Source of the DNA: Oceanibaculum nanhaiense
GTDB taxonomy: Bacteria > Pseudomonadota > Alphaproteobacteria > Oceanibaculales > Oceanibaculaceae
Reading direction: 5' to 3'
Length of the DNA stretch: 64,000 nt
Assembly: GCF_002148795.1 (NCBI RefSeq)
Contig: NZ_MPOB01000001.1
Coordinates: 558,001-622,000, forward strand
The number at the start of each line of letters is the position of its first letter. The stretch's first letter is position 1. Position numbers and translations under genes: made by a program. Below, piece by piece: positions 1-64,000 of this stretch. A model generated the notes under the pieces. The model had not been told where the DNA came from, did not search any database, and worked only from the letters and a program-made list of their open reading frames with translations.

Positions 1-148
1 CCTCCTGCTCGATGCGCTTGCCATGGGCGTTCACGCGGGTCGCCACCAGCACCTCGAAGCCGGCATCGCGCGCGGCGCGCGCCTGCGGCAGGCGGTGCGA
101 CCAGAAATACCAGTCCTCGGTAACCAGAAACAAAAGTCGGCGGGTCAA
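1..148 (-). CDS. Glycosyltransferase family 4 protein, N-terminal fragment (runs off left edge)
   Basis: About 49 residues are visible, opening TRRLLFLVTEDWYFWSHRLP and continuing into a Rossmann-type strand (GFEVLVATRV). This is the donor-side start typical of GT4/GT-B enzymes such as EpsD-like glycosyltransferases. No ATG is in frame. The start is a TTG at 148, chosen because a GGAAGGA ribosome binding site lies 8 nt upstream. It is divergent from the O-antigen ligase and GT2 genes, so a role in LPS or exopolysaccharide assembly is inferred. The rest of the gene lies outside the window, so acceptor and linkage cannot be judged. Confidence 0.75.
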   Translation of the reverse strand, partial: MTRRLLFLVTEDWYFWSHRLPQARAARDAGFEVLVATRVNAHGKRIEQE

Positions 149-286
149 GGGAACCGTCCTTCCATATCCATCGCCGTGCTTACGCGCTGCGCCGTCCCTT
201 TGTAAAGCATGCCGGCGTCTTGACGGGCCGCGGCGGCACTGGTCTAGTCCCCGGAACCTCCCCGTCCGCCGGAGCCGGATGCGCCC

Positions 287-1510
287 GTGACGACGCCCAG
301 CCGCTTTTCGCCCGATGCCTGCCTGACCTGGAACCTGCGCCTGCTCGGGCTGTGGATACTGGCGATGGGCGCGCTTCTGCCCTGGGCGCCGCGCGCCCTG
401 CAGATTGGCCTGTTCGCGGTGGCGCTGCTGACAATCGTCCTGCACTGGGCCGGCCAAGGGCGGTTTCCCTGGCCGCGCTATCGGCTGGCGCTGCCGATGG
501 CGCTGTTCTTCGCCTATGCCTGCCTGACCGCGGTATGGAGCGTGAACCGCGCGGATGCCCCCGCCCAGGCGGGCCAGTTCCTGCTGGTCTATGGCGTTGC
601 GCTGCCTTTCTTCGCGGCACTTCTGGCGATGCCGGGGGCGGCAGTGCGCCCGGCGGCGAAGGCGGTGCTGGCTGGCCTTGCGCTGGGTGTCGGGCTGTTT
701 CTTGTCGAGCTGTTGCTCGACCAGCCGATCTACCGGCTGACACGCGGCATGGATTTCACGGAGATGATCGGCGCGAATGCAATCAACCGCCCGGCGGCGG
801 TCTCCGCGCTGCTGGTCTGGCCGCTGGCCTATGGTGTCTGGCGGCTTGGCTGGCGCAAGTTGGCATTGGCGCTGCCGGTGCTGTTCGCCGTGGCGGTGGC
901 CTTCTCCTCCAGCCAGTCGGCGCTGGCCGGCATGCTGACCGGGCTGCTGTTCTGGCCGCTGGCCGCGATCTCCTTGCGCGCCGCGCGGCGGCTGTTGCGG
1001 GTTGCGGTGGCGGTGGCCTTCCTCACCATGCCCTTCCTGGCGCAGGCGCTGCAGGCGTCGGGTCTGGCCGATGCGCCGTGGCTACCCTTCTCAATGGGGC
1101 ACCGGGTACTGATCTGGAACCATGTCGCCGGCCTGGCGCTGGAGCGGCCCTTCTTCGGCTGGGGGCTGGACGCCTCGCGCGTGCTCAGCGATTTCGCCAC
1201 CGTGCCGGGGGGCACCTTGCGGGGCGTCATCGAGCTGCTGCCGCTGCACCCGCATAATGCGCCCTTGCAGATCTGGCTGGAACTGGGCGGCATCGGCGCG
1301 CTGCTGGCGCTGGCGATGGCCTGGGTGCTGCTGCGCGCCATCGGCAAGCTGGACCGGGCGGCGCAGCTGTTCGCCTATCCGCTGTTCGCCTGCGGCCTGT
1401 TCATGAGCGGCACCGCCTATGGCGCCTGGCAGACCTGGTGGATGAGCGGGTTTCTGACCGCAGCGGCGGCCTTCCTGATCCTGTGGCGCGGAGCGTCGGA
1501 TGAGCGTTGA
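287..1510 (+). CDS. O-antigen ligase family membrane protein (Wzy_C/WaaL-like)
   Basis: A 407-residue polytopic protein with about ten hydrophobic segments. Near residues 275-325 it has the Wzy_C signature: a GHRVLIWNHV stretch, ERPFFGWGLDAS, then LHPHNAPLQIWLELGGIGAL with the conserved His of the periplasmic loop. Members join O-antigen to lipid A-core or polymerise repeat units at the periplasmic face of the inner membrane; ligase and polymerase cannot be told apart from sequence. The start is a GTG at 287. The 3' end overlaps the next glycosyltransferase by 11 bp, so the two are probably translationally coupled. Confidence 0.85.
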   Translation: MTTPSRFSPDACLTWNLRLLGLWILAMGALLPWAPRALQIGLFAVALLTIVLHWAGQGRFPWPRYRLALPMALFFAYACLTAVWSVNRADAPAQAGQFLLVYGVALPFFAALLAMPGAAVRPAAKAVLAGLALGVGLFLVELLLDQPIYRLTRGMDFTEMIGANAINRPAAVSALLVWPLAYGVWRLGWRKLALALPVLFAVAVAFSSSQSALAGMLTGLLFWPLAAISLRAARRLLRVAVAVAFLTMPFLAQALQASGLADAPWLPFSMGHRVLIWNHVAGLALERPFFGWGLDASRVLSDFATVPGGTLRGVIELLPLHPHNAPLQIWLELGGIGALLALAMAWVLLRAIGKLDRAAQLFAYPLFACGLFMSGTAYGAWQTWWMSGFLTAAAAFLILWRGASDER

Positions 1511-2429
1511 CCGGGAGCCGCTGGTAGAGGTGGTGCTGTCCAGCTATGACGGCGCCGCCTGGCTGGACGCCCAGATATCCAGCATCCTCGGCCAGACCCA
1601 CGGCACTCTCCGGCTCAGCGTGCGCGACGATGGGTCGCGCGACGGCACACCGGATGTGCTGGCGGCCTGGGCGGCGCGGGAGCCGCGGTTTTCGTTCCGG
1701 CTTGGCAGCCGCAATCTCGGCCCCAGCGGCAGCTTCTTCCGGCTGCTGGACGGGGTGGGGGAGGATGCCGCCTTCGCCGCCTTCGCCGATCAGGACGATG
1801 TGTGGGAGGCGGACAAGATCGCCCGGGCGGTCGCGGCACTGTCGGCCCTGCCCGAGGGGGTGCCCGGCCTGTATTGCGCGCGTGTCGTCATCGTTGACGA
1901 AGACTTGCAGCGGCGCGGCCTGTCGCCTCTGCCCGGACGCGGTCCCAGCCTGGCCAACGCGCTGATCGAGAACATTGCCATCGGCTGCACGTCGGTGCTG
2001 AACCGCGCGGCGCTCGACCTGCTGCGCGCCGAATGGCCGGCCCAGCCAGCCAAGCATGACTGGTGGGCCTATCAGGTGATTTCCGCATTGGGCCAGGTGA
2101 TCTACGACCCGCGCCCGGCGCTGAAATACCGCCAGCATGGCGGCAACATGACGGGGGCGGGATATACGCCGCTCGACCGCTTCCTCGGCAAGGTCGGGCG
2201 CCAGCTGAATGGCGAGCAGTCGGCGCTGCGCCGGCATCAGGCCCGCGAGTTGCTGCGGTTGTTCGGCGACCGGCTGGCGGCGTCGGACAGGGTGCTGGTC
2301 GAGGATTTCCTGGACAGCACGCACGGACTGACGGACCGGCTGCGCTATGGGCTCTGCGGCGACGTGCATCGCCAGCACTGGCTGGATAATCTGGCCTACA
2401 GGCTGCTGTATGTGATCCGAGGCGTTTAA
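1500..2429 (+). CDS. Glycosyltransferase family 2, rhamnosyltransferase-like
   Basis: A 309-residue GT-A enzyme. The N-terminus (VEVVLSSYDGAAWLDAQISS) and the metal/nucleotide site AFADQDDVW near residue 97 match the GT2 subgroup that includes rhamnosyltransferases of O-antigen synthesis. The C-terminal third is mostly helical with no membrane anchor, so it probably acts on lipid-linked sugar at the cytoplasmic face. It overlaps the O-antigen ligase gene by 11 bp in an ATGAGCGTTGA junction. Donor sugar is not predictable. It converges on the GT9 gene with only 5 bp between stop codons. Confidence 0.85.
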   Translation: MSVDREPLVEVVLSSYDGAAWLDAQISSILGQTHGTLRLSVRDDGSRDGTPDVLAAWAAREPRFSFRLGSRNLGPSGSFFRLLDGVGEDAAFAAFADQDDVWEADKIARAVAALSALPEGVPGLYCARVVIVDEDLQRRGLSPLPGRGPSLANALIENIAIGCTSVLNRAALDLLRAEWPAQPAKHDWWAYQVISALGQVIYDPRPALKYRQHGGNMTGAGYTPLDRFLGKVGRQLNGEQSALRRHQARELLRLFGDRLAASDRVLVEDFLDSTHGLTDRLRYGLCGDVHRQHWLDNLAYRLLYVIRGV

Positions 2430-2434
2430 GCCGG

Positions 2435-3385
2435 CTATAGGCCGGCGAGATCCAGCAACGCCGCTTCCACGCGCTCGACCGGCAGGTCCTTCAGGTCCGG
2501 TTCGCGCAGGATGGTGACTTTCGGGCCGCGCTGGCCGCTCTGCGTCGGGGTGGAGGCGTGGGAATAGAGCACGACCGACGGGCACCCCGCCACCGCCAGC
2601 AGATGCATCGGCCCGGTATCGTTGCCAACCGCCCCAGCGGCTTCGCGGGCGATGCCGCCCAGTTCGAACAGGCTGGTTTTATCGGTGAGGTCGATGGCCT
2701 GCGGGCAGGCGGCGGCGATGGCGGTGGTGGTCTCCGCCTCCGATTTCGTGCCGACCAGCACCGGCGTGATGCCGCGCGCGGCCAGCCGGTTGGCGAGGTC
2801 GGCATAGTGGGTTTCCGGCCAGCGTTTTTCCGGCCGGTGCGGGGCGCAGCCAGGGGCCAGCAGCACATAGCGGTCAGGCAGGGCGAAGCGCGAGATATCT
2901 GCCGATATCCAGCCGGCATCCGGCGGCGGCACGTGCGTGATGCCCATGGTCGCCAGCTGCATCGCATAGCGGTCGGTGCCGTGGGTCGCGTTGCGGGCCG
3001 GATTCGGGTCGGGGTCGGAACAGCCCCAGGCGGTGCCGGACCAGCGCGGCGGGAAGGGCCGCAGCAGCTGGAAATAGAGGCCGGTACGGTCGGAGCTTTG
3101 CAGATCATAGACCAGATCGAAGCGGCCACCTTTGATCTGCCGGCGGATGGCGAGGAGTGCGCGCAGTCCCTTTTCGCGCGGGTCGGTCCAGACCTCGTCG
3201 AACCAGCCGCTGGCCCGGGCCAGCGGCGCCAGCGAGGGGATGGTCTGCAGCACCAGATGATCGCCTTCATGGTGCCGCCGCAGCGCCTGGAAGGCGCCCA
3301 GCGCCATGATGAAATCGCCGAACGCGCCATGCTTGATGACGAGGATGCGGCGCGCTCTGGATGGTGTGTCGGTGCGGTCGGACAT
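2435..3385 (-). CDS. Glycosyltransferase family 9 (ADP-heptose:LPS heptosyltransferase-like)
   Basis: A 316-residue GT-B protein. It opens ILVIKHGAFGDFIMALGAFQ, the N-terminal glycine-rich loop of RfaF/WaaC-type heptosyltransferases, and its C-terminal donor domain carries GNDTGPMHLLAVAGCPSVVL, the GT9 nucleotide-sugar motif. A role in adding heptose or a related sugar to the LPS inner core at the cytoplasmic membrane is inferred from the family. The start at 3385 is chosen because homology begins there, although the reading frame stays open far upstream. Convergent with the GT2 gene and divergent from DUF6165. Confidence 0.88.
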   Translation of the reverse strand: MSDRTDTPSRARRILVIKHGAFGDFIMALGAFQALRRHHEGDHLVLQTIPSLAPLARASGWFDEVWTDPREKGLRALLAIRRQIKGGRFDLVYDLQSSDRTGLYFQLLRPFPPRWSGTAWGCSDPDPNPARNATHGTDRYAMQLATMGITHVPPPDAGWISADISRFALPDRYVLLAPGCAPHRPEKRWPETHYADLANRLAARGITPVLVGTKSEAETTTAIAAACPQAIDLTDKTSLFELGGIAREAAGAVGNDTGPMHLLAVAGCPSVVLYSHASTPTQSGQRGPKVTILREPDLKDLPVERVEAALLDLAGL

Positions 3386-3484
3386 GCCTGCCGGATATAC
3401 CGGGCCGAGACCGATAAGGGAAGGGCGGTTGCGGGCGGGAAGGCGAGGCACTAGGATGCGCCGCCTTTCGATGGAGGATGAAGC

Positions 3485-3886
3485 ATGACGATCCAGGTTC
3501 CGGTGTCCTGGGGCGAGCTGATCGACAAGATCGCGATCCTGGAAATCAAGTCCGAGCGCATTTCCGATGCGGCGAAGCTGGTGAATGTGCGCACCGAACT
3601 GGCGGCGCTGGCCGGCGTGCGCGACGCCAATCTGCCGTCGGACCAGAAGGTGCTGGCCGATCTCGCCACCCTCACCGCCGATATCAAGAAAGTGAACGAG
3701 GCGCTGTGGGAGATCGAGGACGATATCCGCGACTGCGAACGCGACAAGGATTTCGGGCCGCGCTTCGTGGAACTGGCGCGTTCGGTCTACAAGACCAATG
3801 ACAGGCGCGCGGCGCTGAAGCGCGACATCAACACGCTGCTGGGCTCGGAACTGGTCGAGGAAAAATCCTACCAGTCCTACGAGTAG
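3485..3886 (+). CDS. DUF6165 family protein
   Basis: A 133-residue soluble, strongly helical protein, opening MTIQVPVSWGELIDKIAILE and rich in charged heptad-like segments. It resembles the small DUF6165 proteins often found beside LPS and glycosyltransferase genes in Alphaproteobacteria; the biochemical role is unknown. A GGAGGATGA box sits just before the ATG. There is no signal peptide or membrane segment. The family name is from memory of the sequence pattern and should be confirmed by a profile search. Confidence 0.7.
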   Translation: MTIQVPVSWGELIDKIAILEIKSERISDAAKLVNVRTELAALAGVRDANLPSDQKVLADLATLTADIKKVNEALWEIEDDIRDCERDKDFGPRFVELARSVYKTNDRRAALKRDINTLLGSELVEEKSYQSYE

Positions 3887-3982
3887 GTGATTGGCGCGTA
3901 GGCAGTTGGCGCGCAGGCGGCGCGCAGTAAAAGCCTTTATCGCGACCGTGTTTGCTGGCAAAAAGGGCCGGACAAACGGTGC

Positions 3983-4059
3983 GTCCCCGTAGCTCATCAG
4001 GATAGAGCGACAGTTTCCTAAACTGTAGGCAGCAGGTTCGAGTCCTGCCGGGGACACCA
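3983..4059 (+). tRNA. tRNA-Arg (anticodon CCT)
   Basis: A complete cloverleaf can be folded by eye. Acceptor stem GTCCCCG pairs with CGGGGAC, the D-arm has GCTC/GAGC, anticodon stem ACAGT/ACTGT frames loop TTCCTAA with anticodon CCT, and the T-arm is GCAGG-TTCGAGT-CCTGC. Discriminator A is followed by an encoded CCA. It reads AGG codons, which are rare in this GC-rich genome. It closes the polysaccharide gene block, a common position for island insertion, but no integrase is visible here. Confidence 0.97.
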
Positions 4060-4093
4060 TTTCCTTTCCGTCATGCCCCGAGATCGGAGCGCG

Positions 4094-4723
4094 ATGACCG
4101 ACCGTCCCCTGCTCTATAACGCGGCCTTCGGCCCGCTGAACCTGGCGGCGGTGCGCAACGCGCCCTGCCAGATGTCGCTGGGCGAGCGGCTGTTCCTGTA
4201 CAGCCTGGTCTATGCCGCGCGGCCCGCGCATTACTGCGAGATCGGCACGGCGCAGGGCGGTTCCGCGCTGATTGCCCAGTCGGCTTTGTTCGATGTCGGC
4301 AACCATGATGCCTGCATGTCGCTGATCGATATCGCGTTCGATCTCGACAAGCCGGCGCGGCAGATGCTGGAGCGCCGGGCCGGTTTTCACGAAGGTCCGT
4401 CCACTGAAATGCTGCCGAAGGTGGCGGCAGCGGCGCCTATCGATTTCCTGCTGATCGACGGCGACCACACCCATGATGGCGCGCTGCGCGATATCGAGAT
4501 GGCGGCGGATCTCGTGCTCCCCGGCGCGCATGTGCTGATCCACGACGCCTATAACCCGCCGATCGCGGCGGCGATTGCAGAGGCGGCGGCCAACCCGGCC
4601 TGGATCGATGTCGGCCTCGTCGTGCGCCATGGCAACGATCTGCATGACAGCCCGCTGGAAGACGGCCCCTGGAAGGGCCAGCGCAATGTCTGGGGCGGCA
4701 TGCATCATCTGCGGCGGCTCTAA
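4094..4723 (+). CDS. Class I SAM-dependent methyltransferase (Methyltransf_24 type)
   Basis: A 209-residue protein with a Rossmann methyltransferase core. Motif I is YCEIGTAQGGSALIAQSA, the acidic end of strand 2 lies in SLIDIAFD, and motif IV is IDFLLIDGDHTHDGALRDIE, the DGDH signature of the Methyltransf_24/cephalosporin-hydroxylase-like group. Members often modify sugars or surface glycans; the substrate here is unknown. The ATG at 4094 is preferred over 4073 because GGAG precedes it at normal spacing. It follows the tRNA gene directly. Confidence 0.75.
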   Translation: MTDRPLLYNAAFGPLNLAAVRNAPCQMSLGERLFLYSLVYAARPAHYCEIGTAQGGSALIAQSALFDVGNHDACMSLIDIAFDLDKPARQMLERRAGFHEGPSTEMLPKVAAAAPIDFLLIDGDHTHDGALRDIEMAADLVLPGAHVLIHDAYNPPIAAAIAEAAANPAWIDVGLVVRHGNDLHDSPLEDGPWKGQRNVWGGMHHLRRL

Positions 4724-4820
4724 CCCCCTCGCGTTCATTTTCCCCACAAGAACCGGATAGGCCCGCGGGCGCGGGACCGGCATGACGGACGGGCGATTTC
4801 ACCTGCCCGGGAGTATTCTC

Positions 4821-6032
4821 ATGTCGTTTTCGCCGATATCCAGACTCGGTTTCGCCACTGGTTTCGCACATGGCGCGGACCAGCTGGCCCTCGCCGCGCT
4901 GCCGCTGGTCGTCACGCTGGGGCTGGGCGGCGGCCCCGGCCTCGTCGGCCTGCTGGTGGCGGTGCAGAGCGCCGCCTGGCTGCTGGTGTCGCTGCCGGCG
5001 GGGGCGCTGATCGATCGCTCGGAAAAGCGGCGCTGGATGGTGCGCGCGCAGGGTCTGGCGGCGCTGTGCCTGGCGGCGGCGGCCGCTGCCGCCACGCTGC
5101 AGCTTGTGCCGGCGCTGGGCCTCGCGGTGCTGCTGGGGGCCGGCGGGACGGTCGCCTTCGTGCTGTCCGGCTTTGCCGCCGTGCCGCTGCTGGCCGAACC
5201 CGCCGCCCTGCCGCGCGCCAATGCAAGGCTGGAGCTGGCGCGCGCCGTCGCCACCCTGTCGGCGCCGGTGCTGGCGGGCGTGCTGGCGAAGGCCGGACAG
5301 GCCCCGCTGGGTTTCGCGCTGGCGGCTTTGTGCGCGCTGCTGTCGGCGGTACTGGCCAGCCGGCTGCCGGCGATGCCGCGGAGCGCCGCCGAACGGCCGC
5401 CGCTTGGCAAGGCGATCCGCGACGGTGCTTCCTTCGTGTGGCGGCAGCCCTATCTGCGCGCCATCGCGCTGTGCGCCATCGTCTGGAACATGGGCTTCTT
5501 CGTGCTGATGGCGGTGTTCGTGCCCTATGCCCTGGGGCATCTGGGGCTGGATGCGGCGGGCACCGGCCTGACGCTCAGCGCCTATGGTGCCGGGCTGCTG
5601 TTGGGGGCGCTGGCCGCCCCCCGGCTGGCCGGGCTGCTGAAGACCGGCACGCTGCTGGCGATCGGTCCGGGCCTGTCGGTACTGGCCGGCTTCGCCCTGC
5701 TGGCCGGGCCGACGCCCTATGGCGCGCTGCCGTTCGTCGCCTTCTTCCTGATTGGCTTCGGGCCGATGATCTGGCAGATCGGCCAGACCAGCCTGCGCCA
5801 GATCGTGACGCCGCCCGATCTGCTGGGCCGGGTCGGGGCGACCTTGCAGGTAGCAGTGTTCGGCGTGCGACCGCTGGGGGCGCTGCTGGGTGGCTGGATC
5901 GGTGCCGGCTGGGGGGTTGAGACCGCGATGCTGCTGGTGCCGGCGGGTTTTGCGCTGTCGCTGCTGGCGATCCTGGCCTCGCCGCTGCGCCGGCTGGGCA
6001 GCCTGGAAGCGGCCGTACGGGTTAGTGGCTGA
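4821..6032 (+). CDS. MFS transporter (EntS-like drug/siderophore exporter group)
   Basis: A 403-residue integral membrane protein with twelve predicted helices. The motif-A-like loop between helices 2 and 3 reads GALIDRSEKRRWMV (about residues 60-73), typical of the MFS_3/EntS exporter group. Efflux of a small molecule by proton antiport is the family expectation; the substrate is unknown. The start at 4821 (MSFSPISRLG) has GGGAG 8 nt upstream; an in-frame ATG at 4782 lacks such a site. The 3' end overlaps the convergent pentapeptide gene by 11 bp. Confidence 0.82.
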   Translation: MSFSPISRLGFATGFAHGADQLALAALPLVVTLGLGGGPGLVGLLVAVQSAAWLLVSLPAGALIDRSEKRRWMVRAQGLAALCLAAAAAAATLQLVPALGLAVLLGAGGTVAFVLSGFAAVPLLAEPAALPRANARLELARAVATLSAPVLAGVLAKAGQAPLGFALAALCALLSAVLASRLPAMPRSAAERPPLGKAIRDGASFVWRQPYLRAIALCAIVWNMGFFVLMAVFVPYALGHLGLDAAGTGLTLSAYGAGLLLGALAAPRLAGLLKTGTLLAIGPGLSVLAGFALLAGPTPYGALPFVAFFLIGFGPMIWQIGQTSLRQIVTPPDLLGRVGATLQVAVFGVRPLGALLGGWIGAGWGVETAMLLVPAGFALSLLAILASPLRRLGSLEAAVRVSG

Positions 6033-7287
6033 ATTTGGTGCCGGTGGTGATCGCCCGGCCGAGCTTGGTGCCATCCAGAATGGCGCCGCGCAGATCGGCA
6101 CCGGTCAGATTGGCGCCGGTCAGATTGGCGCCGGTCAGGTTCACACCGCGCAGCACGGCGCCGCGCAGATCGGCATCGGTCAGGTTGGCCTCGGTCAGGT
6201 TGCTGGCCATGACCTTGCCGCTGGGCTGACCATCCGGCTTGCGCAGCGGCAGCGGCGACAGATCGGCATCGCGCATCGCCGCTTCGATCAGCGTGGCACC
6301 GACGAGGCGCACGCCATACATGGTCGAACCGCTGAGATCGGCCTTGGTGAGGTCGGCGTCTGACAGGTTGGCCAGCAGCAGTTCGGCATTCATGATCTGG
6401 CTGCCCGAGAGGTTCACGCCGGAGAGGATCGCGGCGCGCAGGTCGCTGGCCGAAAGATCGAGGTTGGACAAATCGTTGCGCGCGAAATCCGCGCGCTCGC
6501 CGGCCATGCCGTTGGTGGCGATCCAGATGCTGTGCTGGTCGATCAGGAACTGGATCAGCGAGGGAATGGCACCGCCATCCTTTTTCAGGATGGCGCCTTC
6601 CAGCTGCGCATTGGTCATCGTCGCGCTGGACAGATCGACATTGCGCAGATTGGCACCGGTGAGGTCGGCGCCGGTGAAATCCGTGCCCTCGACCTTGGCG
6701 CCGATCATGATGGCGTTGCGCAGCTTGGCGCTGCGGAATTTCGCGCCGTTCAGCTTGGCGCCCGACAGATTCACCTCGATCATCCGGGCGCGCGAGAAAT
6801 CCGCATTCTCGGCGGAGCTGACAGCCAGATTGGCACCGTTCAGATTGGCGCCGGTCATCCGCGCCCGGTCGATGCGCGCACCGCCCAGATCGACCGCCTG
6901 ATCCTCCTCGACCTCCTTGCCGTCGCGCATCACCACGATCTGGCCCGGGCGAAGATCAGCGTCTGTGAAATCGGCGTCGGCCAGCTGTGCCTTGCCGAGG
7001 TTGCAGCCGCGCAGGTCCGCCTTCCTGAAATTGGCGTTGCGCAGGTCAGCCATGAAGAAATTGCTGGCGAACACGTCAGCTTCCGAGAAATCGACCCGCT
7101 GCAGGATGGTGTTGGTGAAGCTGCAGCGTTGCAGCACCGCGCCTTTGAGAACCCGGTCCGTCAGGTCCATATTGTCGAAGGCGAGCGCCTTGGTCATCAG
7201 CCGCTTGCCTTGCGGCTTGCCGGCGATGAAGCGGCCATGGGCGTCGATTGCACGGGTGATGGCTATGGCGGCGTTCTGCACTGTCAT
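6022..7287 (-). CDS. Large pentapeptide-repeat protein
   Basis: 421 residues, most of positions 40-415 built of A(D/N)LXX-type pentapeptides, which fold as a right-handed quadrilateral beta-helix. A leader of about 35 residues (MTVQNAAIAITRAIDAHGRF) precedes the helix. Two segments break the pattern: about residues 110-135 (PGQIVVMRDGKEVEEDQ) and about 235-260 (IQFLIDQHSIWIATNG). No signal peptide or membrane segment is seen, so it is probably cytoplasmic. Some family members mimic DNA and bind gyrase (Qnr, MfpA), but they are about half this size, so that role is not claimed. Divergent from the rhomboid gene across a repeat-rich spacer. Confidence 0.9.
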   Translation of the reverse strand: MTVQNAAIAITRAIDAHGRFIAGKPQGKRLMTKALAFDNMDLTDRVLKGAVLQRCSFTNTILQRVDFSEADVFASNFFMADLRNANFRKADLRGCNLGKAQLADADFTDADLRPGQIVVMRDGKEVEEDQAVDLGGARIDRARMTGANLNGANLAVSSAENADFSRARMIEVNLSGAKLNGAKFRSAKLRNAIMIGAKVEGTDFTGADLTGANLRNVDLSSATMTNAQLEGAILKKDGGAIPSLIQFLIDQHSIWIATNGMAGERADFARNDLSNLDLSASDLRAAILSGVNLSGSQIMNAELLLANLSDADLTKADLSGSTMYGVRLVGATLIEAAMRDADLSPLPLRKPDGQPSGKVMASNLTEANLTDADLRGAVLRGVNLTGANLTGANLTGADLRGAILDGTKLGRAITTGTKFSH

Positions 7288-7350
7288 CTGCCGGGCGTTG
7301 GAGGGTTGGGGCGGGCTTTCTGCTGACCGCTCCGGAAATTACAAAAAAAC

Positions 7351-7414
7351 CGTAAAGGATTCGTAAACCCATATGTAATTTTCGTAAATTTTTAAATTCT
7401 GACGCATTCTGACG
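7351..7414. promoter_or_regulatory. Phased direct repeats in divergent pentapeptide/rhomboid promoter
   Basis: The AT-rich 137-bp spacer has CGTAAA at 7351, 7362 and 7383, plus TGTAAT at 7374. The three exact copies are 11 and 21 bp apart, close to whole helical turns. Right after them ATTCTGACG occurs at 7396 and again at 7406, a 10-bp period. Such face-of-helix repeats are typical of cooperative binding by a regulator such as an OmpR-type protein. The regulator is not identified. Confidence 0.45.
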
Positions 7415-7424
7415 AAGAGGCCGG

Positions 7425-8213
7425 ATGATCCCGATCAATGACGACAACCCGACCGAGCGGCCCGCCATCGTGACGGTGGTGCTGATCGCAAGTTGCGTGC
7501 TGGTCTATCTCTGGCAGATGTCACTGGGGGAACGCGAGGGGCAGCGCGTCATCTATGCGCTGGGGATGATTCCGGCGGTGCTGCTGGATGGCCAGCGCCT
7601 GCATCCCGCCCTGGCGCTGGTCGATCCCTGGGTGACGCTGTTCAGCTCGATGTTCCTGCATGGCGGGCTGCTGCATCTGGGCGGCAACATGCTGTATCTC
7701 TGGATATTCGGGAACAATGTGGAGGATGCGCTGGGGCGCGTCCGCTTCATCCTGTTCTATCTGGCCTGCGGCGTGGCGGCGGCACTGCTGCAGGCCATCG
7801 TCGATCCGGCCTCGGAGATTCCCATGGTTGGGGCCAGCGGCGCCATTTCCGGAGTATTGGGGGCGTATCTGCTGCTGTTTCCGCGCGCCAACGTGCTGGT
7901 GCTGATTCCGCTGGGCTGGTTCACCCAGCTGCGTCCGCTGCCGGCGGTGTTCGTGCTGGGATTCTATTTCGTGCTGCAACTCATCAGCGCGGCGCTGGAT
8001 ACCGGAGAGGCGGGCGTGGCCTTCTACGCCCATATTGGCGGCTTTGTCGCCGGCATGGTTTTGCTGCCGCTGATGAAGCGGCGCGCGGTGCCGCTGTTCT
8101 CACAGAGGCGGCAGCCGCCGCGGCCGGCCATACGAATCCGGCGGCGGCTGCGTCCCTGGGAGCAGAAGCCAGGGCAACCGCCAGAGAACCGGCGGCGCGG
8201 CCCCTGGGATTGA
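7425..8213 (+). CDS. Rhomboid family intramembrane serine protease
   Basis: A 262-residue, six-helix membrane protein. The catalytic Ser lies in GASGAISGVLGAYLLLFP (about residue 139) and the catalytic His in AHIGGFVAGM (about residue 203). An HGGLLHLGGNMLYLWIFGNN stretch is the conserved helix-2 HxxxN region. It cleaves transmembrane segments of other proteins in the lipid bilayer; the substrate is unknown. The C-terminal 40 residues are Arg/Pro-rich and cytoplasmic. An AGAGG box precedes the ATG. Confidence 0.92.
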   Translation: MIPINDDNPTERPAIVTVVLIASCVLVYLWQMSLGEREGQRVIYALGMIPAVLLDGQRLHPALALVDPWVTLFSSMFLHGGLLHLGGNMLYLWIFGNNVEDALGRVRFILFYLACGVAAALLQAIVDPASEIPMVGASGAISGVLGAYLLLFPRANVLVLIPLGWFTQLRPLPAVFVLGFYFVLQLISAALDTGEAGVAFYAHIGGFVAGMVLLPLMKRRAVPLFSQRRQPPRPAIRIRRRLRPWEQKPGQPPENRRRGPWD

Positions 8214-8224
8214 AAGGGAACGGA

Positions 8225-9454
8225 TTAACGCCCGAGCGCTTTCGCCAGCCGGGTGATCTCGTTGTCGCTGGCCCCAAGAATCTCACGCAGCACATCATCC
8301 GTGTCGGCGCCCAGCATCGGCGGCGAGCGGTCGCTGCTGGTCGGGCCGCTGGCGAACTTCACCGGGTTGCCGACCTGCGGCACTTCCGGGGCGGCCGGGC
8401 TGTTCAGCACGCGCTTCAGCCCGCGCGCCTCGACCTGCGGATCGGCGAACACCTCGCCGATATCGTTGATCGGGCCGCAGGGCACGGCGTGGTTCTCCAG
8501 CAGCGATACCCAGTCGGATGTGGTGCGCTGAAGCACGATCTCCGCCACCTGCGGGATCAGCGTCTCGCGGTTCACGATGCGCCCGGCATTGGTCTTGTAG
8601 CGCGGGTCGTTGCACAGATGCTCCGCCCCGACCACGGCGCAGAAGCGCTGGAACTGCCCGTCATTGCCGATGCCGAGGATCATGTGGCCATCGGCAGTCT
8701 TGAACACCTGATAGGGCACGACATTGGGATGCGCGTTGCCCATGCGCGTCGGCGCGGTGCCGGAGACCAGATAATTGGTCGCCTGGTTGGCCAGCGTGGC
8801 GATCTGCGTGTCGAGCAGCGCCATGTCGATATATTCGCCCGCACCCGTGCGGTCGCGCTTGATGATCGCGGTCAGGATGGCGGACAGCGAGTAGAGGCCG
8901 CAGATCTGGTCGGAGATCGCCACGCCGACCTTCATCGGTTCCGCTCCCGGCACGCCGTCGGGATGGCCGGTGATGCTCATCAGCCCGCTCATCGCCTGGA
9001 TCAGGAAGTCGTAGCCGGCGCGCTTGGCATAGGGGCCGGTCTGGCCGAAGCCGGTGATCGAACACCAGATCAGCTTCGGATTGACCTGGCTGAGGCTGGC
9101 GTAATCCAGCCCGTATTTGGCGAGGCCGCCAACCTTGTAATTCTCCACCACCACATCGCATTCGGCGGCCAGCCGGCGGATGAGTTCCTGCCCTTCTGCC
9201 GAGGCCATATCGACGGTGACCGAGCGCTTGCCGCGGTTGCAGGCCAGGTAATAGGCCGACAGGCCGGGGTCTTCCCCGGCCGGTTCCACCAGGTAGGGCG
9301 GACCCCAGCCGCGCGTGTCGTCGCCGGCGCCCGGGCGTTCGACCTTGATGACATAGGCCCCCATATCGGCCAGAAACTGGGTCGCCCAGGGTCCGGCCAG
9401 CACGCGCGACAGGTCCAGCACCTTGATATGGCTTAACGGCGCTTCATAGGTCAT
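8225..9454 (-). CDS. Family III CoA-transferase (CaiB/BaiF type)
   Basis: 409 residues, the usual family length. The N-terminus (IKVLDLSRVLAGPWATQFLADMG) is the CoA-binding segment and the catalytic Asp lies in GYDFLIQAMSGLMSITG near residue 155. It transfers CoA between carboxylic acids through an aspartyl-CoA anhydride; substrates cannot be read from sequence. The start at 9454 has GGGAGGA upstream; the frame stays open beyond it, but homology does not. Divergent from the E1 dehydrogenase gene, which lies between this and a second CoA-transferase, suggesting shared metabolism. Confidence 0.9.
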   Translation of the reverse strand: MTYEAPLSHIKVLDLSRVLAGPWATQFLADMGAYVIKVERPGAGDDTRGWGPPYLVEPAGEDPGLSAYYLACNRGKRSVTVDMASAEGQELIRRLAAECDVVVENYKVGGLAKYGLDYASLSQVNPKLIWCSITGFGQTGPYAKRAGYDFLIQAMSGLMSITGHPDGVPGAEPMKVGVAISDQICGLYSLSAILTAIIKRDRTGAGEYIDMALLDTQIATLANQATNYLVSGTAPTRMGNAHPNVVPYQVFKTADGHMILGIGNDGQFQRFCAVVGAEHLCNDPRYKTNAGRIVNRETLIPQVAEIVLQRTTSDWVSLLENHAVPCGPINDIGEVFADPQVEARGLKRVLNSPAAPEVPQVGNPVKFASGPTSSDRSPPMLGADTDDVLREILGASDNEITRLAKALGR

Positions 9455-9570
9455 ATGTCGTTCTTCCTCCCGATAGGGCCTTGGCGGCCTTTGTGCCGGA
9501 TTGGTAGCATCGGAAGGTGTCACAATAAATAACAAGTCGCAGCGCTGCGTCAGAGCAGCGCCGCGGTGCC

Positions 9571-9603
9571 AGGGAGGCGACCATTCCAGACGACGGTTTT
9601 TTG
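9571..9603 (+). promoter_or_regulatory. Ribosome binding site and probable ATT start of the E1-like gene
   Basis: AGGGAGG at 9571-9577 is a strong Shine-Dalgarno sequence, but no ATG, GTG or TTG follows it at normal spacing. The in-frame codon 5 nt downstream is ATT at 9583. It would add PDDGFL ahead of GAGDPGALDALY, which suits the family N-terminal pattern (F-x-G-x-N then LYxxY). The first conventional start is TTG at 9601, which has no site of its own. An in-frame TAA at 9526 bounds the frame, and no ATG lies between. Confidence 0.55.
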
Positions 9604-12216
9604 GGTGCCGGGGATCCGGGTGCGCTCGACGCGCTCTACCGGCAGTTCCTCGACGATCCGCACAGCGTGCCGCGCGACATGGCGCGCCGGCTGGCGCAGC
9701 TTTTCGAGGCAGGCGATGCCCTGGCGCCGTCCTCGGCTGCCGGCGGCGGCTTGGCGCTTCTGGCCGAGGCCTGGCGCCATCGCGGCCATCTGGCGGCCCG
9801 GCTCGACCCGCTGGGCCTGACCGAACCGGCAGCGGTGCCGGAACTCGATCCCGCCGCCTACGGTCTGCCGCTAGGGGCGGAGGCGGAGTTGCGCGCCGCC
9901 TATGGCGGGCCGATCGGCTGGGACTTCGGCCATATCCACGATGGGGAAAAGCGCGCCTGGCTGCAGGCGCAGGCGGAAGGGGCCGCCGCAACGCCGTCTG
10001 ACGAACAGCGTCTCGCCTTGCTCGGCCTGTTGGCACGCGGCCATGCGCTGGAAGAGATTCTGCAGGGCCGGCTGCCCGGCGCCAAGATGTTCGGGCTGGC
10101 CGGCGGCGATGGTTTCCTCGCCGTGGTCGAGAGCGTCATCCGCGAGAGCGTGCGCCAGGGCACGGAAGAAGTGCTGATGGGCGGCATGCATCGCGGCCGC
10201 TTCACCCTGCTGGCGACGATCCTGGAAAAGCCGCTGGTGGCGCTGGTCGCCGATCTGCTGGGCAAGCCGGCGCTGCCGGCGGGCATCGAGGCCTCCAGCG
10301 ACGTGCCCTATCATCTGGGCTATTCCGGCGAGCGGATGATCGAGGGGAAACGGGTCTGGCTCAGCGCCTCGCCGCATCCCTCGCATCTGCAGCTGGTCGG
10401 CGTGGTGACGCAGGGGCGGTCGCGCGGCAAGCAGATTTTGCTCGGCGCGGACGGCAAGCGGCAGGTGCTGCCGCTGCTGCTGCACACCGACGCCAGCTTC
10501 GCCGGCCAGGGAATCGTGGCGGAGCTGTTCCAGCTCTCCAAACTGCCGCCCTACGATCTGGGCGGGACGATCCATGTCATCATCAACAACCAGCTCGGCT
10601 TCACCACGATGCCGGAGGAAGGGCGCTCGGCGCGCTATTGCACCGACATCGCCAAGCTGGTCGAGGCGCCGGTGCTGCATGTGAATGGCGACGATGTGGA
10701 GGCGCTGTTCCGTGCCGCCACCGTGGCCGCGCAATGGCGCGCGCGCTTCGGCAGCGACATTCTGATCGATATCGTCTGTTACCGCCGGCTTGGCCATAAC
10801 GAGATCGACGAGCCGCGCTTCACCCAGCCGCAGATGTACAGGGCGATCGATGCCCGCCCGCCGCTGGCAACGCTTTACCGCGAGCAGTTGGCCGGGCGCG
10901 GGCTGGATGTCGCCGCCGCCGATGCGGAGACCGAGACCCTGCGTCAGGCGATCAAGGACGCGTTCGAGACGGCCAAAGGGTATGAGGTCAACGATCCGGG
11001 CTGGTTCCGGGGCGTCTGGCAGGGATATCGCAGTGCCGGCGAGGCTGACATGGTCGAGTTCGTCGAGACCGGCCTGCCGCTGGACGAGTTGCGTGCCATC
11101 GGCAAGGCGCTGACCACGGCGCCGGCGGACTATGCGCTGGACCGCAAGGTGGCGCGGTTCCTCGATCAGCGCCGCGAGAGCATCGAGAGTGGCGCGGGCA
11201 TCGACTGGGCGACCGGCGAGGCGATGGGGTTCGCCAGCCTGCTGGCCGAGGGCTTCCCGTTGCGCTTCGGCGGGCAGGATTCGATGCGCGGCGCCTTCAC
11301 CCAGCGCCATCTGTTCGTCCATGATGCGGAGAATCCGCGCCGCCATTGCGTGCTCAATCCGCTGGCGACGCAGGGCGGTGTGGCCTGCGAAGCGTTCAAC
11401 ACGCCGCTGATCGAGCATGCCGTGCTGGCCTATGAATATGGCCATACGCTGGCCGATCCCCGGCGGCTGATCGTGTGGGAGGCGCAGTTCGGCGACTTCC
11501 TGAATGTGGCGCAGCCGGTGTTCGACCAGTTCGTGGTGTGCGGGGAGGATCGCTGGCTGCGCTCTTCCGGCCTCGTCATGCTGCTGCCGCATGGGCTGGA
11601 TGGCGGCGGGCCGGACCATTCCACCGCCCATCCAGACAGGCTGCTGGGGCTGTGTGCACGGGGCAATATCCAGCTCGCCAATGTCTCGACGCCGGCCAAT
11701 TTCTTCCACCTGCTGCGCCGGCAGATGAAGCGCGACTTCCGCAAGCCGCTGGTGGTGCTGACGCCGAAGGCGCTGCTGCGCACCAAGGCCTGCGTCTCCA
11801 CGCTGGACGAGTTCGGGCCGGGCACCGGCTTCCGCGCGCTGATCCCCGACGAGGGCGCGAAAAAGCCGGAAAAGCTGATCCTGTGCACCGGCAAGATCTA
11901 TTACGAGCTGGCGGCGGAACGCGCGGCGCGCGGGCTCGAGGAGAAGGTGGCGCTGGCCCGGCTGGAGCAGCTCTACCCGCTGCCGGAAGCCGAGCTGAAG
12001 GCGCTGTTCGCGGCGCATCCGAAGGCGGAGCTGGTCTGGTGCCAGGAGGAGCCGGCGAATATGGGCTATTTCACCCATCTCGACCGGACGCTGGAAAAGC
12101 TCGCCGGCCGCACCCTGCGCTATGCCGGACGGCCCGCCGTGCCAACGCCCGCCGTCGGCGTGAAATACTGGCACGAGGCGGAACGCAAGGCGGTGCTGGA
12201 CTTGGCGCTGGGGTAA
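9601..12216 (+). CDS. 2-oxoglutarate dehydrogenase E1-like thiamine-diphosphate enzyme (divergent SucA/DHTKD1 paralogue)
   Basis: 871 residues from TTG 9601, or 877 from ATT 9583; canonical SucA is about 930-990. In order: LYRQFLDDPHSV N-terminus, MGGMHRGRFTLLATIL, HPSHLQLVGVVTQG, TPP/Mg region TDASFAGQG...INNQLGFTT, YRRLGHNEIDEP, GGQDSMRGAFTQRH and LPHGLDGGGPDHSTAH. These match E1 of 2-oxoacid dehydrogenases, which decarboxylate the 2-oxoacid and pass the acyl group to lipoyl-E2. No E2 or E3 gene is nearby. The usual GDA of the Mg site reads TDA, keeping the Asp. Its place between two CoA-transferases suggests a specialised substrate, for example 2-oxoadipate, rather than the TCA-cycle enzyme. 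Confidence 0.8.
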   Translation: MGAGDPGALDALYRQFLDDPHSVPRDMARRLAQLFEAGDALAPSSAAGGGLALLAEAWRHRGHLAARLDPLGLTEPAAVPELDPAAYGLPLGAEAELRAAYGGPIGWDFGHIHDGEKRAWLQAQAEGAAATPSDEQRLALLGLLARGHALEEILQGRLPGAKMFGLAGGDGFLAVVESVIRESVRQGTEEVLMGGMHRGRFTLLATILEKPLVALVADLLGKPALPAGIEASSDVPYHLGYSGERMIEGKRVWLSASPHPSHLQLVGVVTQGRSRGKQILLGADGKRQVLPLLLHTDASFAGQGIVAELFQLSKLPPYDLGGTIHVIINNQLGFTTMPEEGRSARYCTDIAKLVEAPVLHVNGDDVEALFRAATVAAQWRARFGSDILIDIVCYRRLGHNEIDEPRFTQPQMYRAIDARPPLATLYREQLAGRGLDVAAADAETETLRQAIKDAFETAKGYEVNDPGWFRGVWQGYRSAGEADMVEFVETGLPLDELRAIGKALTTAPADYALDRKVARFLDQRRESIESGAGIDWATGEAMGFASLLAEGFPLRFGGQDSMRGAFTQRHLFVHDAENPRRHCVLNPLATQGGVACEAFNTPLIEHAVLAYEYGHTLADPRRLIVWEAQFGDFLNVAQPVFDQFVVCGEDRWLRSSGLVMLLPHGLDGGGPDHSTAHPDRLLGLCARGNIQLANVSTPANFFHLLRRQMKRDFRKPLVVLTPKALLRTKACVSTLDEFGPGTGFRALIPDEGAKKPEKLILCTGKIYYELAAERAARGLEEKVALARLEQLYPLPEAELKALFAAHPKAELVWCQEEPANMGYFTHLDRTLEKLAGRTLRYAGRPAVPTPAVGVKYWHEAERKAVLDLALG

Positions 12217-12222
12217 AAAGCC

Positions 12223-13440
12223 CTACTCCGCCTGCCGGACCGCGCCGCTGTCGATCAGCGCGGCGATCTCGTCGTTGCTGTAGCCGGCCTCATCCAGCAC
12301 GGCGCGGCTGTCCTCGCCGAGGCTCGGCGCGCCCTTGCGGATCGTGGCCGGGCTGTCGGAAAACCGCAGCGGCGATGCGGGGGTGCGGATGCGTCCTTCG
12401 CTGGGATGGTCATATTCCCGGAAGAAGCCGGTCTCGGCCAGATGGCGGTCGGCCAGCACATCCTCCAGGCTGTTCACCGGCATCGCCGGGATGTCGGCAG
12501 CTTCCAGCGCCGCCAGCCAGTCGGCGCTGCTGCGCGACGGCATGATCTCCGCCACCATCTCGTACAGCTCGCCGATCATTCGGCTGCGCAGGGCGGCATC
12601 GGTGACGCGCGGATCGTCCAGCATCTCCGGCTTGCCGGCGAGGGTGAAGAAGCTGCGCCATTGCTTCGTCGTGTAGGGCAGCACGGTGATGTGGCCGTCC
12701 GCCGTGCGGTAGGGCTTGCGGTGCGGCGCCAGCATGCGCTGATAGCCCATCGGCCCCTCGGCCGGCTCGAACACGGCGCCGGCCAGATGCTCGACCAGCA
12801 TGAAGGAGGCCAGGCTCTCGAACATCGGCACCTCGACCGACTGGCCGCGCCCGGTGCGGACCTTGTGCACGATGGCGGTCAGCAGCGCGATGGCAACATG
12901 CAGACCCGCCGTCTTGTCGGCCAGGATCGAGGGCACATAGGCGGGTTCCGCGGTCAGCCCCTGCCGGCGCGACAGGTCGGCTGCCCCCGACATGGCCTGG
13001 ATGATGTCGTCATAGGCCGGCTTGTCGGCATAGGGCCCGTCGCTGCCATAGCCCCAGGCAGAGCAATGGATGATCTCCGGATTCGCCCGTTTCAGCGTCT
13101 CGTAATCCAGCCCGAGCTTGGTCATCGCCTGCGGGCGCATGGAGTGCACGAACACATCCGCCGTTGCGGCCAGCCGCATCAGCACGTCGCGGGCGGCGGG
13201 CTGCTTCAGGTCCAGCACGATGCTGCGCTTGTTGCGGTTGGCGTTCAGATACACCGCGCCCATGCCGGGATGGCGGGCCGGGGCGGCGGCACGCATCACG
13301 TCGCCCTCCGGCGATTCGATCTTGATCACGTCCGCCCCCATGTCGCCCAGCATCTGCGTGGCATAGGGGCCGAACACGACCGAGGTGAGATCGAGAATGC
13401 GGAGGCCGGCGAGGGCGCCGGGCGCGGTTTGGTTGGGCAT
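12223..13440 (-). CDS. Family III CoA-transferase (CaiB/BaiF type), second copy
   Basis: 405 residues with LRILDLTSVVFGPYATQMLG at the N-terminus and the catalytic Asp in AYDDIIQAMSGAADLS near residue 170. It differs clearly from the 8225-9454 protein, so it is not a recent duplicate. The reaction is reversible CoA transfer between acyl groups. The gene converges on the E1-like gene, with 6 bp between stops, and is divergent from the TRAP transporter operon. Substrate unknown; a carboxylate brought in by the transporter is a reasonable inference. Confidence 0.9.
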   Translation of the reverse strand: MPNQTAPGALAGLRILDLTSVVFGPYATQMLGDMGADVIKIESPEGDVMRAAAPARHPGMGAVYLNANRNKRSIVLDLKQPAARDVLMRLAATADVFVHSMRPQAMTKLGLDYETLKRANPEIIHCSAWGYGSDGPYADKPAYDDIIQAMSGAADLSRRQGLTAEPAYVPSILADKTAGLHVAIALLTAIVHKVRTGRGQSVEVPMFESLASFMLVEHLAGAVFEPAEGPMGYQRMLAPHRKPYRTADGHITVLPYTTKQWRSFFTLAGKPEMLDDPRVTDAALRSRMIGELYEMVAEIMPSRSSADWLAALEAADIPAMPVNSLEDVLADRHLAETGFFREYDHPSEGRIRTPASPLRFSDSPATIRKGAPSLGEDSRAVLDEAGYSNDEIAALIDSGAVRQAE

Positions 13441-13586
13441 GGGGTTTCCGTCTGTTTTGTTTTGCCGCTATCCAAGCGCTGACGGGATGCAAAGGCAATG
13501 GCTGAGGTAATGCCATAAGAATCAGCGGCTTGCGGAATGCCGGCCGTTTTTTTGTCCTATGCGCGCAAGATTTATCCGGTATTCAT

Positions 13587-13596
13587 TTGCATACAT
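13587..13596. promoter_or_regulatory. Candidate GntR/FCD-type operator upstream of dctP
   Basis: TTGCATACAT resembles the TTGTATACAA palindrome bound by many FCD-type GntR regulators, with two mismatches. It lies within a wider imperfect ATTCA...TGAAT inverted repeat (13581-13606), about 95 bp upstream of the dctP start. No regulator gene is found in the cluster itself. Confidence 0.25.
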
Positions 13597-13692
13597 GGTT
13601 GTGAATGTGGCGGCGATCTGTAAAAATACGGGTCAAGTGCGGTCCATCGTCACGGGCCGATAATCAAGAATGAGCAGTTTGGGAGGTTACGG

Positions 13693-14733
13693 ATGAAAGT
13701 TAAGACGCTTGTTGGCGTCGCCACGATGGCGGGCGCCCTTCTCATCTCCGGCATGCCGGTTCAGGCGCAGACCATCGATGGTCCGTCGGTTTCCTGGAAC
13801 CTGTCCACCTGGGGCACCAAGCGCGCCTTCACGGCGGGCATGGAATATGTCGCCGCGCAGGTCAGCGAGAAGACCGGCGGCAAGTTCAACATCAAGATTC
13901 ATTATGGCGAGGCGCTGTCCAAGGCGCGCGAGAATTTCGACGGCATCAAGATCGGCGCCTTCCAGGCCGCGATGTATTGCAACTTCTACCATCCCGGCAA
14001 GAATCCCGCCTCGATGGTGCTGACCATGCCGTTCCTGCCGCTGGGCGACCTCGAGGTCTCCATGCATGTGCGCGAGGCGGTGATGGCGCATCCTGCCTTC
14101 GTGAAGGACATGGATAACTGGAACGCCATGTCCTACATGTCGGCGCTGATGCCGCAGTATGAATTCATGGGCCGCGGCAAGCCGCCGCAGAAGCTGGAAG
14201 ACTGGAAAGGCCTGCGCGTGCGTGCCGGCGGCGGTCTCGGTACCGCGATGGGCAAGCTGGGTGCTACCCTGACCACCGTTCCGGCACCGGAAGTCTATAC
14301 CGGCGTGGAACGCGGCACGATGGATGCGGCGTCCTTGCCCTATACCTACGCGCACGCCTCCTACAAGCTGCCGGAAGTGTCCGACTGGTTCACCTCCAAC
14401 ATGTCGCCGGGCACCAGCGAGTGCGGCACGGTCTTCAACAAGGATGCCTATGCCAAGCTGCCCGATCAGTACAAGAAGCTGCTGATGGACCTGAAGGCGC
14501 CGGCCTATAAGGTGCAGATCAAGGCCTATCACGACATCGACGAGAAGAACCTGCCGGCGTTCCGCGCGAAGCTGAAGGAAGTCGTCTATACCGACGCCCA
14601 GCTTGAGGAATTCCGGAAGATCGCCGCGAAGCCGGTGTGGGACGAGTGGGTGGCCGCGAACAAGGACAAGTTCGACGCCCAGGGCCTGCTGGACCTCGTG
14701 ATGGCCGAGGCCGAGAAGGCAGCGAAAAAATAA
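13693..14733 (+). CDS. dctP: TRAP transporter solute-binding protein (DctP family)
   Basis: 346 residues. A Sec signal peptide (MKVKTLVGVATMAGALLIS, cleavage after PVQA near residue 25) exports it to the periplasm. The fold signature includes LEDWKGLRVRAGGGLGTAMG near residue 170, where the conserved Arg normally pairs with a substrate carboxylate, and APEVYTGVERGTMDAA. It captures an organic acid and delivers it to DctQ-DctM. GGGAGG lies 6 nt before the ATG. A hairpin terminator follows, expected to give more binding protein than permease. Ligand unknown; the neighbours suggest a mono- or dicarboxylate. Confidence 0.92.
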   Translation: MKVKTLVGVATMAGALLISGMPVQAQTIDGPSVSWNLSTWGTKRAFTAGMEYVAAQVSEKTGGKFNIKIHYGEALSKARENFDGIKIGAFQAAMYCNFYHPGKNPASMVLTMPFLPLGDLEVSMHVREAVMAHPAFVKDMDNWNAMSYMSALMPQYEFMGRGKPPQKLEDWKGLRVRAGGGLGTAMGKLGATLTTVPAPEVYTGVERGTMDAASLPYTYAHASYKLPEVSDWFTSNMSPGTSECGTVFNKDAYAKLPDQYKKLLMDLKAPAYKVQIKAYHDIDEKNLPAFRAKLKEVVYTDAQLEEFRKIAAKPVWDEWVAANKDKFDAQGLLDLVMAEAEKAAKK

Positions 14734-14746
14734 GCAACGGATGAAG

Positions 14747-14779
14747 TGGCCGCGCTCCGCTAAGGGCGCGGCCATTTTT
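14747..14779 (+). terminator. Intra-operon rho-independent terminator between dctP and dctQ
   Basis: Stem TGGCCGCGC (14747-14755) pairs perfectly with GCGCGGCCA (14766-14774), followed by TTTTT. It starts 13 nt after the dctP stop and 90 nt before dctQ, so it should work as a partial terminator that lowers permease expression relative to the binding protein. Confidence 0.8.
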
Positions 14780-14869
14780 CTTGCCTTCAGTATCCCTTAC
14801 GCTCCGCCCTTCTGGCGGAGCGTCATGTATCCGGTCCAAAATCGTACCAGCGTAGGTTGGGGAGTTTCC

Positions 14870-15544
14870 ATGGACAGCAAGATCAGGCGGCCCGTCAGCT
14901 GGACTCCGCAGGAGGAGGCCACCGGCGGTCGTTTAATCGATCGGCTCGACGGTATCTTCCACCCGATCGAGAAGTTCGTCGCCTTTCTGTCGGCCCTGTG
15001 CATCTTCGGGCTGATGGTCGTCGGCGTGGCGCAGATCGTCGGGCGGCAGGTCTTCGGCACGCCGATTCACGCCTATATTGACGCGGTGGAGATGTCGATC
15101 AGCATCTTCGCCTTCCTCGCTATCGCCTATTGCGAACGGCTGAACGGCCATGTCCGCATGGAGCTGGCGGTCGGCAAGATGCGCGGCCGGCTGCTGTGGA
15201 GCACGGAAATCTTCGGCCAGATCGTGGCGCTGTTTGTCGTCGCCATCCTGATCTATTACGGCTGGACCCATGCTTTGCGCGCCTATGAATACGGCGATTC
15301 CACCATCGATGCGCAAATCCCCTGGTGGCCGTCCAAGATGCTGGTCGCCTTCGCCTTCTTTACGCTGTGGGTGCGCCTGTGGCTGAACCTGTTCGGTTAT
15401 CTGCGGCTGTTCCTGAATCCCGATGCGGCGCCCATTGCCGTGCCGCTGGTTTCCGACGTGAAACAGATGGCCGAGGAAGAGGCCGCCGAAGCCGGTGCGC
15501 TGGAACAGGAAAAGAATAAGAATAAGGGGAGTGCGGCCTCGTGA
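14870..15544 (+). CDS. dctQ: TRAP transporter small permease (DctQ family)
   Basis: 224 residues with four predicted membrane helices (about residues 37-58, 75-92, 115-135, 155-180 of this start). The FGTPIHAYIDAVEMSISIFAF region matches the DctQ domain. It pairs with DctM to form the sodium-driven carboxylate importer. The ATG at 14870 is preferred because GGGGAG precedes it by 6 nt; upstream in-frame starts at 14741 and 14825 would extend into the terminator region. The C-terminus is charged (EEEAAEAGALEQEKNKNKG). It overlaps dctM by 4 bp. Confidence 0.88.
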   Translation: MDSKIRRPVSWTPQEEATGGRLIDRLDGIFHPIEKFVAFLSALCIFGLMVVGVAQIVGRQVFGTPIHAYIDAVEMSISIFAFLAIAYCERLNGHVRMELAVGKMRGRLLWSTEIFGQIVALFVVAILIYYGWTHALRAYEYGDSTIDAQIPWWPSKMLVAFAFFTLWVRLWLNLFGYLRLFLNPDAAPIAVPLVSDVKQMAEEEAAEAGALEQEKNKNKGSAAS

Positions 15545-16851
15545 CCGGCCTCGACAACGATACCATCGGCGTCATCGGCGTCATCTGCATGCTGCTGCTG
15601 GTGCTGTCCGGCGTGCGCATCTACATCGCGGCGGCCGCTGTCGGCCTTGTCGGCCTGGTCTCCATGATCGGCTGGGACGCCGGTGCCGGCATGATCGGCA
15701 CGATCCCGCATTCCAAGGCTGTCAGCTACACGCTGTCGGTGCTGCCGATGTTCATCCTGATCGGCTACCTTGCCTTCCATGCCGGCATTACCCAGTCGCT
15801 GTTCGACGCGGCGCGGAAATGGTTCGGCTTCCTGCCGGGCGGGCTTGCCGTGGCCTCGGTCTTCGCGACGGCCGGTTTCGCCGCCGTGTCCGGTGCCTCG
15901 ACCGCGACAGCGGCGGTGTTCGCCCGCGTCGCCATACCGGAGATGCTGGCGGCCGGTTACTCGCGCCGGCTGGCGGCGGGCGTTGTGGCGGCCGGTGGCA
16001 CGCTGGCGACGCTGATTCCGCCCAGCGCCATCCTGGTCATCTACGCGATCATCGTCGAGGAATCGGTCGGCCGGCTGCTGCTGGCGGGTTTCATTCCCGG
16101 CATCGTGTCGGCGCTGATCTACGTCCTGATCATTCTGGTCTGGGCCAAGATCAGCCCCGGCATCGGCCCGGCAATCAAGGGCTATACCTGGAGCGACCGC
16201 ATCAAGTCCGTACCCGGCACCATGCCGGTGATCTCGGTCGTGGTCATCATCTTCTCTGCGATGTATCTCGGCTGGGCGACACCGACGGAAGCCGGTGCGC
16301 TGGGCGCTTTCGTCGTGTTCCTGATGGCCCTGATGAAGGGGATGCGGTACGAAGCGCTGAAGGACTCCCTGCTGGAGACAGCCAAGCTCACCGTGATGAT
16401 CTTCTCGCTGATCTGGGGCGTGCTTATCTTCGTGCGCTTCCTGGGCTTTGCGGGCCTGCCGGAACATTTCACCCAGTTCATCACCAGCCTGCCGTTCGAG
16501 CCCTGGGTGGTCATGCTGTTCATCCTGTTCGGCTATGTCATTCTCGGCATGTTCATGGATGCGATCGGCATGCTGCTGCTCACATTGCCGGTCGTCTATC
16601 CGGCGGTGATGGCGCTGGGCTACGATCCGATCTGGTTCGGCATCATCGTGGTGAAGATGGCTGAGGTCTGCCTGGTCACGCCACCCATCGGGCTGAACTG
16701 CTTCGTGGTGTCGGCGGTCAGGCCGGATATTCCGGTTTCAACCGTGTTCCGCGGTGTCGGCCCCTTCGTGGTCGCCGACTTCCTGACGGTTGCCGTGTTC
16801 CTGATCTGGCCGGAAGTCATCACCTGGCTGCCAAACCAGATGATGAATTGA
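15541..16851 (+). CDS. dctM: TRAP transporter large permease (DctM family)
   Basis: 436 residues, polytopic, the usual length for DctM. Signatures include ATAGFAAVSGASTATAAVFARVAIPEM (about residues 115-140), IPPSAILVIYAIIVEESVG and the C-terminal VTPPIGLNCFVVSAV, which belong to the sodium/substrate site region of the elevator domain. The GTG start overlaps the dctQ stop in a GTGA junction, so the two are coupled. A strong terminator follows, so dctP-dctQ-dctM is a closed transcription unit. Confidence 0.93.
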   Translation: MTGLDNDTIGVIGVICMLLLVLSGVRIYIAAAAVGLVGLVSMIGWDAGAGMIGTIPHSKAVSYTLSVLPMFILIGYLAFHAGITQSLFDAARKWFGFLPGGLAVASVFATAGFAAVSGASTATAAVFARVAIPEMLAAGYSRRLAAGVVAAGGTLATLIPPSAILVIYAIIVEESVGRLLLAGFIPGIVSALIYVLIILVWAKISPGIGPAIKGYTWSDRIKSVPGTMPVISVVVIIFSAMYLGWATPTEAGALGAFVVFLMALMKGMRYEALKDSLLETAKLTVMIFSLIWGVLIFVRFLGFAGLPEHFTQFITSLPFEPWVVMLFILFGYVILGMFMDAIGMLLLTLPVVYPAVMALGYDPIWFGIIVVKMAEVCLVTPPIGLNCFVVSAVRPDIPVSTVFRGVGPFVVADFLTVAVFLIWPEVITWLPNQMMN

Positions 16852-16870
16852 CGACACTGGTCGGTTGAAG

Positions 16871-16903
16871 AAAAAGGGGGGCTGTTCATGCCCCCCTTTT
16901 TTT
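16871..16903. terminator. Bidirectional rho-independent terminator
   Basis: AAAAA, then stem GGGGGGC (16876-16882), loop TGTTCAT, GCCCCCC (16890-16896) and TTTTTTT. The A-run on the left and T-run on the right let it stop both dctM and the convergent AtuA-related gene ending at 16923. Confidence 0.9.
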
Positions 16904-16922
16904 ATTGTTTATCCCTTGGCCC

Positions 16923-17273
16923 TTATCCTTTGGGTAGGGGCGGTGCATCCTCCGGCAGCGCGATTTCCAGCCCCAGCAGGAAAGAGCTCCAGCTCTTGCC
17001 GTGGCCGTCCAGATTCAGCGAGCCGTTGACGCCGCCTTCCAGCGCCGTCTCCATGACGAAATTCAGCGCCTGCAGCTGCGGTACCGCATAGCGCTTCACG
17101 CTGCCCTGGACCAGCCCGGCCATGTGCGCGGCCACGGCTTGCGGCGTCAGCTGCGCTTCCAGCAGCTTGTAGTGCGCCGGGTCATAGGCGAAGACCGCAA
17201 TGTTGGAGGTGTTGTTCTTGTCGCCGGCGCGGGCATGGGCGAGCGCGCGCAGCGGAACCATTTTGCTGCTCAT
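16923..17273 (-). CDS. AtuA-related small protein
   Basis: 116 residues, opening MSSKMVPLRALAHARAGDKNNTSNIAVFAYD. This matches the small domain that in many organisms forms the C-terminal part of, or a partner to, DUF1446/AtuA proteins. It starts inside the stop of the AtuA-like gene (4-bp overlap), so the two products are made together and probably form one complex. The family takes part in acyclic terpene, leucine-isovalerate or related branched acyl-CoA catabolism; the reaction is not established. Confidence 0.75.
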   Translation of the reverse strand: MSSKMVPLRALAHARAGDKNNTSNIAVFAYDPAHYKLLEAQLTPQAVAAHMAGLVQGSVKRYAVPQLQALNFVMETALEGGVNGSLNLDGHGKSWSSFLLGLEIALPEDAPPLPKG

Positions 17274-18586
17274 GGCCGGATCACCTCGGTACGGATGGAA
17301 ATGGCGTCACGCGGGATATAGGCATCATGCGTGGTGAAGCTGCGCCGCACGACGCCGCGCACCCCGCCGCCGCCGGCCGGCCCGCAGGTATAAAGCGCCT
17401 CCACCTCCCACAGCACGCGGTCGGCGGTGTCGGCATCGTCGGTCCGGGCGGTGACATGGACGCGCACATCCGCCGAGCCGCTGGGCACGTTGCGGCGCAC
17501 CGATTCCGCCGAGGCATGCAGTGCCGCGACGCCGATCAGATCGACACGCAACTCCGCAATGTCGCGCAGGCGGTGGCGCAGAATATCGGCGGCCAGCCGT
17601 CCGCGATCCGCCGCCCCCGGCCCGGCATAGGAGATGCCGGCCTCGGCGATCAGCCCGCCATCGAAGGCGACTGTCACCTTCAGATTGTCCGGCCGTGCCG
17701 TGCCCGATGCACCGCTCAGGCCGACCCGGTTGCGGCCATCCGCGCGCAGGGCGACGCCAGAGAAATCCGCCGTCACGTCGGGCGTCAGATAGCGCGCCGG
17801 ATCATGCACCTCATACAGCACCTGCTCCTTCACCGTGCGCGCATCGACCAGCCCGCCATCGCTGTCCAGCTTGGTGATGATGGCTGTCGCATCCGCCGTC
17901 ACTTCTGCCAGCGGAAAGCCGACATCCTCGACGCCTGGCACGTCCTTGTAGCCGGGATCGGCGAAATAGCCGCCGGTGACCTGGGCCGCGCATTCCAGCA
18001 GATGGCCGACCAGCGTGCCGCCGCCCAGCCGCGCCCAGTCGTCCAGCGCCCAGCCATATCTGTGCGCCAGCGGCGCCAGGAACAGCGACGGATCGGCGAC
18101 GCGGCCGGTGATGATGATGGCCGCGCCGCCGTCGATGGCGGGCAGGATTTGCTCGATGCCGAGATAGGCGTTGGCGGAGATCACTGGCGTACCGATATCG
18201 GCGACGGTGCCGCCGGTATCGGCCAGGGGCGTCGTGTCGTCGATCAGATGGCGTACATCGTCGCCCTCGACATAGGCGACGCTCGGCCCGCCCGAACCGC
18301 ACAGCGCTGCTGCCGCGCGGGCCGCCGCCGCCGGATTGGCCGCCCCCATATTGGTGATGAGGCGCGTGCCGTTCCGCGCCATCGCCGGCAGGCAGGCGCG
18401 CAGCCGGGCCTCCAGATAGCGATTATAGCCCTTGGCCGGGTCGGCGGCGCGGGCGGTCTGGGCCTGCGCCAGCGTGCGCTCGGCCAGGCATTCGAAGCCG
18501 ATCCAGTCCAGCCTGCCCTGCTCGATAAGCCGCAAGGCCGGGTCCAGCCTGTCGGCACCGAATCCGGCGCCGCTTCCTATGCGCAT
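17270..18586 (-). CDS. Acyclic terpene utilisation AtuA-like protein (DUF1446)
   Basis: 438 residues. The N-terminus MRIGSGAGFGADRLDPALRL, ITNMGAANPAAAARAAA near residue 85, IITGRVADPSLFLAPLAHRYGW and GGTLVGHLLECAAQVTGGYF are characteristic DUF1446 blocks. In Pseudomonas, AtuA lies in the citronellol/geraniol pathway; elsewhere DUF1446 proteins sit beside acyl-CoA metabolism genes. The exact reaction is unknown. No signal peptide, so cytoplasmic. Translationally coupled to the small AtuA-related gene and divergent from the cupin gene. Confidence 0.82.
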   Translation of the reverse strand: MRIGSGAGFGADRLDPALRLIEQGRLDWIGFECLAERTLAQAQTARAADPAKGYNRYLEARLRACLPAMARNGTRLITNMGAANPAAAARAAAALCGSGGPSVAYVEGDDVRHLIDDTTPLADTGGTVADIGTPVISANAYLGIEQILPAIDGGAAIIITGRVADPSLFLAPLAHRYGWALDDWARLGGGTLVGHLLECAAQVTGGYFADPGYKDVPGVEDVGFPLAEVTADATAIITKLDSDGGLVDARTVKEQVLYEVHDPARYLTPDVTADFSGVALRADGRNRVGLSGASGTARPDNLKVTVAFDGGLIAEAGISYAGPGAADRGRLAADILRHRLRDIAELRVDLIGVAALHASAESVRRNVPSGSADVRVHVTARTDDADTADRVLWEVEALYTCGPAGGGGVRGVVRRSFTTHDAYIPRDAISIRTEVIRP

Positions 18587-18745
18587 ATGTCATTCCTCCC
18601 GACAGGTTTTTCCGCCTACGATAGCGGCCATCGCCGGTAAGGGAAAAGAAAACCGCCGGCAGCGTGCTGTTAGTCGCGGTTGTTCCTCACGGGGCAGGCG
18701 CTACAATCGGCGCGCCGATAATGAAGAAAACGCCCGGAGGAACCC

Positions 18746-19135
18746 ATGAAACTGATCGAGCATCTCTCGGAGCTGGCGGCCTATGCCCCGCCGGGCCATT
18801 CCCGCACCCGCAATGTGCGGCTGGTGGAGCGCGATTTCTGCGGCAGCTTCGAGATGATCCTGGGCGAGCTGGAGCCGGGCGGCACCGCCGACCCGCATGA
18901 CCATGCCGATGAACACCAGATCATCTTCGTGCTGGAAGGCGAATGCGAGGTGACGTTGGGCGACGATCCGATGCAGGTCTGCGGGCCCGGCACGGTGATC
19001 CGCATTCCGCCCCGCCTGATGCATGCGGTGAAGGTGATCGGCGAGCGGACGCTGAAGCTGATCGTGCTCTATAGTCCGCCGCTGCAGCCGCGTGCCGAGG
19101 ACCCGATGCCGCCGATGACGAAAGCGAGCGCATGA
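18746..19135 (+). CDS. Cupin domain protein
   Basis: 129 residues, one cupin barrel. Motif 1 is PHDHADEHQIIFVLEGECEV, giving two His and a Glu as metal ligands, and motif 2 is PPRLMHAVKV with the fourth His. It could be a small metal-dependent enzyme or a binding protein; no substrate can be assigned. A GGAGGAA box precedes the ATG. It overlaps the FAD-dependent dehydrogenase by 4 bp, so it probably serves the same pathway. Confidence 0.85.
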   Translation: MKLIEHLSELAAYAPPGHSRTRNVRLVERDFCGSFEMILGELEPGGTADPHDHADEHQIIFVLEGECEVTLGDDPMQVCGPGTVIRIPPRLMHAVKVIGERTLKLIVLYSPPLQPRAEDPMPPMTKASA

Positions 19136-20556
19136 CCAAGCTGAATGCCGATATTCTGGATCGCCTGAAGAAAATCGTCGGCCCGGCCGGCTATATCGAC
19201 GACCCGGCCGACATGGAGCCCTATTGCGTGTCCTGGCGCGATGGCTGGCGCGGCGACACGCCGCTGGTGCTGCGCCCGGCCTCGACCGGGGAGGTCGCGG
19301 AGATCGTGAAGCTCTGCGCGGTATCCGGCGTGCCGATCGTGCCGCAGGGCGGCAATACCGGGCTGACCGGGGGCGGGCAGCCGCATGCGGGCGGGCTGGA
19401 GGTGGTGGTTTCCACCGCCCGGATGAACCGCATCCGCGCGGTCGATACGCTGAACGACACCATGACGGTAGAGGCCGGCGTTGTGCTGACCACGATCCAG
19501 GACAAGGCGGCGGAGATCGACCGGCTGTTCCCGCTGAGCCTCGGTGCGGAAGGCTCCTGCCAGATCGGCGGCAACCTCTCGACCAATGCCGGCGGCACCC
19601 AGGTGCTGCGCTACGGCAATGCCCGCAACCTCGTGCTGGGGCTGGAGGTGGTGCTGCCCGACGGGCGCATCTGGAACGGTCTGCGCGGCTTGCGCAAGGA
19701 CAATACCGGCTTCGACATGAAGCAGCTCTTCATCGGCGGCGAGGGTACCATCGGCATTATCACGGCGGCCGTGCTGCGGCTGTTCCCGAAGCCGCGCGAG
19801 AGCCAGACCGCCTTCGTCGCCGTGCCCGATCCCAATGCGGCGGTGAAGCTGCTGGGGCTGATGCGCGGCCGGCTGGGCGAGCAGGTCACCAGTTTCGAGC
19901 TGCTGCAGCGCAGCTGTCTCGATTTCGTTTTCGACGCGCTGGACGGCCATGACGACCCGCTGTCCGAAATCCATCCCTGGTATGTGCTGACCGAGGTGAC
20001 GGGGCAGGGTGCGCCCGGCTCGCTGAAGGAGCCGCTGGAGGAAGCGCTGGCCGAGGCCATCGAGCAGGAGCTGGTGCCTGATGCGGTGATCGCCGCCTCC
20101 GGCGACCAGTCGAAGAAGCTGTGGGCGATCCGCGAGGAACTGGCCGAGGCGCAGAAACTGACCGGTGTGGGCATCAAGCACGATGTCTCGGTGCCGCTGT
20201 CGCGCATCGCCGAATTCATCGAGCGCGCCGATCTGGCGCTGGAGAAGGCCTATCCCGGCATCCGCCCCTGCGGCTTCGGCCATGTCGGCGATGGCAACAT
20301 CCACTACAACCCGATTGCCCCGAAGGACTGGGACGGGGCCGCCTTCGCCGCCGAGCGCGAGAAGGTGAACCGCATCGTCCACGACATTGTGGCGGAGATG
20401 GATGGCTCGATCAGCGCCGAGCATGGCCTTGGCCGGCTGCGCCGCGAGGAGGCAGAGCATTACAAGTCCGACGTCGAGATGGACATGATGCGCGCCGTGA
20501 AGAAGGCGCTCGACCCGGACAACATCATGAACCCTGGAAAAATGCTGCGGCTCTGA
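19132..20556 (+). CDS. FAD-linked 2-hydroxyacid dehydrogenase (GlcD/D-2-hydroxyglutarate dehydrogenase-like)
   Basis: 474 residues with the VAO-type FAD_binding_4 domain (LRPASTGEVAEIVKL; PQGGNTGLTGGGQ; DNTGFDMKQLFIGGEGTIGI) and the C-terminal FAD-oxidase_C domain (GHVGDGNIHYN with metal-binding His; AEHGLGRLRREE). The family oxidises D-2-hydroxyacids such as D-lactate, D-2-hydroxyglutarate or glycolate to 2-oxoacids, passing electrons to ETF, cytochrome or quinone. This would feed a 2-oxoacid dehydrogenase such as the nearby E1. Coupled to the cupin gene (ATGA overlap); the acyl-CoA dehydrogenase follows after 39 bp. Confidence 0.9.
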   Translation: MTKLNADILDRLKKIVGPAGYIDDPADMEPYCVSWRDGWRGDTPLVLRPASTGEVAEIVKLCAVSGVPIVPQGGNTGLTGGGQPHAGGLEVVVSTARMNRIRAVDTLNDTMTVEAGVVLTTIQDKAAEIDRLFPLSLGAEGSCQIGGNLSTNAGGTQVLRYGNARNLVLGLEVVLPDGRIWNGLRGLRKDNTGFDMKQLFIGGEGTIGIITAAVLRLFPKPRESQTAFVAVPDPNAAVKLLGLMRGRLGEQVTSFELLQRSCLDFVFDALDGHDDPLSEIHPWYVLTEVTGQGAPGSLKEPLEEALAEAIEQELVPDAVIAASGDQSKKLWAIREELAEAQKLTGVGIKHDVSVPLSRIAEFIERADLALEKAYPGIRPCGFGHVGDGNIHYNPIAPKDWDGAAFAAEREKVNRIVHDIVAEMDGSISAEHGLGRLRREEAEHYKSDVEMDMMRAVKKALDPDNIMNPGKMLRL

Positions 20557-20595
20557 GACCGCAAAACAAGAACGCAAAGAAAGAGGAAACGCCTT

Positions 20596-21756
20596 ATGGA
20601 TTTCACGCTGACCGAGGAACAGGAAAAGCTGCGCGACACGGTGCGCCGCTTCGCCACGACCGAGCTGGTCGGGATCGCCCGCAAGGTCGAGGAAGAAGAC
20701 GAGCCGCCAAGCCATGATGTGGTGAAGCGCTTTGCCGAACTCGGCCTGCTGGGCGTGAATATCGACGAGAAATATGGCGGCGTCGGCATGACGCATTTCG
20801 ATGCCGTGCTGGTGCTGGAGGAGATGGCGAAAGTCTCGCCCGCCGTTGCCTTCCCGGTGTTCGAATCCTGCTTCGGCCCGATCCTCGCCATCGCGCATTT
20901 CGCGCCGGAGGAACTGCGCCAGCGCATCATCCCGAAGGTCTGCGCGGGTGAGATGATCGTCGCCGTCTCGATGTCGGAGCCGGATGCCGGCAGCGCGCTA
21001 ACCGACCTCACCACACGCGGCCGCATCGAAGGCGACAAGATCGTCATCAACGGCCAGAAGCGTTGGTGTTCCGGCGCCGGGCACGCGGACGCCTATGTCG
21101 TCTATTGCCGGCTGTCGGACGAACCGGGGGCGAAGGGCGTCGGCGCGGTGCTGGTGGAGAAGGAGCGCAAGGGCTTCAGCTTCGGCAAGCGCGAGCGGCA
21201 TATGGGCTTCCGCGGTATCACCAGCGCCGACATGTATTTCGACAATGTCGAGGTGCCAATCTCCAACATGATCGTGCCGGCCGGCGGTTTCCGCAAGCTG
21301 ATGGAAGCGTTCGATCTGGAGCGCTGCGGCAACGCCACCATGAGCCTCGCCATCGCCCAGAGCGCCCTCGACTACGTGCTGGAATACACGCAGGAGCGCA
21401 AGCAGTTCGGCAAGCCCATCGTCGATTTCCAGGCGGTGCAGCTGCGCCTCGCCGAGATGGCGATGAAGGTGGATGCGGCACGCCTGCTGCTCTACCGCGC
21501 CGTCATCAATGCGCAGAACGGCCTGCCCTCGATCCGCGAAAGCTCGATCGCCAAATGCTTCGCCAACGAGATGGTGCGCGAGGTCACCGGCAGCGCCGTG
21601 CAGATGATGGGCGGCTATGGCTATTCGCGCGAATATCCGATGGAGCAGAAGATGCGCGATGGCTGGGGCTGGGGCATCGCCGGCGGCGCCATCGACATCC
21701 AGAAGGTGAACATCGCCGCAGCGCTGGTCGGCCGCCGCTTCGACCAGCGGCGCTAG
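20596..21756 (+). CDS. Acyl-CoA dehydrogenase with shifted catalytic base
   Basis: 386 residues, normal ACAD length. FAD/substrate motifs include VAVSMSEPDAGSALTDLTT, INGQKRWCSGAGHAD and QMMGGYGYSREYPMEQKMRD. The usual catalytic Glu of the IYEGT motif is absent: the aligned segment reads IAGGA (361-365). A Glu at 242 in FDLERCGNATMSLAIAQ occupies the helix-G position that serves as the base in isovaleryl-CoA and long-chain ACADs. It is therefore probably active on a branched or unusual acyl-CoA, passing electrons to ETF. An AGAGGAAA box precedes the ATG. Third gene of the cupin-dehydrogenase unit. Confidence 0.9.
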   Translation: MDFTLTEEQEKLRDTVRRFATTELVGIARKVEEEDEPPSHDVVKRFAELGLLGVNIDEKYGGVGMTHFDAVLVLEEMAKVSPAVAFPVFESCFGPILAIAHFAPEELRQRIIPKVCAGEMIVAVSMSEPDAGSALTDLTTRGRIEGDKIVINGQKRWCSGAGHADAYVVYCRLSDEPGAKGVGAVLVEKERKGFSFGKRERHMGFRGITSADMYFDNVEVPISNMIVPAGGFRKLMEAFDLERCGNATMSLAIAQSALDYVLEYTQERKQFGKPIVDFQAVQLRLAEMAMKVDAARLLLYRAVINAQNGLPSIRESSIAKCFANEMVREVTGSAVQMMGGYGYSREYPMEQKMRDGWGWGIAGGAIDIQKVNIAAALVGRRFDQRR

Positions 21757-21762
21757 CAGAAG

Positions 21763-23919
21763 CTACGCCGCCAGGGACACCGCCTCGAACTCGCTGCAGG
21801 GCATCGGCATGGCAATGCCGAAGCCCTGCAGCAGGTTGATGCCGATATCGGCCAGCATCGCGCCGGTATCGCGGTCCTCGACGCCTTCGGCGACCACGCG
21901 CAGCCCGAATTGCCGCGCGATCAGCACGATGGCCTCGACGATCTGCCGGTCTTCGGCATTGTTCGCCATATCCGTGATGAAGCTGCGGTCGATCTTCAGC
22001 TCCGCGAAGGGCAGCCGCTTCAGCTGCACAAGCGAGGAATGGCCGGTGCCGAAATCGTCGATGGAAAAGGTAATGCCGGCCTCGGTCAGCTGCCGCATTG
22101 CCGCTGCCGCGGTCACCGGATCGCGCATCGCCGAATGTTCGGTGATTTCCAGGATCAGACGTTCCGGGGCGATGTCATAGCTGCGGGTGATATCCAGAAC
22201 CTTTTCCACGAAGCCCGGATCGCAGAATTGCGATGCCGAGATGTTAACGGCCAGCGAGAGGTCGCGATGCGTCGCGCCATTGGCACGCCAGCGGCTGAGA
22301 ATCTGGCAGGCTTCGTTCAGCGTCCACCCCTCCAGCATGCTGAGCAGGCCGAATTTCTCGGCGATGCCAAGGAATTCTCCCGGAAGCAGCAGGCCGTGGA
22401 TCGGGTGGCGCCAGCGCACCAGCGCTTCCGCCGAACGGATGATGCCGGATTTCGCGCAGACCTTGGGTTGCAGGAACAGTTCCAGCTCGCCGTCCAGGAA
22501 GGCTTTGCGAAGGTCGCGTTGCAGGTCGAACTCGCGTTTGGCCGTGTCCTGCATCTTCTCCTCGAAAAAGCGGAACCGGTTCCGCCCCTCCGTCTTCGCC
22601 TCGTACAATGCCTTCTCGGCATGGTCGATCATCATTCTGGCAGCGGCGTTGCCGGTGTGGGCTTTGCAGGTAGCGGATACGGCGATGCCGATGGTTGCGG
22701 TGACGGAAATTTCCCGACCCTGCAGCAAGAAGGGCTGCCATAGCGCGGCACGGAAAGTGTCGATCTGGCGCAGGATGTCAGGTGCGTCGCAGGGCTCCTC
22801 CAGGATGACGACGAATGTATCGCCGCTGAACCGCGCGATAATCGGCGATTCCGGAAAACTGTCCCGCAGGGTCCTGGCGAGTTGCCGTAGCAGTTCGTCG
22901 CCATCGGCATGGTTCAGCGAGCTGTTGACCAGCTTGAAATTGTCGAGGTCGATGAGGAGCGCGGCGCATCGCCGGTCGGTCAGGGTGCCGCTGGCAATGA
23001 TGTCGTCCAGCGTTTCCATCAGCAACGCCCGGCTGGCCAGTCCGGTCAGCTGGTCGGTGCGTGCCATTTGTTTAAGCTCTTCGGTGGCCTCGCGCAGCGA
23101 GTGACTGAGGTGTGTTGTCACCGTCTCGAACCGGCTGTCGAACAGGGCGGCGATCAGCGTTCCACCCAGCACGACAATGGAGGTAAGGGCGACGGCCCAG
23201 ACGATCCAGGGCTGGTCGGTGCTACCGGCAGCCAGGCAGATGCTGTCCGCAGGGAAATTCGCGGCCAGCATGCCGGTATAGTGCATGCTGGCGATGGCCA
23301 GACCCATGATGGCTGCGGCGACAAGCCGGTACAGCAGGATCGGGCCGTGCGGCTGGCGGCTCAGATGAAAGGCGATATAGAGGGCGGCGGTCGCAGCGGC
23401 GATGGCGATCGCGATGGACAGTGCGAAATAGACCGGCTGATAGACGATGCCGGGGGCCATCAGCATCGCCGCCATGCCGACATAATGCATCGCGGCGATG
23501 GCCAGCCCCATCAGGATGCCGGCGGTCAGCAGACGGTGCATCGGCAATTGCGGGCTGCGGATCTGCATCAGCGCGAAACCCGACAGGGCCGTGGCGATGA
23601 CCAGCGACAATATTGTCAGCGTCAGGTCGTATCCCAGCGGGATCGGCAGGTCGAAGGCCAGCATGCCGATGAAATGCATCGACCAGATGCCGGTGCCCAT
23701 CGACAGCGCGCCGAAGCCCAGCCACAGATGGCTGCCCTTCGCCGAGGCGACGATGCGGTTCGACAGGGTCAGCGTCGTGTACGAGGCAAGTGCCGCCACC
23801 AGCACGGACAGCATGACCAGGCCAGCGTCATGGCTGCCTGTCAGCATGTCGGTGTTCGGAAATGACAGGATGATATCCGTCACGGGATGGCGGCCTCTCG
23901 AAACATATAGGGAGTCCAT
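21763..23919 (-). CDS. MHYT-GGDEF-EAL protein, predicted c-di-GMP phosphodiesterase
   Basis: 718 residues. A seven-helix MHYT sensor occupies about residues 28-260 with MHFIG (81-85), MHYVG (144-148) and MHYTG (212-216), thought to bind metal and sense gas or redox state. The GGDEF domain (about 285-450) is degenerate: SGDTF (365-369) replaces GGDEF and loses the Glu. The EAL domain keeps AEALVRW (EAL at 498-500), EITEH, DDFGTG (621-626), LKID and EGVE, so it should hydrolyse c-di-GMP. A start nearer Met25 is possible. A full CtrA box lies 75 bp upstream. Confidence 0.9.
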   Translation of the reverse strand: MDSLYVSRGRHPVTDIILSFPNTDMLTGSHDAGLVMLSVLVAALASYTTLTLSNRIVASAKGSHLWLGFGALSMGTGIWSMHFIGMLAFDLPIPLGYDLTLTILSLVIATALSGFALMQIRSPQLPMHRLLTAGILMGLAIAAMHYVGMAAMLMAPGIVYQPVYFALSIAIAIAAATAALYIAFHLSRQPHGPILLYRLVAAAIMGLAIASMHYTGMLAANFPADSICLAAGSTDQPWIVWAVALTSIVVLGGTLIAALFDSRFETVTTHLSHSLREATEELKQMARTDQLTGLASRALLMETLDDIIASGTLTDRRCAALLIDLDNFKLVNSSLNHADGDELLRQLARTLRDSFPESPIIARFSGDTFVVILEEPCDAPDILRQIDTFRAALWQPFLLQGREISVTATIGIAVSATCKAHTGNAAARMMIDHAEKALYEAKTEGRNRFRFFEEKMQDTAKREFDLQRDLRKAFLDGELELFLQPKVCAKSGIIRSAEALVRWRHPIHGLLLPGEFLGIAEKFGLLSMLEGWTLNEACQILSRWRANGATHRDLSLAVNISASQFCDPGFVEKVLDITRSYDIAPERLILEITEHSAMRDPVTAAAAMRQLTEAGITFSIDDFGTGHSSLVQLKRLPFAELKIDRSFITDMANNAEDRQIVEAIVLIARQFGLRVVAEGVEDRDTGAMLADIGINLLQGFGIAMPMPCSEFEAVSLAA

Positions 23920-23993
23920 GCCGGCGCGATGGCGCGGTTCCGTCGCATGACAAACCGGCGGCGCCCTTCATCAATAAAAATGACACAGAGAGG

Positions 23994-24008
23994 TTAAGAC
24001 GGGCTTAA
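23994..24008. promoter_or_regulatory. CtrA full binding site upstream of the c-di-GMP gene
   Basis: TTAA (23994-23997), seven nucleotides, TTAA (24005-24008) followed by CC: the alphaproteobacterial CtrA consensus TTAA-N7-TTAAC. It lies 75 bp before the MHYT-GGDEF-EAL start and partly in the gap downstream of yaiI, whose 3' end faces it, so the EAL gene is the only plausible target. Confidence 0.6.
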
Positions 24009-24020
24009 CCGAATGCTGAT

Positions 24021-24497
24021 TCAGGCGTGGCCGGCGCGCCGCAGTTTGTTGATCGCGAGATCGAGAGCGGACAGGAAGCTGGAACGATCCTTCGCGGAGA
24101 ACGGGCGCGGGCCGCTGGTGATCTGGCCGGCGGCGCGCAGGTCGGTCATCAGGTTGCGGGTCGCCAGCGCCATGCCGATGGCGGCCTCGCTGAACGGCTT
24201 GCCGTTCGGGCCAATAACCGTTGCGCCGGCCTTCACGCCACGGCTGGCCAGCGGCACGTCGGCGGTGACCACGATGTCGCCCGGCCCGGCGCGTTCGGCG
24301 ATCCAGTCGTCGGCGGCGTCGAATCCGTCGCTGACCACAATCCGGCTGAACAGCGGGTTCGGCGGCACGGCGATATAGTCATTGGCAACGATGATAACGG
24401 ATACGCCATAGCGTTCCGCCACGCGGTAGATTTCCGCCTTCACCGGGCAGGCGTCGGCATCGACAAGGATGCGGACAGGATTTTTCGGTTCGTTCAT
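24021..24497 (-). CDS. YaiI/YqxD family protein (DUF188)
   Basis: 158 residues, full length for the family. The N-terminus [20 protein letters not shown] carries the conserved acidic residues of this PIN-like nuclease fold, and [20 protein letters not shown] and [13 protein letters not shown] are the other family blocks. The cellular role is not known; nuclease activity is inferred from fold similarity. It lies 37 bp downstream of hemN on the same strand and may share its transcript. Confidence 0.92.
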
Positions 24498-24534
24498 ACC
24501 GCAGATATAGCGGCATGACGGCCCGGGGGCAAAG

Positions 24535-25881
24535 TCAGACGGCGCGGGAATGTTTCGCTTTACCGGTCGCGAGATAGGCGTCGAACATGCAGGCGATGCT
24601 GCGCATCAGCGGGCGGGCTTCCTCGGGCACGGTCAGAATATCGCCGTCAAGCTTGACCAGCCCGTCACCGGCCAGCGCCGCCAGGGCCGTGTGTTCGGCG
24701 TCGAGGTCCAGGGTCAGGCCGGCGGCCTGCTGCATGGCCGCCAGATCGACCTTCATGTGGCACATGATCTGTTCGATGATGGCGCGGCGCAGCCGGTCCT
24801 CCGGCGTCAGTTCGATGCCGCGCGCGACGGGCAGCCGGCCCTCTCCGATAGCCTTGCGGTAGTCCGGCATCGCCGTGACATTCTGGATATAGCCCTGCGG
24901 CAGCGCGCCGATGGCCGAGGCACCGAAGCCGATCAGCACCTCCGCCGGATCGACGGTGTAGCCCTGGAAATTGCGGTGCAGCCTTCCTTCTCGTAGTGCT
25001 GGTACCAGCGGATCGCTGTCCTTCGCGAAATGGTCGAGGCCGATGCGCGTATAGCCGGCTTCGACCAGCCGGTCGGCTATCGCCTGCTGCTGGCGGAAGC
25101 GTTCGTCACGGCCGGGCAGGGCATGGCCGGGGATCAGGTTCATATGCGGCTTCATATGCGGCACATGGGCATAGCCGAACACCGCCAGCCGGTCCGGCCG
25201 CAGCGGCAGGATGCATTCCACCGTGTGCAGCACGCGGGAAACCGTCTGGAACGGCAACCCGTACATCAGGTCGATATTGATGCGGTCCACGCCTTCCGCG
25301 CGCAGGGCGGCCATCGCCTCCGCCGTGCTGGACAGCGGCTGGATGCGGTTCACCGCCTCCTGCACCTGGCGGTTCACGTCCTGCACGCCGATGCTGGCGC
25401 GGTTCACGCCGATCTCGGCGAAGGCGCGCACCGTCTCGTATTGCAGGCCGCGCGGGTCGATCTCCACGGCGATCTCGGCATCCGGCGTACGGTCGAACAG
25501 GCCCCACACAAAATCGCCCAGCCGCCTTATATCGTCGGGCGACAGCATGGTGGGCGATCCGCCGCCGAAATGCATGTGGCTGACGGTGCGGCGGCCCAGC
25601 TTTTCGGCGACCAGGGCGATCTCGCGCTTCAGCAACTCGAAATAGGTCGATACCGGCTCGTAGCGGTTCACCACGCGGGTGTTGCAACCGCAGAACCAGC
25701 ACAGGCTGTCGCAGAACGGGATATGGAAATAGAGCGACAGCGGCAGGGCCGGGTCGAGCGCCTCCAGCCAGCGCCCATAGGCAGCGGCGTCGATGCCGGC
25801 ATGGAAATGCGGCGCCGTCGGATAGCTGGTATAGCGCGGCACCGGCTGGTCGTATTTTGCAAGCAGATCAGGCGTCATCAT
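24535..25881 (-). CDS. hemN: Oxygen-independent coproporphyrinogen III oxidase (radical SAM)
   Basis: 448 residues, standard HemN length. The radical-SAM cluster site reads [16 protein letters not shown] (CxxxCxxC plus the extra Cys), followed by HFGGGSPT and EIDPRG. The N-terminus [18 protein letters not shown] is diagnostic of HemN rather than HemW. It converts coproporphyrinogen III to protoporphyrinogen IX without oxygen in the cytoplasm. The ATG at 25881 (ATGATG) has no Shine-Dalgarno, but a -10-like TAAATT and an FNR site are placed as if transcription starts at the ATG itself. Followed by yaiI. Confidence 0.95.
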
Positions 25882-25929
25882 GGCCCGAATTTACATCGGC
25901 CGGCTGCCGCGAACCTTGACCTGGATCAA
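25882..25929 (-). promoter_or_regulatory. FNR/FixK-type hemN promoter
   Basis: On the hemN strand the site TTGAT-CCAG-GTCAA (25916-25929) matches the FNR consensus TTGAT-N4-ATCAA with one mismatch. Its centre is exactly 41.5 bp from the A of the hemN ATG. TAAATT at 25888-25893 occupies -12 to -7 on the same numbering. This is class II FNR activation geometry with the start of transcription at the start codon. Low-oxygen induction of hemN is the expected outcome. Confidence 0.75.
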
Positions 25930-26065
25930 AGCTTATCGGGGGCAGGCCAAGGGGGCGGGTCTTGGCCGGCGGCGCGGGGACAGGCATGCAGGGCGTCTAT
26001 CGGGATGCCGGCGGCTATGCCATTCTCGGGCGTGAGTGAATGCTGCTGATCGGGGGACGCCGGAC

Positions 26066-26701
26066 ATGACGCTGGAACATTGGCTGATCTATCTGGTGGC
26101 GGCGTTCGGCCTGTCGCTGACGCCGGGGCCGAACGGGCTGCTGGCGCTGACCCATGGCATGCGCTTCGGGCTGCGCCGCTCGGTCGCCACGCTGCTGGGC
26201 GGTGTCGTGGGCTTCCTGCTGCTGATCGCGGTGTCGATGGCGGGGCTGGGCGCGCTGCTGGCCGCCTCGGAGCAGGCCTTCACCATCGCGAAATGGCTGG
26301 GTGCGGCTTATCTCGTCTATCTCGGCATCCGCACCTGGCGCGCGCCGGTGACGGCCCCGGTGCGGGCGGAGAACCTGCCGGATAGCGGCGGGCGGCGGGA
26401 AGGGCCGGCGGCGCTGTTCCTGCAAGGCTTCCTGGTCGCGACCTCGAACCCGAAGGCGCTGATCTTCTTCGCGGCCTTCCTGCCGCAATTCATGGTGCCG
26501 GGGGTCTCGCTGCCGCTGCAGTTCGTGATCCTGGGCGGCACCTTCGCCATTGTCGAATTCTGCTTCGAGCTGGTATTGGCCGGGGCGGCGCAACGCATCG
26601 CGCCCTGGCTCTACCGCCACGGGAAAATGGTGAACCGCGCGGCCGGCGCCACCTTCATCGGCATCGGCGGCGTGCTGGCGACAGCCAACCGCGCGGTGTG
26701 A
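26066..26701 (+). CDS. LysE/RhtB family amino-acid exporter
   Basis: 211 residues with five to six membrane helices. The N-terminus contains AAFGLSLTPGPNGLLALTHGM, the TPGP motif of the LysE/RhtB superfamily, and near residue 127 FLVATSNPKALIFFAAFLPQF is the second conserved block. It exports amino acids or related metabolites by proton exchange; the substrate is not predictable. The ATG at 26066 is chosen over an in-frame GTG at 26036 for its family-like N-terminus. It ends at the edge of a region of different composition. Confidence 0.88.
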   Translation: MTLEHWLIYLVAAFGLSLTPGPNGLLALTHGMRFGLRRSVATLLGGVVGFLLLIAVSMAGLGALLAASEQAFTIAKWLGAAYLVYLGIRTWRAPVTAPVRAENLPDSGGRREGPAALFLQGFLVATSNPKALIFFAAFLPQFMVPGVSLPLQFVILGGTFAIVEFCFELVLAGAAQRIAPWLYRHGKMVNRAAGATFIGIGGVLATANRAV

Positions 26702-26708
26702 CTCTTCC

Positions 26709-26759
26709 CTAGAAGGTCGCCTTCAGCTTGATACTGATATCGCGTGCGCATGCACGTGT
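26709..26759 (-). pseudogene. Stranded C-terminus of an outer-membrane beta-barrel protein (TonB-receptor-like)
   Basis: Reading leftward, the frame ends RDISIKLKATF followed by TAG. An alternating hydrophobic strand ending in Phe is the beta-signal recognised by the Bam complex, and this ending is common among TonB-dependent receptors. Only about 16 codons are open before a stop at 26760-26762, and the sequence changes to lower GC at about 26745, so the rest of the gene appears replaced or deleted. Short match, so the family call is tentative. Confidence 0.4.
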
Positions 26760-26781
26760 TCACTTTGAAGCACATGTTCAC
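26753..26781. repeat. Pair of 11-bp direct repeats
   Basis: CACGTGTTCAC (26753-26763) and CACATGTTCAC (26771-26781) differ at one position and repeat with an 18-bp period. They sit right at the composition change after the stranded barrel end. They may be a protein-binding site or a recombination scar. Confidence 0.35.
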
Positions 26782-27271
26782 GTTAGATTGTAAAAATCCG
26801 GATTATCGCCGCGAGCATCTAAGCGCGTCAGCGCAACGCGCCGGGGCTTCCGGTAGCAAGCTTCGCGATTTTGAATGGAGTGGTGCGCATTGCCGGGTGA
26901 AGATGATAACTACGTCTACGCCATAGCCCTCTAACTGTAGGCTCAAGCCAATGGCTCTTGGGGTGGTTTGCGTACTGGCAGGTTTCGGATGACTCCGCGG
27001 CAAAAGCAGCCTCGATGAGGAACGAAGCCGTCGAGAACGCGCGTCCGTCAGCAGCGCTTCGGAGACAGCACCCTCCCCGAGGTGCAAAGTGATTGGTTCA
27101 GCCATGATCCGGCAGGGATTGTGATCGCTGGCGATGCGTAGCATAGCCCTTTGCTGTCCACGTTTTTTCGATCCGGGTGCCAGCGAGATGAAATCACGAT
27201 GTTCCAAATGACCGCGATGCTGGCCCTGTCGGTGCGTAGCTTTTTATGTGTACGGGCAAGTGCTGTGTTCC
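26782..27271. other. Non-coding stretch of lower GC at the left of the BaiN islet
   Basis: No recognisable gene. A 134-codon frame on the minus strand (26803-27207) has no family resemblance, a Ser/Arg-rich composition and no convincing ribosome binding site, so it is probably not coding. Base composition is visibly poorer in GC than in the flanking LysE and lipoprotein genes, consistent with foreign or decayed DNA. Confidence 0.5.
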
Positions 27272-28480
27272 ATGCAGCTTGAAACCTTCGATACCGTCAT
27301 CCTCGGCGCGGGCGCGGCGGGCATGATGTGCGCGATCCATGCCGCTGCGCGCGGTGGCCGTGTGCTGGTGGTGGATCATGCGAAGGCACCCGGCGAAAAG
27401 ATCCGCATTTCCGGCGGCGGCCGTTGCAATTTCACCAATATCGGGACAAGCGCGAAAAACTTCATCTCCGATAATCCGCATTTCTCTAAGTCGGCGCTTG
27501 GTCGCTACACGCCGCATGATTTCATCGCGCTCGTCGAAAAACACGGCATCGCCTGGCACGAGAAGACGCTTGGCCAGCTCTTCTGCGACACATCGGCGAA
27601 ACAGATCGTCGCGATGCTTCTGGACGAGATGAACCAGGTAAAGTGCGAATTGCGCTTGAGAACCATGCTCGAATCAATCGAGCGCGACATGAGCAGCTTT
27701 ACCGTCACGCTCGGCGGCGATGGGGCGGCGAAGATCCGCTGCCGGCATTTCGTCGTCGCCTGCGGCGGCAAGTCGATTCCGAAAATGGGTGCGACCGGCC
27801 TTGGCTACCAGATCGCAGAACAATTCGGACTCGCTGTTACCGAAACGCGCCCTGCGCTCGTCCCGCTCACCTTCGGAGAGGACGTGCTCGCCGGTTTCAG
27901 AGATATAGCGGGGGTTGCGGCAAGTGCGGGTGTGTCCTGCGGCAAAACGGCGTTCGAGGAAGCATTGCTGTTCACGCATCGTGGTCTCTCAGGGCCGGCG
28001 ATCCTTCAAATCTCGTCCTATTGGCGCGAAAGGCAGCCAATCCGCATCGCGTTCTTGCCCGGCGATGACGTCAGTGCCTCGCTTGCCTCGGCCAAGCGAG
28101 AAAATGGCCGCCGTGCGATCTCAACCGTGCTCAGCGACATCCTGCCCAAACGCCTCGCACTCTATCTCGCCGAAACCCATGGATGGACCGGACCGATCGG
28201 CGAGGCGAGCGATAGAAAACTCGCCACAATCGCCGGGACCCTTCAAGATTGGGAGGTGTTTCCGATCGGCTCGGAAGGCTACCGCACAGCCGAGGTGACG
28301 CTTGGTGGCGTCGACACGGACGGGCTGAATTCACGGACAATGGCAACCAAAGCAGTCGAGGGACTCTATTTCATTGGCGAGGTGGTCGATGTCACCGGCT
28401 GGCTCGGCGGCTACAATTTCCAGTGGGCGTGGTCGTCCGGCTGGGCCGCGGGCACGGCGATTTCGGAACTGGCGGGGTGA
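27272..28480 (+). CDS. BaiN/HI0933 family NAD(P)/FAD-dependent oxidoreductase, probably horizontally acquired
   Basis: 402 residues from ATG 27272. FAD-binding motif VILGAGAAGMMCAIHAAARGG, then APGEKIRISGGGRCNFTN, the hallmark of the HI0933/BaiN group, ACGGKSIPKMGATGLGYQIA in the middle, and EVVDVTGWLGGYNFQWAWSSGWAAG at the C-terminus. Members are flavoproteins of poorly known function; one reduces bile-acid intermediates. Codon use (many NNA/NNT codons, TTG, AGA) differs from neighbouring genes, suggesting transfer. In-frame GTG at 27248 is an alternative start; neither has a clear ribosome binding site. Confidence 0.88.
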   Translation: MQLETFDTVILGAGAAGMMCAIHAAARGGRVLVVDHAKAPGEKIRISGGGRCNFTNIGTSAKNFISDNPHFSKSALGRYTPHDFIALVEKHGIAWHEKTLGQLFCDTSAKQIVAMLLDEMNQVKCELRLRTMLESIERDMSSFTVTLGGDGAAKIRCRHFVVACGGKSIPKMGATGLGYQIAEQFGLAVTETRPALVPLTFGEDVLAGFRDIAGVAASAGVSCGKTAFEEALLFTHRGLSGPAILQISSYWRERQPIRIAFLPGDDVSASLASAKRENGRRAISTVLSDILPKRLALYLAETHGWTGPIGEASDRKLATIAGTLQDWEVFPIGSEGYRTAEVTLGGVDTDGLNSRTMATKAVEGLYFIGEVVDVTGWLGGYNFQWAWSSGWAAGTAISELAG

Positions 28481-28780
28481 ACAACGCGCTCACAAAACAT
28501 CTTGCCATCGCAGTCGGCGATGCATCCTCAAGCCCTTCATTTCCGGGGCGTTCGAACCGGGACGCGCCAATGATGGAGACAGCTTGAGGCTCCACGAAAG
28601 GTAGCTTTCGGGAAACTATACGTTAGGTTGGAACGGTCGAATTGAGGTCGAGAGTTGCCGTTTGCCAGCCTTCGAGCTTTATCGCGCTGTAGCGTGGAAA
28701 CGGCGGTTTCGCATGCCGGTTGGTGGGTGTGCGGTGATCGGCGGCGATATCGCACTGTAGAGGGCAATCGACGGGAAAAT
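28481..28780. other. Spacer between BaiN gene and tRNA-Arg(ACG)
   Basis: About 300 bp with no supportable gene. Short frames on both strands show no family features. The composition matches the BaiN islet rather than the core genome. No copy of the tRNA 3' end long enough to be called an attachment site was found here or near 26.7 kb. Confidence 0.5.
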
Positions 28781-28856
28781 GGTGCGCCCGAAGAGATTCG
28801 AACTCCTAACCTTCTGATCCGTAGTCAGATGCTCTATCCAGTTGAGCTACGGGCGC
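28781..28856 (-). tRNA. tRNA-Arg (anticodon ACG)
   Basis: On the minus strand, acceptor GCGCCCG pairs with CGGGCGC, the D-arm is GCTC-AACTGGATA-GAGC, the anticodon loop is CTACGGA (anticodon ACG, read as ICG after deamination), and the T-arm carries GTTCGAA. Discriminator A is followed by encoded CCA (28783-28781). It decodes CGU, CGC and CGA. The 3' end faces the BaiN islet, the side where integrative elements usually insert. Confidence 0.97.
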
Positions 28857-29246
28857 TTTGTCGCCAGGGAAGAGAGTGCGGACAGGCCGCCCCCCAACGA
28901 GGCGCGCACACTACTCAAAGCCTTTGGCAAACGCAATAGGCTATCGCGCGGAAAATAGCGGGCTGCGCACGGCGGCGGACAGGGCAGTTCCGCGCCAGTA
29001 ATTCCAGCATGGTGCGACAGGAATATGGACGCACCATCAGCTTTTCCGGTCCGCTGGCAGCCTGCCGGGTTAAATCAGCTTGTGGCACTGCCAGGCTTTC
29101 GGTAGTATCGACGCAAAATTAAGCGGTTAGCGCGCGTTGCTGCAAAGAGTCGATTAATTCGGGGCATTCGATTAATTGGGACTGGGCAGAATGGCGTTTC
29201 GGGGGTTACGGTCTGCTGACCGCAGTCGGGGACAATAGAAACAAGC
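28857..29246. other. Intergenic region with a TCGATTAATT tandem
   Basis: About 390 bp without a gene. The only structure noted is TCGATTAATT at 29150-29159 and again at 29168-29177, an 18-bp period, each followed within two bases by GGG. It lies about 70 bp upstream of the lipoprotein start and could be its operator or promoter element. tRNA promoter elements should also lie here, but none is clear. Confidence 0.4.
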
Positions 29247-30455
29247 ATGTGGCAGTCTGGAATGACAAAGTCCCGTTCATGGACAGGTCTTGTGGGGGCA
29301 GCGCTGCTACTCTCTGGATGCTCCTTCACGTCGGACACGCTGTGGCCGACCTTGACGGGCGAAAATCCGGCGGGCGGCAGTCAGGGGCAGCAGGTCGCGA
29401 TCGAGCCATCTCCCGCTGAACGCAACGCACAACCGGTTCTCGGCGCACCGCCGCCGGCGCTTGGCAGCACCGATTTCAGGATCGATCCGCCAAGGCCCGG
29501 CCAGCCGACCGGTACCTATGTCGGCCAGAAGGTGCAGGAACTGCGCGAGGATCTGCGCCGGCTGCAAAGCTCCATCGCGCAGCACAATGAAACGCTGCAG
29601 CAGATTCGCAACACCATCGAGCAGAATGCGGCCAGCTATCACGGCACGGTCGCGGCGATCAATGCGCGCCTGCAGGTTGGCACAACGCCGGGCAATCCGG
29701 TGCTGGTCCAGCAGTGGGACCAGTCGCAGCGCCAGCTCGAGACGCTGAACAATGATGTCGGCCGGATGAACGAACTGGCCAACCGCGCCGCCGCCGACAG
29801 CAATCTTTCCGCCTATATGCTGCAATCGACGCGGGCCGCCTATGGCCTGTCCGGCGCGGTGGAGGAAGATCACCGCCAGCTCGGTATTCTGGAAGACGAT
29901 GTGAATCGCACCGTCGTGCTGATCGACCGTCTGCTGAACGAGATGACCGACGATGTGCGCCGCCAGGCCGCCTATATCAGCAACGAGCGCGGCAATCTCC
30001 AGACCCTGGCGCTCGGCATCAAGAACGGCCAGCTCTACGGTTCCAGCCTTGCCAACCGTGCCTTCATGCCGGCGATGGGCGTGGCCAGCACCGCCGGCCT
30101 GCCGGCCCAGCCGAACTATGTCGGCCCGGCATCGCAGCAGGGCAGCCCGGCCGGTGGCCGTCCGCTGGTCGTCATTCGCTTCGACCGTCCGAATGTCGCC
30201 TATGAGGAGGCGCTGTACAGCGCCGTGTCCTCCGCCTTGCAGCGCCGGCCCGACGCGACCTTCGATCTGGTCGCCGTCAGTTCCAACCAGGGCGGCGCCG
30301 CGCAGGCGGCACTCGGCTCCAGCAGCGCCCGGCGCAATGCCGAACGGGTTCTGCGGACCCTGACCGAGATGGGCCTGCCGCCGGCACGGGTGAACCTGTC
30401 CGCGGCCAGCAGCGTCGAGGCGGCGGCCAGCGAAGTGCATCTCTATCTGCGCTGA
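29247..30455 (+). CDS. Coiled-coil lipoprotein of unknown function
   Basis: 402 residues. A lipoprotein signal with lipobox LLSGC places the lipidated Cys at residue 25, or 20 if the ATG at 29262 is used. A Pro/Gly-rich linker follows, then a long helical segment (about residues 90-260) with coiled-coil character ([20 protein letters not shown]). The C-terminal 95 residues ([44 protein letters not shown]) resemble the layout of OmpA-like domains but lack a clear peptidoglycan-binding motif. Probably an envelope-spanning or scaffold protein. No close family name recognised. Confidence 0.75.
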
Positions 30456-30476
30456 CGCGTAAGCTTCTTTGTCTGG

Positions 30477-30514
30477 AACCGGCGTCGGGGTCTCTCCGGC
30501 GCCGGTTTCGTTTC
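30477..30514 (+). terminator. Hairpin terminator of the lipoprotein gene
   Basis: AACCGGCGTCGG (30477-30488) pairs with CCGGCGCCGGTT (30496-30507) through one G-U pair, loop of 7 nt, followed by a weak T-tract (TCGTTTC). It lies 21 bp after the lipoprotein stop. Confidence 0.6.
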
Positions 30515-30598
30515 GGCTGGGCATTGCGACAGCACGTCCGCTCCGGTATAGGCTGGCCGAAGCCCCAAAGCCACCCGACCAAGCTGGAGCCGCCGCGC

Positions 30599-31093
30599 AT
30601 GACCCAAGCCGCCGACAAGCCCTTTCTCGTTTCCTGGGAGGAACTGCACCGCGATGCCCGGGTGTTGGCCTGGCGGCTGCTGGAGCAGGGCCCGTTCGAG
30701 CGTATCGTCGCCATCGCCCGCGGCGGCCTGGTGCCGGCGGCGGTCGTGGCGCGCGAGCTGGAAATCCGGCTGGTCGATACGGTCTGTGTCGCTAGCTATG
30801 ACGATGCCAAGGCGCTGGGCCGGCAGGGCGAGATGCAGGTGCTGAAGGATGTGGCCGGCGACGGCACAGGCGTTCTGGTGGTGGACGATCTGGTCGATAG
30901 CGGCCTGACCGCGAAGCTGGTGCGCGACATGCTGCCCAAGGCGCATATCGCCACCGTCTATGCCAAGCCGAAGGGCCGCCCGCTGGTCGATACCTTCGTT
31001 ACCGAGGTCAGCCAGGACACCTGGATCTACTTCCCCTGGGATCTGGGCGCGCAGCCGGTTCAGCCCATCGTGCTGGGGCTGAAACCGCGCTGA
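30599..31093 (+). CDS. gpt: Xanthine-guanine phosphoribosyltransferase
   Basis: 164 residues. It opens [20 protein letters not shown] and contains [19 protein letters not shown] and the PRPP loop [20 protein letters not shown]. These match XGPRT, which salvages xanthine and guanine (and hypoxanthine) to nucleotides with PRPP. The C-terminal WIYFPWD is the purine-site segment of this family. The start at 30599 has GGAG about 10 nt upstream. Predicted to be cytoplasmic or peripheral on the inner membrane. Confidence 0.92.
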
Positions 31094-31116
31094 GGCAGCC
31101 TCTCGCCCGAGCCTAT

Positions 31117-31137
31117 CGCCAAGCCGCCGGCTTGGCG
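31117..31137. repeat. Perfect 9-bp inverted repeat between gpt and ggt
   Basis: CGCCAAGCC (31117-31125), 3-nt loop, GGCTTGGCG (31129-31137). No T-tract follows, so it is not a standard rho-independent terminator. It could stabilise the gpt mRNA 3' end or act as a rho-assisted stop before ggt. Confidence 0.5.
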
Positions 31138-31169
31138 CTACCCTGCCGGCATCCGGAACGGAGTTAACC

Positions 31170-32867
31170 ATGCGCCGCCTGTTTGCCGCCTGTCTTGTCC
31201 TGCTGATCGTCGCGCCCGCCGTTCGCGCTGCCGAGCCGGCCCGGGCAACGAAATACATGGCTGTAACCGCCAACCCGCTGGCCACCGAGGCCGCGTTGAA
31301 GGCGCTGCGCGCCGGCGGGTCGGCCATCGATGCGGCAATCGCGGCGCAGATGGTGCTGACCCTGGTGGAGCCGCAATCCTCGGGTATCGGCGGCGGCGCC
31401 TTCCTGGTGCATTTCGACAAGAAGGCGGGCCGCACCGCCAGCTATGACGGGCGCGAGACGGCCCCGGCGGCAGCCCGGCCCGACCGCTTTCTCGACAAGG
31501 ACGGCAAGCCGCTCTCCTATTTTGACGCGGTGGTCGGCGGCCGCTCGGTCGGTGTGCCGGGCACGCTGCGGGTGCTGGAGCTGGCGCATCGCCAGCATGG
31601 CAAGCTGCCCTGGGGCAGCCTGTTCGATGACGCGATCCGACTCGCCGAGGAGGGCTTTCCGGTGCCGCCGCGCCTGGCGCGCGCGCTCACCCGCGAGAAG
31701 CATCTGACGCAGGAGGCCGCCCGCGCCTATTTCTACAAGCCCGATGGCAAGCCCTGGAAACAGGGCGAACTTCTGCGCAACCCGGCGCTGGCCGACACGC
31801 TGCGGATCGTCGCGAAGCAAGGCGCGGAGGCCTTCTACACCGGCGCCATCGCCGGGGATATCGTTGCCACGGTGGCGAACGCGCCGCGCAATCCGGGCGA
31901 TCTGACGCTGGAGGATCTGGCCGGCTATCAGGCGAAGGAACGTCCCGCCGTCTGCGGCAGCTATCGCGCGCGAACCGTCTGCGGCATGGGGCCGCCCAGC
32001 AGCGGCGGGCTCACCGTGCTGATGGTGCTGGGCATGCTGGAGCGTTTCGACCTGCCGAACGAGAAACGGCTGTCCAGCAACGCGGCGCACTGGATGCTGG
32101 AAGCGCAGCGCCTGGCCTATGCCGACCGCAATCTCTATATCGCCGACAGCGACTTCGTCGATGTGCCGGTGGACGGGCTGCTGGACCGCCGCTATCTCGC
32201 CGACCGCGCGGCGCAGATCGATGTCGCCAGCAGCAGCGGCGAGAAGGCCGAGGCCGGTGACGTGCCGCGCAAGCGCACGCAGAATTTCGCGCCCGACAAC
32301 GCGTTGCAATTGCCGGCGACCAGCCATCTTTCCATCGTCGATGGCGCGGGCAATGCGCTCGCCATGACCACCACCATCGAGGCGGCGTTCGGCTCCCGCC
32401 TGATGGTGCGCGGCTTCCTGCTGAACAACGAGCTGACGGATTTCTCCTTCCGGCCCGAGGTGGACGGCCTGCCGGTCGCCAATCGGGTGGAGGGCGGCAA
32501 GCGGTCGCGCAGCACGATGTCGCCGACACTGGTGTTCGGCAAGGACGGACGGCTGGAGTTCGTGACCGGCTCGCCGGGCGGCAGCCAGATCATCAACTAT
32601 GTGCTGAAGACGATTGTCGGCGTGGTCGATTGGGGGCTCGACCCGCAGGCCGCCATTGAGCTGCCCAACATCTCCAATCGCAACGGCCCCAGCGAGATCG
32701 AGCGCCGCGCCGATGCCGATGCACTGGCCAGCTCGCTGGCGGCGCGCGGCCACAAGGTGGAGCGCAGCCTCCTGGTCAGCGGGCTGCAGGCGATCCAGAT
32801 ACTGCCCGACGGCACGCTGCTGGGCGGCGCCGATCCGCGCCGCGACAGCCTGGCCGCCGGCGACTGA
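31170..32867 (+). CDS. ggt: Gamma-glutamyltransferase
   Basis: 565 residues with a Sec signal peptide (MRRLFAACLVLLIVAPAVRA). The large-subunit part has ANPLATEAALKALRAGGSAIDAAIA and EPQSSGIGGGAFLVH. Autocleavage before the catalytic Thr is expected around residue 385 at NALQLPATSHLSIVDGAGN (the Thr-Ser of ATSHLS), and NALAMTTTIEAAFGS follows. It hydrolyses glutathione and other gamma-glutamyl compounds in the periplasm, which may let the cell reuse glutathione made by GshA. The ATG follows GTTAACC with GGAG upstream. Confidence 0.93.
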   Translation: MRRLFAACLVLLIVAPAVRAAEPARATKYMAVTANPLATEAALKALRAGGSAIDAAIAAQMVLTLVEPQSSGIGGGAFLVHFDKKAGRTASYDGRETAPAAARPDRFLDKDGKPLSYFDAVVGGRSVGVPGTLRVLELAHRQHGKLPWGSLFDDAIRLAEEGFPVPPRLARALTREKHLTQEAARAYFYKPDGKPWKQGELLRNPALADTLRIVAKQGAEAFYTGAIAGDIVATVANAPRNPGDLTLEDLAGYQAKERPAVCGSYRARTVCGMGPPSSGGLTVLMVLGMLERFDLPNEKRLSSNAAHWMLEAQRLAYADRNLYIADSDFVDVPVDGLLDRRYLADRAAQIDVASSSGEKAEAGDVPRKRTQNFAPDNALQLPATSHLSIVDGAGNALAMTTTIEAAFGSRLMVRGFLLNNELTDFSFRPEVDGLPVANRVEGGKRSRSTMSPTLVFGKDGRLEFVTGSPGGSQIINYVLKTIVGVVDWGLDPQAAIELPNISNRNGPSEIERRADADALASSLAARGHKVERSLLVSGLQAIQILPDGTLLGGADPRRDSLAAGD

Positions 32868-32890
32868 ATTCCGTAACCGCAAGAGCAAGC

Positions 32891-34069
32891 ATGCATCCCA
32901 CCATCACTCTCGCTGCCGGCCGCGACAAGCGCCTGCGCGGCGGCCATCCCTGGGTCTATGCCAACGAGCTGCAGATGACCCCGGCGCTGAAGGAGCTGCC
33001 GCCGGGCAGCCTCGTCACGCTGGCCGATGCACGCGGCGAGAAGCTGGGCACGGCCTGCTTCAACCCGAAGCCGCTGGTCGTGGCGCGGATGCTGGATTCC
33101 CGGCCCAACCTCGCCATCGATGCCGGCTTCCTGCGCGCCCGGCTGGCGGCGGCGCTCGACCTGCGCGAGCGGCTGTTCGCGGCGCCCTATTACCGTCTCG
33201 TCCATGCCGAGGCCGACCGGTTGCCGGGGCTGGTCATCGACCGGTTCGGCGACGCGCTGACCGTGCAGCTGAACTGTGCCGGCATGGACCGGCTGGAAGC
33301 GCCGCTGCTGGAGGCGCTGACCGACCTGCTGAAGCCGTCCCGCATTGTGCTGCGCAATGACAGTCCCGCCCGTACGGTCGAAGGGCTGGAGACCGGTATC
33401 CGCGCGGTGTTGGGAGAGGAAGGCCCCATCGAGCTGATGGAGAATGGTGCGCGCTTCCGCTGCGATCCGCTGGGCGGGCAGAAGACCGGCTGGTTCTACG
33501 ACCAGCGCGATAACCGCGCCTTCGTGGCGCAGTTGGCCAAAGGCAGGCGGCTGATCGACATCTATGCCTATATCGGCGGCTTCGGCATCGAGGCGGCGGT
33601 GGCGGGGGCGACCGAGGTCACGCTGGTGGACCGCTCGGCACCGGCGATGGCGCTGGCGGCGGAGACGGCGGCGCTGAACGGCGTGGCCGGCAAGGTGACC
33701 ACGCAGGTGGGCGATGCCTTCGAGACGCTTGAGGCGCTGGCCGCCAAGGGCGAGAAGTTCGATGTGGTGGTGTGCGATCCGCCGGCCTTCGTGAAGGCGA
33801 AGAAGGATCTGGCGACGGGCCTGCGCGCCTATCAGAAGATGGCGCGGCTGGCGGCCCCGCTTGTGGCGCCGGGCGGGGTTCTGTTCGTGGCGTCCTGCTC
33901 GCACAATGCGCCGGAGGAGGAATTCGCCAAGCAGATCGGCATTGGCCTGTCGAAGGCCGGACGCAGCGGGCGTATCCTGCGTCAGGCGGGGGCCGGCCCC
34001 GATCATCCGGTGCATCCTTTCCTGCGCGAAAGCGCCTATCTTAAATCCCTGACCCTGCAACTGGACTGA
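32891..34069 (+). CDS. Class I SAM-dependent rRNA methyltransferase (RlmI/RlmK-like, PUA plus methylase)
   Basis: 392 residues. An N-terminal PUA domain ([31 protein letters not shown]) is followed by an EEHEA-type linker and a Rossmann domain: motif [17 protein letters not shown], motif [17 protein letters not shown], and motif VI Cys in [14 protein letters not shown]. This layout is that of 23S rRNA cytosine-5 methyltransferase RlmI and relatives. The exact target base is not certain. Starts 23 bp after ggt and ends 7 bp before recR. Confidence 0.87.
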
Positions 34070-34076
34070 GGCGCTT

Positions 34077-34670
34077 ATGCTGGGACCGGAGATCGAACGG
34101 CTGATCCAGCTGCTGGCCCGCTTGCCGGGCCTTGGCCCGCGATCCGCACGCCGCGCGGCCCTGCAATTGCTGAAGCGCAAGGAGGCGCTGATGCAGCCGC
34201 TGGCCGAGGCGCTGTCGGTGGCGGCGGAGCGGGTTGTCACCTGCTCGGTCTGCGGCAGCTTCGACACCAGCGATCCGTGCGGCGTGTGCCGGGATGACCG
34301 CCGCGACCCGTCGATCCTGTGCGTCGTCGAGGAGGTGGCCGATGTCTGGGCGCTGGAACGCGCCAGCGGTTTCAAGGGCCGCTATCACGTGCTGGGCGGC
34401 ACGCTTTCGGCACTGGACGGGGTGGGGCCGGAAGACCTGAACATCGCCGCGCTCGTCACCCGGGCCAGCGATCCGGCGGTGACCGAGGTGATCCTGGCGA
34501 TGGACGCCACGGTCGATGGCCAGACCACCGCGCACTACATCACCGACCGGCTGGCCGAGGCCAATGTCTCGGTCTCCCGCCTCGCCCATGGCGTGCCGGT
34601 CGGCGGCGAGCTGGACTATCTCGACGATGGCACGCTGACCACGGCGCTGAAGGCAAGGCGACCGGTTTAG
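34077..34670 (+). CDS. recR: Recombination mediator RecR
   Basis: 197 residues, full length. N-terminal HhH ([20 protein letters not shown]), a C4 zinc finger (CSVC...CGVC near residues 57-71), and the Toprim domain ([35 protein letters not shown]). With RecF and RecO it loads RecA on gapped DNA. In many relatives it follows dnaX and ybaB; here its upstream neighbour is the rRNA methyltransferase. Convergent with the YbaK gene, 7 bp apart. Confidence 0.96.
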
Positions 34671-34677
34671 GGGAGTT

Positions 34678-35154
34678 TCACGCCACCTCGGCGACCTGCC
34701 CGCCGGTCAGCGTGGCGAGGTCGCCGGGCGTCAGCCGGAACACGGCGTTTGGCGTGCCGGCGGCGGCCCAGATTTCCCCCAAAGCCAGCAGATCGCGGTC
34801 GATGACCGTGATTGGCGCTTCCAGATGGCCGACCGGCGGCACCCCGCCTATGGCGAAGCCGGTGCGGGCGCGCACGAACTCCGCATCCGCCTTGCCGATC
34901 TTCTCGCCGATCAGCGCGTTGATTTTCTTCTCATCCACCCGGTTGGCGCCGCTGGCGATCACCAGCACCGGCCGGTCGGACGACTTGCCGCGGAAGATCA
35001 GCGATTTGGCGATCTGCGCCACAGTGCAGCCGATGGCGGCGGCGGCGTCCTCGGCGGTGCGGGTGGAAGCCGGGAACTCCCGCACCTCCAGCCCCAGCCC
35101 GTGGGCAGCAAGCGCTTCCTGAACGCGCTGCGCGGAGGGTTTCAGCGAACTCAT
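34678..35154 (-). CDS. YbaK/EbsC-type aminoacyl-tRNA deacylase domain protein
   Basis: 158 residues. EFPASTRTAEDAAAAIGCTV, QIAKSLIFRGKSSDRPVLVIASG with the conserved Lys, and FAIGGVPPVGH are the YbaK/ProX blocks. The family removes wrongly attached amino acids (Ala, Cys or others) from tRNA in trans. The VPPVGH segment suggests the ProX/YbaK branch but does not fix the substrate. It lies 4 bp downstream of rmuC on the same strand, so the two probably share a transcript. Confidence 0.88.
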   Translation of the reverse strand: MSSLKPSAQRVQEALAAHGLGLEVREFPASTRTAEDAAAAIGCTVAQIAKSLIFRGKSSDRPVLVIASGANRVDEKKINALIGEKIGKADAEFVRARTGFAIGGVPPVGHLEAPITVIDRDLLALGEIWAAAGTPNAVFRLTPGDLATLTGGQVAEVA

Positions 35155-35158
35155 TTCC

Positions 35159-36334
35159 TTATTCCCCGGCGAGACGGTCGGGCGGCGGCACCAGCGGGGT
35201 TTCTTCCGCCGGCCCCAGCTGCAATTCCTCGATCCGGCCGGCGCGCTTGGTCACCTTCTCGGTCGAGATGCGGATCTGCCTTATGTCCTCGCCGGCCTGG
35301 TTGAAATGCGTCTGCAGCTTCTCGACACGCTCGTCCAGCCGGCCGACATCGGTGCCCAGCAGCTGCACCTCGCGCTGGATGATGTGCGCCTGCTCGCGCA
35401 TGCGGGCATCCTTCAGGACGGCACGCACCGTGTTCAGCGTCGCCATCAGCGTGGTCGGCGAGACGATCCACACCTTCTCGCGGTAGGACTGCTCCACCAC
35501 ATCGCCCAGATTGGCGTGCAGCTCGGCATAGATCGCCTCGGACGGCAGGAACATCAGCGCCGAATCGGCGGTCTCGCCGGGCACGATATAGCGGTCGCGG
35601 ATGTCGCGCACATGCTTCAGCACCGAGGCGCCCAGCGCCTTGCGGGCGACGTTCCGGGCGACATCGTCCTGGGCGTTCTGCAGCGCGCGATAGCCTTCCA
35701 GCGGGAATTTCGCGTCGATGCCGATGGGGCCGGGCGGGTTGGGCAGGATCAGCAGGCAATCGACGCGCTTGCCGTCGCCGATCTGCGCCTGGAACTGGTA
35801 GGCGTTGGGCGGCAGCACCGCCTGCACCAGATTTTCCAGCTGCACCTCGCCGAAGGCGCCGCGTGCCTGCTTGTTCGACAATATGTCCTGCAGCCCGACC
35901 ACCTGGGTCGACAGCTCGGTGATGTTCTTCTGCGCCGCGTCGATGACGGCGAGGCGCTCCTTCAGCTCGGTCAGCGACTGGGTCGCCTGGGTGGAGCTTT
36001 TGTCCAGCGTCTCGCCGATGCGCCGGGTCACGTCGGCCAGCCTGTCCTCGACCGATTTGGACAGCTGGCGCTCCTGCGCCTGCATCTGCTGGGCGAGCCG
36101 TGCCTGCGCCGCGGCCTGGCTCTCGGCCAGCTGGGACAGCCTGCCGGCCAGCTCCGCCTGTGCCGCCATCATCTTCTCGGCGGTCAGGGCGGCCAGCGCC
36201 TGGGCCTGCGCTTCGGCTTCGCTGCTGCCGCGCCGGTCACGCAGGGCGAGCCAGAAGGCGAGCGCCAGCGCCAGCAGCGCGGCCCCGCCGGCCAGCAGCA
36301 TGATCAGGGTCGGATCGAGGGAATCGAACATCAT
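35159..36334 (-). CDS. rmuC: DNA recombination protein RmuC
   Basis: 391 residues from the ATGATG at 36334. One N-terminal membrane helix (LIMLLAGGAALLALALAFWLA) anchors it, then a long coiled coil (about residues 40-140, Gln/Ala/Glu-rich), and the RmuC domain: LSNKQARGAFGEVQLENLVQ, LPNPPGPIGIDAKFPLEGY and SEAIYAELHANLGDVVEQSY. RmuC limits recombination at inverted repeats; a nuclease-like fold is proposed for the core. Divergent from def, upstream of the YbaK gene. Confidence 0.93.
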   Translation of the reverse strand: MMFDSLDPTLIMLLAGGAALLALALAFWLALRDRRGSSEAEAQAQALAALTAEKMMAAQAELAGRLSQLAESQAAAQARLAQQMQAQERQLSKSVEDRLADVTRRIGETLDKSSTQATQSLTELKERLAVIDAAQKNITELSTQVVGLQDILSNKQARGAFGEVQLENLVQAVLPPNAYQFQAQIGDGKRVDCLLILPNPPGPIGIDAKFPLEGYRALQNAQDDVARNVARKALGASVLKHVRDIRDRYIVPGETADSALMFLPSEAIYAELHANLGDVVEQSYREKVWIVSPTTLMATLNTVRAVLKDARMREQAHIIQREVQLLGTDVGRLDERVEKLQTHFNQAGEDIRQIRISTEKVTKRAGRIEELQLGPAEETPLVPPPDRLAGE

Positions 36335-36464
36335 GCCTACTGTATATCGTGGCACGGGCGGAGACGTCCACCAATGCTGCACATACTACGGCAAAGCTTG
36401 ACGCTGCATCCGCTGCTGCTTAGGTAATGGCCAATCGCGCAAGTTTATTCGAATGGTTCCAATC

Positions 36465-36992
36465 ATGGCCGTGCTGCCCCTCGTCGTCGCCCCCGATCCA
36501 CGTCTGAAGAAGAAGGCGCTGCCTGTCGAGCGCGTGGACGACACCATCCGCAAGCTGATGGATGACATGGTGGAGACGATGTACGCCGAGAATGGCATGG
36601 GGCTGGCCGCGCCCCAGGTCGGCATCTCCAGCCGCGTCATCGTCATGGATATCGCCCGCAAGGACGAGCAGCCGAAGATCTTCAAGATGGCGAATCCGGA
36701 GATCGTCTGGGAATCGCCGGAGGTCAAATCCTACGAGGAAGGCTGCCTGTCGGTGCCGGAGCATTATGCCGAGGTGGAGCGCCCGGCCAGCATAAAGCTC
36801 CGCTTCATCGATTATGAGAACGAAATCCGCGAGATCGATGCGGACGGCGTGCTGGCGGTCTGCGTGCAGCATGAGATCGACCATCTGAACGGCGTGCTGT
36901 TCATTGATCACCTGTCCTCGCTGAAGCGCAGCATCATCTCGCGCAAGCTGCTGAAGGCGAAGAAGGCGATGGCCGAACCGGCCAGTTCCTGA
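36465..36992 (+). CDS. def: Peptide deformylase
   Basis: 175 residues from ATG 36465 (in-frame ATG at 36453 also possible). All three catalytic motifs are intact: [17 protein letters not shown] with the metal-binding Cys, and QHEIDHLNG with two His and the catalytic Glu. It removes the N-formyl group from nascent proteins. It lies 14 bp upstream of fmt, which adds the formyl group, the common def-fmt pair. The spacer ahead (36335-36464) should hold the divergent def/rmuC promoters. Confidence 0.96.
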
Positions 36993-37006
36993 TTGGCCAA
37001 TTCCTG

Positions 37007-37945
37007 ATGACCTCCCTGCGCCTCGCCTTCATGGGCACGCCGGACTTTTCGGTGCCGGCACTGCAGGCGCTGATCGCGACCGGGCACGAGATCGCCGCGG
37101 TCTATTCCCAGCCGCCGCGCCCGGCGGGCCGGGGCCAGAAGCTTACCCCCTCGCCGGTGCAGGCCTATGCGCAATCGCAGGGGCTGGAGGTGCGCACGCC
37201 AAAAAGCCTGCGCAATGCGGAGGCGCAGGCGGCGTTTGCCGCACTCGGTCTCGATTGCGCGGTGGTGGTCGCCTATGGGCTGATCCTGCCGAAGCCGATC
37301 CTGGAGGCGCCGCGCCTCGGCTGCGTGAACATCCATGCCTCGCTGCTGCCGCGCTGGCGCGGGGCGGCACCGATCCAGCGCGCCATCCAGGCCGGCGATG
37401 TCGAATCCGGCGTCACCATCATGCAGATGGATGAGGGGCTGGATACCGGGCCGATGCTGCTGCGCGACTCCGTACCGATCACGGGCGAGACCACGGGCCA
37501 GAGTCTGCATGATGCGCTTTCCGCGCTGGGCGGGCGGATGATCGTGGAGGCTCTGAACGGACTGGCGGCGGGCACGCTGCAAGCGGTGGCGCAGCCGGAA
37601 GCGGGCGTCACCTACGCCGCCAAGCTGACGAAGGAGGAGGCGCTGCTCGACTGGACCAGGCCGGCGGCAGAGCTGGAGCGGCAGATTCGCGCCTTCGATC
37701 CGTGGCCCGGCTCCTTCTTCCTGCATCAGGGCGAGCGGCTGAAAGTGCTGAAGGCCGAGCTGGCCGAAGGCAAGGGCGCCCCCGGCGCGCTGCTGCCCGG
37801 AACTTTGCTGGACGATGCGCTTGCCGTCGCCTGCGGAGAGGGGGCGCTGCGTCTCCTGCGCGTGCAGCGCCCCGGCAAGGCGGCGATGGAGGCAGAGGCG
37901 CTGCTGCGCGGCTATCCGCTGCCCAAGGGTACGGTTCTGGGCTGA
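37007..37945 (+). CDS. fmt: Methionyl-tRNA formyltransferase
   Basis: 312 residues. [22 protein letters not shown] opens the formyltransferase domain; [35 protein letters not shown] includes the catalytic Asn-His and the SLLPRWRG motif; [11 protein letters not shown] contains the catalytic Asp. The C-terminal OB-like domain starts near residue 205. It formylates initiator Met-tRNA with 10-formyl-THF. Second gene of the def-fmt unit; convergent with the PAS gene, 3 bp apart. Confidence 0.96.
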
Positions 37946-37948
37946 GCC

Positions 37949-38476
37949 TCAGGCCGCGTCGCTGATTTCCGTCAGGGGCCGGGCGGTTTCGGGATCGATG
38001 TGGATCAGTTCGGCCAGCGAGAAATACTGCACTACGGCGCCCAGCAGATGCGTCGTGCGGCCCGGCTCCCCGAAAGGCAGCACCAGCCGCGAATAGCGGA
38101 ACACCGAGTTGCGCGCCGAAAAGCCGCTTTTCGCATAGGCCGGGTGCTGGGTACGGCTGACCGTGCTGAGATGCTCGATCAGCGGTGCGGTGAAGTCGCG
38201 CGGCGTGACATCGCTGATGCTGCGTCCGGCGACCGGGCCGCGATAAAAGCGCTGCACGGTTTCGCCGGCGATGCGGATGATGTAATCCTCCGGATCGCGG
38301 CGCACCTCGATCAGGTACAGCCGGTCCAGCGGAAAGGGCAGCAGGACCGGGTCGAGGTCGGCGCGGGCCGGCAGGGCGCGATCGCCGCGAATCTCGTGCC
38401 AGTGCGCCAGCAGTTTTTGCAATTGCGGTTCCTCGACGGAAACCGCTTTGGGATTCTCCATCGCGTTCTCGATCAT
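37949..38476 (-). CDS. PAS-domain protein (PAS_5 type)
   Basis: 175 residues from ATG 38476; 38461 is an equally possible start. LLAHWHEIRGDRALPARADLDPVLLPFPLDRLYLIE and the following IIRIAGETVQRFYRGPVAGRSISDV match alphaproteobacterial PAS_5 proteins, which are stand-alone PAS domains without an output domain. It probably senses a small ligand or redox state and acts through a partner. It sits on the opposite strand between fmt and truA, which are often neighbours. A degenerate CtrA-like element lies 63 bp upstream. Confidence 0.72.
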   Translation of the reverse strand: MIENAMENPKAVSVEEPQLQKLLAHWHEIRGDRALPARADLDPVLLPFPLDRLYLIEVRRDPEDYIIRIAGETVQRFYRGPVAGRSISDVTPRDFTAPLIEHLSTVSRTQHPAYAKSGFSARNSVFRYSRLVLPFGEPGRTTHLLGAVVQYFSLAELIHIDPETARPLTEISDAA

Positions 38477-38592
38477 CTTCAAATCAGGATGCAAGGCGGC
38501 ATCCGCCTTTTGTTGCGGCGCAAAATGCGCGAAACGGGCTAACAAATCGTTACGAACTTTTGACAATGCAAACGGGTGTGACAAAAAGCGCC

Positions 38593-39354
38593 ATGCCACG
38601 GTATCGCCTTACCCTTGAATATGATGGACGGCCCTATGTCGGCTGGCAGCGCCAGTCGAATGGCCCGTCCGTGCAGCAGGCACTCGAAGAAGCGGTCACG
38701 CGCCTGACCGGCGAAACCGTGGTGCTGACCGCCGCCGGGCGCACCGATGCGGGCGTGCATGCCACCGGCCAGGTCTGCCATCTGGAGATCGACAAGGAGC
38801 TGGCTCCCGGCAGGCTGCGCGACGGGCTGAACGCGCATCTGCGGGAGGAGGCGGTGGTCGTGCTGGCCGCGCATCGCGCCGCGGCGGATTTCCACGCGCG
38901 TTTCTCGGCGACGGGCCGCGGCTATCTCTATCGCATCCTGAACCGCCGGGCGTATCCGGCGCTGGATCGCGGCCGGGTCTGGTGGTATCCGCGCCCGCTG
39001 GACGCCGAGGCGATGCATGCGGCAGCACGGCTGCTGCTCGGCACGCATGATTTCTCCAGCTTCCGCGCCAGCGAATGCCAGGCGGCCAGCCCGGTGAAGA
39101 CGCTCGACCGGCTGGATGTATCGCGCGTCGGCGACGAGGTGCAGATGATCGTCGAGGCGCGCTCCTTCCTGCATCATCAGGTGCGCAATTTCGCCGGCTC
39201 GCTGGCGCTGGTGGGTCTGGGCAGGTGGACGCAGGAGGATCTGCGCCGGGTGCTGGCGGCCCGGGACCGCAGGGCCGGCGGGCCGACCGCGCCGCCTGAA
39301 GGGCTCTATCTCACCCGCGTCGATTATCCGGTGGAGATGTCAGAAGGCGACTGA
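38593..39354 (+). CDS. truA: tRNA pseudouridine(38-40) synthase TruA
   Basis: 253 residues. YRLTLEYDGRPYVGWQRQ at the start, the catalytic Asp in AAGRTDAGVHATGQV, and SFLHHQVRNFAGSLALVG at the C-terminal half are TruA signatures. It makes pseudouridine at tRNA positions 38-40. The start at 38593 is chosen by homology; ATG 38566 and TTG 38560 are in frame upstream, and none has a good ribosome binding site. The last 15 bp overlap the convergent membrane-protein gene. Confidence 0.95.
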   Translation: MPRYRLTLEYDGRPYVGWQRQSNGPSVQQALEEAVTRLTGETVVLTAAGRTDAGVHATGQVCHLEIDKELAPGRLRDGLNAHLREEAVVVLAAHRAAADFHARFSATGRGYLYRILNRRAYPALDRGRVWWYPRPLDAEAMHAAARLLLGTHDFSSFRASECQAASPVKTLDRLDVSRVGDEVQMIVEARSFLHHQVRNFAGSLALVGLGRWTQEDLRRVLAARDRRAGGPTAPPEGLYLTRVDYPVEMSEGD

Positions 39355-39915
39355 CTGGCCCAGCAGCCGCACCATAAGCCCGACCACCATGTCGAAAAAC
39401 ACCACCGCGATGGCGGCGCCGGTCGCGATGCCAAGCCCGGTGCGGGCGATGTACCATTGATAGACCAGGATGGCCGCGAAGGCCGCCATGGTGACGAAGC
39501 CGGCCAGATCTTCCGGGATCACGCCGCCGACTGCCAGCGCCGAGACCAGCAGGAAGGCGGCGATCTGCAGCACGCCGGCCCAGTTATAGGGCACGATATA
39601 GTCGAAATAGCGCTCTTCCCGGTCGAGATAGCGGGTCACATAGACCATGACCAGCGGGAAGGCGAGCCAGGAGATCACATAGATCGCCGCCTCGCGCATC
39701 AGCCCGAACAGCCCGCCAATCATCACCGGTGAGTCGCCGCCAGCCAGCACCAGCAGGCCGAAATGCGCCGGGGCGGCGATGGCGGCGGCGAAGAAGCTCT
39801 TCCAGAACCCGTCCAGGCTGCGGTCGAAATACTCCAGCCCCCTGGCGTCGAACCGCGCCAGCCGCCAGGCGCCGTACAGCGCCTTCGCGATTTCCGCCTG
39901 GCTGGGCAAATTCAT
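39340..39915 (-). CDS. Conserved Yip1-like membrane protein
   Basis: 191 residues with about five membrane helices after a soluble N-terminus (MNLPSQAEIAKALYGAWRLA). GLEYFDRSLDGFWKSFFAA is the most distinctive stretch; alphaproteobacterial proteins of this type are often found beside dapE. Function unknown; the Yip1 likeness is only in topology. It begins 1 bp after the dapE stop, so it is the last gene of a dapD-dapE-membrane protein unit, and overlaps truA convergently. Confidence 0.7.
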   Translation of the reverse strand: MNLPSQAEIAKALYGAWRLARFDARGLEYFDRSLDGFWKSFFAAAIAAPAHFGLLVLAGGDSPVMIGGLFGLMREAAIYVISWLAFPLVMVYVTRYLDREERYFDYIVPYNWAGVLQIAAFLLVSALAVGGVIPEDLAGFVTMAAFAAILVYQWYIARTGLGIATGAAIAVVFFDMVVGLMVRLLGQSVAF

Positions 39916-39916
39916 G

Positions 39917-41116
39917 TCAGCGGCCTGTCCCGGTGCGGGCGAAGAAGGCGGCCAGCACGGCCTTGAAGATATCGGCCAGCTTGCGGATATCCTCCACGGC
40001 GACGCGCTCATCCACCTTGTGCATGGTCTGGCCGACCAGCCCGAATTCGGCGACCGGACAGACCGCGCGGATGAAACGCGCATCCGAGGTGCCGCCGGTG
40101 GTGGAGAGTTCCGGGCGCAGGCCGGTCACGCCTTCCACCGCATCCTGCAGCAGATCGGAGAACCAGCCCGGTTCGGTCAGGAAGCTCTCACCGCTGACCG
40201 AGCATTTCAGCTCGTAGCTGCCGCCATCACTGCCCAGCCCCTCGTCGAAGATCTGCCGCAGCCAGGCTTCCAGCTTCGTCGAGGTCCACAGATCGTTGAA
40301 GCGGATATTGAAAGTGGCCCTTGCCTGCGCCGGCACCACATTATTGGCCGGGTTGCCGACATCCACCGTTGTGACCTGCACCGAGGAGGGCTGAAAATAA
40401 TCGCTGCCCTCGTCGATATAGGTCTTCGACAGCGGGGCCAGCATGCGCACCAGCCGATGGATCGGGTTATCGGCCAGATGCGGATAGGCGACATGGCCCT
40501 GCGCGCCATGGACGGTCAGCCAGCCGGTCAGGCTGCCGCGCCGGCCGATCTTCACCATCTCGCCCAGCCTGGTCGGGTTGGTCGGCTCCCCCACCACGCA
40601 GGCATCGATGGTCTCGCCGCGCGCCGCCATCCAGTCCAGCATCTTCCTGGTGCCGTTGATCGCCGGGCCTTCCTCGTCGCCGGTGATCAGCAGCACGATG
40701 GAGCCGGGCAGGGTGCCGGCCTCCGCGATATAGGACTGGGCGGCAGCGGCGAAGCTGGCGATGGAGGATTTCATGTCCACCGCACCGCGCCCGTACAGCA
40801 CGCCGTCATGAATCTCGGCGGCAAAGGGATCGATGCTCCAGGCCGCCGCATCGCCAACCGGCACCACATCGGTATGGCCGGCATAGCAGAACACCGGCCC
40901 CGCCGTGCCGATGCGGGCATAGAGGTTATCGACCGGTGGCGTGCCGTCTTCCTCGAAGCGCAGCCGCTCGCAGGTGAGGCCGATGTCCTCCAGCGCCCGC
41001 GCCAGCACATCGAGCGCGCCCTCGTCCGCCGGCGTGACGCTGGGACAGCGGATCAGCGCCTGGGCGAGAGAGACGGGGTCGATTGCCCCGGGGGGGATAG
41101 GGTCCTGGAGGGCCAT
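39917..41116 (-). CDS. dapE: Succinyl-diaminopimelate desuccinylase
   Basis: 399 residues, slightly longer than E. coli DapE (375). Metal ligands: His in [13 protein letters not shown], bridging Asp in [13 protein letters not shown], Glu pair in [13 protein letters not shown] with the catalytic Glu, and a distant His in [10 protein letters not shown]. It hydrolyses N-succinyl-LL-diaminopimelate with two zinc ions, giving LL-DAP for lysine and peptidoglycan. The start at 41116 fits the family N-terminus; the frame remains open upstream into dapD. It lies 11 bp after dapD. Confidence 0.95.
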
Positions 41117-41127
41117 CGGTGTCAGCC

Positions 41128-41985
41128 TCAGTCGCGCAGCAGGTCGTTGATCGAGGTCTTGGAGCGGGTCTGCGCATCGACCCGCTTCACGATGACGGCG
41201 CAATAGAGCGACGGGCCGGGCGTGCCGTCCGGCAGCGGCTTGCCCGGCAGATTGCCCGACACCACCACGGAATAGGCCGGCACGCGGCCGATGAAGATTT
41301 CGCCGGTATTGCGGTCGATGATCTTGGTGGATTTGGAGATGAAGGTGCCCATCGACAGGACCGAGCCTTCCTCGACGATCACGCCCTCGACCACTTCCGA
41401 ACGTGCGCCGATGAAGCAATTATCCTCGATGATGACCGGATCGGCCTGCAGCGGCTCCAGCACGCCGCCGATGCCCACGCCGCCCGACAGATGCACGTTC
41501 TTGCCGATCTGCGCGCACGACCCGACGGTCACCCAGGTATCGACCATGGTGCCGGTATCGACATAGGCGCCCAGATTCACGAAGCTCGGCATCAGCACGG
41601 CGCCGGGTGCGATATAGGCGGAGCGGCGGACCACGCAGTTCGGCACGGCGCGGAAGCCGGCATCGCGGAATTTCGCCTCGTCCCAGCCGGAGAATTTCGA
41701 CGGCACCTTGTCGAACCAGGGTGCCGGGCCGCGCACCGGGTCGGTCGGACCGCCGGGGATCGGCACCATGTCGTACAGGCGGAAGGACAGCAGCACCGCC
41801 TTCTTCAGCCACTGATGCACGACCCAGGAACCGGTCTCTTTCGAGGCGACCCGGTATTTGCCGGAATCAAGACCTTCCAGCGCCGCCTCGACGGCGTCGC
41901 GGATTTCGCCCTTGGTGGCAAGGCCAATATTGGCCCGGTCTTCCCAGGCGGCATCGATGGTGGCTTGAAGGGAGGCGTCGCTCAT
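41128..41985 (-). CDS. dapD: 2,3,4,5-tetrahydropyridine-2,6-dicarboxylate N-succinyltransferase
   Basis: 285 residues. An N-terminal helical domain ([16 protein letters not shown]) precedes a left-handed beta-helix of hexapeptide repeats (about residues 105-235: [40 protein letters not shown]). It succinylates tetrahydrodipicolinate in the succinylase branch of lysine/DAP synthesis. First gene of the dapD-dapE-membrane protein unit. Product and substrate are the direct neighbours of DapE in the pathway. Confidence 0.96.
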
Positions 41986-42052
41986 GGCCGGTTATCCTCG
42001 AAAGTTCCAGTCTGAAAGGCGGGCGTGAGGATGGTATGACCACCCCCCCAAG

Positions 42053-42757
42053 TCAACTGCTGCCGGGCGTATCGGGGGCTTTCGCTGTTCGTGTCTCCAG
42101 CCAGCCGGCCAGATCGTCGGTGGCATGATGGATATGGCCGTCCTCGCTGCCGGCTTTTGCCCAGTCCGGGCCACCGGCGACCCAGACCGTCGTCATGCCC
42201 AGCGCCGCCGCCGGCACCAGATTGCGGGCGATATCCTCGACCATGGCCGCGCGGCGCGGATCGATGGCGTGGCGCTTCACGAAGCTGGCATAGGGGGCGG
42301 GGTCGGGCTTCGGCATATAGTCCGCCGCCACGATATCGAAAATGCCGGAAAACCCGTCCAGCCCCAGCCGTTCCAGCACGCGCTCGGCATGGCGGACCGT
42401 GCCGTTGGTGAAGATCAGCTTCTCGCCGGGCAAGGCGGCCATTGCCGCCTTCAGCCGGTCACAGGCGAGGACCGGCGCATAGTCAATGTCATGCACGAAA
42501 TCGAGAAAGGCGGAGGGTTCCAGCCCATGCTCGACCATCAGCCCGCGCAGCGTGGTGCCGTGGCGGCGGAACAGCGCCTTCTGCAGCGGACGGGCTTCGT
42601 CGGGCGGCAGGCTCAGCGCCTCGGCGATGAATGCGGTCATCCGCCAGTCGATCTGCGAGAACAGATCGCACGACGCCGGGTAGAGCGTGTTGTCGAGATC
42701 GAACACCCAATGCTCGATCTCGCTAAGGGGGGCGGGGAGGAGGGTTGTCTGGTTCAT
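42053..42757 (-). CDS. Pyrimidine 5'-nucleotidase-type HAD hydrolase
   Basis: 234 residues. HAD motif I is VFDLDNTLYPASCDLF, the Tyr-Pro after the motif being typical of the SDT1/PHM8 pyrimidine 5'-nucleotidase group. Motif II is LIFTNGTVRHAERVL, and motifs III and IV fall in KPDPAPYASF and AAMVEDIARNLVPAAALGM. It should dephosphorylate UMP/CMP or similar nucleotides in the cytoplasm. Same strand as dapD but 67 bp upstream, so possibly co-transcribed. Confidence 0.85.
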   Translation of the reverse strand: MNQTTLLPAPLSEIEHWVFDLDNTLYPASCDLFSQIDWRMTAFIAEALSLPPDEARPLQKALFRRHGTTLRGLMVEHGLEPSAFLDFVHDIDYAPVLACDRLKAAMAALPGEKLIFTNGTVRHAERVLERLGLDGFSGIFDIVAADYMPKPDPAPYASFVKRHAIDPRRAAMVEDIARNLVPAAALGMTTVWVAGGPDWAKAGSEDGHIHHATDDLAGWLETRTAKAPDTPGSS

Positions 42758-42797
42758 GTTCCTAATCTAGGGCGGCGAACGCGGGAGGGGAATGCCC

Positions 42798-43451
42798 CTA
42801 TCCCGGCAGTACCTGCCAGACGGCGGTGTGGCGGATGTCGCGGTCTTCCAGGTCGCGGCTGACCGGCACGGCGAAATCGCCCAGCTTGTAGAGCCCGTCG
42901 GCCGGTGCATAGGCGCGGCCGGGGTCGCCCAGCAGCACGGTGGTGCCGGTCGATGCTGCGGTGCGCAGCCAGCCCATGACACGCCCGGCCATCGGCTTCT
43001 CGTAGCACAGATCGCCGGCCAGAATGATGTCCCAGTCGCGCGCCACATCATCCAGCAGGTCGCGCCCCAGTGCATCGACGGTCACGCCATTGGCGGCGGC
43101 GTTCAGCGCGATGGCGGCCAACGCCAGCGCGTCGATATCGTTCGCCGTCGCCCGTAAGGCACCGGCCCGCATGGCGGCAATGGCGGCGATGCCGCCGCCG
43201 GCGCCAAGATCGAGCACCCGCCTGGCCTTCACCAGCTCCGGCCGGTCGAGGATCAGCCGCGCCACCGCCTGTCCGCCCGGCCAGGCGAAGGCCCAGTAGG
43301 GCGGCGGCACGCCCTGGCGCTCCAGGTCGGCCTCGGTCATCTCCCACAGCGGCATGACGGCGTCGGCGAGGTAAAGGGCCAGTTCGGGGACGAGCGGGGC
43401 GGCCCCCAGCCGGGTGTTGCGGATGATGAAATCTTCCGGATTGTCGATCAC
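42798..43451 (-). CDS. ETF-beta lysine methyltransferase-like protein (METTL20 family)
   Basis: 217 residues. PPPYWAFAWPGGQAVARLIL, VLDLGAGGGIAAIAAMRAGA (motif I) and IILAGDLCYEKPM (the D-x-x-Y motif) are shared with the METTL20/ETFB-KMT group. A characterised Agrobacterium member methylates lysines of ETF-beta and ribosomal protein L7/L12. Here it overlaps ubiA by 4 bp (ATGA), linking it to ubiquinone synthesis and, by inference, to the ETF-quinone electron route. The C-terminus is complete. Confidence 0.8.
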   Translation of the reverse strand: MIDNPEDFIIRNTRLGAAPLVPELALYLADAVMPLWEMTEADLERQGVPPPYWAFAWPGGQAVARLILDRPELVKARRVLDLGAGGGIAAIAAMRAGALRATANDIDALALAAIALNAAANGVTVDALGRDLLDDVARDWDIILAGDLCYEKPMAGRVMGWLRTAASTGTTVLLGDPGRAYAPADGLYKLGDFAVPVSRDLEDRDIRHTAVWQVLPG

Positions 43452-44419
43452 GCAACGACCTGACCGGCCATAACTTGTCCCGCCACTAGGGCCGCCAGGA
43501 TAATGAGGCCGAAATCGCGGTTCGAGCGGAAGGTGCGCTTGCAGGCTTCCGGGTCGTCGATGTCCAGGCGGATGGCCTGCCAGAAAAGCTGCACCGCGCC
43601 GAGGGCAAGCCCGGCCCAGAACGGCCAGGCGAGGCCAGCCAGCCAGCCGGCGCCGGCGATGCCCAGCAGGGTCAGGGCGTAGAAGACGAACAGCGCCGGC
43701 CTTGTGTGGCGGCCCAGCGCCAGGGCGGAGGATTTCACCCCCACCTTCAGATCGTCCTCCCGGTCCTGATGGGCGTAGATCGTGTCATAGCCCAGCGTCC
43801 AGGCGATGCTGGCGGCATAAAGGATCAGCGCTGGCAGGTGCAGCGTGCCGGCCACAGCGGCATAGCCGATCAGGATGCCCCAGTTGAAGGTGACGCCCAG
43901 CACGAATTGCGGCCAGTAGGTGATGCGCTTCATGAAGGGGTAGAGCACGATCAGCCCGACCACCCCGGCGCCCAGCGCCCAGCTATAGGGGTTCAGCGAC
44001 AGCAGCACGGCGAGGCCAATGCCGCACATGACGGCGATGAAGGCCAGCGCCTGCCGCACCGACAGCGCACCGCTGGCCAGCGGCCTTGTGCGGGTGCGCG
44101 CCACCTTGCGGTCGATGTCGCGGTCGGCCAGGTCGTTCACCGCGCAGCCCGCCGCCCGCATGGCGAAGGAGCCCAGCACGAACAGCGCCATCAGCAGCGG
44201 GTCCGGCCATGTGTCTGTCGCCAGCGCCTGTCCCCACCAGCATGGAATCAGCAGCAGCCAGGTGCCGATCGGTCGGTCGAAGCGGCCGAGCCGCAGATAG
44301 GCGTGCGACCAGCCGGGCATCCAGCGGTCGATCCAGCTGTCCGCCGGAATGTCGATCCGGGCGTCTGGTCGGCTATCGGGCGAATTTTCGGAGCGCAAAC
44401 TTTCGGGTCCGTTCTGCAT
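43448..44419 (-). CDS. ubiA: 4-hydroxybenzoate polyprenyltransferase
   Basis: 323 residues with about eight membrane helices. The first Asp-rich site is AAGCAVNDLADRDIDRKVAR and the second YDTIYAHQDREDDLKVG, both binding polyprenyl diphosphate through Mg. It prenylates 4-hydroxybenzoate, the first membrane step of ubiquinone synthesis. The start at 44419 (MQNGPESL) is preferred; an ATG at 44470 would overlap the divergent rsmE start. It overlaps the ETF-beta methyltransferase gene by 4 bp. Confidence 0.94.
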   Translation of the reverse strand: MQNGPESLRSENSPDSRPDARIDIPADSWIDRWMPGWSHAYLRLGRFDRPIGTWLLLIPCWWGQALATDTWPDPLLMALFVLGSFAMRAAGCAVNDLADRDIDRKVARTRTRPLASGALSVRQALAFIAVMCGIGLAVLLSLNPYSWALGAGVVGLIVLYPFMKRITYWPQFVLGVTFNWGILIGYAAVAGTLHLPALILYAASIAWTLGYDTIYAHQDREDDLKVGVKSSALALGRHTRPALFVFYALTLLGIAGAGWLAGLAWPFWAGLALGAVQLFWQAIRLDIDDPEACKRTFRSNRDFGLIILAALVAGQVMAGQVVA

Positions 44420-44468
44420 GGGGTATTGTTCGGCTATTCCTGAAAGACCCTCGGAGACTCTCTCCCTC

Positions 44469-45227
44469 ATGGCCCGTTTGTATCAGACCCGCCTGTATAC
44501 TGGCGAGAGCCTCGCGGCAGCTATTGCCGTGACGCTGCCCAAGGCGCAGGCGCATTATCTGCGCAGCGTGCTGCGGCTGTCGCCCGGCGACAAGGTGGCG
44601 TTGTTCAACGGGCGCGACGGTGAATGGCTGGCGGAGATATCCGACCTCGGCAAGGCGGCGGCGGTTCTGGCGCCGCTCAGCCAGTTACGCCCGCAGACAC
44701 CGGAACCGGATTTGTGGCTGGTCTTCGCGCCGCTGAAACATGCCCGCATCGACTATCTGGCGGAGAAGGCGACGGAGCTTGGCGTCTCCGCCCTGTGCCC
44801 GGTTTTTACCCAGCGCACCATCGTCTCCCGCGTGAACGAGGAGCGGCTGCTGGCCAACGCCATCGAGGCCGCCGAACAGTCGGAACGCCTCAGCGTGCCC
44901 ATCGTCCAGCCGGCCCGCAAGCTGGAGGCGATGCTGGCCAACTGGCCGGTGGGGCGTCGGCTGCTGGTCTGTGACGAGACCGGCGGCGGCAGACCCGTGG
45001 CGGACGCCCTCGCAGACAATGTCGTTTCGGGAAATGCTGTATTGATCGGACCGGAAGGCGGGTTCACGGAAACGGAACTTGACGGGTTGCGGAAACTTCC
45101 CTTTGTTACCGCCATCAGCCTTGGGCCACGGGTGTTGCGTGCCGATACGGCGGCGCTCGCGGCTCTGACCTGCTTCCAGGCCGTCGCTGGCGACTGGCAG
45201 CAGGGACGCCCGGATTTCCGGGGATAG
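44469..45227 (+). CDS. rsmE: 16S rRNA (uracil1498-N3)-methyltransferase
   Basis: 252 residues. An N-terminal PUA-like domain (HYLRSVLRLSPGDKVALFNG) is followed by a SPOUT domain with the knot motifs VLIGPEGGFTETELDGL and ISLGPRVLRADTAALAAL. KHARIDYLAEKATELGVSAL is also conserved. It methylates U1498 of 16S rRNA. The start at 44469 (MARLYQTRLYTG) is fixed by homology. Divergent from ubiA; their promoters must overlap coding or leader sequence, as the two starts are only 49 bp apart. Confidence 0.94.
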   Translation: MARLYQTRLYTGESLAAAIAVTLPKAQAHYLRSVLRLSPGDKVALFNGRDGEWLAEISDLGKAAAVLAPLSQLRPQTPEPDLWLVFAPLKHARIDYLAEKATELGVSALCPVFTQRTIVSRVNEERLLANAIEAAEQSERLSVPIVQPARKLEAMLANWPVGRRLLVCDETGGGRPVADALADNVVSGNAVLIGPEGGFTETELDGLRKLPFVTAISLGPRVLRADTAALAALTCFQAVAGDWQQGRPDFRG

Positions 45228-45298
45228 GCCGAAGAGGGTAAAGCGCTATCGGCCTTCCGGCCCAAAAAGCCATCTTTCGAGCTTAAGGAATCGTCCGC

Positions 45299-46663
45299 AT
45301 GTCCCGTCCGCCCGAGAGCCAAGGCGAGCCGATCACCGACAAACGCCAGCTGGTCGAATATCTGGAGCAGGGCAGCAAGCCGAAATCCGACTGGCGCATC
45401 GGCACCGAGCACGAGAAATTCGCCTACGATCTGAAGACTCTGCGCGCGCTGCCCTATGAAGGCGAGGGCGGCATCCGTGCGATTCTGGAAGGCATGACCC
45501 GCTTCGGCTGGCAACCGATTGTGGAGGGCGACAAGATCATCGCCCTGTCGATGGACAAATGCGCGATCACGCTGGAGCCGGGCGGCCAGTTCGAGCTGTC
45601 GGGCGCGCCGCTGGAGACGCTGCACCAGACCTGTTCCGAGGTGCATCAGCATCTGGCGCAGGTGAAGGAAGTCTGCGGCGAGATCGGCGCCGGCATGATG
45701 GGCCTGGGCTTCAACCCGAAATGGCCGCGTGCCGACATCCCCTGGATGCCGAAGGGCCGCTACAAGATCATGCGCGAGTATATGCCCAAGAAGGGCAGCC
45801 TCGGCCTCGACATGATGCTGCGCACCTGCACCATCCAGACCAACCTCGACTTCCTGGACGAGGCGGACATGGTGAAGAAGTTCCGCGTCAGCCTGGCCCT
45901 GCAGCCTGTGGCGACGGCGCTGTTCGCCAGCTCGCCTTTCACCGAAGGCAAGCCGAACGGCTTCCAGAGCTTCCGCAGCCATATCTGGACCGACACCGAC
46001 CCCGACCGTTGCGGCGTGCTGCCCTTCGTGTTCGAGGACGGCATGGGCTTCGAGCGCTATGTCGATTATCTGCTCGATGTGCCGATGTATTTCGTCTATC
46101 GCGACGGCCAGTATATCGATGTCGCCGGCCAGTCCTTCCGCGACTTCATCGATTGCCGGCTGCCGGGCCTGCCGGGCCAGCAGCCCGGCATGGGCGACTG
46201 GACCGATCATATGACGACCTCCTTCCCGGAAGTGCGGCTGAAGCGCTATCTGGAAATGCGCGGCGCCGATGGCGGGCCGTGGCGGCGGATCTGCGCGCTG
46301 CCGGCCTTCTGGGTCGGGCTGCTGTATGACGACACGGCGCTGAACGCCGCCTGGGATCTGGTGAAGGACTGGACCCTGGAGGATCACCAGGCGCTTCGCG
46401 ATGCGGTGCCGCGCCAGGGCCTGCGCACACCGTTCCGCGGCGGTACGGTGCGCGACCTGGCGCTGGAATGCCTGAAGATCGCGCGTGCCGGCCTGCGTGC
46501 CCGCGCCTTCCGCGATTCCATGGGCGATGACGAGACGCATTTCCTGGACACGCTGGTCGCCATCGCGCAGGGCGACCGCACCCTGTCCGACGAGATGCTG
46601 GAGGCGTATGAGGGGCGCTGGGGCGGCTCGGTCGATCCGGTGTTCCGCGAATATGCATATTAG
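45299..46663 (+). CDS. gshA: Glutamate-cysteine ligase, plant/alphaproteobacterial type
   Basis: 454 residues. [13 protein letters not shown] near residue 32 carries the conserved Glu of the ATP-grasp-like GCS2 fold; [25 protein letters not shown] and [14 protein letters not shown] are hallmarks of the plant-type enzyme. It makes gamma-glutamylcysteine, the first step to glutathione. AAGGAA lies 8 nt before the ATG. No gshB is in the window. The gene follows rsmE by 71 bp and may be co-transcribed with it. Confidence 0.94.
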
Positions 46664-46672
46664 CAAAATATT

Positions 46673-46687
46673 TTAGAACAGTTCTAA
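46673..46687. promoter_or_regulatory. Perfect palindrome downstream of gshA
   Basis: TTAGAACAGTTCTAA, seven bp on each side of a central A. It lies 10 bp after the gshA stop and 95 bp before the GntR-type regulator gene, in an AT-rich stretch. No T-tract follows, so an operator is likelier than a terminator. The binding protein is unknown. Confidence 0.45.
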
Positions 46688-46742
46688 CTTATTGGCAAAA
46701 CTGGCGAATTGCCTTGACCCGGTTGCCGGGTAGGGTCTAGCT

Positions 46743-46757
46743 GTCTGAAAATCAGAC
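46743..46757. promoter_or_regulatory. Candidate operator of the FadR-type regulator gene
   Basis: GTCTGA-AAA-TCAGAC, perfect 6-3-6 inverted repeat, 25 bp upstream of the regulator ATG. A TTGACC at 46714-46719 is placed as a -35 element, which would put the transcription start within this repeat. Autoregulation by the downstream GntR-type protein is a simple explanation. Confidence 0.45.
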
Positions 46758-46781
46758 CAGTCGCCAGCAGCCGATTCGCCC

Positions 46782-47540
46782 ATGCAACTTTCCGACGAGC
46801 GCTTTCAGGAACTGCCGCGCCAGCGCGTTGCCGACCGCATCGCGGCCGAGCTGCGGCGGCTGATCGCCGTCGGTGAGCTGGGCCCGGGGGAGCGTCTGCC
46901 CGGCGAACGCCAGCTGGCCGAGATGATGAATGTCAGCCGCGTCTCGGTGCGTGCGGCCCTGCAGCAGCTGAAGGCGCAGGGGCTGGTCGATGCGGTGCAG
47001 GGCGGCGGCACCCGCGTGCTGTCCAGCGTGCGGCATCTCGATCTGCCTCTGACCGAGCTGGTGAAGGAGAATGTCACCAGCCTGCATGATCTGATGGAAA
47101 TCCGTGGCGCGCTGGAGGTCTGGGCGGCCCGGCGCGCAGCCTTGCACGCGACGCCGGAGCAGGTGGCCGAACTGGCGTCCATCCTGGACTCGATGGCGGA
47201 TTCCTGCCGGGTGCGCACCTACAAGGCCAGCGACGATCTGCGGTTTCATCTGGTGATCGCGCGGGCCACGGCAAGCTGCGTCTATATGCATATGCTGGAA
47301 ACGCTGCGCGACATCATGGTCGAGATGCTGGCCTTTCACCGCTACGAGCTGCTGGCCAGCGAGCGCGACGACCTGGCGCTGCTGGAACAGCACCGCGCCA
47401 TCTACGAGGCGGTTCGCGACCGGAATCCGGATCAGGCGGCGCGCGCCATGGAGGCGCATCTCGGCTGGATTCTGGAGCATTACGAGAAGGAACGGCAGCG
47501 CCGCGCCGACGGTGACGTGGCCGGCCAGGCAGCGGAATAG
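46782..47540 (+). CDS. FadR/GntR family transcriptional regulator (FCD domain)
   Basis: 252 residues. The winged helix-turn-helix (about residues 12-75: RVADRIAAELRRLIAVGELG; LAEMMNVSRVSVRAALQQL) is of GntR type. The C-terminal FCD domain (about 95-225: LHDLMEIRGALEVWAARRAA; LRFHLVIARATASCVYMHML; HRAIYEAVRDRNPDQAARAM) has the His/Asp pattern that binds a metal and an organic acid. Such proteins usually repress catabolic operons. No obvious target is adjacent; two palindromes upstream may be its own operators. Confidence 0.9.
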   Translation: MQLSDERFQELPRQRVADRIAAELRRLIAVGELGPGERLPGERQLAEMMNVSRVSVRAALQQLKAQGLVDAVQGGGTRVLSSVRHLDLPLTELVKENVTSLHDLMEIRGALEVWAARRAALHATPEQVAELASILDSMADSCRVRTYKASDDLRFHLVIARATASCVYMHMLETLRDIMVEMLAFHRYELLASERDDLALLEQHRAIYEAVRDRNPDQAARAMEAHLGWILEHYEKERQRRADGDVAGQAAE

Positions 47541-47546
47541 ACCGTT

Positions 47547-48104
47547 TCAGCGCTGCTGCTTGCAGCCGCCGATGACGGCGTCGTTCTCCACGATCATCTC
47601 CGAGGCATAGCGGCCGACATCCAGTTCCGACGGCACCTCGGTCGGCCGGCCGAACAGCGGCACCAGCCCGCCCAGCAGGATGTAGGGGCGTCCCGTTCCA
47701 TCCGTGACCGGCAGGATCATGCCTTCATAGGCGCGATAGCGGCGGTTGAAGGCATGGTTGGTGCGCACCACCACGAAGGGATCGTAGTCATGCAGGCAGC
47801 GCAGATGATTGGCCTGCATCCTGTCGAACAGCAGAGGATTGCTCTCCCGGTGTGCCTGCTCAAAGGTGCGGCCCCGGAAGTCCGCGCCGGAGAAGTCGGT
47901 ATAGGCGGTGCCGAACAGCCGCCCGGTCAGCGTGGTGCCGTCTTTTTCAAGCTGCCACATATAGATGTGGCGCAGCAGCTGCGGAATATCGGTAGGGTCA
48001 ATTTCGTCGCGCGTCGGCGCAAGCTTTCCTGACCGGCGCGACGACCAGTAATCGAAGATAGCCCGGTTCTGCTCCGTGTAAATCACGTCGCGAAAGGCTG
48101 GCAT
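47547..48104 (-). CDS. PAS-domain protein (PAS_5 type) under a CtrA box
   Basis: 185 residues. IFDYWSSRRSGKLAPTRDEIDPTDIPQLLRHIYMWQ, TLTGRLFGTAYTDFSGADFRGRTFE and YEGMILPVTDGTGRPYILLG are the typical PAS_5 blocks. It is a lone sensor domain without an output module or membrane segment. Ligand unknown. It converges on the GntR regulator gene, 6 bp apart. A perfect CtrA site 53 bp upstream suggests cell-cycle or motility-linked expression. Confidence 0.8.
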   Translation of the reverse strand: MPAFRDVIYTEQNRAIFDYWSSRRSGKLAPTRDEIDPTDIPQLLRHIYMWQLEKDGTTLTGRLFGTAYTDFSGADFRGRTFEQAHRESNPLLFDRMQANHLRCLHDYDPFVVVRTNHAFNRRYRAYEGMILPVTDGTGRPYILLGGLVPLFGRPTEVPSELDVGRYASEMIVENDAVIGGCKQQR

Positions 48105-48156
48105 TCTACCATCCTGACTGCCCCGTGCCGCGCGCGAACGCGACCAGGAGCGTTCA

Positions 48157-48171
48157 TTAATCTTCCGTTAA
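48157..48171. promoter_or_regulatory. CtrA full binding site upstream of the PAS gene
   Basis: TTAA (48157-48160), TCTTCCG, TTAA (48168-48171) followed by C, an exact TTAA-N7-TTAAC. It is 53 bp upstream of the PAS_5 gene start at 48104. The other neighbour, the amidase gene, ends rather than starts on this side, so the PAS gene is the target. Confidence 0.62.
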
Positions 48172-48232
48172 CTATGTTCCGATACCGGCGTGGTCACAAC
48201 CCCCATGCTGGCTCTGGATGCCGTGAGGACGA

Positions 48233-49594
48233 TCAAGCCTGCGTGAGGAAGCTGTCCAGCAGCCAGCGCGCATGGCCGGTCGCCTTGGCGTCCTGGTGCG
48301 GGAAGCAGCCCAGCTGCACGCCCAGCGGCATGCTGTCGGAAGCCAGCAGCGGCAGGCTCCAGACCGGCGCGCCGGTGATTGAGGTGGCGGCGTTCATCGA
48401 CGGGTTGCCGGTGGTTTCCAGCCCCTTCGGTGCCGGGCCGGGCGAGGACAGGGTGATGAAGCCGTCAGCCTTGCCTTTCAGCGCGGCGAAGGCTTTGCGG
48501 ATATCCTCGCGCTTCGCCAGCATGGCGCGGTAATCCTCCAGCGTCTGCGCCTCGGCGTCGGCCAGCCGGCCCAGCATGAAGTCGCTCAGCATGCCCGGCC
48601 CGCGATCGCGGTAGCCGATCAGCGGCCAGCGCAGCTCGAACATGCAGATCACGATGGAGAGTTCCAGCGACTCGGCGCTGAGCTGCTCATAGGTCTCGAC
48701 ATCGGCATCGTCGGCCCGGCCGATGACAGACACACCCTGGCGCGCCAGATGGTCGATGACGGTCTCGAAGGCGGCCCTGCTCTCGCCGTCGATATCGGTC
48801 CAGCCGGCGGTTTCCAGCCGGATCAGACGCTGCGGTGCCGCCGGCGCCATCGGCTCGCGGTCGCCATACAGGCCGGGATGGCCGACATCGCCGCCGGCCA
48901 GGTTGGCGATCTGCCAGCAGGTCGCCCAGGCATCCTCGATGGAACCGGCATGCACGCCGATATGGCTCTGGCTGAGGCTGGAATGGCCGCCGCCCCGGTT
49001 CAGCGCGCCGAAGGTCGGCTTGATCGCCACATTGCCGCAATAGCCGGCCGGCCGGATGACCGAGCCGACCACCTGGCTGCCGATGGCGGCGGGCAGCATG
49101 CCGGCGCCGATGGCGGCCGCCGAGCCGGAGGAGGAACCGCCAGGCGTGCGGCTCGCGTCAAACGGGTTGTGGGTCTTGCCGGGGAAGGAGAAGCCCAGCT
49201 CCGTCGTCACCAGCTTGCCCAGCACCACGGCGCCGGCCTTGCGCAGCCCGTGCACATGCGCGGCGTCGCGGCCGGATTCCCAGCCGGCCCAGACCGGGCT
49301 GCCCATCTGCGTGGGCATGTCCTTGGTCTCGAACAGATCCTTGATGCCGATCGGCATGCCGTCGATGGGCGACAGCGGCCGCCCCTCGGCATAGCGCTTG
49401 CCGGCTTCGTCGGCGGCGGCACGCGCGCCATCGATGTTCATCGTAACGAAGGCCTGCACTTCCGGCTCGCGCGTTTCGATCACGTCGAGGCAGCGCTCCA
49501 GATAGGCGCGCGGCGTGTCCCGTCCGTCCAGGAAGCGCGGCACCGCGTCATGAAAGGTCAGCAGTTTCTGCGTGCGCGGATCGTAGCTTGCCAT
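48233..49594 (-). CDS. Amidase (amidase signature family)
   Basis: 453 residues. The Ser-cisSer-Lys triad is visible: Lys85 in PIGIKDLFETKD, cis-Ser154 in GGSSSGSAAAIGAG and nucleophile Ser178 in VVGSVIRPAGYCG. The usual GTDTGGSIR around the nucleophile is relaxed to GSQVVGSVIR, so this is a side branch, not GatA. It hydrolyses an amide; substrate unknown. No signal peptide. The neighbouring IclR gene lies 101 bp upstream on the same strand and could regulate it. Confidence 0.88.
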   Translation of the reverse strand: MASYDPRTQKLLTFHDAVPRFLDGRDTPRAYLERCLDVIETREPEVQAFVTMNIDGARAAADEAGKRYAEGRPLSPIDGMPIGIKDLFETKDMPTQMGSPVWAGWESGRDAAHVHGLRKAGAVVLGKLVTTELGFSFPGKTHNPFDASRTPGGSSSGSAAAIGAGMLPAAIGSQVVGSVIRPAGYCGNVAIKPTFGALNRGGGHSSLSQSHIGVHAGSIEDAWATCWQIANLAGGDVGHPGLYGDREPMAPAAPQRLIRLETAGWTDIDGESRAAFETVIDHLARQGVSVIGRADDADVETYEQLSAESLELSIVICMFELRWPLIGYRDRGPGMLSDFMLGRLADAEAQTLEDYRAMLAKREDIRKAFAALKGKADGFITLSSPGPAPKGLETTGNPSMNAATSITGAPVWSLPLLASDSMPLGVQLGCFPHQDAKATGHARWLLDSFLTQA

Positions 49595-49695
49595 TGGAGC
49601 CTCCCGGTTGTCATTTATGCTGACATCTTAGGGGCGGCTGTGAGCATCGCCAAGGCCCGCTGTTGCGGGGCTGCCATTCTGGCCCGGCGAGGGGG

Positions 49696-50583
49696 TTATT
49701 CCGCCGGCAGATGCCCGCCGACGGCGCCGGTGACTGCCTGTGCCGTGCGGGCCACCATCTCGCCCAGCAGCTTAAGGCGCGCATCGGTCAGCCGCGCACT
49801 GGGGCCGGACAGCGAGATGGCGGCCATCGGCTCGCCATACTCGTCATGGATCGGGGCGGCGACGCAGCGCAGCCCGGCGGCATATTCCTCGTCGTCGATG
49901 GCATAGCCGCGCTGGCGCGACAGCGCCATGTCGCGCTCCATCGCTTCATGCGTCGCCAGGGTCTTGTCGGTGAAGCGCGGGATATGGTTGCCGATCAGAG
50001 TGCGTGTGATCTCCGTCGGCAGCGCGGAGAGCAGCGCCTTGCCGAGGCCGGAGCAGTGCAGCGGCGAGCGCCCGCCCGGCCGGGCCAGCACCCGCATCAC
50101 CTCGCGGCATTCGACCTGGGCGAGGAACACCACCTCGCGGCCGTCGAGCACGCCGAGATTGACCGATTCGCCGGATTCCTCCATCAGCCGCCGCATATAG
50201 GGGCGGGCGATCTCCACCACATCGCGGGAGCGCAGGAAGGCATTGCCGACCATGAAGGCCTGCACGCCGACATTCCACAGCGCGCGCTGATGGTCGTGCT
50301 GGACGAAGCCCATCTGCTCCAGGCTCTTCAGCAGCCGGTGCGCGGTCGAGGGCGGCAGGCCGGCGCGGTGCGCCAGCTCGCTGAGCGAGGCGCCGCCATC
50401 GCTGCCGGCGATCTCCACCAGCAGGGTCAGCGCCCGTGTGAGGGACTGGACCTGGCCGCTTTCGCGCGTGGCATTGCCCGAGGCCGGGCGGCCGCGCCGC
50501 CTGGCCTGCGGCTCGTCCTCGCCACTGCTGGCAAGCGTCAAGTGACTCGCGCGGCCAAGGCGGTCCGCTCTGTCTTGCGCCAT
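49696..50583 (-). CDS. IclR family transcriptional regulator
   Basis: 295 residues. A basic N-terminal tail (about 40 residues, RRRGRP) precedes the winged helix (VQSLTRALTLLVEIAGSDGG; LSELAHRAGLPPSTAHRLLK) and the IclR ligand domain (PLHCSGLGKALLSALP; RGYAIDDEEYAAGLRCVAAP). The ligand pocket usually binds small acids such as glyoxylate or pyruvate. It is divergent from glycerate kinase-pyruvate kinase, so control by a C2/C3 acid is likely. The start at 50583 fits the basic tail; the frame is open further upstream. Confidence 0.9.
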   Translation of the reverse strand: MAQDRADRLGRASHLTLASSGEDEPQARRRGRPASGNATRESGQVQSLTRALTLLVEIAGSDGGASLSELAHRAGLPPSTAHRLLKSLEQMGFVQHDHQRALWNVGVQAFMVGNAFLRSRDVVEIARPYMRRLMEESGESVNLGVLDGREVVFLAQVECREVMRVLARPGGRSPLHCSGLGKALLSALPTEITRTLIGNHIPRFTDKTLATHEAMERDMALSRQRGYAIDDEEYAAGLRCVAAPIHDEYGEPMAAISLSGPSARLTDARLKLLGEMVARTAQAVTGAVGGHLPAE

Positions 50584-50673
50584 CTGTTCGCTGTGCCTCG
50601 CACGAGGGATGTTCTGTTTGCGGTCAGGACTGTAGCATACTTTACGCAACGATAAGAAAGGTCCGCCGTTTTC

Positions 50674-51969
50674 ATGTCCCTGCCCGCCGATTTCGCACCA
50701 CAGGATTTCCTGCTCTCGCTGTTCGAGGCCGCCCGCAAGGCGGCAGACCCCGCCGCCTGCGTGCCGGCCCATCTGCCGCCACGGCCGAAGGGCCGCACCA
50801 TCGTCGTCGGTGCCGGCAAGGCCGCCGCCGCCATGGCCCGCGCGGTGGAGGAGAACTGGCCCAAGGGGGAGGGCGGAGACCTGGAAGGGCTGGTCGTCAC
50901 CCGCTATGACCATGCCGTGCCCTGCGCGCGCATCGAGGTGGTGGAGGCCAGCCACCCGGTGCCCGATGCCGCCGGCGAGGCGGCGGCGCGCCGCATGCTG
51001 GAGACGGTGCGCGGGCTGGGACCGGACGATCTGGTGCTGTGCCTGATGTCGGGCGGCGCCTCGGCGCTGCTGTCGCTGCCGGCCGACGGGCTGACGCTGG
51101 CCGACAAGCAGGCGGTCACCGGCGCGCTGCTGAAATCGGGGGCGACCATTGGCGAGATGAACTGCGTGCGCAAGCATCTGTCGGCGGTGAAGGGCGGGCG
51201 GCTGGCTGCTGCTGCGCATCCGGCGCGGGTGGTCACACTGGCGATCTCCGACGTGCCGGGCGACGATCCGGCGGTGATCGGCTCCGGCCCCACGGTGCCG
51301 GACCCCACCAGCTTCGCCGATGCGCGCGCGGTGCTGGCGAAATACGGGATCGAGCCGCCGGAAGCGGTGCGCCGGCATCTGGAATCGGCGCTTGAGGAAA
51401 GTGCCAAGCCGGGCGATCTGCGTTTGCAGAAGACCGAACTGGCGATGGTCGCCCGCCCGCAGGCCTCGCTGGAGGCAGCGGCGGATCTCGCGCGCAAGGC
51501 CGGTATCACGCCGGTCATTCTGGGCGACGCCATCGAAGGTGAGGCGCGCGAGGTTGCAACTGTCATGGCCGGCATTGCATTCCAGGTGGCGCGGCACGGC
51601 CAGCCGGCGCCCGCCCCCTGCGTTCTGCTGTCGGGTGGCGAGACCACGGTGACCGTGCGCGGCCAGGGGCGCGGCGGGCGCAATGTGGAATTCCTGCTGG
51701 GCCTCGCCGTGGCGTTGGGCGGGCATCCGTCGGTCTGGGCGGTTGCCGGCGATACCGACGGCATCGACGGGACGGAGGATAATGCGGGTGCTGTGCTGAC
51801 GCCGGACAGCATTGCCCGCGCGGCGGCGAAAGGGGTATCGGCAAAGCAGCGGCTGGCTGATAATGACGGTTACGGTTTCTTCCAGACGCTGGGCGATCTG
51901 GTGATGACCGGGCCCACCCTGACCAATGTGAATGATTTCCGGGCCATCCTTGTGATGCCCGATGCCTGA
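50674..51969 (+). CDS. Glycerate 2-kinase (GckA/TtuD, MOFRL type)
   Basis: 431 residues. The N-terminal DUF4147 domain has RTIVVGAGKAAAAMARAVE and LVLCLMSGGASALLSLPADG; the C-terminal MOFRL domain has LLSGGETTVTVRGQGRGGRNVEFLLGLAVAL and AGDTDGIDGTEDNAGA. It phosphorylates D-glycerate to 2-phosphoglycerate, the exit step of glyoxylate, tartrate or serine-cycle routes. It overlaps pyruvate kinase by 8 bp counting the first possible pyk start. The divergent IclR gene is the likely regulator. Confidence 0.92.
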   Translation: MSLPADFAPQDFLLSLFEAARKAADPAACVPAHLPPRPKGRTIVVGAGKAAAAMARAVEENWPKGEGGDLEGLVVTRYDHAVPCARIEVVEASHPVPDAAGEAAARRMLETVRGLGPDDLVLCLMSGGASALLSLPADGLTLADKQAVTGALLKSGATIGEMNCVRKHLSAVKGGRLAAAAHPARVVTLAISDVPGDDPAVIGSGPTVPDPTSFADARAVLAKYGIEPPEAVRRHLESALEESAKPGDLRLQKTELAMVARPQASLEAAADLARKAGITPVILGDAIEGEAREVATVMAGIAFQVARHGQPAPAPCVLLSGGETTVTVRGQGRGGRNVEFLLGLAVALGGHPSVWAVAGDTDGIDGTEDNAGAVLTPDSIARAAAKGVSAKQRLADNDGYGFFQTLGDLVMTGPTLTNVNDFRAILVMPDA

Positions 51970-51997
51970 CACGATGAACGGACAAGAGGGAATGACC

Positions 51998-53410
51998 ATG
52001 CGACGTCAGCGCTGCGCAAAGATCGTCGCCACGCTTGGGCCGGCCTCCTCGACGGCGGAGCAGATCAGGGCGCTGTTCGCCGCCGGGGCGGATGTGTTCC
52101 GGCTGAATTTCAGCCATGGCGACCATGCCGACCATGCCGAGCGCGTCCGGATGATCAGGGCGCTGGAAGAGGAGACCGGCCGGCCGATCAGCATCATGAT
52201 GGATCTGCAGGGGCCGAAGCTGCGCGTCGGCACCTTCACGGGCGGCCGCATCGAATTGCATGCGGGACGGCATTTCCGGCTCGACCTCGACAAGGCGCCG
52301 GGCGATGGCAAGCGGGTCTGCCTGCCGCACCCGGAAATCTTCAAGGCGCTGCATCCCGGCGACGCGCTGCTGCTGGATGACGGCAAGATCCGGCTGAAGG
52401 TGATCTCCTGCGACGCCGAATCGGCCGAGACCGAGATCATCTCCGGCGGGCCGCTGTCAGACCGCAAGGGCGTGAACGTGCCGAATGCGGTGCTGGATCT
52501 GTCGCCGCTGACCGACAAGGACCGGCGCGACCTGCAATTCGGCCTCGATCAGGGCGTGGACTGGGTGGCGTTGTCCTTCGTGCAGCGGCCGGAGGATATC
52601 GCCGAGGCGCGCAAGCTGATCGCCGGGCGCGCCACCATCATCGCCAAGCTGGAGAAACCCTCGGCGATCAAATATCTGGACGGGATCATCGAACAGACCG
52701 ACGCGGTCATGGTGGCGCGCGGCGATCTGGGCGTCGAGATGGCGCCGGAAGATGTGCCGCCGATGCAGAAGCGCATCGTCCGCGCCTGCCGCATGGCCGG
52801 CAAGCCGGTGATCGTCGCCACCCAGATGCTCGAATCGATGATCACCGCCCCGGCGCCGACCCGCGCCGAAGTATCGGACGTGGCCACGGCGGTCTATGAC
52901 GGCGCGGATGCGGTCATGCTGTCGGCGGAATCGGCGGCGGGCCAATATCCGGTCGAATCGGTGACGATGATGAACCGCATCATCGAGCGGGTGGAGCGCG
53001 ACGATCTCTACCGCACCATCCTCGATGCGGTCCATGGCACGCCGGACGCGACCGGCCAGGACGCGATCACCGCGGCGGCGCGCAGCGTTGCCGAGACCAT
53101 CGGCGCCGCCGCCATCGTCACCTACACCACTTCCGGCTCGACCACGCTGCGTGCCTCGCGGGAGCGGCCGCCGGTGCCGATCCTGTGCCTGACCGCCAGC
53201 CTCGCCACGGCGCGCCGGCTGGTTCTTGCCTGGGGGGTGCATCCGGTGCCGATGCGCGATGTGCGGAATTTCTCCGACATGGTGCAGAGCGCGCAGACCG
53301 TGACCCTCCGCGAAGGCTTTGCCCGCAAGGACGACAAGATCGTGATCACCGCCGGCGTTCCCTTCGGCACGCCGGGGGCGACCAACGTGCTGCGCATCGC
53401 CCGGGTGTGA
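51998..53410 (+). CDS. pyk: Pyruvate kinase
   Basis: 470 residues from ATG 51998, chosen because AGAGGG lies 7 nt upstream and MRRQRCAKIVATLGPASS is the family start; in-frame ATGs at 51962, 51974 and 51992 exist. Motifs: RLNFSHGDHADH, MMDLQGPKLRVG, the Mg-site KLEKPSAIKYLDGI followed by VMVARGDLGVEM, and VATQMLESMITAPAPTRAE with Lys/Thr catalysis. It turns PEP and ADP into pyruvate and ATP. Joined with glycerate kinase, it completes a D-glycerate to pyruvate route (enolase encoded elsewhere). Confidence 0.95.
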   Translation: MRRQRCAKIVATLGPASSTAEQIRALFAAGADVFRLNFSHGDHADHAERVRMIRALEEETGRPISIMMDLQGPKLRVGTFTGGRIELHAGRHFRLDLDKAPGDGKRVCLPHPEIFKALHPGDALLLDDGKIRLKVISCDAESAETEIISGGPLSDRKGVNVPNAVLDLSPLTDKDRRDLQFGLDQGVDWVALSFVQRPEDIAEARKLIAGRATIIAKLEKPSAIKYLDGIIEQTDAVMVARGDLGVEMAPEDVPPMQKRIVRACRMAGKPVIVATQMLESMITAPAPTRAEVSDVATAVYDGADAVMLSAESAAGQYPVESVTMMNRIIERVERDDLYRTILDAVHGTPDATGQDAITAAARSVAETIGAAAIVTYTTSGSTTLRASRERPPVPILCLTASLATARRLVLAWGVHPVPMRDVRNFSDMVQSAQTVTLREGFARKDDKIVITAGVPFGTPGATNVLRIARV

Positions 53411-53423
53411 GGGGGGAAGACGT

Positions 53424-53458
53424 AAAAAAAAATCCCTCGCCCCGGAAGGGGAGAGGGA
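53424..53458 (-). terminator. Hairpin with T-tract for leftward transcripts
   Basis: TCCCTCGCCCC (53433-53443), GGAA loop, GGGGAGAGGGA (53448-53458), one mismatch. The nine As at 53424-53432 become a U9 tract on leftward RNA, so it would terminate transcripts coming from gapR. It is part of a larger palindromic element and also abuts the pyk stop. Confidence 0.55.
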
Positions 53459-53589
53459 TGAGGAAGCTTGGCGAATGAAATGAGCCTAGCGAATGCCGGG
53501 TGAGGGGAGTCCGGCTCCGTCCGTGCAATACCCCCTCACCCAGCTCCGCCTAATTCGCTTCGCTCATAAGGCTGCGCAACCCTCTCCCC
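53433..53589. repeat. Nested palindromic intergenic repeat element
   Basis: Several inverted pairs nest around a centre near 53520: GGGTGAGGGG (53498-53507) with CCCCTCACCC (53532-53541), and GGGGAGAGGG (53448-53457) with CCCTCTCCCC (53580-53589). Imperfect pairing of the GAATGAAATGAGCC and GCTCATAAGGC regions lies between. The CCCTCACCC/CCCTCTCCCC content resembles dispersed palindromic units common in alphaproteobacterial genomes. The whole 53411-53693 gap between pyk and gapR holds no gene. Confidence 0.6.
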
Positions 53590-53693
53590 CCTTTTGGCAA
53601 GCGATAGCGGATGGCAATGGGTCGCCATCAGCGGAGGGCGAGGGAAAGAAAATTCCGATTGAATCGCTTGAGGAAAAGCGCGAAAGGCCGCGC

Positions 53694-54014
53694 TTACTCC
53701 GCCGCCTGGTCGCGGTCGTCCGCCATGCCGCCGGTGCCGCTCTCGGCCTCGCTGCCCTCACCGCTCCCGGGCATCATGCCCAGCGCCTGCAGATAGAGGT
53801 CGAGCAGGGTTTCCTGCTCCTGCCGGTCCTCGCGGTCCAGTTTCCGCAGCTTCAGTACCTGGCGCATGATCTTGGTGTCGAAGCCCGTGCCCTTGGCCTC
53901 GGCGTAGATCTCGCGGATATCGGCGGCCAGCGCCGCCTTCTCCTCCTCCAGCCGCTCGATGCGTTCGATAAAGGAACGCAGGCGTTCGCCCGCGATGCCG
54001 CCGACGTCAGGCAT
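53694..54014 (-). CDS. gapR: GapR family DNA-binding protein (DUF2312)
   Basis: 106 residues. RLRSFIERIERLEEEKAALAADIREIYAEAKGTGFDTKIMRQVLKLRKLD is the GapR core: two helices forming the dimer or tetramer clamp with basic residues around overtwisted DNA. Caulobacter GapR binds AT-rich, overtwisted DNA and helps gyrase and topoisomerase during replication. The acidic, Gly/Ser-rich C-terminal tail (about 25 residues) is longer than in the shortest family members. Upstream is a strikingly AT-rich spacer, the type of DNA GapR prefers. Confidence 0.88.
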   Translation of the reverse strand: MPDVGGIAGERLRSFIERIERLEEEKAALAADIREIYAEAKGTGFDTKIMRQVLKLRKLDREDRQEQETLLDLYLQALGMMPGSGEGSEAESGTGGMADDRDQAAE

Positions 54015-54079
54015 GGATCATCCTCTGCATATGATTGGGTGTCGCGTTGTCCGCGACGATAGCCGCAAGCCCCCCACCG

Positions 54080-54268
54080 CCGCAAGCGGACTGTGTCATC
54101 TGGCGTTGCTTCATGTTCGCCGGAGCATATTGCCTAAAGATTTAAGAAAAATTTTGAATACTTACTCACAATCATTTGATTGCAAAAAATATTCAGTTTC
54201 GTTAACGTTTTGTATACGAAGTACGGTCTTAACTATTATTAAGGTTAATACCTTGGGGAGTAACGCCA
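54080..54268. promoter_or_regulatory. AT-rich spacer upstream of the 172-residue unknown protein
   Basis: From about 54120 to 54255 the sequence is far richer in A and T than anything else in the window, with A-tracts at 54145 and 54184, GTTAACG at 54211 and TTAA at 54229, 54239 and 54245. The TTAA pairs are 6 or 2 nt apart, so they do not form the N7-spaced CtrA site. GGGGAG precedes the next gene by 9 nt. It probably contains the promoter and may bind AT-preferring proteins such as GapR or MucR/H-NS-like factors. Confidence 0.5.
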
Positions 54269-54787
54269 ATGTTTTCGGCAACGAAGCAGAAAGACCCGGA
54301 GGCCGAACGCCGGCTCATTGAAGCCCTGAAAGCGCGCTGCGATGCGCAGATTCATCAGCTGGCAGGGATGGCGGAAAAGGCCGAGACGACCTCGGCCGAG
54401 CGTGCGGCCCAGCGTCTCATCGAGCAGGCGAAGAATCCGAAACTGCCCAGCGATTATCGCAAATACGCGATGGACGAGGCACAGAAGCTGGAATGCGCGG
54501 CCAACATCAAGGCGACCGACATGGCCGTGCATCGCGCCATGGCGGCGGCACTGGCCGACGATAAGGAGACCCGCGACAAGGAAGTCGCGAAAATCCGCCA
54601 GTTCATGCAAAAGGCGATCAGCCTGCGCGCGCCGGCCGATTTCCGCGTCGGTACGGAAAAGTCGCTGGAGAATATCCTGCTGTCGGGCGGGGTGAAGCAT
54701 ACCGGCCCGACCAAGGCCAAGCCGATGGACACCGCGCCCAAGAATGAAAAGCATGCCAAGGACGGCCTGCCGGCGATGGTGCGCTGA
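54269..54787 (+). CDS. Uncharacterised helical protein
   Basis: 172 residues, not recognised. It is almost wholly helical and charged: QKDPEAERRLIEALKARCDA, then a repeat-like rhythm of Lys/Glu/Ala helices, and a Lys-rich tail (KAKPMDTAPKNEKHAKDG). Cys24 and Cys77 are the only Cys. There is no signal peptide or membrane helix. It has a strong ribosome binding site, an AT-rich promoter and its own terminator, so it is a well-expressed single gene. A DNA- or protein-binding role is only a guess from composition. Confidence 0.75.
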   Translation: MFSATKQKDPEAERRLIEALKARCDAQIHQLAGMAEKAETTSAERAAQRLIEQAKNPKLPSDYRKYAMDEAQKLECAANIKATDMAVHRAMAAALADDKETRDKEVAKIRQFMQKAISLRAPADFRVGTEKSLENILLSGGVKHTGPTKAKPMDTAPKNEKHAKDGLPAMVR

Positions 54788-54815
54788 CCGCGACAGCGGA
54801 AGGGATAAAAAGCAA

Positions 54816-54840
54816 GGGGCGCCGGTTGGCGCCCCTTTTT
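54816..54840 (+). terminator. Rho-independent terminator of the unknown gene
   Basis: GGGGCGCC (54816-54823), loop GGTT, GGCGCCCC (54828-54835), TTTTT. Perfect 8-bp stem, 28 bp after the stop codon. Confidence 0.9.
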
Positions 54841-54878
54841 GTTACTGCCTGTGTGATACCGCTCAATCGTCGAGCGCC

Positions 54879-56036
54879 TCAGTCGTCAAGTGCGGGGCGG
54901 TTCATCCGGTGTGCCAGCGGCTTGTCGGAGGCGATGCGGAACAGCACCATGCCGGGACGGGCGATGCGCTCTGGCCGGCGGCCGAACAGCACGCCATCGG
55001 CCAGGCTCTTCACCGGCACGCGGGCCTTGGTCTGGTCCTCGGCATAGGGGTCGATGATCTCGCACACCACCTCGCCGGTCTTGACCATATCGCCCGGCGC
55101 CTTGTGATAGGTCAGCACGCCGGTCATCGGCGCGTAGCCGACTTCCATCGCCGACACCGGCACGGCCTTGCACAGCGGCTTCGGCAGCGGGCCGGGATCG
55201 CCGGCAATGGCGCCGTAGCGCTGCAGGACCTTGAACAGGTTCTCCGCGTCCGGCTTGCCGAAGCCGTCGGTCACATCGACCCGGCCGCGATATTCCACGG
55301 TGGCCGAGATACAGGCCTGCGGGACCGGCTTGGCCTCGTCCTGGATCAGCCCGCGCAGGTCGGACCACAGCCCGCCAATGCCCTGCGAGAAGGCGCGCGC
55401 GCCACCGCTGGCATGCCGGCTGACCAGCGTCGCCATGCTGCCGATCTGGGCCGACAGTTCGGCGCCGCCCTCATCATAGCTGTCCTGATGCATGAACAGA
55501 TGCATGGTCGCCTCGCCGGCGCAATGCAGGTCGAGGCAGATGTCGGAATCGATGGCCAGCCGCTGCAGGTTGAATTTCAGCGATTCATTTTCGTTGCGCG
55601 GCGCCTGCGCGGTGAGCCAGGCGACCGCCGCCTCGCGCACGATCTCCACATTCTTCGTGGCGTCGTTGGTCAGCTTCGGCTTCACCTCATCGGCGATGCC
55701 CTCGGCGACGGCCAGGAAGTTGCGGTTGAAGTTCTCGCGGCTGATCAGGTCGAAACGGCCCAGATGATAGCCGGCGATGTTCTGCGCCAGGCCGACCGGA
55801 TTGGCGACCGGCACGACAACGATCTCGCCCTTGATCTGGCCCTTGGCGTCGGCCTCTTCCAGCATCGGGCGCAGATGGTGCAGCGCCATCATCGCCGGCA
55901 GCTCGTCGGCATGGATCGCCGCCTGCAGATAGACTTTCGGGCGCGATCCCGGCGTGCCGAAACGATGCACCGCAAGATGGCGCTCGGTACCGGGGGACGG
56001 GCTGACGAGGGTGATTTTTTCGACCGAGCGGGGCAT
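54879..56036 (-). CDS. Succinylglutamate desuccinylase/aspartoacylase family zinc hydrolase
   Basis: 385 residues. Zinc ligands fit AAIHADELPAMMALHHL (H-x-x-E) and CLDLHCAGEATMHLF (His); the substrate-binding RENFNRNF segment (Asn-Arg pair) is typical of the M14-like AstE/AspA superfamily. A C-terminal beta-rich domain (PMTGVLTYHKAPGDMVKTGE) looks like a biotinyl/lipoyl-like fold. Members deacylate N-acyl amino acids or amides. Substrate unknown; no arginine-catabolism genes are adjacent. Stands alone, with a 145-bp gap to DUF1244. Confidence 0.85.
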   Translation of the reverse strand: MPRSVEKITLVSPSPGTERHLAVHRFGTPGSRPKVYLQAAIHADELPAMMALHHLRPMLEEADAKGQIKGEIVVVPVANPVGLAQNIAGYHLGRFDLISRENFNRNFLAVAEGIADEVKPKLTNDATKNVEIVREAAVAWLTAQAPRNENESLKFNLQRLAIDSDICLDLHCAGEATMHLFMHQDSYDEGGAELSAQIGSMATLVSRHASGGARAFSQGIGGLWSDLRGLIQDEAKPVPQACISATVEYRGRVDVTDGFGKPDAENLFKVLQRYGAIAGDPGPLPKPLCKAVPVSAMEVGYAPMTGVLTYHKAPGDMVKTGEVVCEIIDPYAEDQTKARVPVKSLADGVLFGRRPERIARPGMVLFRIASDKPLAHRMNRPALDD

Positions 56037-56181
56037 TGGCTGGGCCTCTCCTGTTGGTAAGTGACGGCGTTGTTACGCCAAAGTCCTTACCATGCGGGAG
56101 AGGCTGTCAGCCATGCGTTATAGGCAAGCCGGATAGAGGCGATGCCGCCGCGCGCGCCGTTCAGTGCGCCCCGCGGGCCGT

Positions 56182-56484
56182 TCAGTGCGAGTGAATCTTC
56201 TCGAACATCGCCTTCTGCTCGGCATTTGCCTCGCTCTGGTACTTTGCCTTCCAGTCCTCGTAGGGCATGCCATAGACGATTTCGCGGGCCTGATCGTAGC
56301 TGACCTCCAGCCCCTTGTCCTTGGCGGCGGCGGCATACCATTTCGACAGGCAGTTGCGGCAGAAGCCGGCAAGGTTCATCAGATCGATGTTCTGCACGTC
56401 GGTACGGGTCTGCAGATGATCGACCAGCGTGCGGAAGGCAGCGGCCTCAAGCTCGGTGCGGGTCTTGTCGTCGATCTGGCTCAT
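56182..56484 (-). CDS. DUF1244 family protein
   Basis: 100 residues, the usual size. NIDLMNLAGFCRNCLSKWYA and KGLEVSYDQAREIVYGMPYEDWKAKYQ are the invariant parts of this small helical family, known from structural genomics of rhizobial proteins and without an assigned function. The CRNC pair may bind a metal. The start at 56484 has a perfect AGGAGG 6-7 nt upstream. Confidence 0.92.
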   Translation of the reverse strand: MSQIDDKTRTELEAAAFRTLVDHLQTRTDVQNIDLMNLAGFCRNCLSKWYAAAAKDKGLEVSYDQAREIVYGMPYEDWKAKYQSEANAEQKAMFEKIHSH

Positions 56485-56577
56485 GACTTTCCTCCTGTTG
56501 CGGTCGAACCGGTTGCCCACCTATGTCGGGGCGAGGGTCCAGCGTGTCAAACGGTGATCGCGGCTTCAAGACGGGCG

Positions 56578-58017
56578 TCAGCCCGCCTGGGTGCCACCGA
56601 CGGTGATGCCGCCCATCTTCACGGTCGGCTGGCCGACGCCCACCGGCACGCCCTGGCCGTCCTTGCCGCAGGTGCCGATGCCGTCATCCAGCTTCAGATC
56701 GTTGCCGATCATCGAGACCTGGGTCATCGCCTTCGGGCCGTTGCCGATCAGCGTCGCCCCCTTCACCGCCGGGCCGATCTTGCCATTCTCGATGAGATAG
56801 GCCTCGGAGGCGGAGAACACGAACTTGCCCGAGGTGATGTCGACCTGGCCGCCGCCGAAATTCACGGCATAGAGGCCACGCCCCTTCACCGAGGCGATGA
56901 TCTCCTCAGGGTCGTGCTGGCCGGCCATCATCAGCGTGTTGGTCATGCGCGGCATCGGGTGGTGGCCGAAGCTCTGGCGGCGACCGTTGCCGGTCGGCTT
57001 CATGCCCATGAGGCGCGCATTCTGCCGGTCCTGCATATAGCCGACCAGGATGCCATCCTCGATCAGCACGGTGCGCTGCGAGGGCGTGCCCTCGTCATCG
57101 ACGGTCAGCGAGCCGCGCCGGTCCTGCAGCGTGCCGTCATCGACCACGGTGACGCCCTTCGAGGCGACCTGCTGGCCGATCTTGCCGGAGAAGGCGGAGG
57201 TCTGCTTGCGGTTGAAGTCGCCTTCCAGCCCGTGGCCGACCGCCTCATGCAGCATGATGCCGGGCCAGCCGGAGCCCAGGACGACTTCCATTTCGCCGGC
57301 CGGGGCCGGGATCGATCCCAGATTGACGATGGCCTGGCGCAGCGCCTCATCGACCTGGCCCTGCCAGGTGCGGGGATCGAGATAAAGGTCGTAGCCGGTG
57401 CGCCCGCCGGCGCCGCTGCTGCCGCTTTCCATGCGGTCGCCCTCGCCGACGACGATCTGGACGTTCAGACGCACCAGCGGCCGGATATCGGCGACCCGCA
57501 TCCCGTCCGGGCGGATGATCTGTACCGCCTTCCAGCTGCCCGCCACCGAAGCCGAGACCTGACGCACGCGCGGATCCTTCGCCCGCGCATAGGCGTCGAT
57601 GTCCTGCAGCAGCTTCACCTTGGTCTCGAACGGCACGGCGGAAAGCGGGTTGGCGTCGGTATAGAGCTGCCGGTTGGTGCCGATCGGCCCCTCGGCCAGC
57701 GTGCCGCCCTGCCCGGACTTCACCGCCTGCACGGTGGAAACCGCGCGCCGGATGGCGTCTTCCGACAGCTCGGCGGCATGGGCATAGCCGGAGGCGTCGC
57801 CGATCACCGAGCGCAGGCCGAAGCCCTGCGCGGTGTCGAAGCTGGCGGCCTTCAGCCGGCCGTCATCGAAGCCGAGACTCTCCGACTGGCTGTATTCCAG
57901 ATAGAGTTCCCCGTCATCGGTGCTCGACAGCGCCTCGCCGACCAGCCGTTCGATGCGGCTGCGGTCCAGGCCGGCGCGGGTGAAGAACAGTTCGTCGGTC
58001 TGCGCGAGAACGGTCAT
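56578..58017 (-). CDS. tldD: Metalloprotease TldD
   Basis: 479 residues. The zinc site is HEAVGHGLEGDFNRKQTSAFSG (HExxxH) near residue 260, and the C-terminal Cys ligand is expected in GIGTCGKDGQGVPVGVGQPT. The N-terminal domain has GELYLEYSQSESLGFDDGRL. TldD and TldE form a protease that trims unfolded peptides and matures some peptide antibiotics. The partner tldE/pmbA is not in the window. It faces DUF3422 across a 99-bp divergent gap. Confidence 0.94.
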   Translation of the reverse strand: MTVLAQTDELFFTRAGLDRSRIERLVGEALSSTDDGELYLEYSQSESLGFDDGRLKAASFDTAQGFGLRSVIGDASGYAHAAELSEDAIRRAVSTVQAVKSGQGGTLAEGPIGTNRQLYTDANPLSAVPFETKVKLLQDIDAYARAKDPRVRQVSASVAGSWKAVQIIRPDGMRVADIRPLVRLNVQIVVGEGDRMESGSSGAGGRTGYDLYLDPRTWQGQVDEALRQAIVNLGSIPAPAGEMEVVLGSGWPGIMLHEAVGHGLEGDFNRKQTSAFSGKIGQQVASKGVTVVDDGTLQDRRGSLTVDDEGTPSQRTVLIEDGILVGYMQDRQNARLMGMKPTGNGRRQSFGHHPMPRMTNTLMMAGQHDPEEIIASVKGRGLYAVNFGGGQVDITSGKFVFSASEAYLIENGKIGPAVKGATLIGNGPKAMTQVSMIGNDLKLDDGIGTCGKDGQGVPVGVGQPTVKMGGITVGGTQAG

Positions 58018-58116
58018 GAAACTTCCTTATGGTTGCGGCGGGCAGTGCTATCGACAAGGATATAGGCAGCATTGCCCGGCGCAACCAGCATAGGCACGCT
58101 ATTCGGGGGCAGGAAT

Positions 58117-59508
58117 ATGAGCGGCAGCACGGAAGATCCGGCATTGGCGAATCGCCCGGAGGCGTTCCTGGGGCAAGCGTCCCTGGGGCGCCTGCCGGGG
58201 GAGCATCCGCTGCGCCAGGCGCTGAATGACGAGGTGCATGCCCGCCCGTTCGAACCGATGGTGGCGCCGGCCCGGATATCGCATATCGCCGTGCTGACCG
58301 GGGAACAGATGGCCAGCCAGGAGCGCGCGCATCTGGCCAGGCTGTGCGCCCATTTCGATGTTGCGCCGCCGCCCCCGGAGGCGACCCAGGTGATGATCGA
58401 TATGGGCGGCTTCGCCCTGCGCTGGGAGCGGCACACCGAGTTTTCGACCTATGGCTTCATCCTGGAAGGCCCGTTCGGGGAGGCCTTTGCCGACCCGGTG
58501 ATCCGCCGGGTGCCGCCGGACTGGCTCGAGACCATTCCCGGCCAGACGATCGTCGCCATCCATGTCGCGGTGGAGGCGCGCGGCGGTCCGCGTTATGGCG
58601 CGTCGGAGGCCTCCGCGCTGCTGGGGGCCCTGCCGGGGGGCAATGCGGCCGCCGGCAGCATGATGAGCAGCGGGGCGGCAGCGGCCTGGACCGATTTCAC
58701 CATCGGGCCGGACGGGTTCAGCCGCATCCTGGTGCAGGATTACGAGATGGGGCCGCGCCGGACCGGCCGGCTGGTGCGGCGGCTGCTGGAGATGGAAACC
58801 TACCGCATGATGGCGCTGCTGGCCTTCCCGCTGGCGCGCGATGCCGGGCCGGCGCTGACCAAGGTGGGGGAGGAGATTTCCAACATCACCACGGCGCTGG
58901 CGACGGGGCAGGACAGCCGTGACGACCGCGCGCTGCTCGACGAGCTGACCCGCCTCGCAGCGGAGGTGGAGCGTATCGGCGCGCGCGTCGCCTACCGGCT
59001 GGGGGCCGCCAAGGCCTATACGGCGCTGGTGGCGCAGCGTATCGAGGAGCTGCGCGAGGCGCGCCTCGAAGGGCTGCAGACGCTGGGCGAGTTCATGAAC
59101 CGGCGATTCCTGCCGGCGATGCGCACCTGTACCTCGGTGCAGCAGCGGCTCGAAGGGCTGGCGGCGCGGGTGGCGCGGACCAGCGAATTGCTGCGTACCC
59201 GCGTCGATGTGCAGCTGGAGGCACAGAACCGCGACCTGCTGCAATCGATGAACCGCCGCGCCATGATGCAATTGCGCCTGCAGGAGACGGTGGAGGGGCT
59301 GTCGGTCGTCGCCATCAGCTATTACGCGGCGGGGCTGCTGGGCTATGCCATGAAGGGGCTGAAGAGCACGCCCTGGGGGGCGGGGCTTCCGGTTTCGCCC
59401 GAACTCGTCGTGGGTGCTGCGATCCCGGTCATCTTCCTGCTGGTCTGGGGCGGTGTCCGGGGCATGCGCCGGCGGATGACCCGTGATGTGGAAAAAGATG
59501 ACCTGTAA
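58117..59508 (+). CDS. DUF3422 family membrane-anchored protein
   Basis: 463 residues from ATG 58117, which has AGGA upstream. The start of the conserved region is HPLRQALNDEVHARPFEPMVAP, the invariant DUF3422 motif. The middle is helical with coiled-coil content (about residues 265-405), and two hydrophobic helices near the C-terminus (VVAISYYAAGLLGYAMKG; VVGAAIPVIFLLVWGGVRGM) anchor it in the inner membrane. A CorA-like layout has been suggested for such proteins, but ion transport is unproven. Divergent from tldD. Confidence 0.85.
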   Translation: MSGSTEDPALANRPEAFLGQASLGRLPGEHPLRQALNDEVHARPFEPMVAPARISHIAVLTGEQMASQERAHLARLCAHFDVAPPPPEATQVMIDMGGFALRWERHTEFSTYGFILEGPFGEAFADPVIRRVPPDWLETIPGQTIVAIHVAVEARGGPRYGASEASALLGALPGGNAAAGSMMSSGAAAAWTDFTIGPDGFSRILVQDYEMGPRRTGRLVRRLLEMETYRMMALLAFPLARDAGPALTKVGEEISNITTALATGQDSRDDRALLDELTRLAAEVERIGARVAYRLGAAKAYTALVAQRIEELREARLEGLQTLGEFMNRRFLPAMRTCTSVQQRLEGLAARVARTSELLRTRVDVQLEAQNRDLLQSMNRRAMMQLRLQETVEGLSVVAISYYAAGLLGYAMKGLKSTPWGAGLPVSPELVVGAAIPVIFLLVWGGVRGMRRRMTRDVEKDDL

Positions 59509-59800
59509 GCTTGCGCGGACAGGAAAAACCCCGCCAAACAATTGGCAAACCAGCGGCAAAAAAGCGGCAGGATGCGACATCTGGTCACAATTCGCGCTTG
59601 CCCGATCCGAATAAGATGGATAGACAGCCAGCGTGCGCAGCGCGTGGCGGCCAGGCCGCTGACAGATTGCCGCAACGGTTCGGGCCGGGTTCCGCCCCAT
59701 CGTCCGTCATGGGCGGGGTCCAATATGGGCATGCGGAGCCTTTCGTCCATGCCGCGCCTTCAGGGTGCGGACGGATTTTGTGTCTAGGGATTAGGGTAGG

Positions 59801-60646
59801 ATGCCGAGCAATAGGAAGCGAATCGCCACCGTGTTCTTCGGGATTCTCCTCGCCGCGCTGGCGGGAGTGGGGCTAACAACGGGTGCCTGGGCGGCGGAGC
59901 CGCAGCCCTGGCAGCTTGGCATGCAGACGCCGGTGACGCCGGGCAAGGAGAGCCTGCATTCATTGCATGATCTGCTGCTGTGGCTCATCACGATCATCGT
60001 GATCTTCGTCCTGGCGCTGCTGATCTACGTCATGGTCCGGTTCCGCGCCTCGGCGAACCCGAACCCGTCCAGGACGTCGCACAACACGCTGATCGAGGTG
60101 CTGTGGACGGTGATCCCGGTGATCATCCTGGTGGTGATCGCGGTGCCGTCCTTCCGGCTGCTCTATTTTATGGACCGCACCGAGGAGGCCGATATGACCA
60201 TCAAGGTCACCGGCCATCAGTGGTACTGGAACTATGCCTATCCGGATAATGGCGATTTCGCCTTCGACAGCTACATGATCCCCGAAGAGGATCTGAAGCC
60301 GGGTCAGAAGCGCCTGCTGGAAGTGGACAATGCGCTGGTCGTGCCGGCCGGCAAGAACATCCGGGTGCTGGTTGCCGGCGCCGATGTGATGCACAGCTGG
60401 CTGGTGCCGGCGCTGGGCGTGCAGCTCTACACCATTCCGGGACGTATCAACGAGACCTGGTTCCGCATCGACAAGCCGGGCACCTATTACGGCCAGTGCA
60501 ACCAGATCTGCGGCGTGAATCATGCCTACATGCCGGTGAAGGTCGAGGCTGTCAGCGAGGCCGAGTTCGAGGCCTGGGTGAAGCAGGCGCAGGACAAGTT
60601 CGCGGATTCCGGCGACCGCAAGGTCGCGGCCGCGGCGGCGCAGTAA
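59801..60646 (+). CDS. coxB: Cytochrome c oxidase subunit II
   Basis: 281 residues. Signal peptide (IATVFFGILLAALAGVGLTTGAWA), two membrane helices (about 55-75 and 98-118), then the periplasmic cupredoxin domain. The CuA site is intact: His in VMHSWLVPALGV, then CNQICGVNHAYMP with both Cys, His and Met. The aromatic patch GHQWYWNYAYPD takes electrons from cytochrome c. First gene of the cox operon; 101 bp to coxA. The 292-bp gap before it has no other gene. Confidence 0.95.
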   Translation: MPSNRKRIATVFFGILLAALAGVGLTTGAWAAEPQPWQLGMQTPVTPGKESLHSLHDLLLWLITIIVIFVLALLIYVMVRFRASANPNPSRTSHNTLIEVLWTVIPVIILVVIAVPSFRLLYFMDRTEEADMTIKVTGHQWYWNYAYPDNGDFAFDSYMIPEEDLKPGQKRLLEVDNALVVPAGKNIRVLVAGADVMHSWLVPALGVQLYTIPGRINETWFRIDKPGTYYGQCNQICGVNHAYMPVKVEAVSEAEFEAWVKQAQDKFADSGDRKVAAAAAQ

Positions 60647-60744
60647 TCGGAAGGAGGGCGGCGCTTCCGCGCTGCCCGCAACGAGATTAGTAAAGGGCTT
60701 GTCCGCCCGAACGGTGGACACCTTTGAAAGCAAGGAAAGGTTGA

Positions 60745-62337
<1,593 letters not shown>

Positions 62338-62418
62338 CCTTCAGGGTCAGTTGGCCCAGGGTCACGCGATTGAGGGGATCCTCCGGGTCTTCCGTAAAGC
62401 GAGCGGGATAGCCAAAAA

Positions 62419-63375
62419 GTGAGCGACGTCCAGCTGCAAGCGACGACGATGCGGGCGGGGGCCGAAGGGCCCTCGCTTGGCGTCCCCGGTGTGGCCGACT
62501 ATGTCGAGCTGCTGAAGCCGCGCGTCATGTCGCTGGTGGTGTTCACCGGCTTCGTCGGGATGTATCTGGCACCGGGATCGATCCATCCGATCCTGGGTGC
62601 CATCGCCATCCTGTGCATCGCCATCGGCGCCGGCGCGTCGGGCGCCATCAACATGTGGTACGACCGCGATATCGATGCGGTAATGACCCGCACCCAGGGC
62701 CGCCCCATCGTGCGCGGGCGGATCGACCCGGAAGCCGCGCTGGCCTTCGGGGCGGTGCTGTCCGGCTTCTCGGTCATGGTGATGGGGCTGGCGGTGAACT
62801 GGGTGGCGGCCGCCCTGCTGGCGCTCACCATCGCTTTCTATGTCTTCATCTATACCATGTGGCTGAAGCGCAGCACGCCGCAGAACATCGTGATCGGCGG
62901 CGCTGCCGGCGCCTTCCCGCCGATGATTGGCTGGGCGGCCGTGACCGGCGGCGTCAGCATCGATTCGGTGGTGCTGTTCGCAATCATCTTCATGTGGACC
63001 CCGCCGCATTTCTGGGCGCTGTCGCTGTTCGCCTGCGAGGATTATGCCCGCGCCGGCGTGCCGATGCTGCCGGTGGTTTCCGGCAAGCGGGAGACCCGCC
63101 GCCAGATCCTGATCTATTCGGTGCTGCTGGCGCCGCTGGCCGTGCTGCCCTGGCCGCTTGGCACCTCCGGCGCCTTCTATGGGGTCGGGGCCAGTCTGCT
63201 GGGCGCGATCTTCCTGGCGGGCGCCTGGCGCATCTGGCGTGCGGGCGACGGGCCACGTGCCGAACTGGCCGCGCGCCATCTTTTTGCCTATTCGATCCTG
63301 TATCTCCTGTTGATCTTCAGCCTGCTGATTCTGGACCGCACCTGGAACCTGGTAGCGCTGGGAGGCTGGATGTGA
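62419..63375 (+). CDS. ctaB: Protoheme IX farnesyltransferase (heme O synthase)
   Basis: 318 residues, UbiA superfamily with about nine helices. The Asp-rich site is [38 protein letters not shown] is the typical N-terminal helix, and [12 protein letters not shown] the conserved CtaB segment. It adds the farnesyl chain to heme B, needed for heme A in subunit I. The start is GTG 62419. The stop overlaps the next small gene by 4 bp. Confidence 0.95.
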
Positions 63376-63515
63376 GCGTCATGGAACAGGATATGGAAAA
63401 CCGGGATCGCGACTCCTTTCGGCGTAACCGCCGTCCGCGCAACCGCGCCCTGCTGTGGGTGCTGCTGGGGCTGGCTGTCCTGTTCTACGCCATTACTATC
63501 GTGAAGATGGGGTGA
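63372..63515 (+). CDS. Small CoxF-like membrane protein
   Basis: 47 residues from GTG 63372, or 44 from ATG 63381. An N-terminal Arg-rich, charged stretch ([12 protein letters not shown]) is followed by one membrane helix ([19 protein letters not shown]). Short single-helix proteins between ctaB and ctaG are common in alphaproteobacterial cox operons and are often called CoxF; the role is unknown but probably in oxidase assembly. GTG start overlaps the ctaB stop by 4 bp; 4 bp separate it from ctaG. Confidence 0.8.
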
Positions 63516-63519
63516 GGCG

Positions 63520-64000
63520 ATGAACACCACGCCGACTCAGACGCCGCGCAAGACAGGCCGCAACTGGATTGCGGTTGGCGGCGTGCTGCTGATCCTGGGC
63601 GGGATGACGACGCTGACCGCCTACAGCAGCACGCTGTATGAGATGTTCTGCCGGGTCACCGGTTATGGCGGCACCACGCGGCAGGCGGATGTACTGCCGG
63701 AGAAGATGGGCGAGCGCATGATCACCGTGCGCTTCGACGCCAATACCAGCCCGGACCTGAAATGGCGCTTCAAGCCGCTGCAGATTTCCGAAAAGGTTCA
63801 TGTCGGCGAGAACGGCCTGGCGCTCTATGAGGCGGTCAACAATGGCGACGTGCCGATTGTCGGCACCGCGACCTACAGCGTGACGCCGCACAAGGCCGGC
63901 ATCTATTTCAACAAGCTGCAGTGCTTCTGCTTCACCGAGCAGGTCCTGCAGCCGGGCGAGCGCATCGAGATGCCGGTGTCCTATTTCGTCGATCCGGCGA
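63520..64000 (+). CDS. ctaG: Cytochrome c oxidase assembly protein CtaG/Cox11 (runs off right edge)
   Basis: 160 residues are visible. One N-terminal membrane helix (WIAVGGVLLILGGMTTLTAY) precedes a periplasmic beta domain: TVRFDANTSPDLKWRFKPLQ, then FNKLQCFCFTEQVLQPGE with the CFCF copper-binding pair. Cox11 delivers copper to CuB of subunit I. The start at 63520 follows GAGG. The C-terminal 30-40 residues lie outside the window. coxC should follow. Confidence 0.93.
   Translation, partial: MNTTPTQTPRKTGRNWIAVGGVLLILGGMTTLTAYSSTLYEMFCRVTGYGGTTRQADVLPEKMGERMITVRFDANTSPDLKWRFKPLQISEKVHVGENGLALYEAVNNGDVPIVGTATYSVTPHKAGIYFNKLQCFCFTEQVLQPGERIEMPVSYFVDPA

Follow-up and report, generated by a model that had tools for sequence, protein, structure and literature searches.

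The oxygen-independent coproporphyrinogen III dehydrogenase gene, hemN, of Oceanibaculum nanhaiense is very probably expressed as a leaderless, FNR-activated mRNA from a class II FNR promoter that is fused to its start codon. The gene was examined within a 64-kb stretch of DNA (the window), where it occupies positions 24535..25881 of the minus strand and encodes 448 amino acids; its score of 445 bits against TIGR00538 lies above the cut-off of 324.95. Read on the hemN strand, the start junction consists of an FNR-type site, TTGATCCAGGTCAA (25916..25929, minus strand), which matches 9 of the 10 bases of the consensus TTGAT-N4-ATCAA, followed by 22 bases, the -10 hexamer TAAATT (25888..25893, minus strand; 4 of 6 matches to TATAAT), the six bases CGGGCC, and the initiator ATG (25879..25881, minus strand), directly after which lies a second ATG (25876-25878, minus strand). 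The original prediction placed the center of the site 41.5 bp from the A of the hemN ATG, TAAATT at -12 to -7 on the same count, and no Shine-Dalgarno (SD) sequence before the ATGATG. Each of these readings was confirmed; the center falls at 25922.5 relative to the A at 25881, the hexamer spans 25893-25888, and no SD core (GGAG, GAGG or AGGA) was found between -16 and -4. From this geometry, and from the pyrimidine that precedes the A, we infer that transcription starts at position 25881, give or take about 2 nt. The start codon of hemN is AUG, as a leaderless mRNA requires.

The codons ahead of the ATG read TAA ATT CGG GCC, and with the TAA (25891-25893) in frame 12 nt before the ATG, inside the -10 box itself, no ATG, GTG or TTG start is possible upstream. 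The upstream neighbor, a LysE/RhtB-type efflux gene (26036..26701, plus strand; start at GTG 26036 or ATG 26066; best model PRK10520 at 150.6 bits, below the cut-off of 209), is divergent, and hence no read-through reaches hemN here from a same-strand upstream gene; the gap between the two genes is only 154-184 bp. A crude scan of 25800-26150 for sigma-70-like promoters returned none, the proposed hemN promoter, which has no -35 box, being likewise unlisted, and an Rfam search over 24300-26700 gave no match. Starts lying elsewhere, which had been named in advance as evidence against a leaderless hemN mRNA, were thus not encountered, either as an upstream start codon or as a promoter in the scanned interval. 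The further proposal that this is a class II FNR promoter whose mRNA is predicted to start at or next to the AUG gained support from the geometry itself, from comparison across relatives, and from the presence of an Fnr/FixK-type gene in the genome.

The hemN site is the sole strict match to TTGAYNNNNRTCAA in the window, for which shuffling gave an expectation of 0.04 (4 of 100 shuffles contained one). Genome-wide, 19 strict sites were found versus 3 for the pattern read backwards, and two of the 19 lie exactly 41.5 bp before the ATG of an open reading frame of at least 100 amino acids: that of hemN and that of thymidine phosphorylase (L095/L192; G000:C7:73277-74740, minus strand; NF003338, TIGR02645). 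In the latter, the site at -41.5 is followed by TAGTTT, six bases and the ATG, again with no SD core. The same geometry was seen for thymidine phosphorylase of the sister genome (G001, L193) with its site at -42.5, so that it occurs with an ATG in 2 of 24 loci; in a further locus (L194) a GTG stands 41.5 bp from a poor site, and the other 21 are without the geometry. Given its absence from the other loci examined, the thymidine phosphorylase case is local to the genus. Elsewhere, contigs C3, C4, C17, C27, C28 and others of genome G083 carry many near-identical, dispersed copies of an element that starts with TTGATCGCTATCAATAAG and continues with a GC-rich inverted repeat; it fits the FNR pattern but resembles a repeat family.

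The spacing at hemN was followed in relatives with the start codon chosen blind to the site, by taking the closest ATG that lies 11 residues or more ahead of the conserved YTSYP motif, together with any adjoining ATG. Searches of the family and order reached only four genomes, all of one genus, and one of these (G002) is without hemN by the threshold used. The sister genome keeps the spacing of 41.5 bp, and weak -10 boxes are seen within the genus, the sister having TAGCGT and the third species CCATGA. A cultivable relative, Rhodovibrio sodomensis (L008), likewise shows a spacing of 41.5 bp, with a less certain start codon. A nearest-relative sample of 82 sequences, comprising the best 80 of 461 relatives together with the window and the sister, had a site in 76; 21 of these were located 40.5-43.5 bp before the ATG (the short class), two at 45.5, none at 46-50 and none below 40. 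When this sample was clustered at 70% identity, 15 of 37 clusters belonged to the short class. As the set leans to near relatives, an even draw was made of 191 Alphaproteobacteria genomes, 71 of which have hemN at the threshold used; these provided 73 matches, and 66 could be scored. Among the unscored matches were one partial gene and six without the start motif, and a looser motif rescued two of the six, neither of them of the short class (L185 has no site, and that of L190 is at -79.5).

A site was present before 45 of the 66 scored hemN genes and absent from 21. The distances are two-peaked: 25 of the 45 are of the short class (2 at 40.5, 9 at 41.5, 10 at 42.5 and 4 at 43.5 bp), and the other 20 comprise one poor site at 46.5 and 19 sites at 60.5 or beyond, none being closer than 40.5. 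All eight core bases are present in 22 of the 25 short-class sites and seven of eight in the remaining three (L122, L130 and L139), and 18 of the 48 scored families contain the class. Choosing the nearest site instead placed 27 of 45 in the short class, while four permuted motifs produced 12 sites in total, one of them in the 40.5-43.5 zone. A class-wide pattern search for site-to-ATG distances in 96 genomes was also made, but many of its listed matches were chance-like and it was not counted. Outside the class, within the same phylum, a hand-picked sample of 40 loci, in which each of the 26 families with a match had one or more loci, included 17 hemN genes with a site, and three of these, for which the start codons are less sure, show the short spacing (L265, L266 and L285, at -41.5 or -42.5). 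It may be that the short arrangement has evolved repeatedly.

Signals that had played no part in the grouping were then pooled across promoters. Forty-two distinct short-class promoters, that of the window included, were aligned on the site with +1 set at its center plus 41.5, and a -10 signal emerged at the class II distance (A-11 in 27, T-7 in 23, A-9 in 18 and T-10 in 17 of the 42). This signal was weaker when the same promoters were aligned on the ATG; as far as the data go, it would appear that the position of the promoter is fixed relative to the site and that it is the ATG that moves. The long class aligned on the site presented A-11 in 36 of 52 promoters and no clear T-7 (15 of 52), many of these rows being near-copies. 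A pyrimidine precedes the ATG in 35 of the 42 short-class promoters, and CCC does so in all four distinct promoters with a spacing of 43.5, which favors a transcription start at the A. An SD core was found in 0 of 42 short-class versus 18 of 52 long-class promoters, although in the former the -10 box stands where an SD sequence would lie, which in part dictates its absence.

This short geometry is not general among the FNR targets examined. With ccoN, another such target, one of the 24 loci that have a site showed an in-frame ATG at the short distance, where any in-frame ATG was counted because ccoN starts are uncertain; the examination covered 30 loci from the 80 genomes that had a match, and three open frames that were taken (>700 amino acids) may be wrong. 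Comparison with the 25 of 45 for hemN gave a Fisher p of 1.6e-5, which serves as a guide only since the rows are related. A tree of 82 HemN proteins called for at least nine changes between the short and long classes, three of them forced by well-supported branches, and on this tree the two arrangements interconvert. The HemN of one record titled Saccharospirillum (L026, NZ_MIES01000020.1) grouped with those of Thalassospira with full support, suggesting either gene transfer or a mislabelled record.

A candidate for the activator is encoded in the genome. This Fnr/FixK-family protein (L096) has a C-x2-C-x7-C motif near its N-terminus, a distal cysteine that aligns with that of a solved FNR, and a recognition helix similar to that of FNR; in the alignment its third cysteine falls two residues away from the FNR column, and its scores are under the curated cut-offs (172.1 of 300 for FnrL and 146.8 of 228 for Fnr). 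Its cysteines presumably hold an oxygen-sensing cluster, and an Fnr protein is predicted to bind the hemN site. Two further Crp-type proteins of the genome give full helix-turn-helix matches, making three, and the gene of one of the three adjoins an FNR-type site near a gene that, from its sequence, we take to be nitrate-transporter-like. It is conceivable, if unlikely, that another Crp-type regulator, of the Dnr/NnrR or FixK type, acts at the hemN site, in which case the mRNA would still be leaderless and the signal possibly nitric oxide or an indirect effect of low oxygen. Sites for Dnr and Fnr do overlap in Dinoroseobacter, as described in the available passages of one study (PMC5398030). 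Against this, both the cysteines and the recognition helix of L096 are FNR-like, and hemN is reported as a target within the FnrN/FixK regulon of Alphaproteobacteria (PMC4999443, in the part available).

It is less probable still, and rather improbable overall, that the main hemN transcript is a leadered mRNA without an SD sequence, made from an FNR-independent promoter further upstream, with the FNR site acting in repression or as part of a minor promoter. Precedents are on record in the accessible portions of two mapping studies; roughly one in two leaderless units of Zymomonas has an upstream promoter as well (PMC7566282), and 59 of 171 leaderless starts of Sinorhizobium meliloti co-occur with another start (PMC3616915). 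In addition, hemN of the sister genome carries GGAGGG at -20 to -15, upstream of its -10 box, which could be the ribosome site of a leadered transcript. However, the gap to the divergent gene, at 154-184 bp, is short and the simple scan found no promoter there, and a leadered transcript provides no reason for a wall at 40.5-43.5 bp accompanied by a -10 signal that is fixed to the site. It is scarcely credible that the site acts for the divergent efflux gene, with its distance from hemN being due to chance. The near-palindromic site does lie between two divergent genes, and bidirectional FnrL/Dnr sites are known from the passages available on Dinoroseobacter (PMC5398030), but it is 113.5 or 143.5 bp from the possible starts of the efflux gene, the plus strand has no -10-like hexamer at the class II distance, and the spacing seen at hemN is found again in other families.

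If a class II FNR promoter adjoins the start codon in this way, transcription of hemN would begin at the A of the ATG or no more than about 2 nt from it. In the absence of oxygen, an activator of the Fnr/FixK family would bind the site at -41.5 and recruit sigma-70 RNA polymerase to the weak -10 box; as there is no -35 box, transcription of hemN without the activator is proposed to be low. The mRNA would then begin with AUG, and its translation would be expected to follow leaderless initiation instead of the SD route. Any coupling of oxygen control to a special translation mode through leaderlessness is speculative. Doubtful, too, is the broader proposal that the fusion of promoter and start codon, widespread as it is (18 of 48 families; 3 of 17 in the outgroup), has been kept by selection on hemN in particular, with leaderless initiation imposing a second control atop that by oxygen, for example through the state of ribosomes and initiation factors at low energy. 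Were the reading of the window correct, hemN would represent a candidate leaderless gene that is conserved and under oxygen control, and its natural leadered orthologues would serve as controls, making the role of leaderless initiation in a physiological switch directly testable. A working rule is suggested for alphaproteobacterial hemN: where an FNR-type site precedes an ATG by 41-43 bp, that ATG is the true start codon and the mRNA is leaderless.

Both leaderless mRNAs and the control of hemN by FNR have been described before. Of the starts mapped in Alphaproteobacteria, a few percent are leaderless according to the parts available of five studies (PMC3616915, PMC4842269, PMC7566282, PMC9320726, PMC9549626), with 171 in S. 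meliloti (PMC3616915), 192 located exactly at the start codon in Bradyrhizobium japonicum (PMC4842269), and 119 of 2675 in Zymomonas mobilis (PMC7566282). For Magnetospirillum, 5% leaderless 5'-UTRs are stated in the text available, and the accompanying counts of 51/1522 and 60/1534 correspond to 3.4% and 3.9% (PMC9549626). The name hemN does not occur in the main text of any of these five papers, nor the term leaderless in PMC4999443, nor FNR in PMC7566282, and a search covering mainly open-access papers found none joining leaderless mRNA with FNR-controlled hemN; the one paper that turned up for leaderless mRNA together with hemN concerned M. tuberculosis methylomes, and none turned up for leaderless mRNA together with FNR. 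A leaderless hemN may stand unremarked in existing start-site tables.

Three known systems invite comparison. Class II promoters of the FNR/FnrL/FixK kind resemble that of the window's hemN in type of site, in spacing and in having hemN as a target; in Dinoroseobacter shibae, FnrL/Dnr sites are located 39.5-43.5 bp before starts mapped by RNA-seq, and FnrL activates hemN (PMC5398030). However, the passages available from these reports do not equate the transcription start with the start codon (PMC5398030, PMC4999443). In Zymomonas, the oxygen-sensitive Fe-S enzyme IspG is, like HemN, of an oxygen-sensitive type, and its gene has a leaderless start, but unlike the reading proposed for hemN, that start is described in the accessible text as being used in all conditions, with an extra start with a 63-nt leader in aerobic samples only (PMC7566282). 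The leaderless mRNAs reported in the available sections on Sinorhizobium, Bradyrhizobium, Zymomonas, Methylorubrum and Magnetospirillum have their AUG at or a few nucleotides from the 5' end, as is predicted for hemN; their 5' ends are mapped, whereas that of hemN in the window is predicted and its promoter carries an FNR site. The conservation of the short spacing at hemN is unexpectedly wide and sharp.
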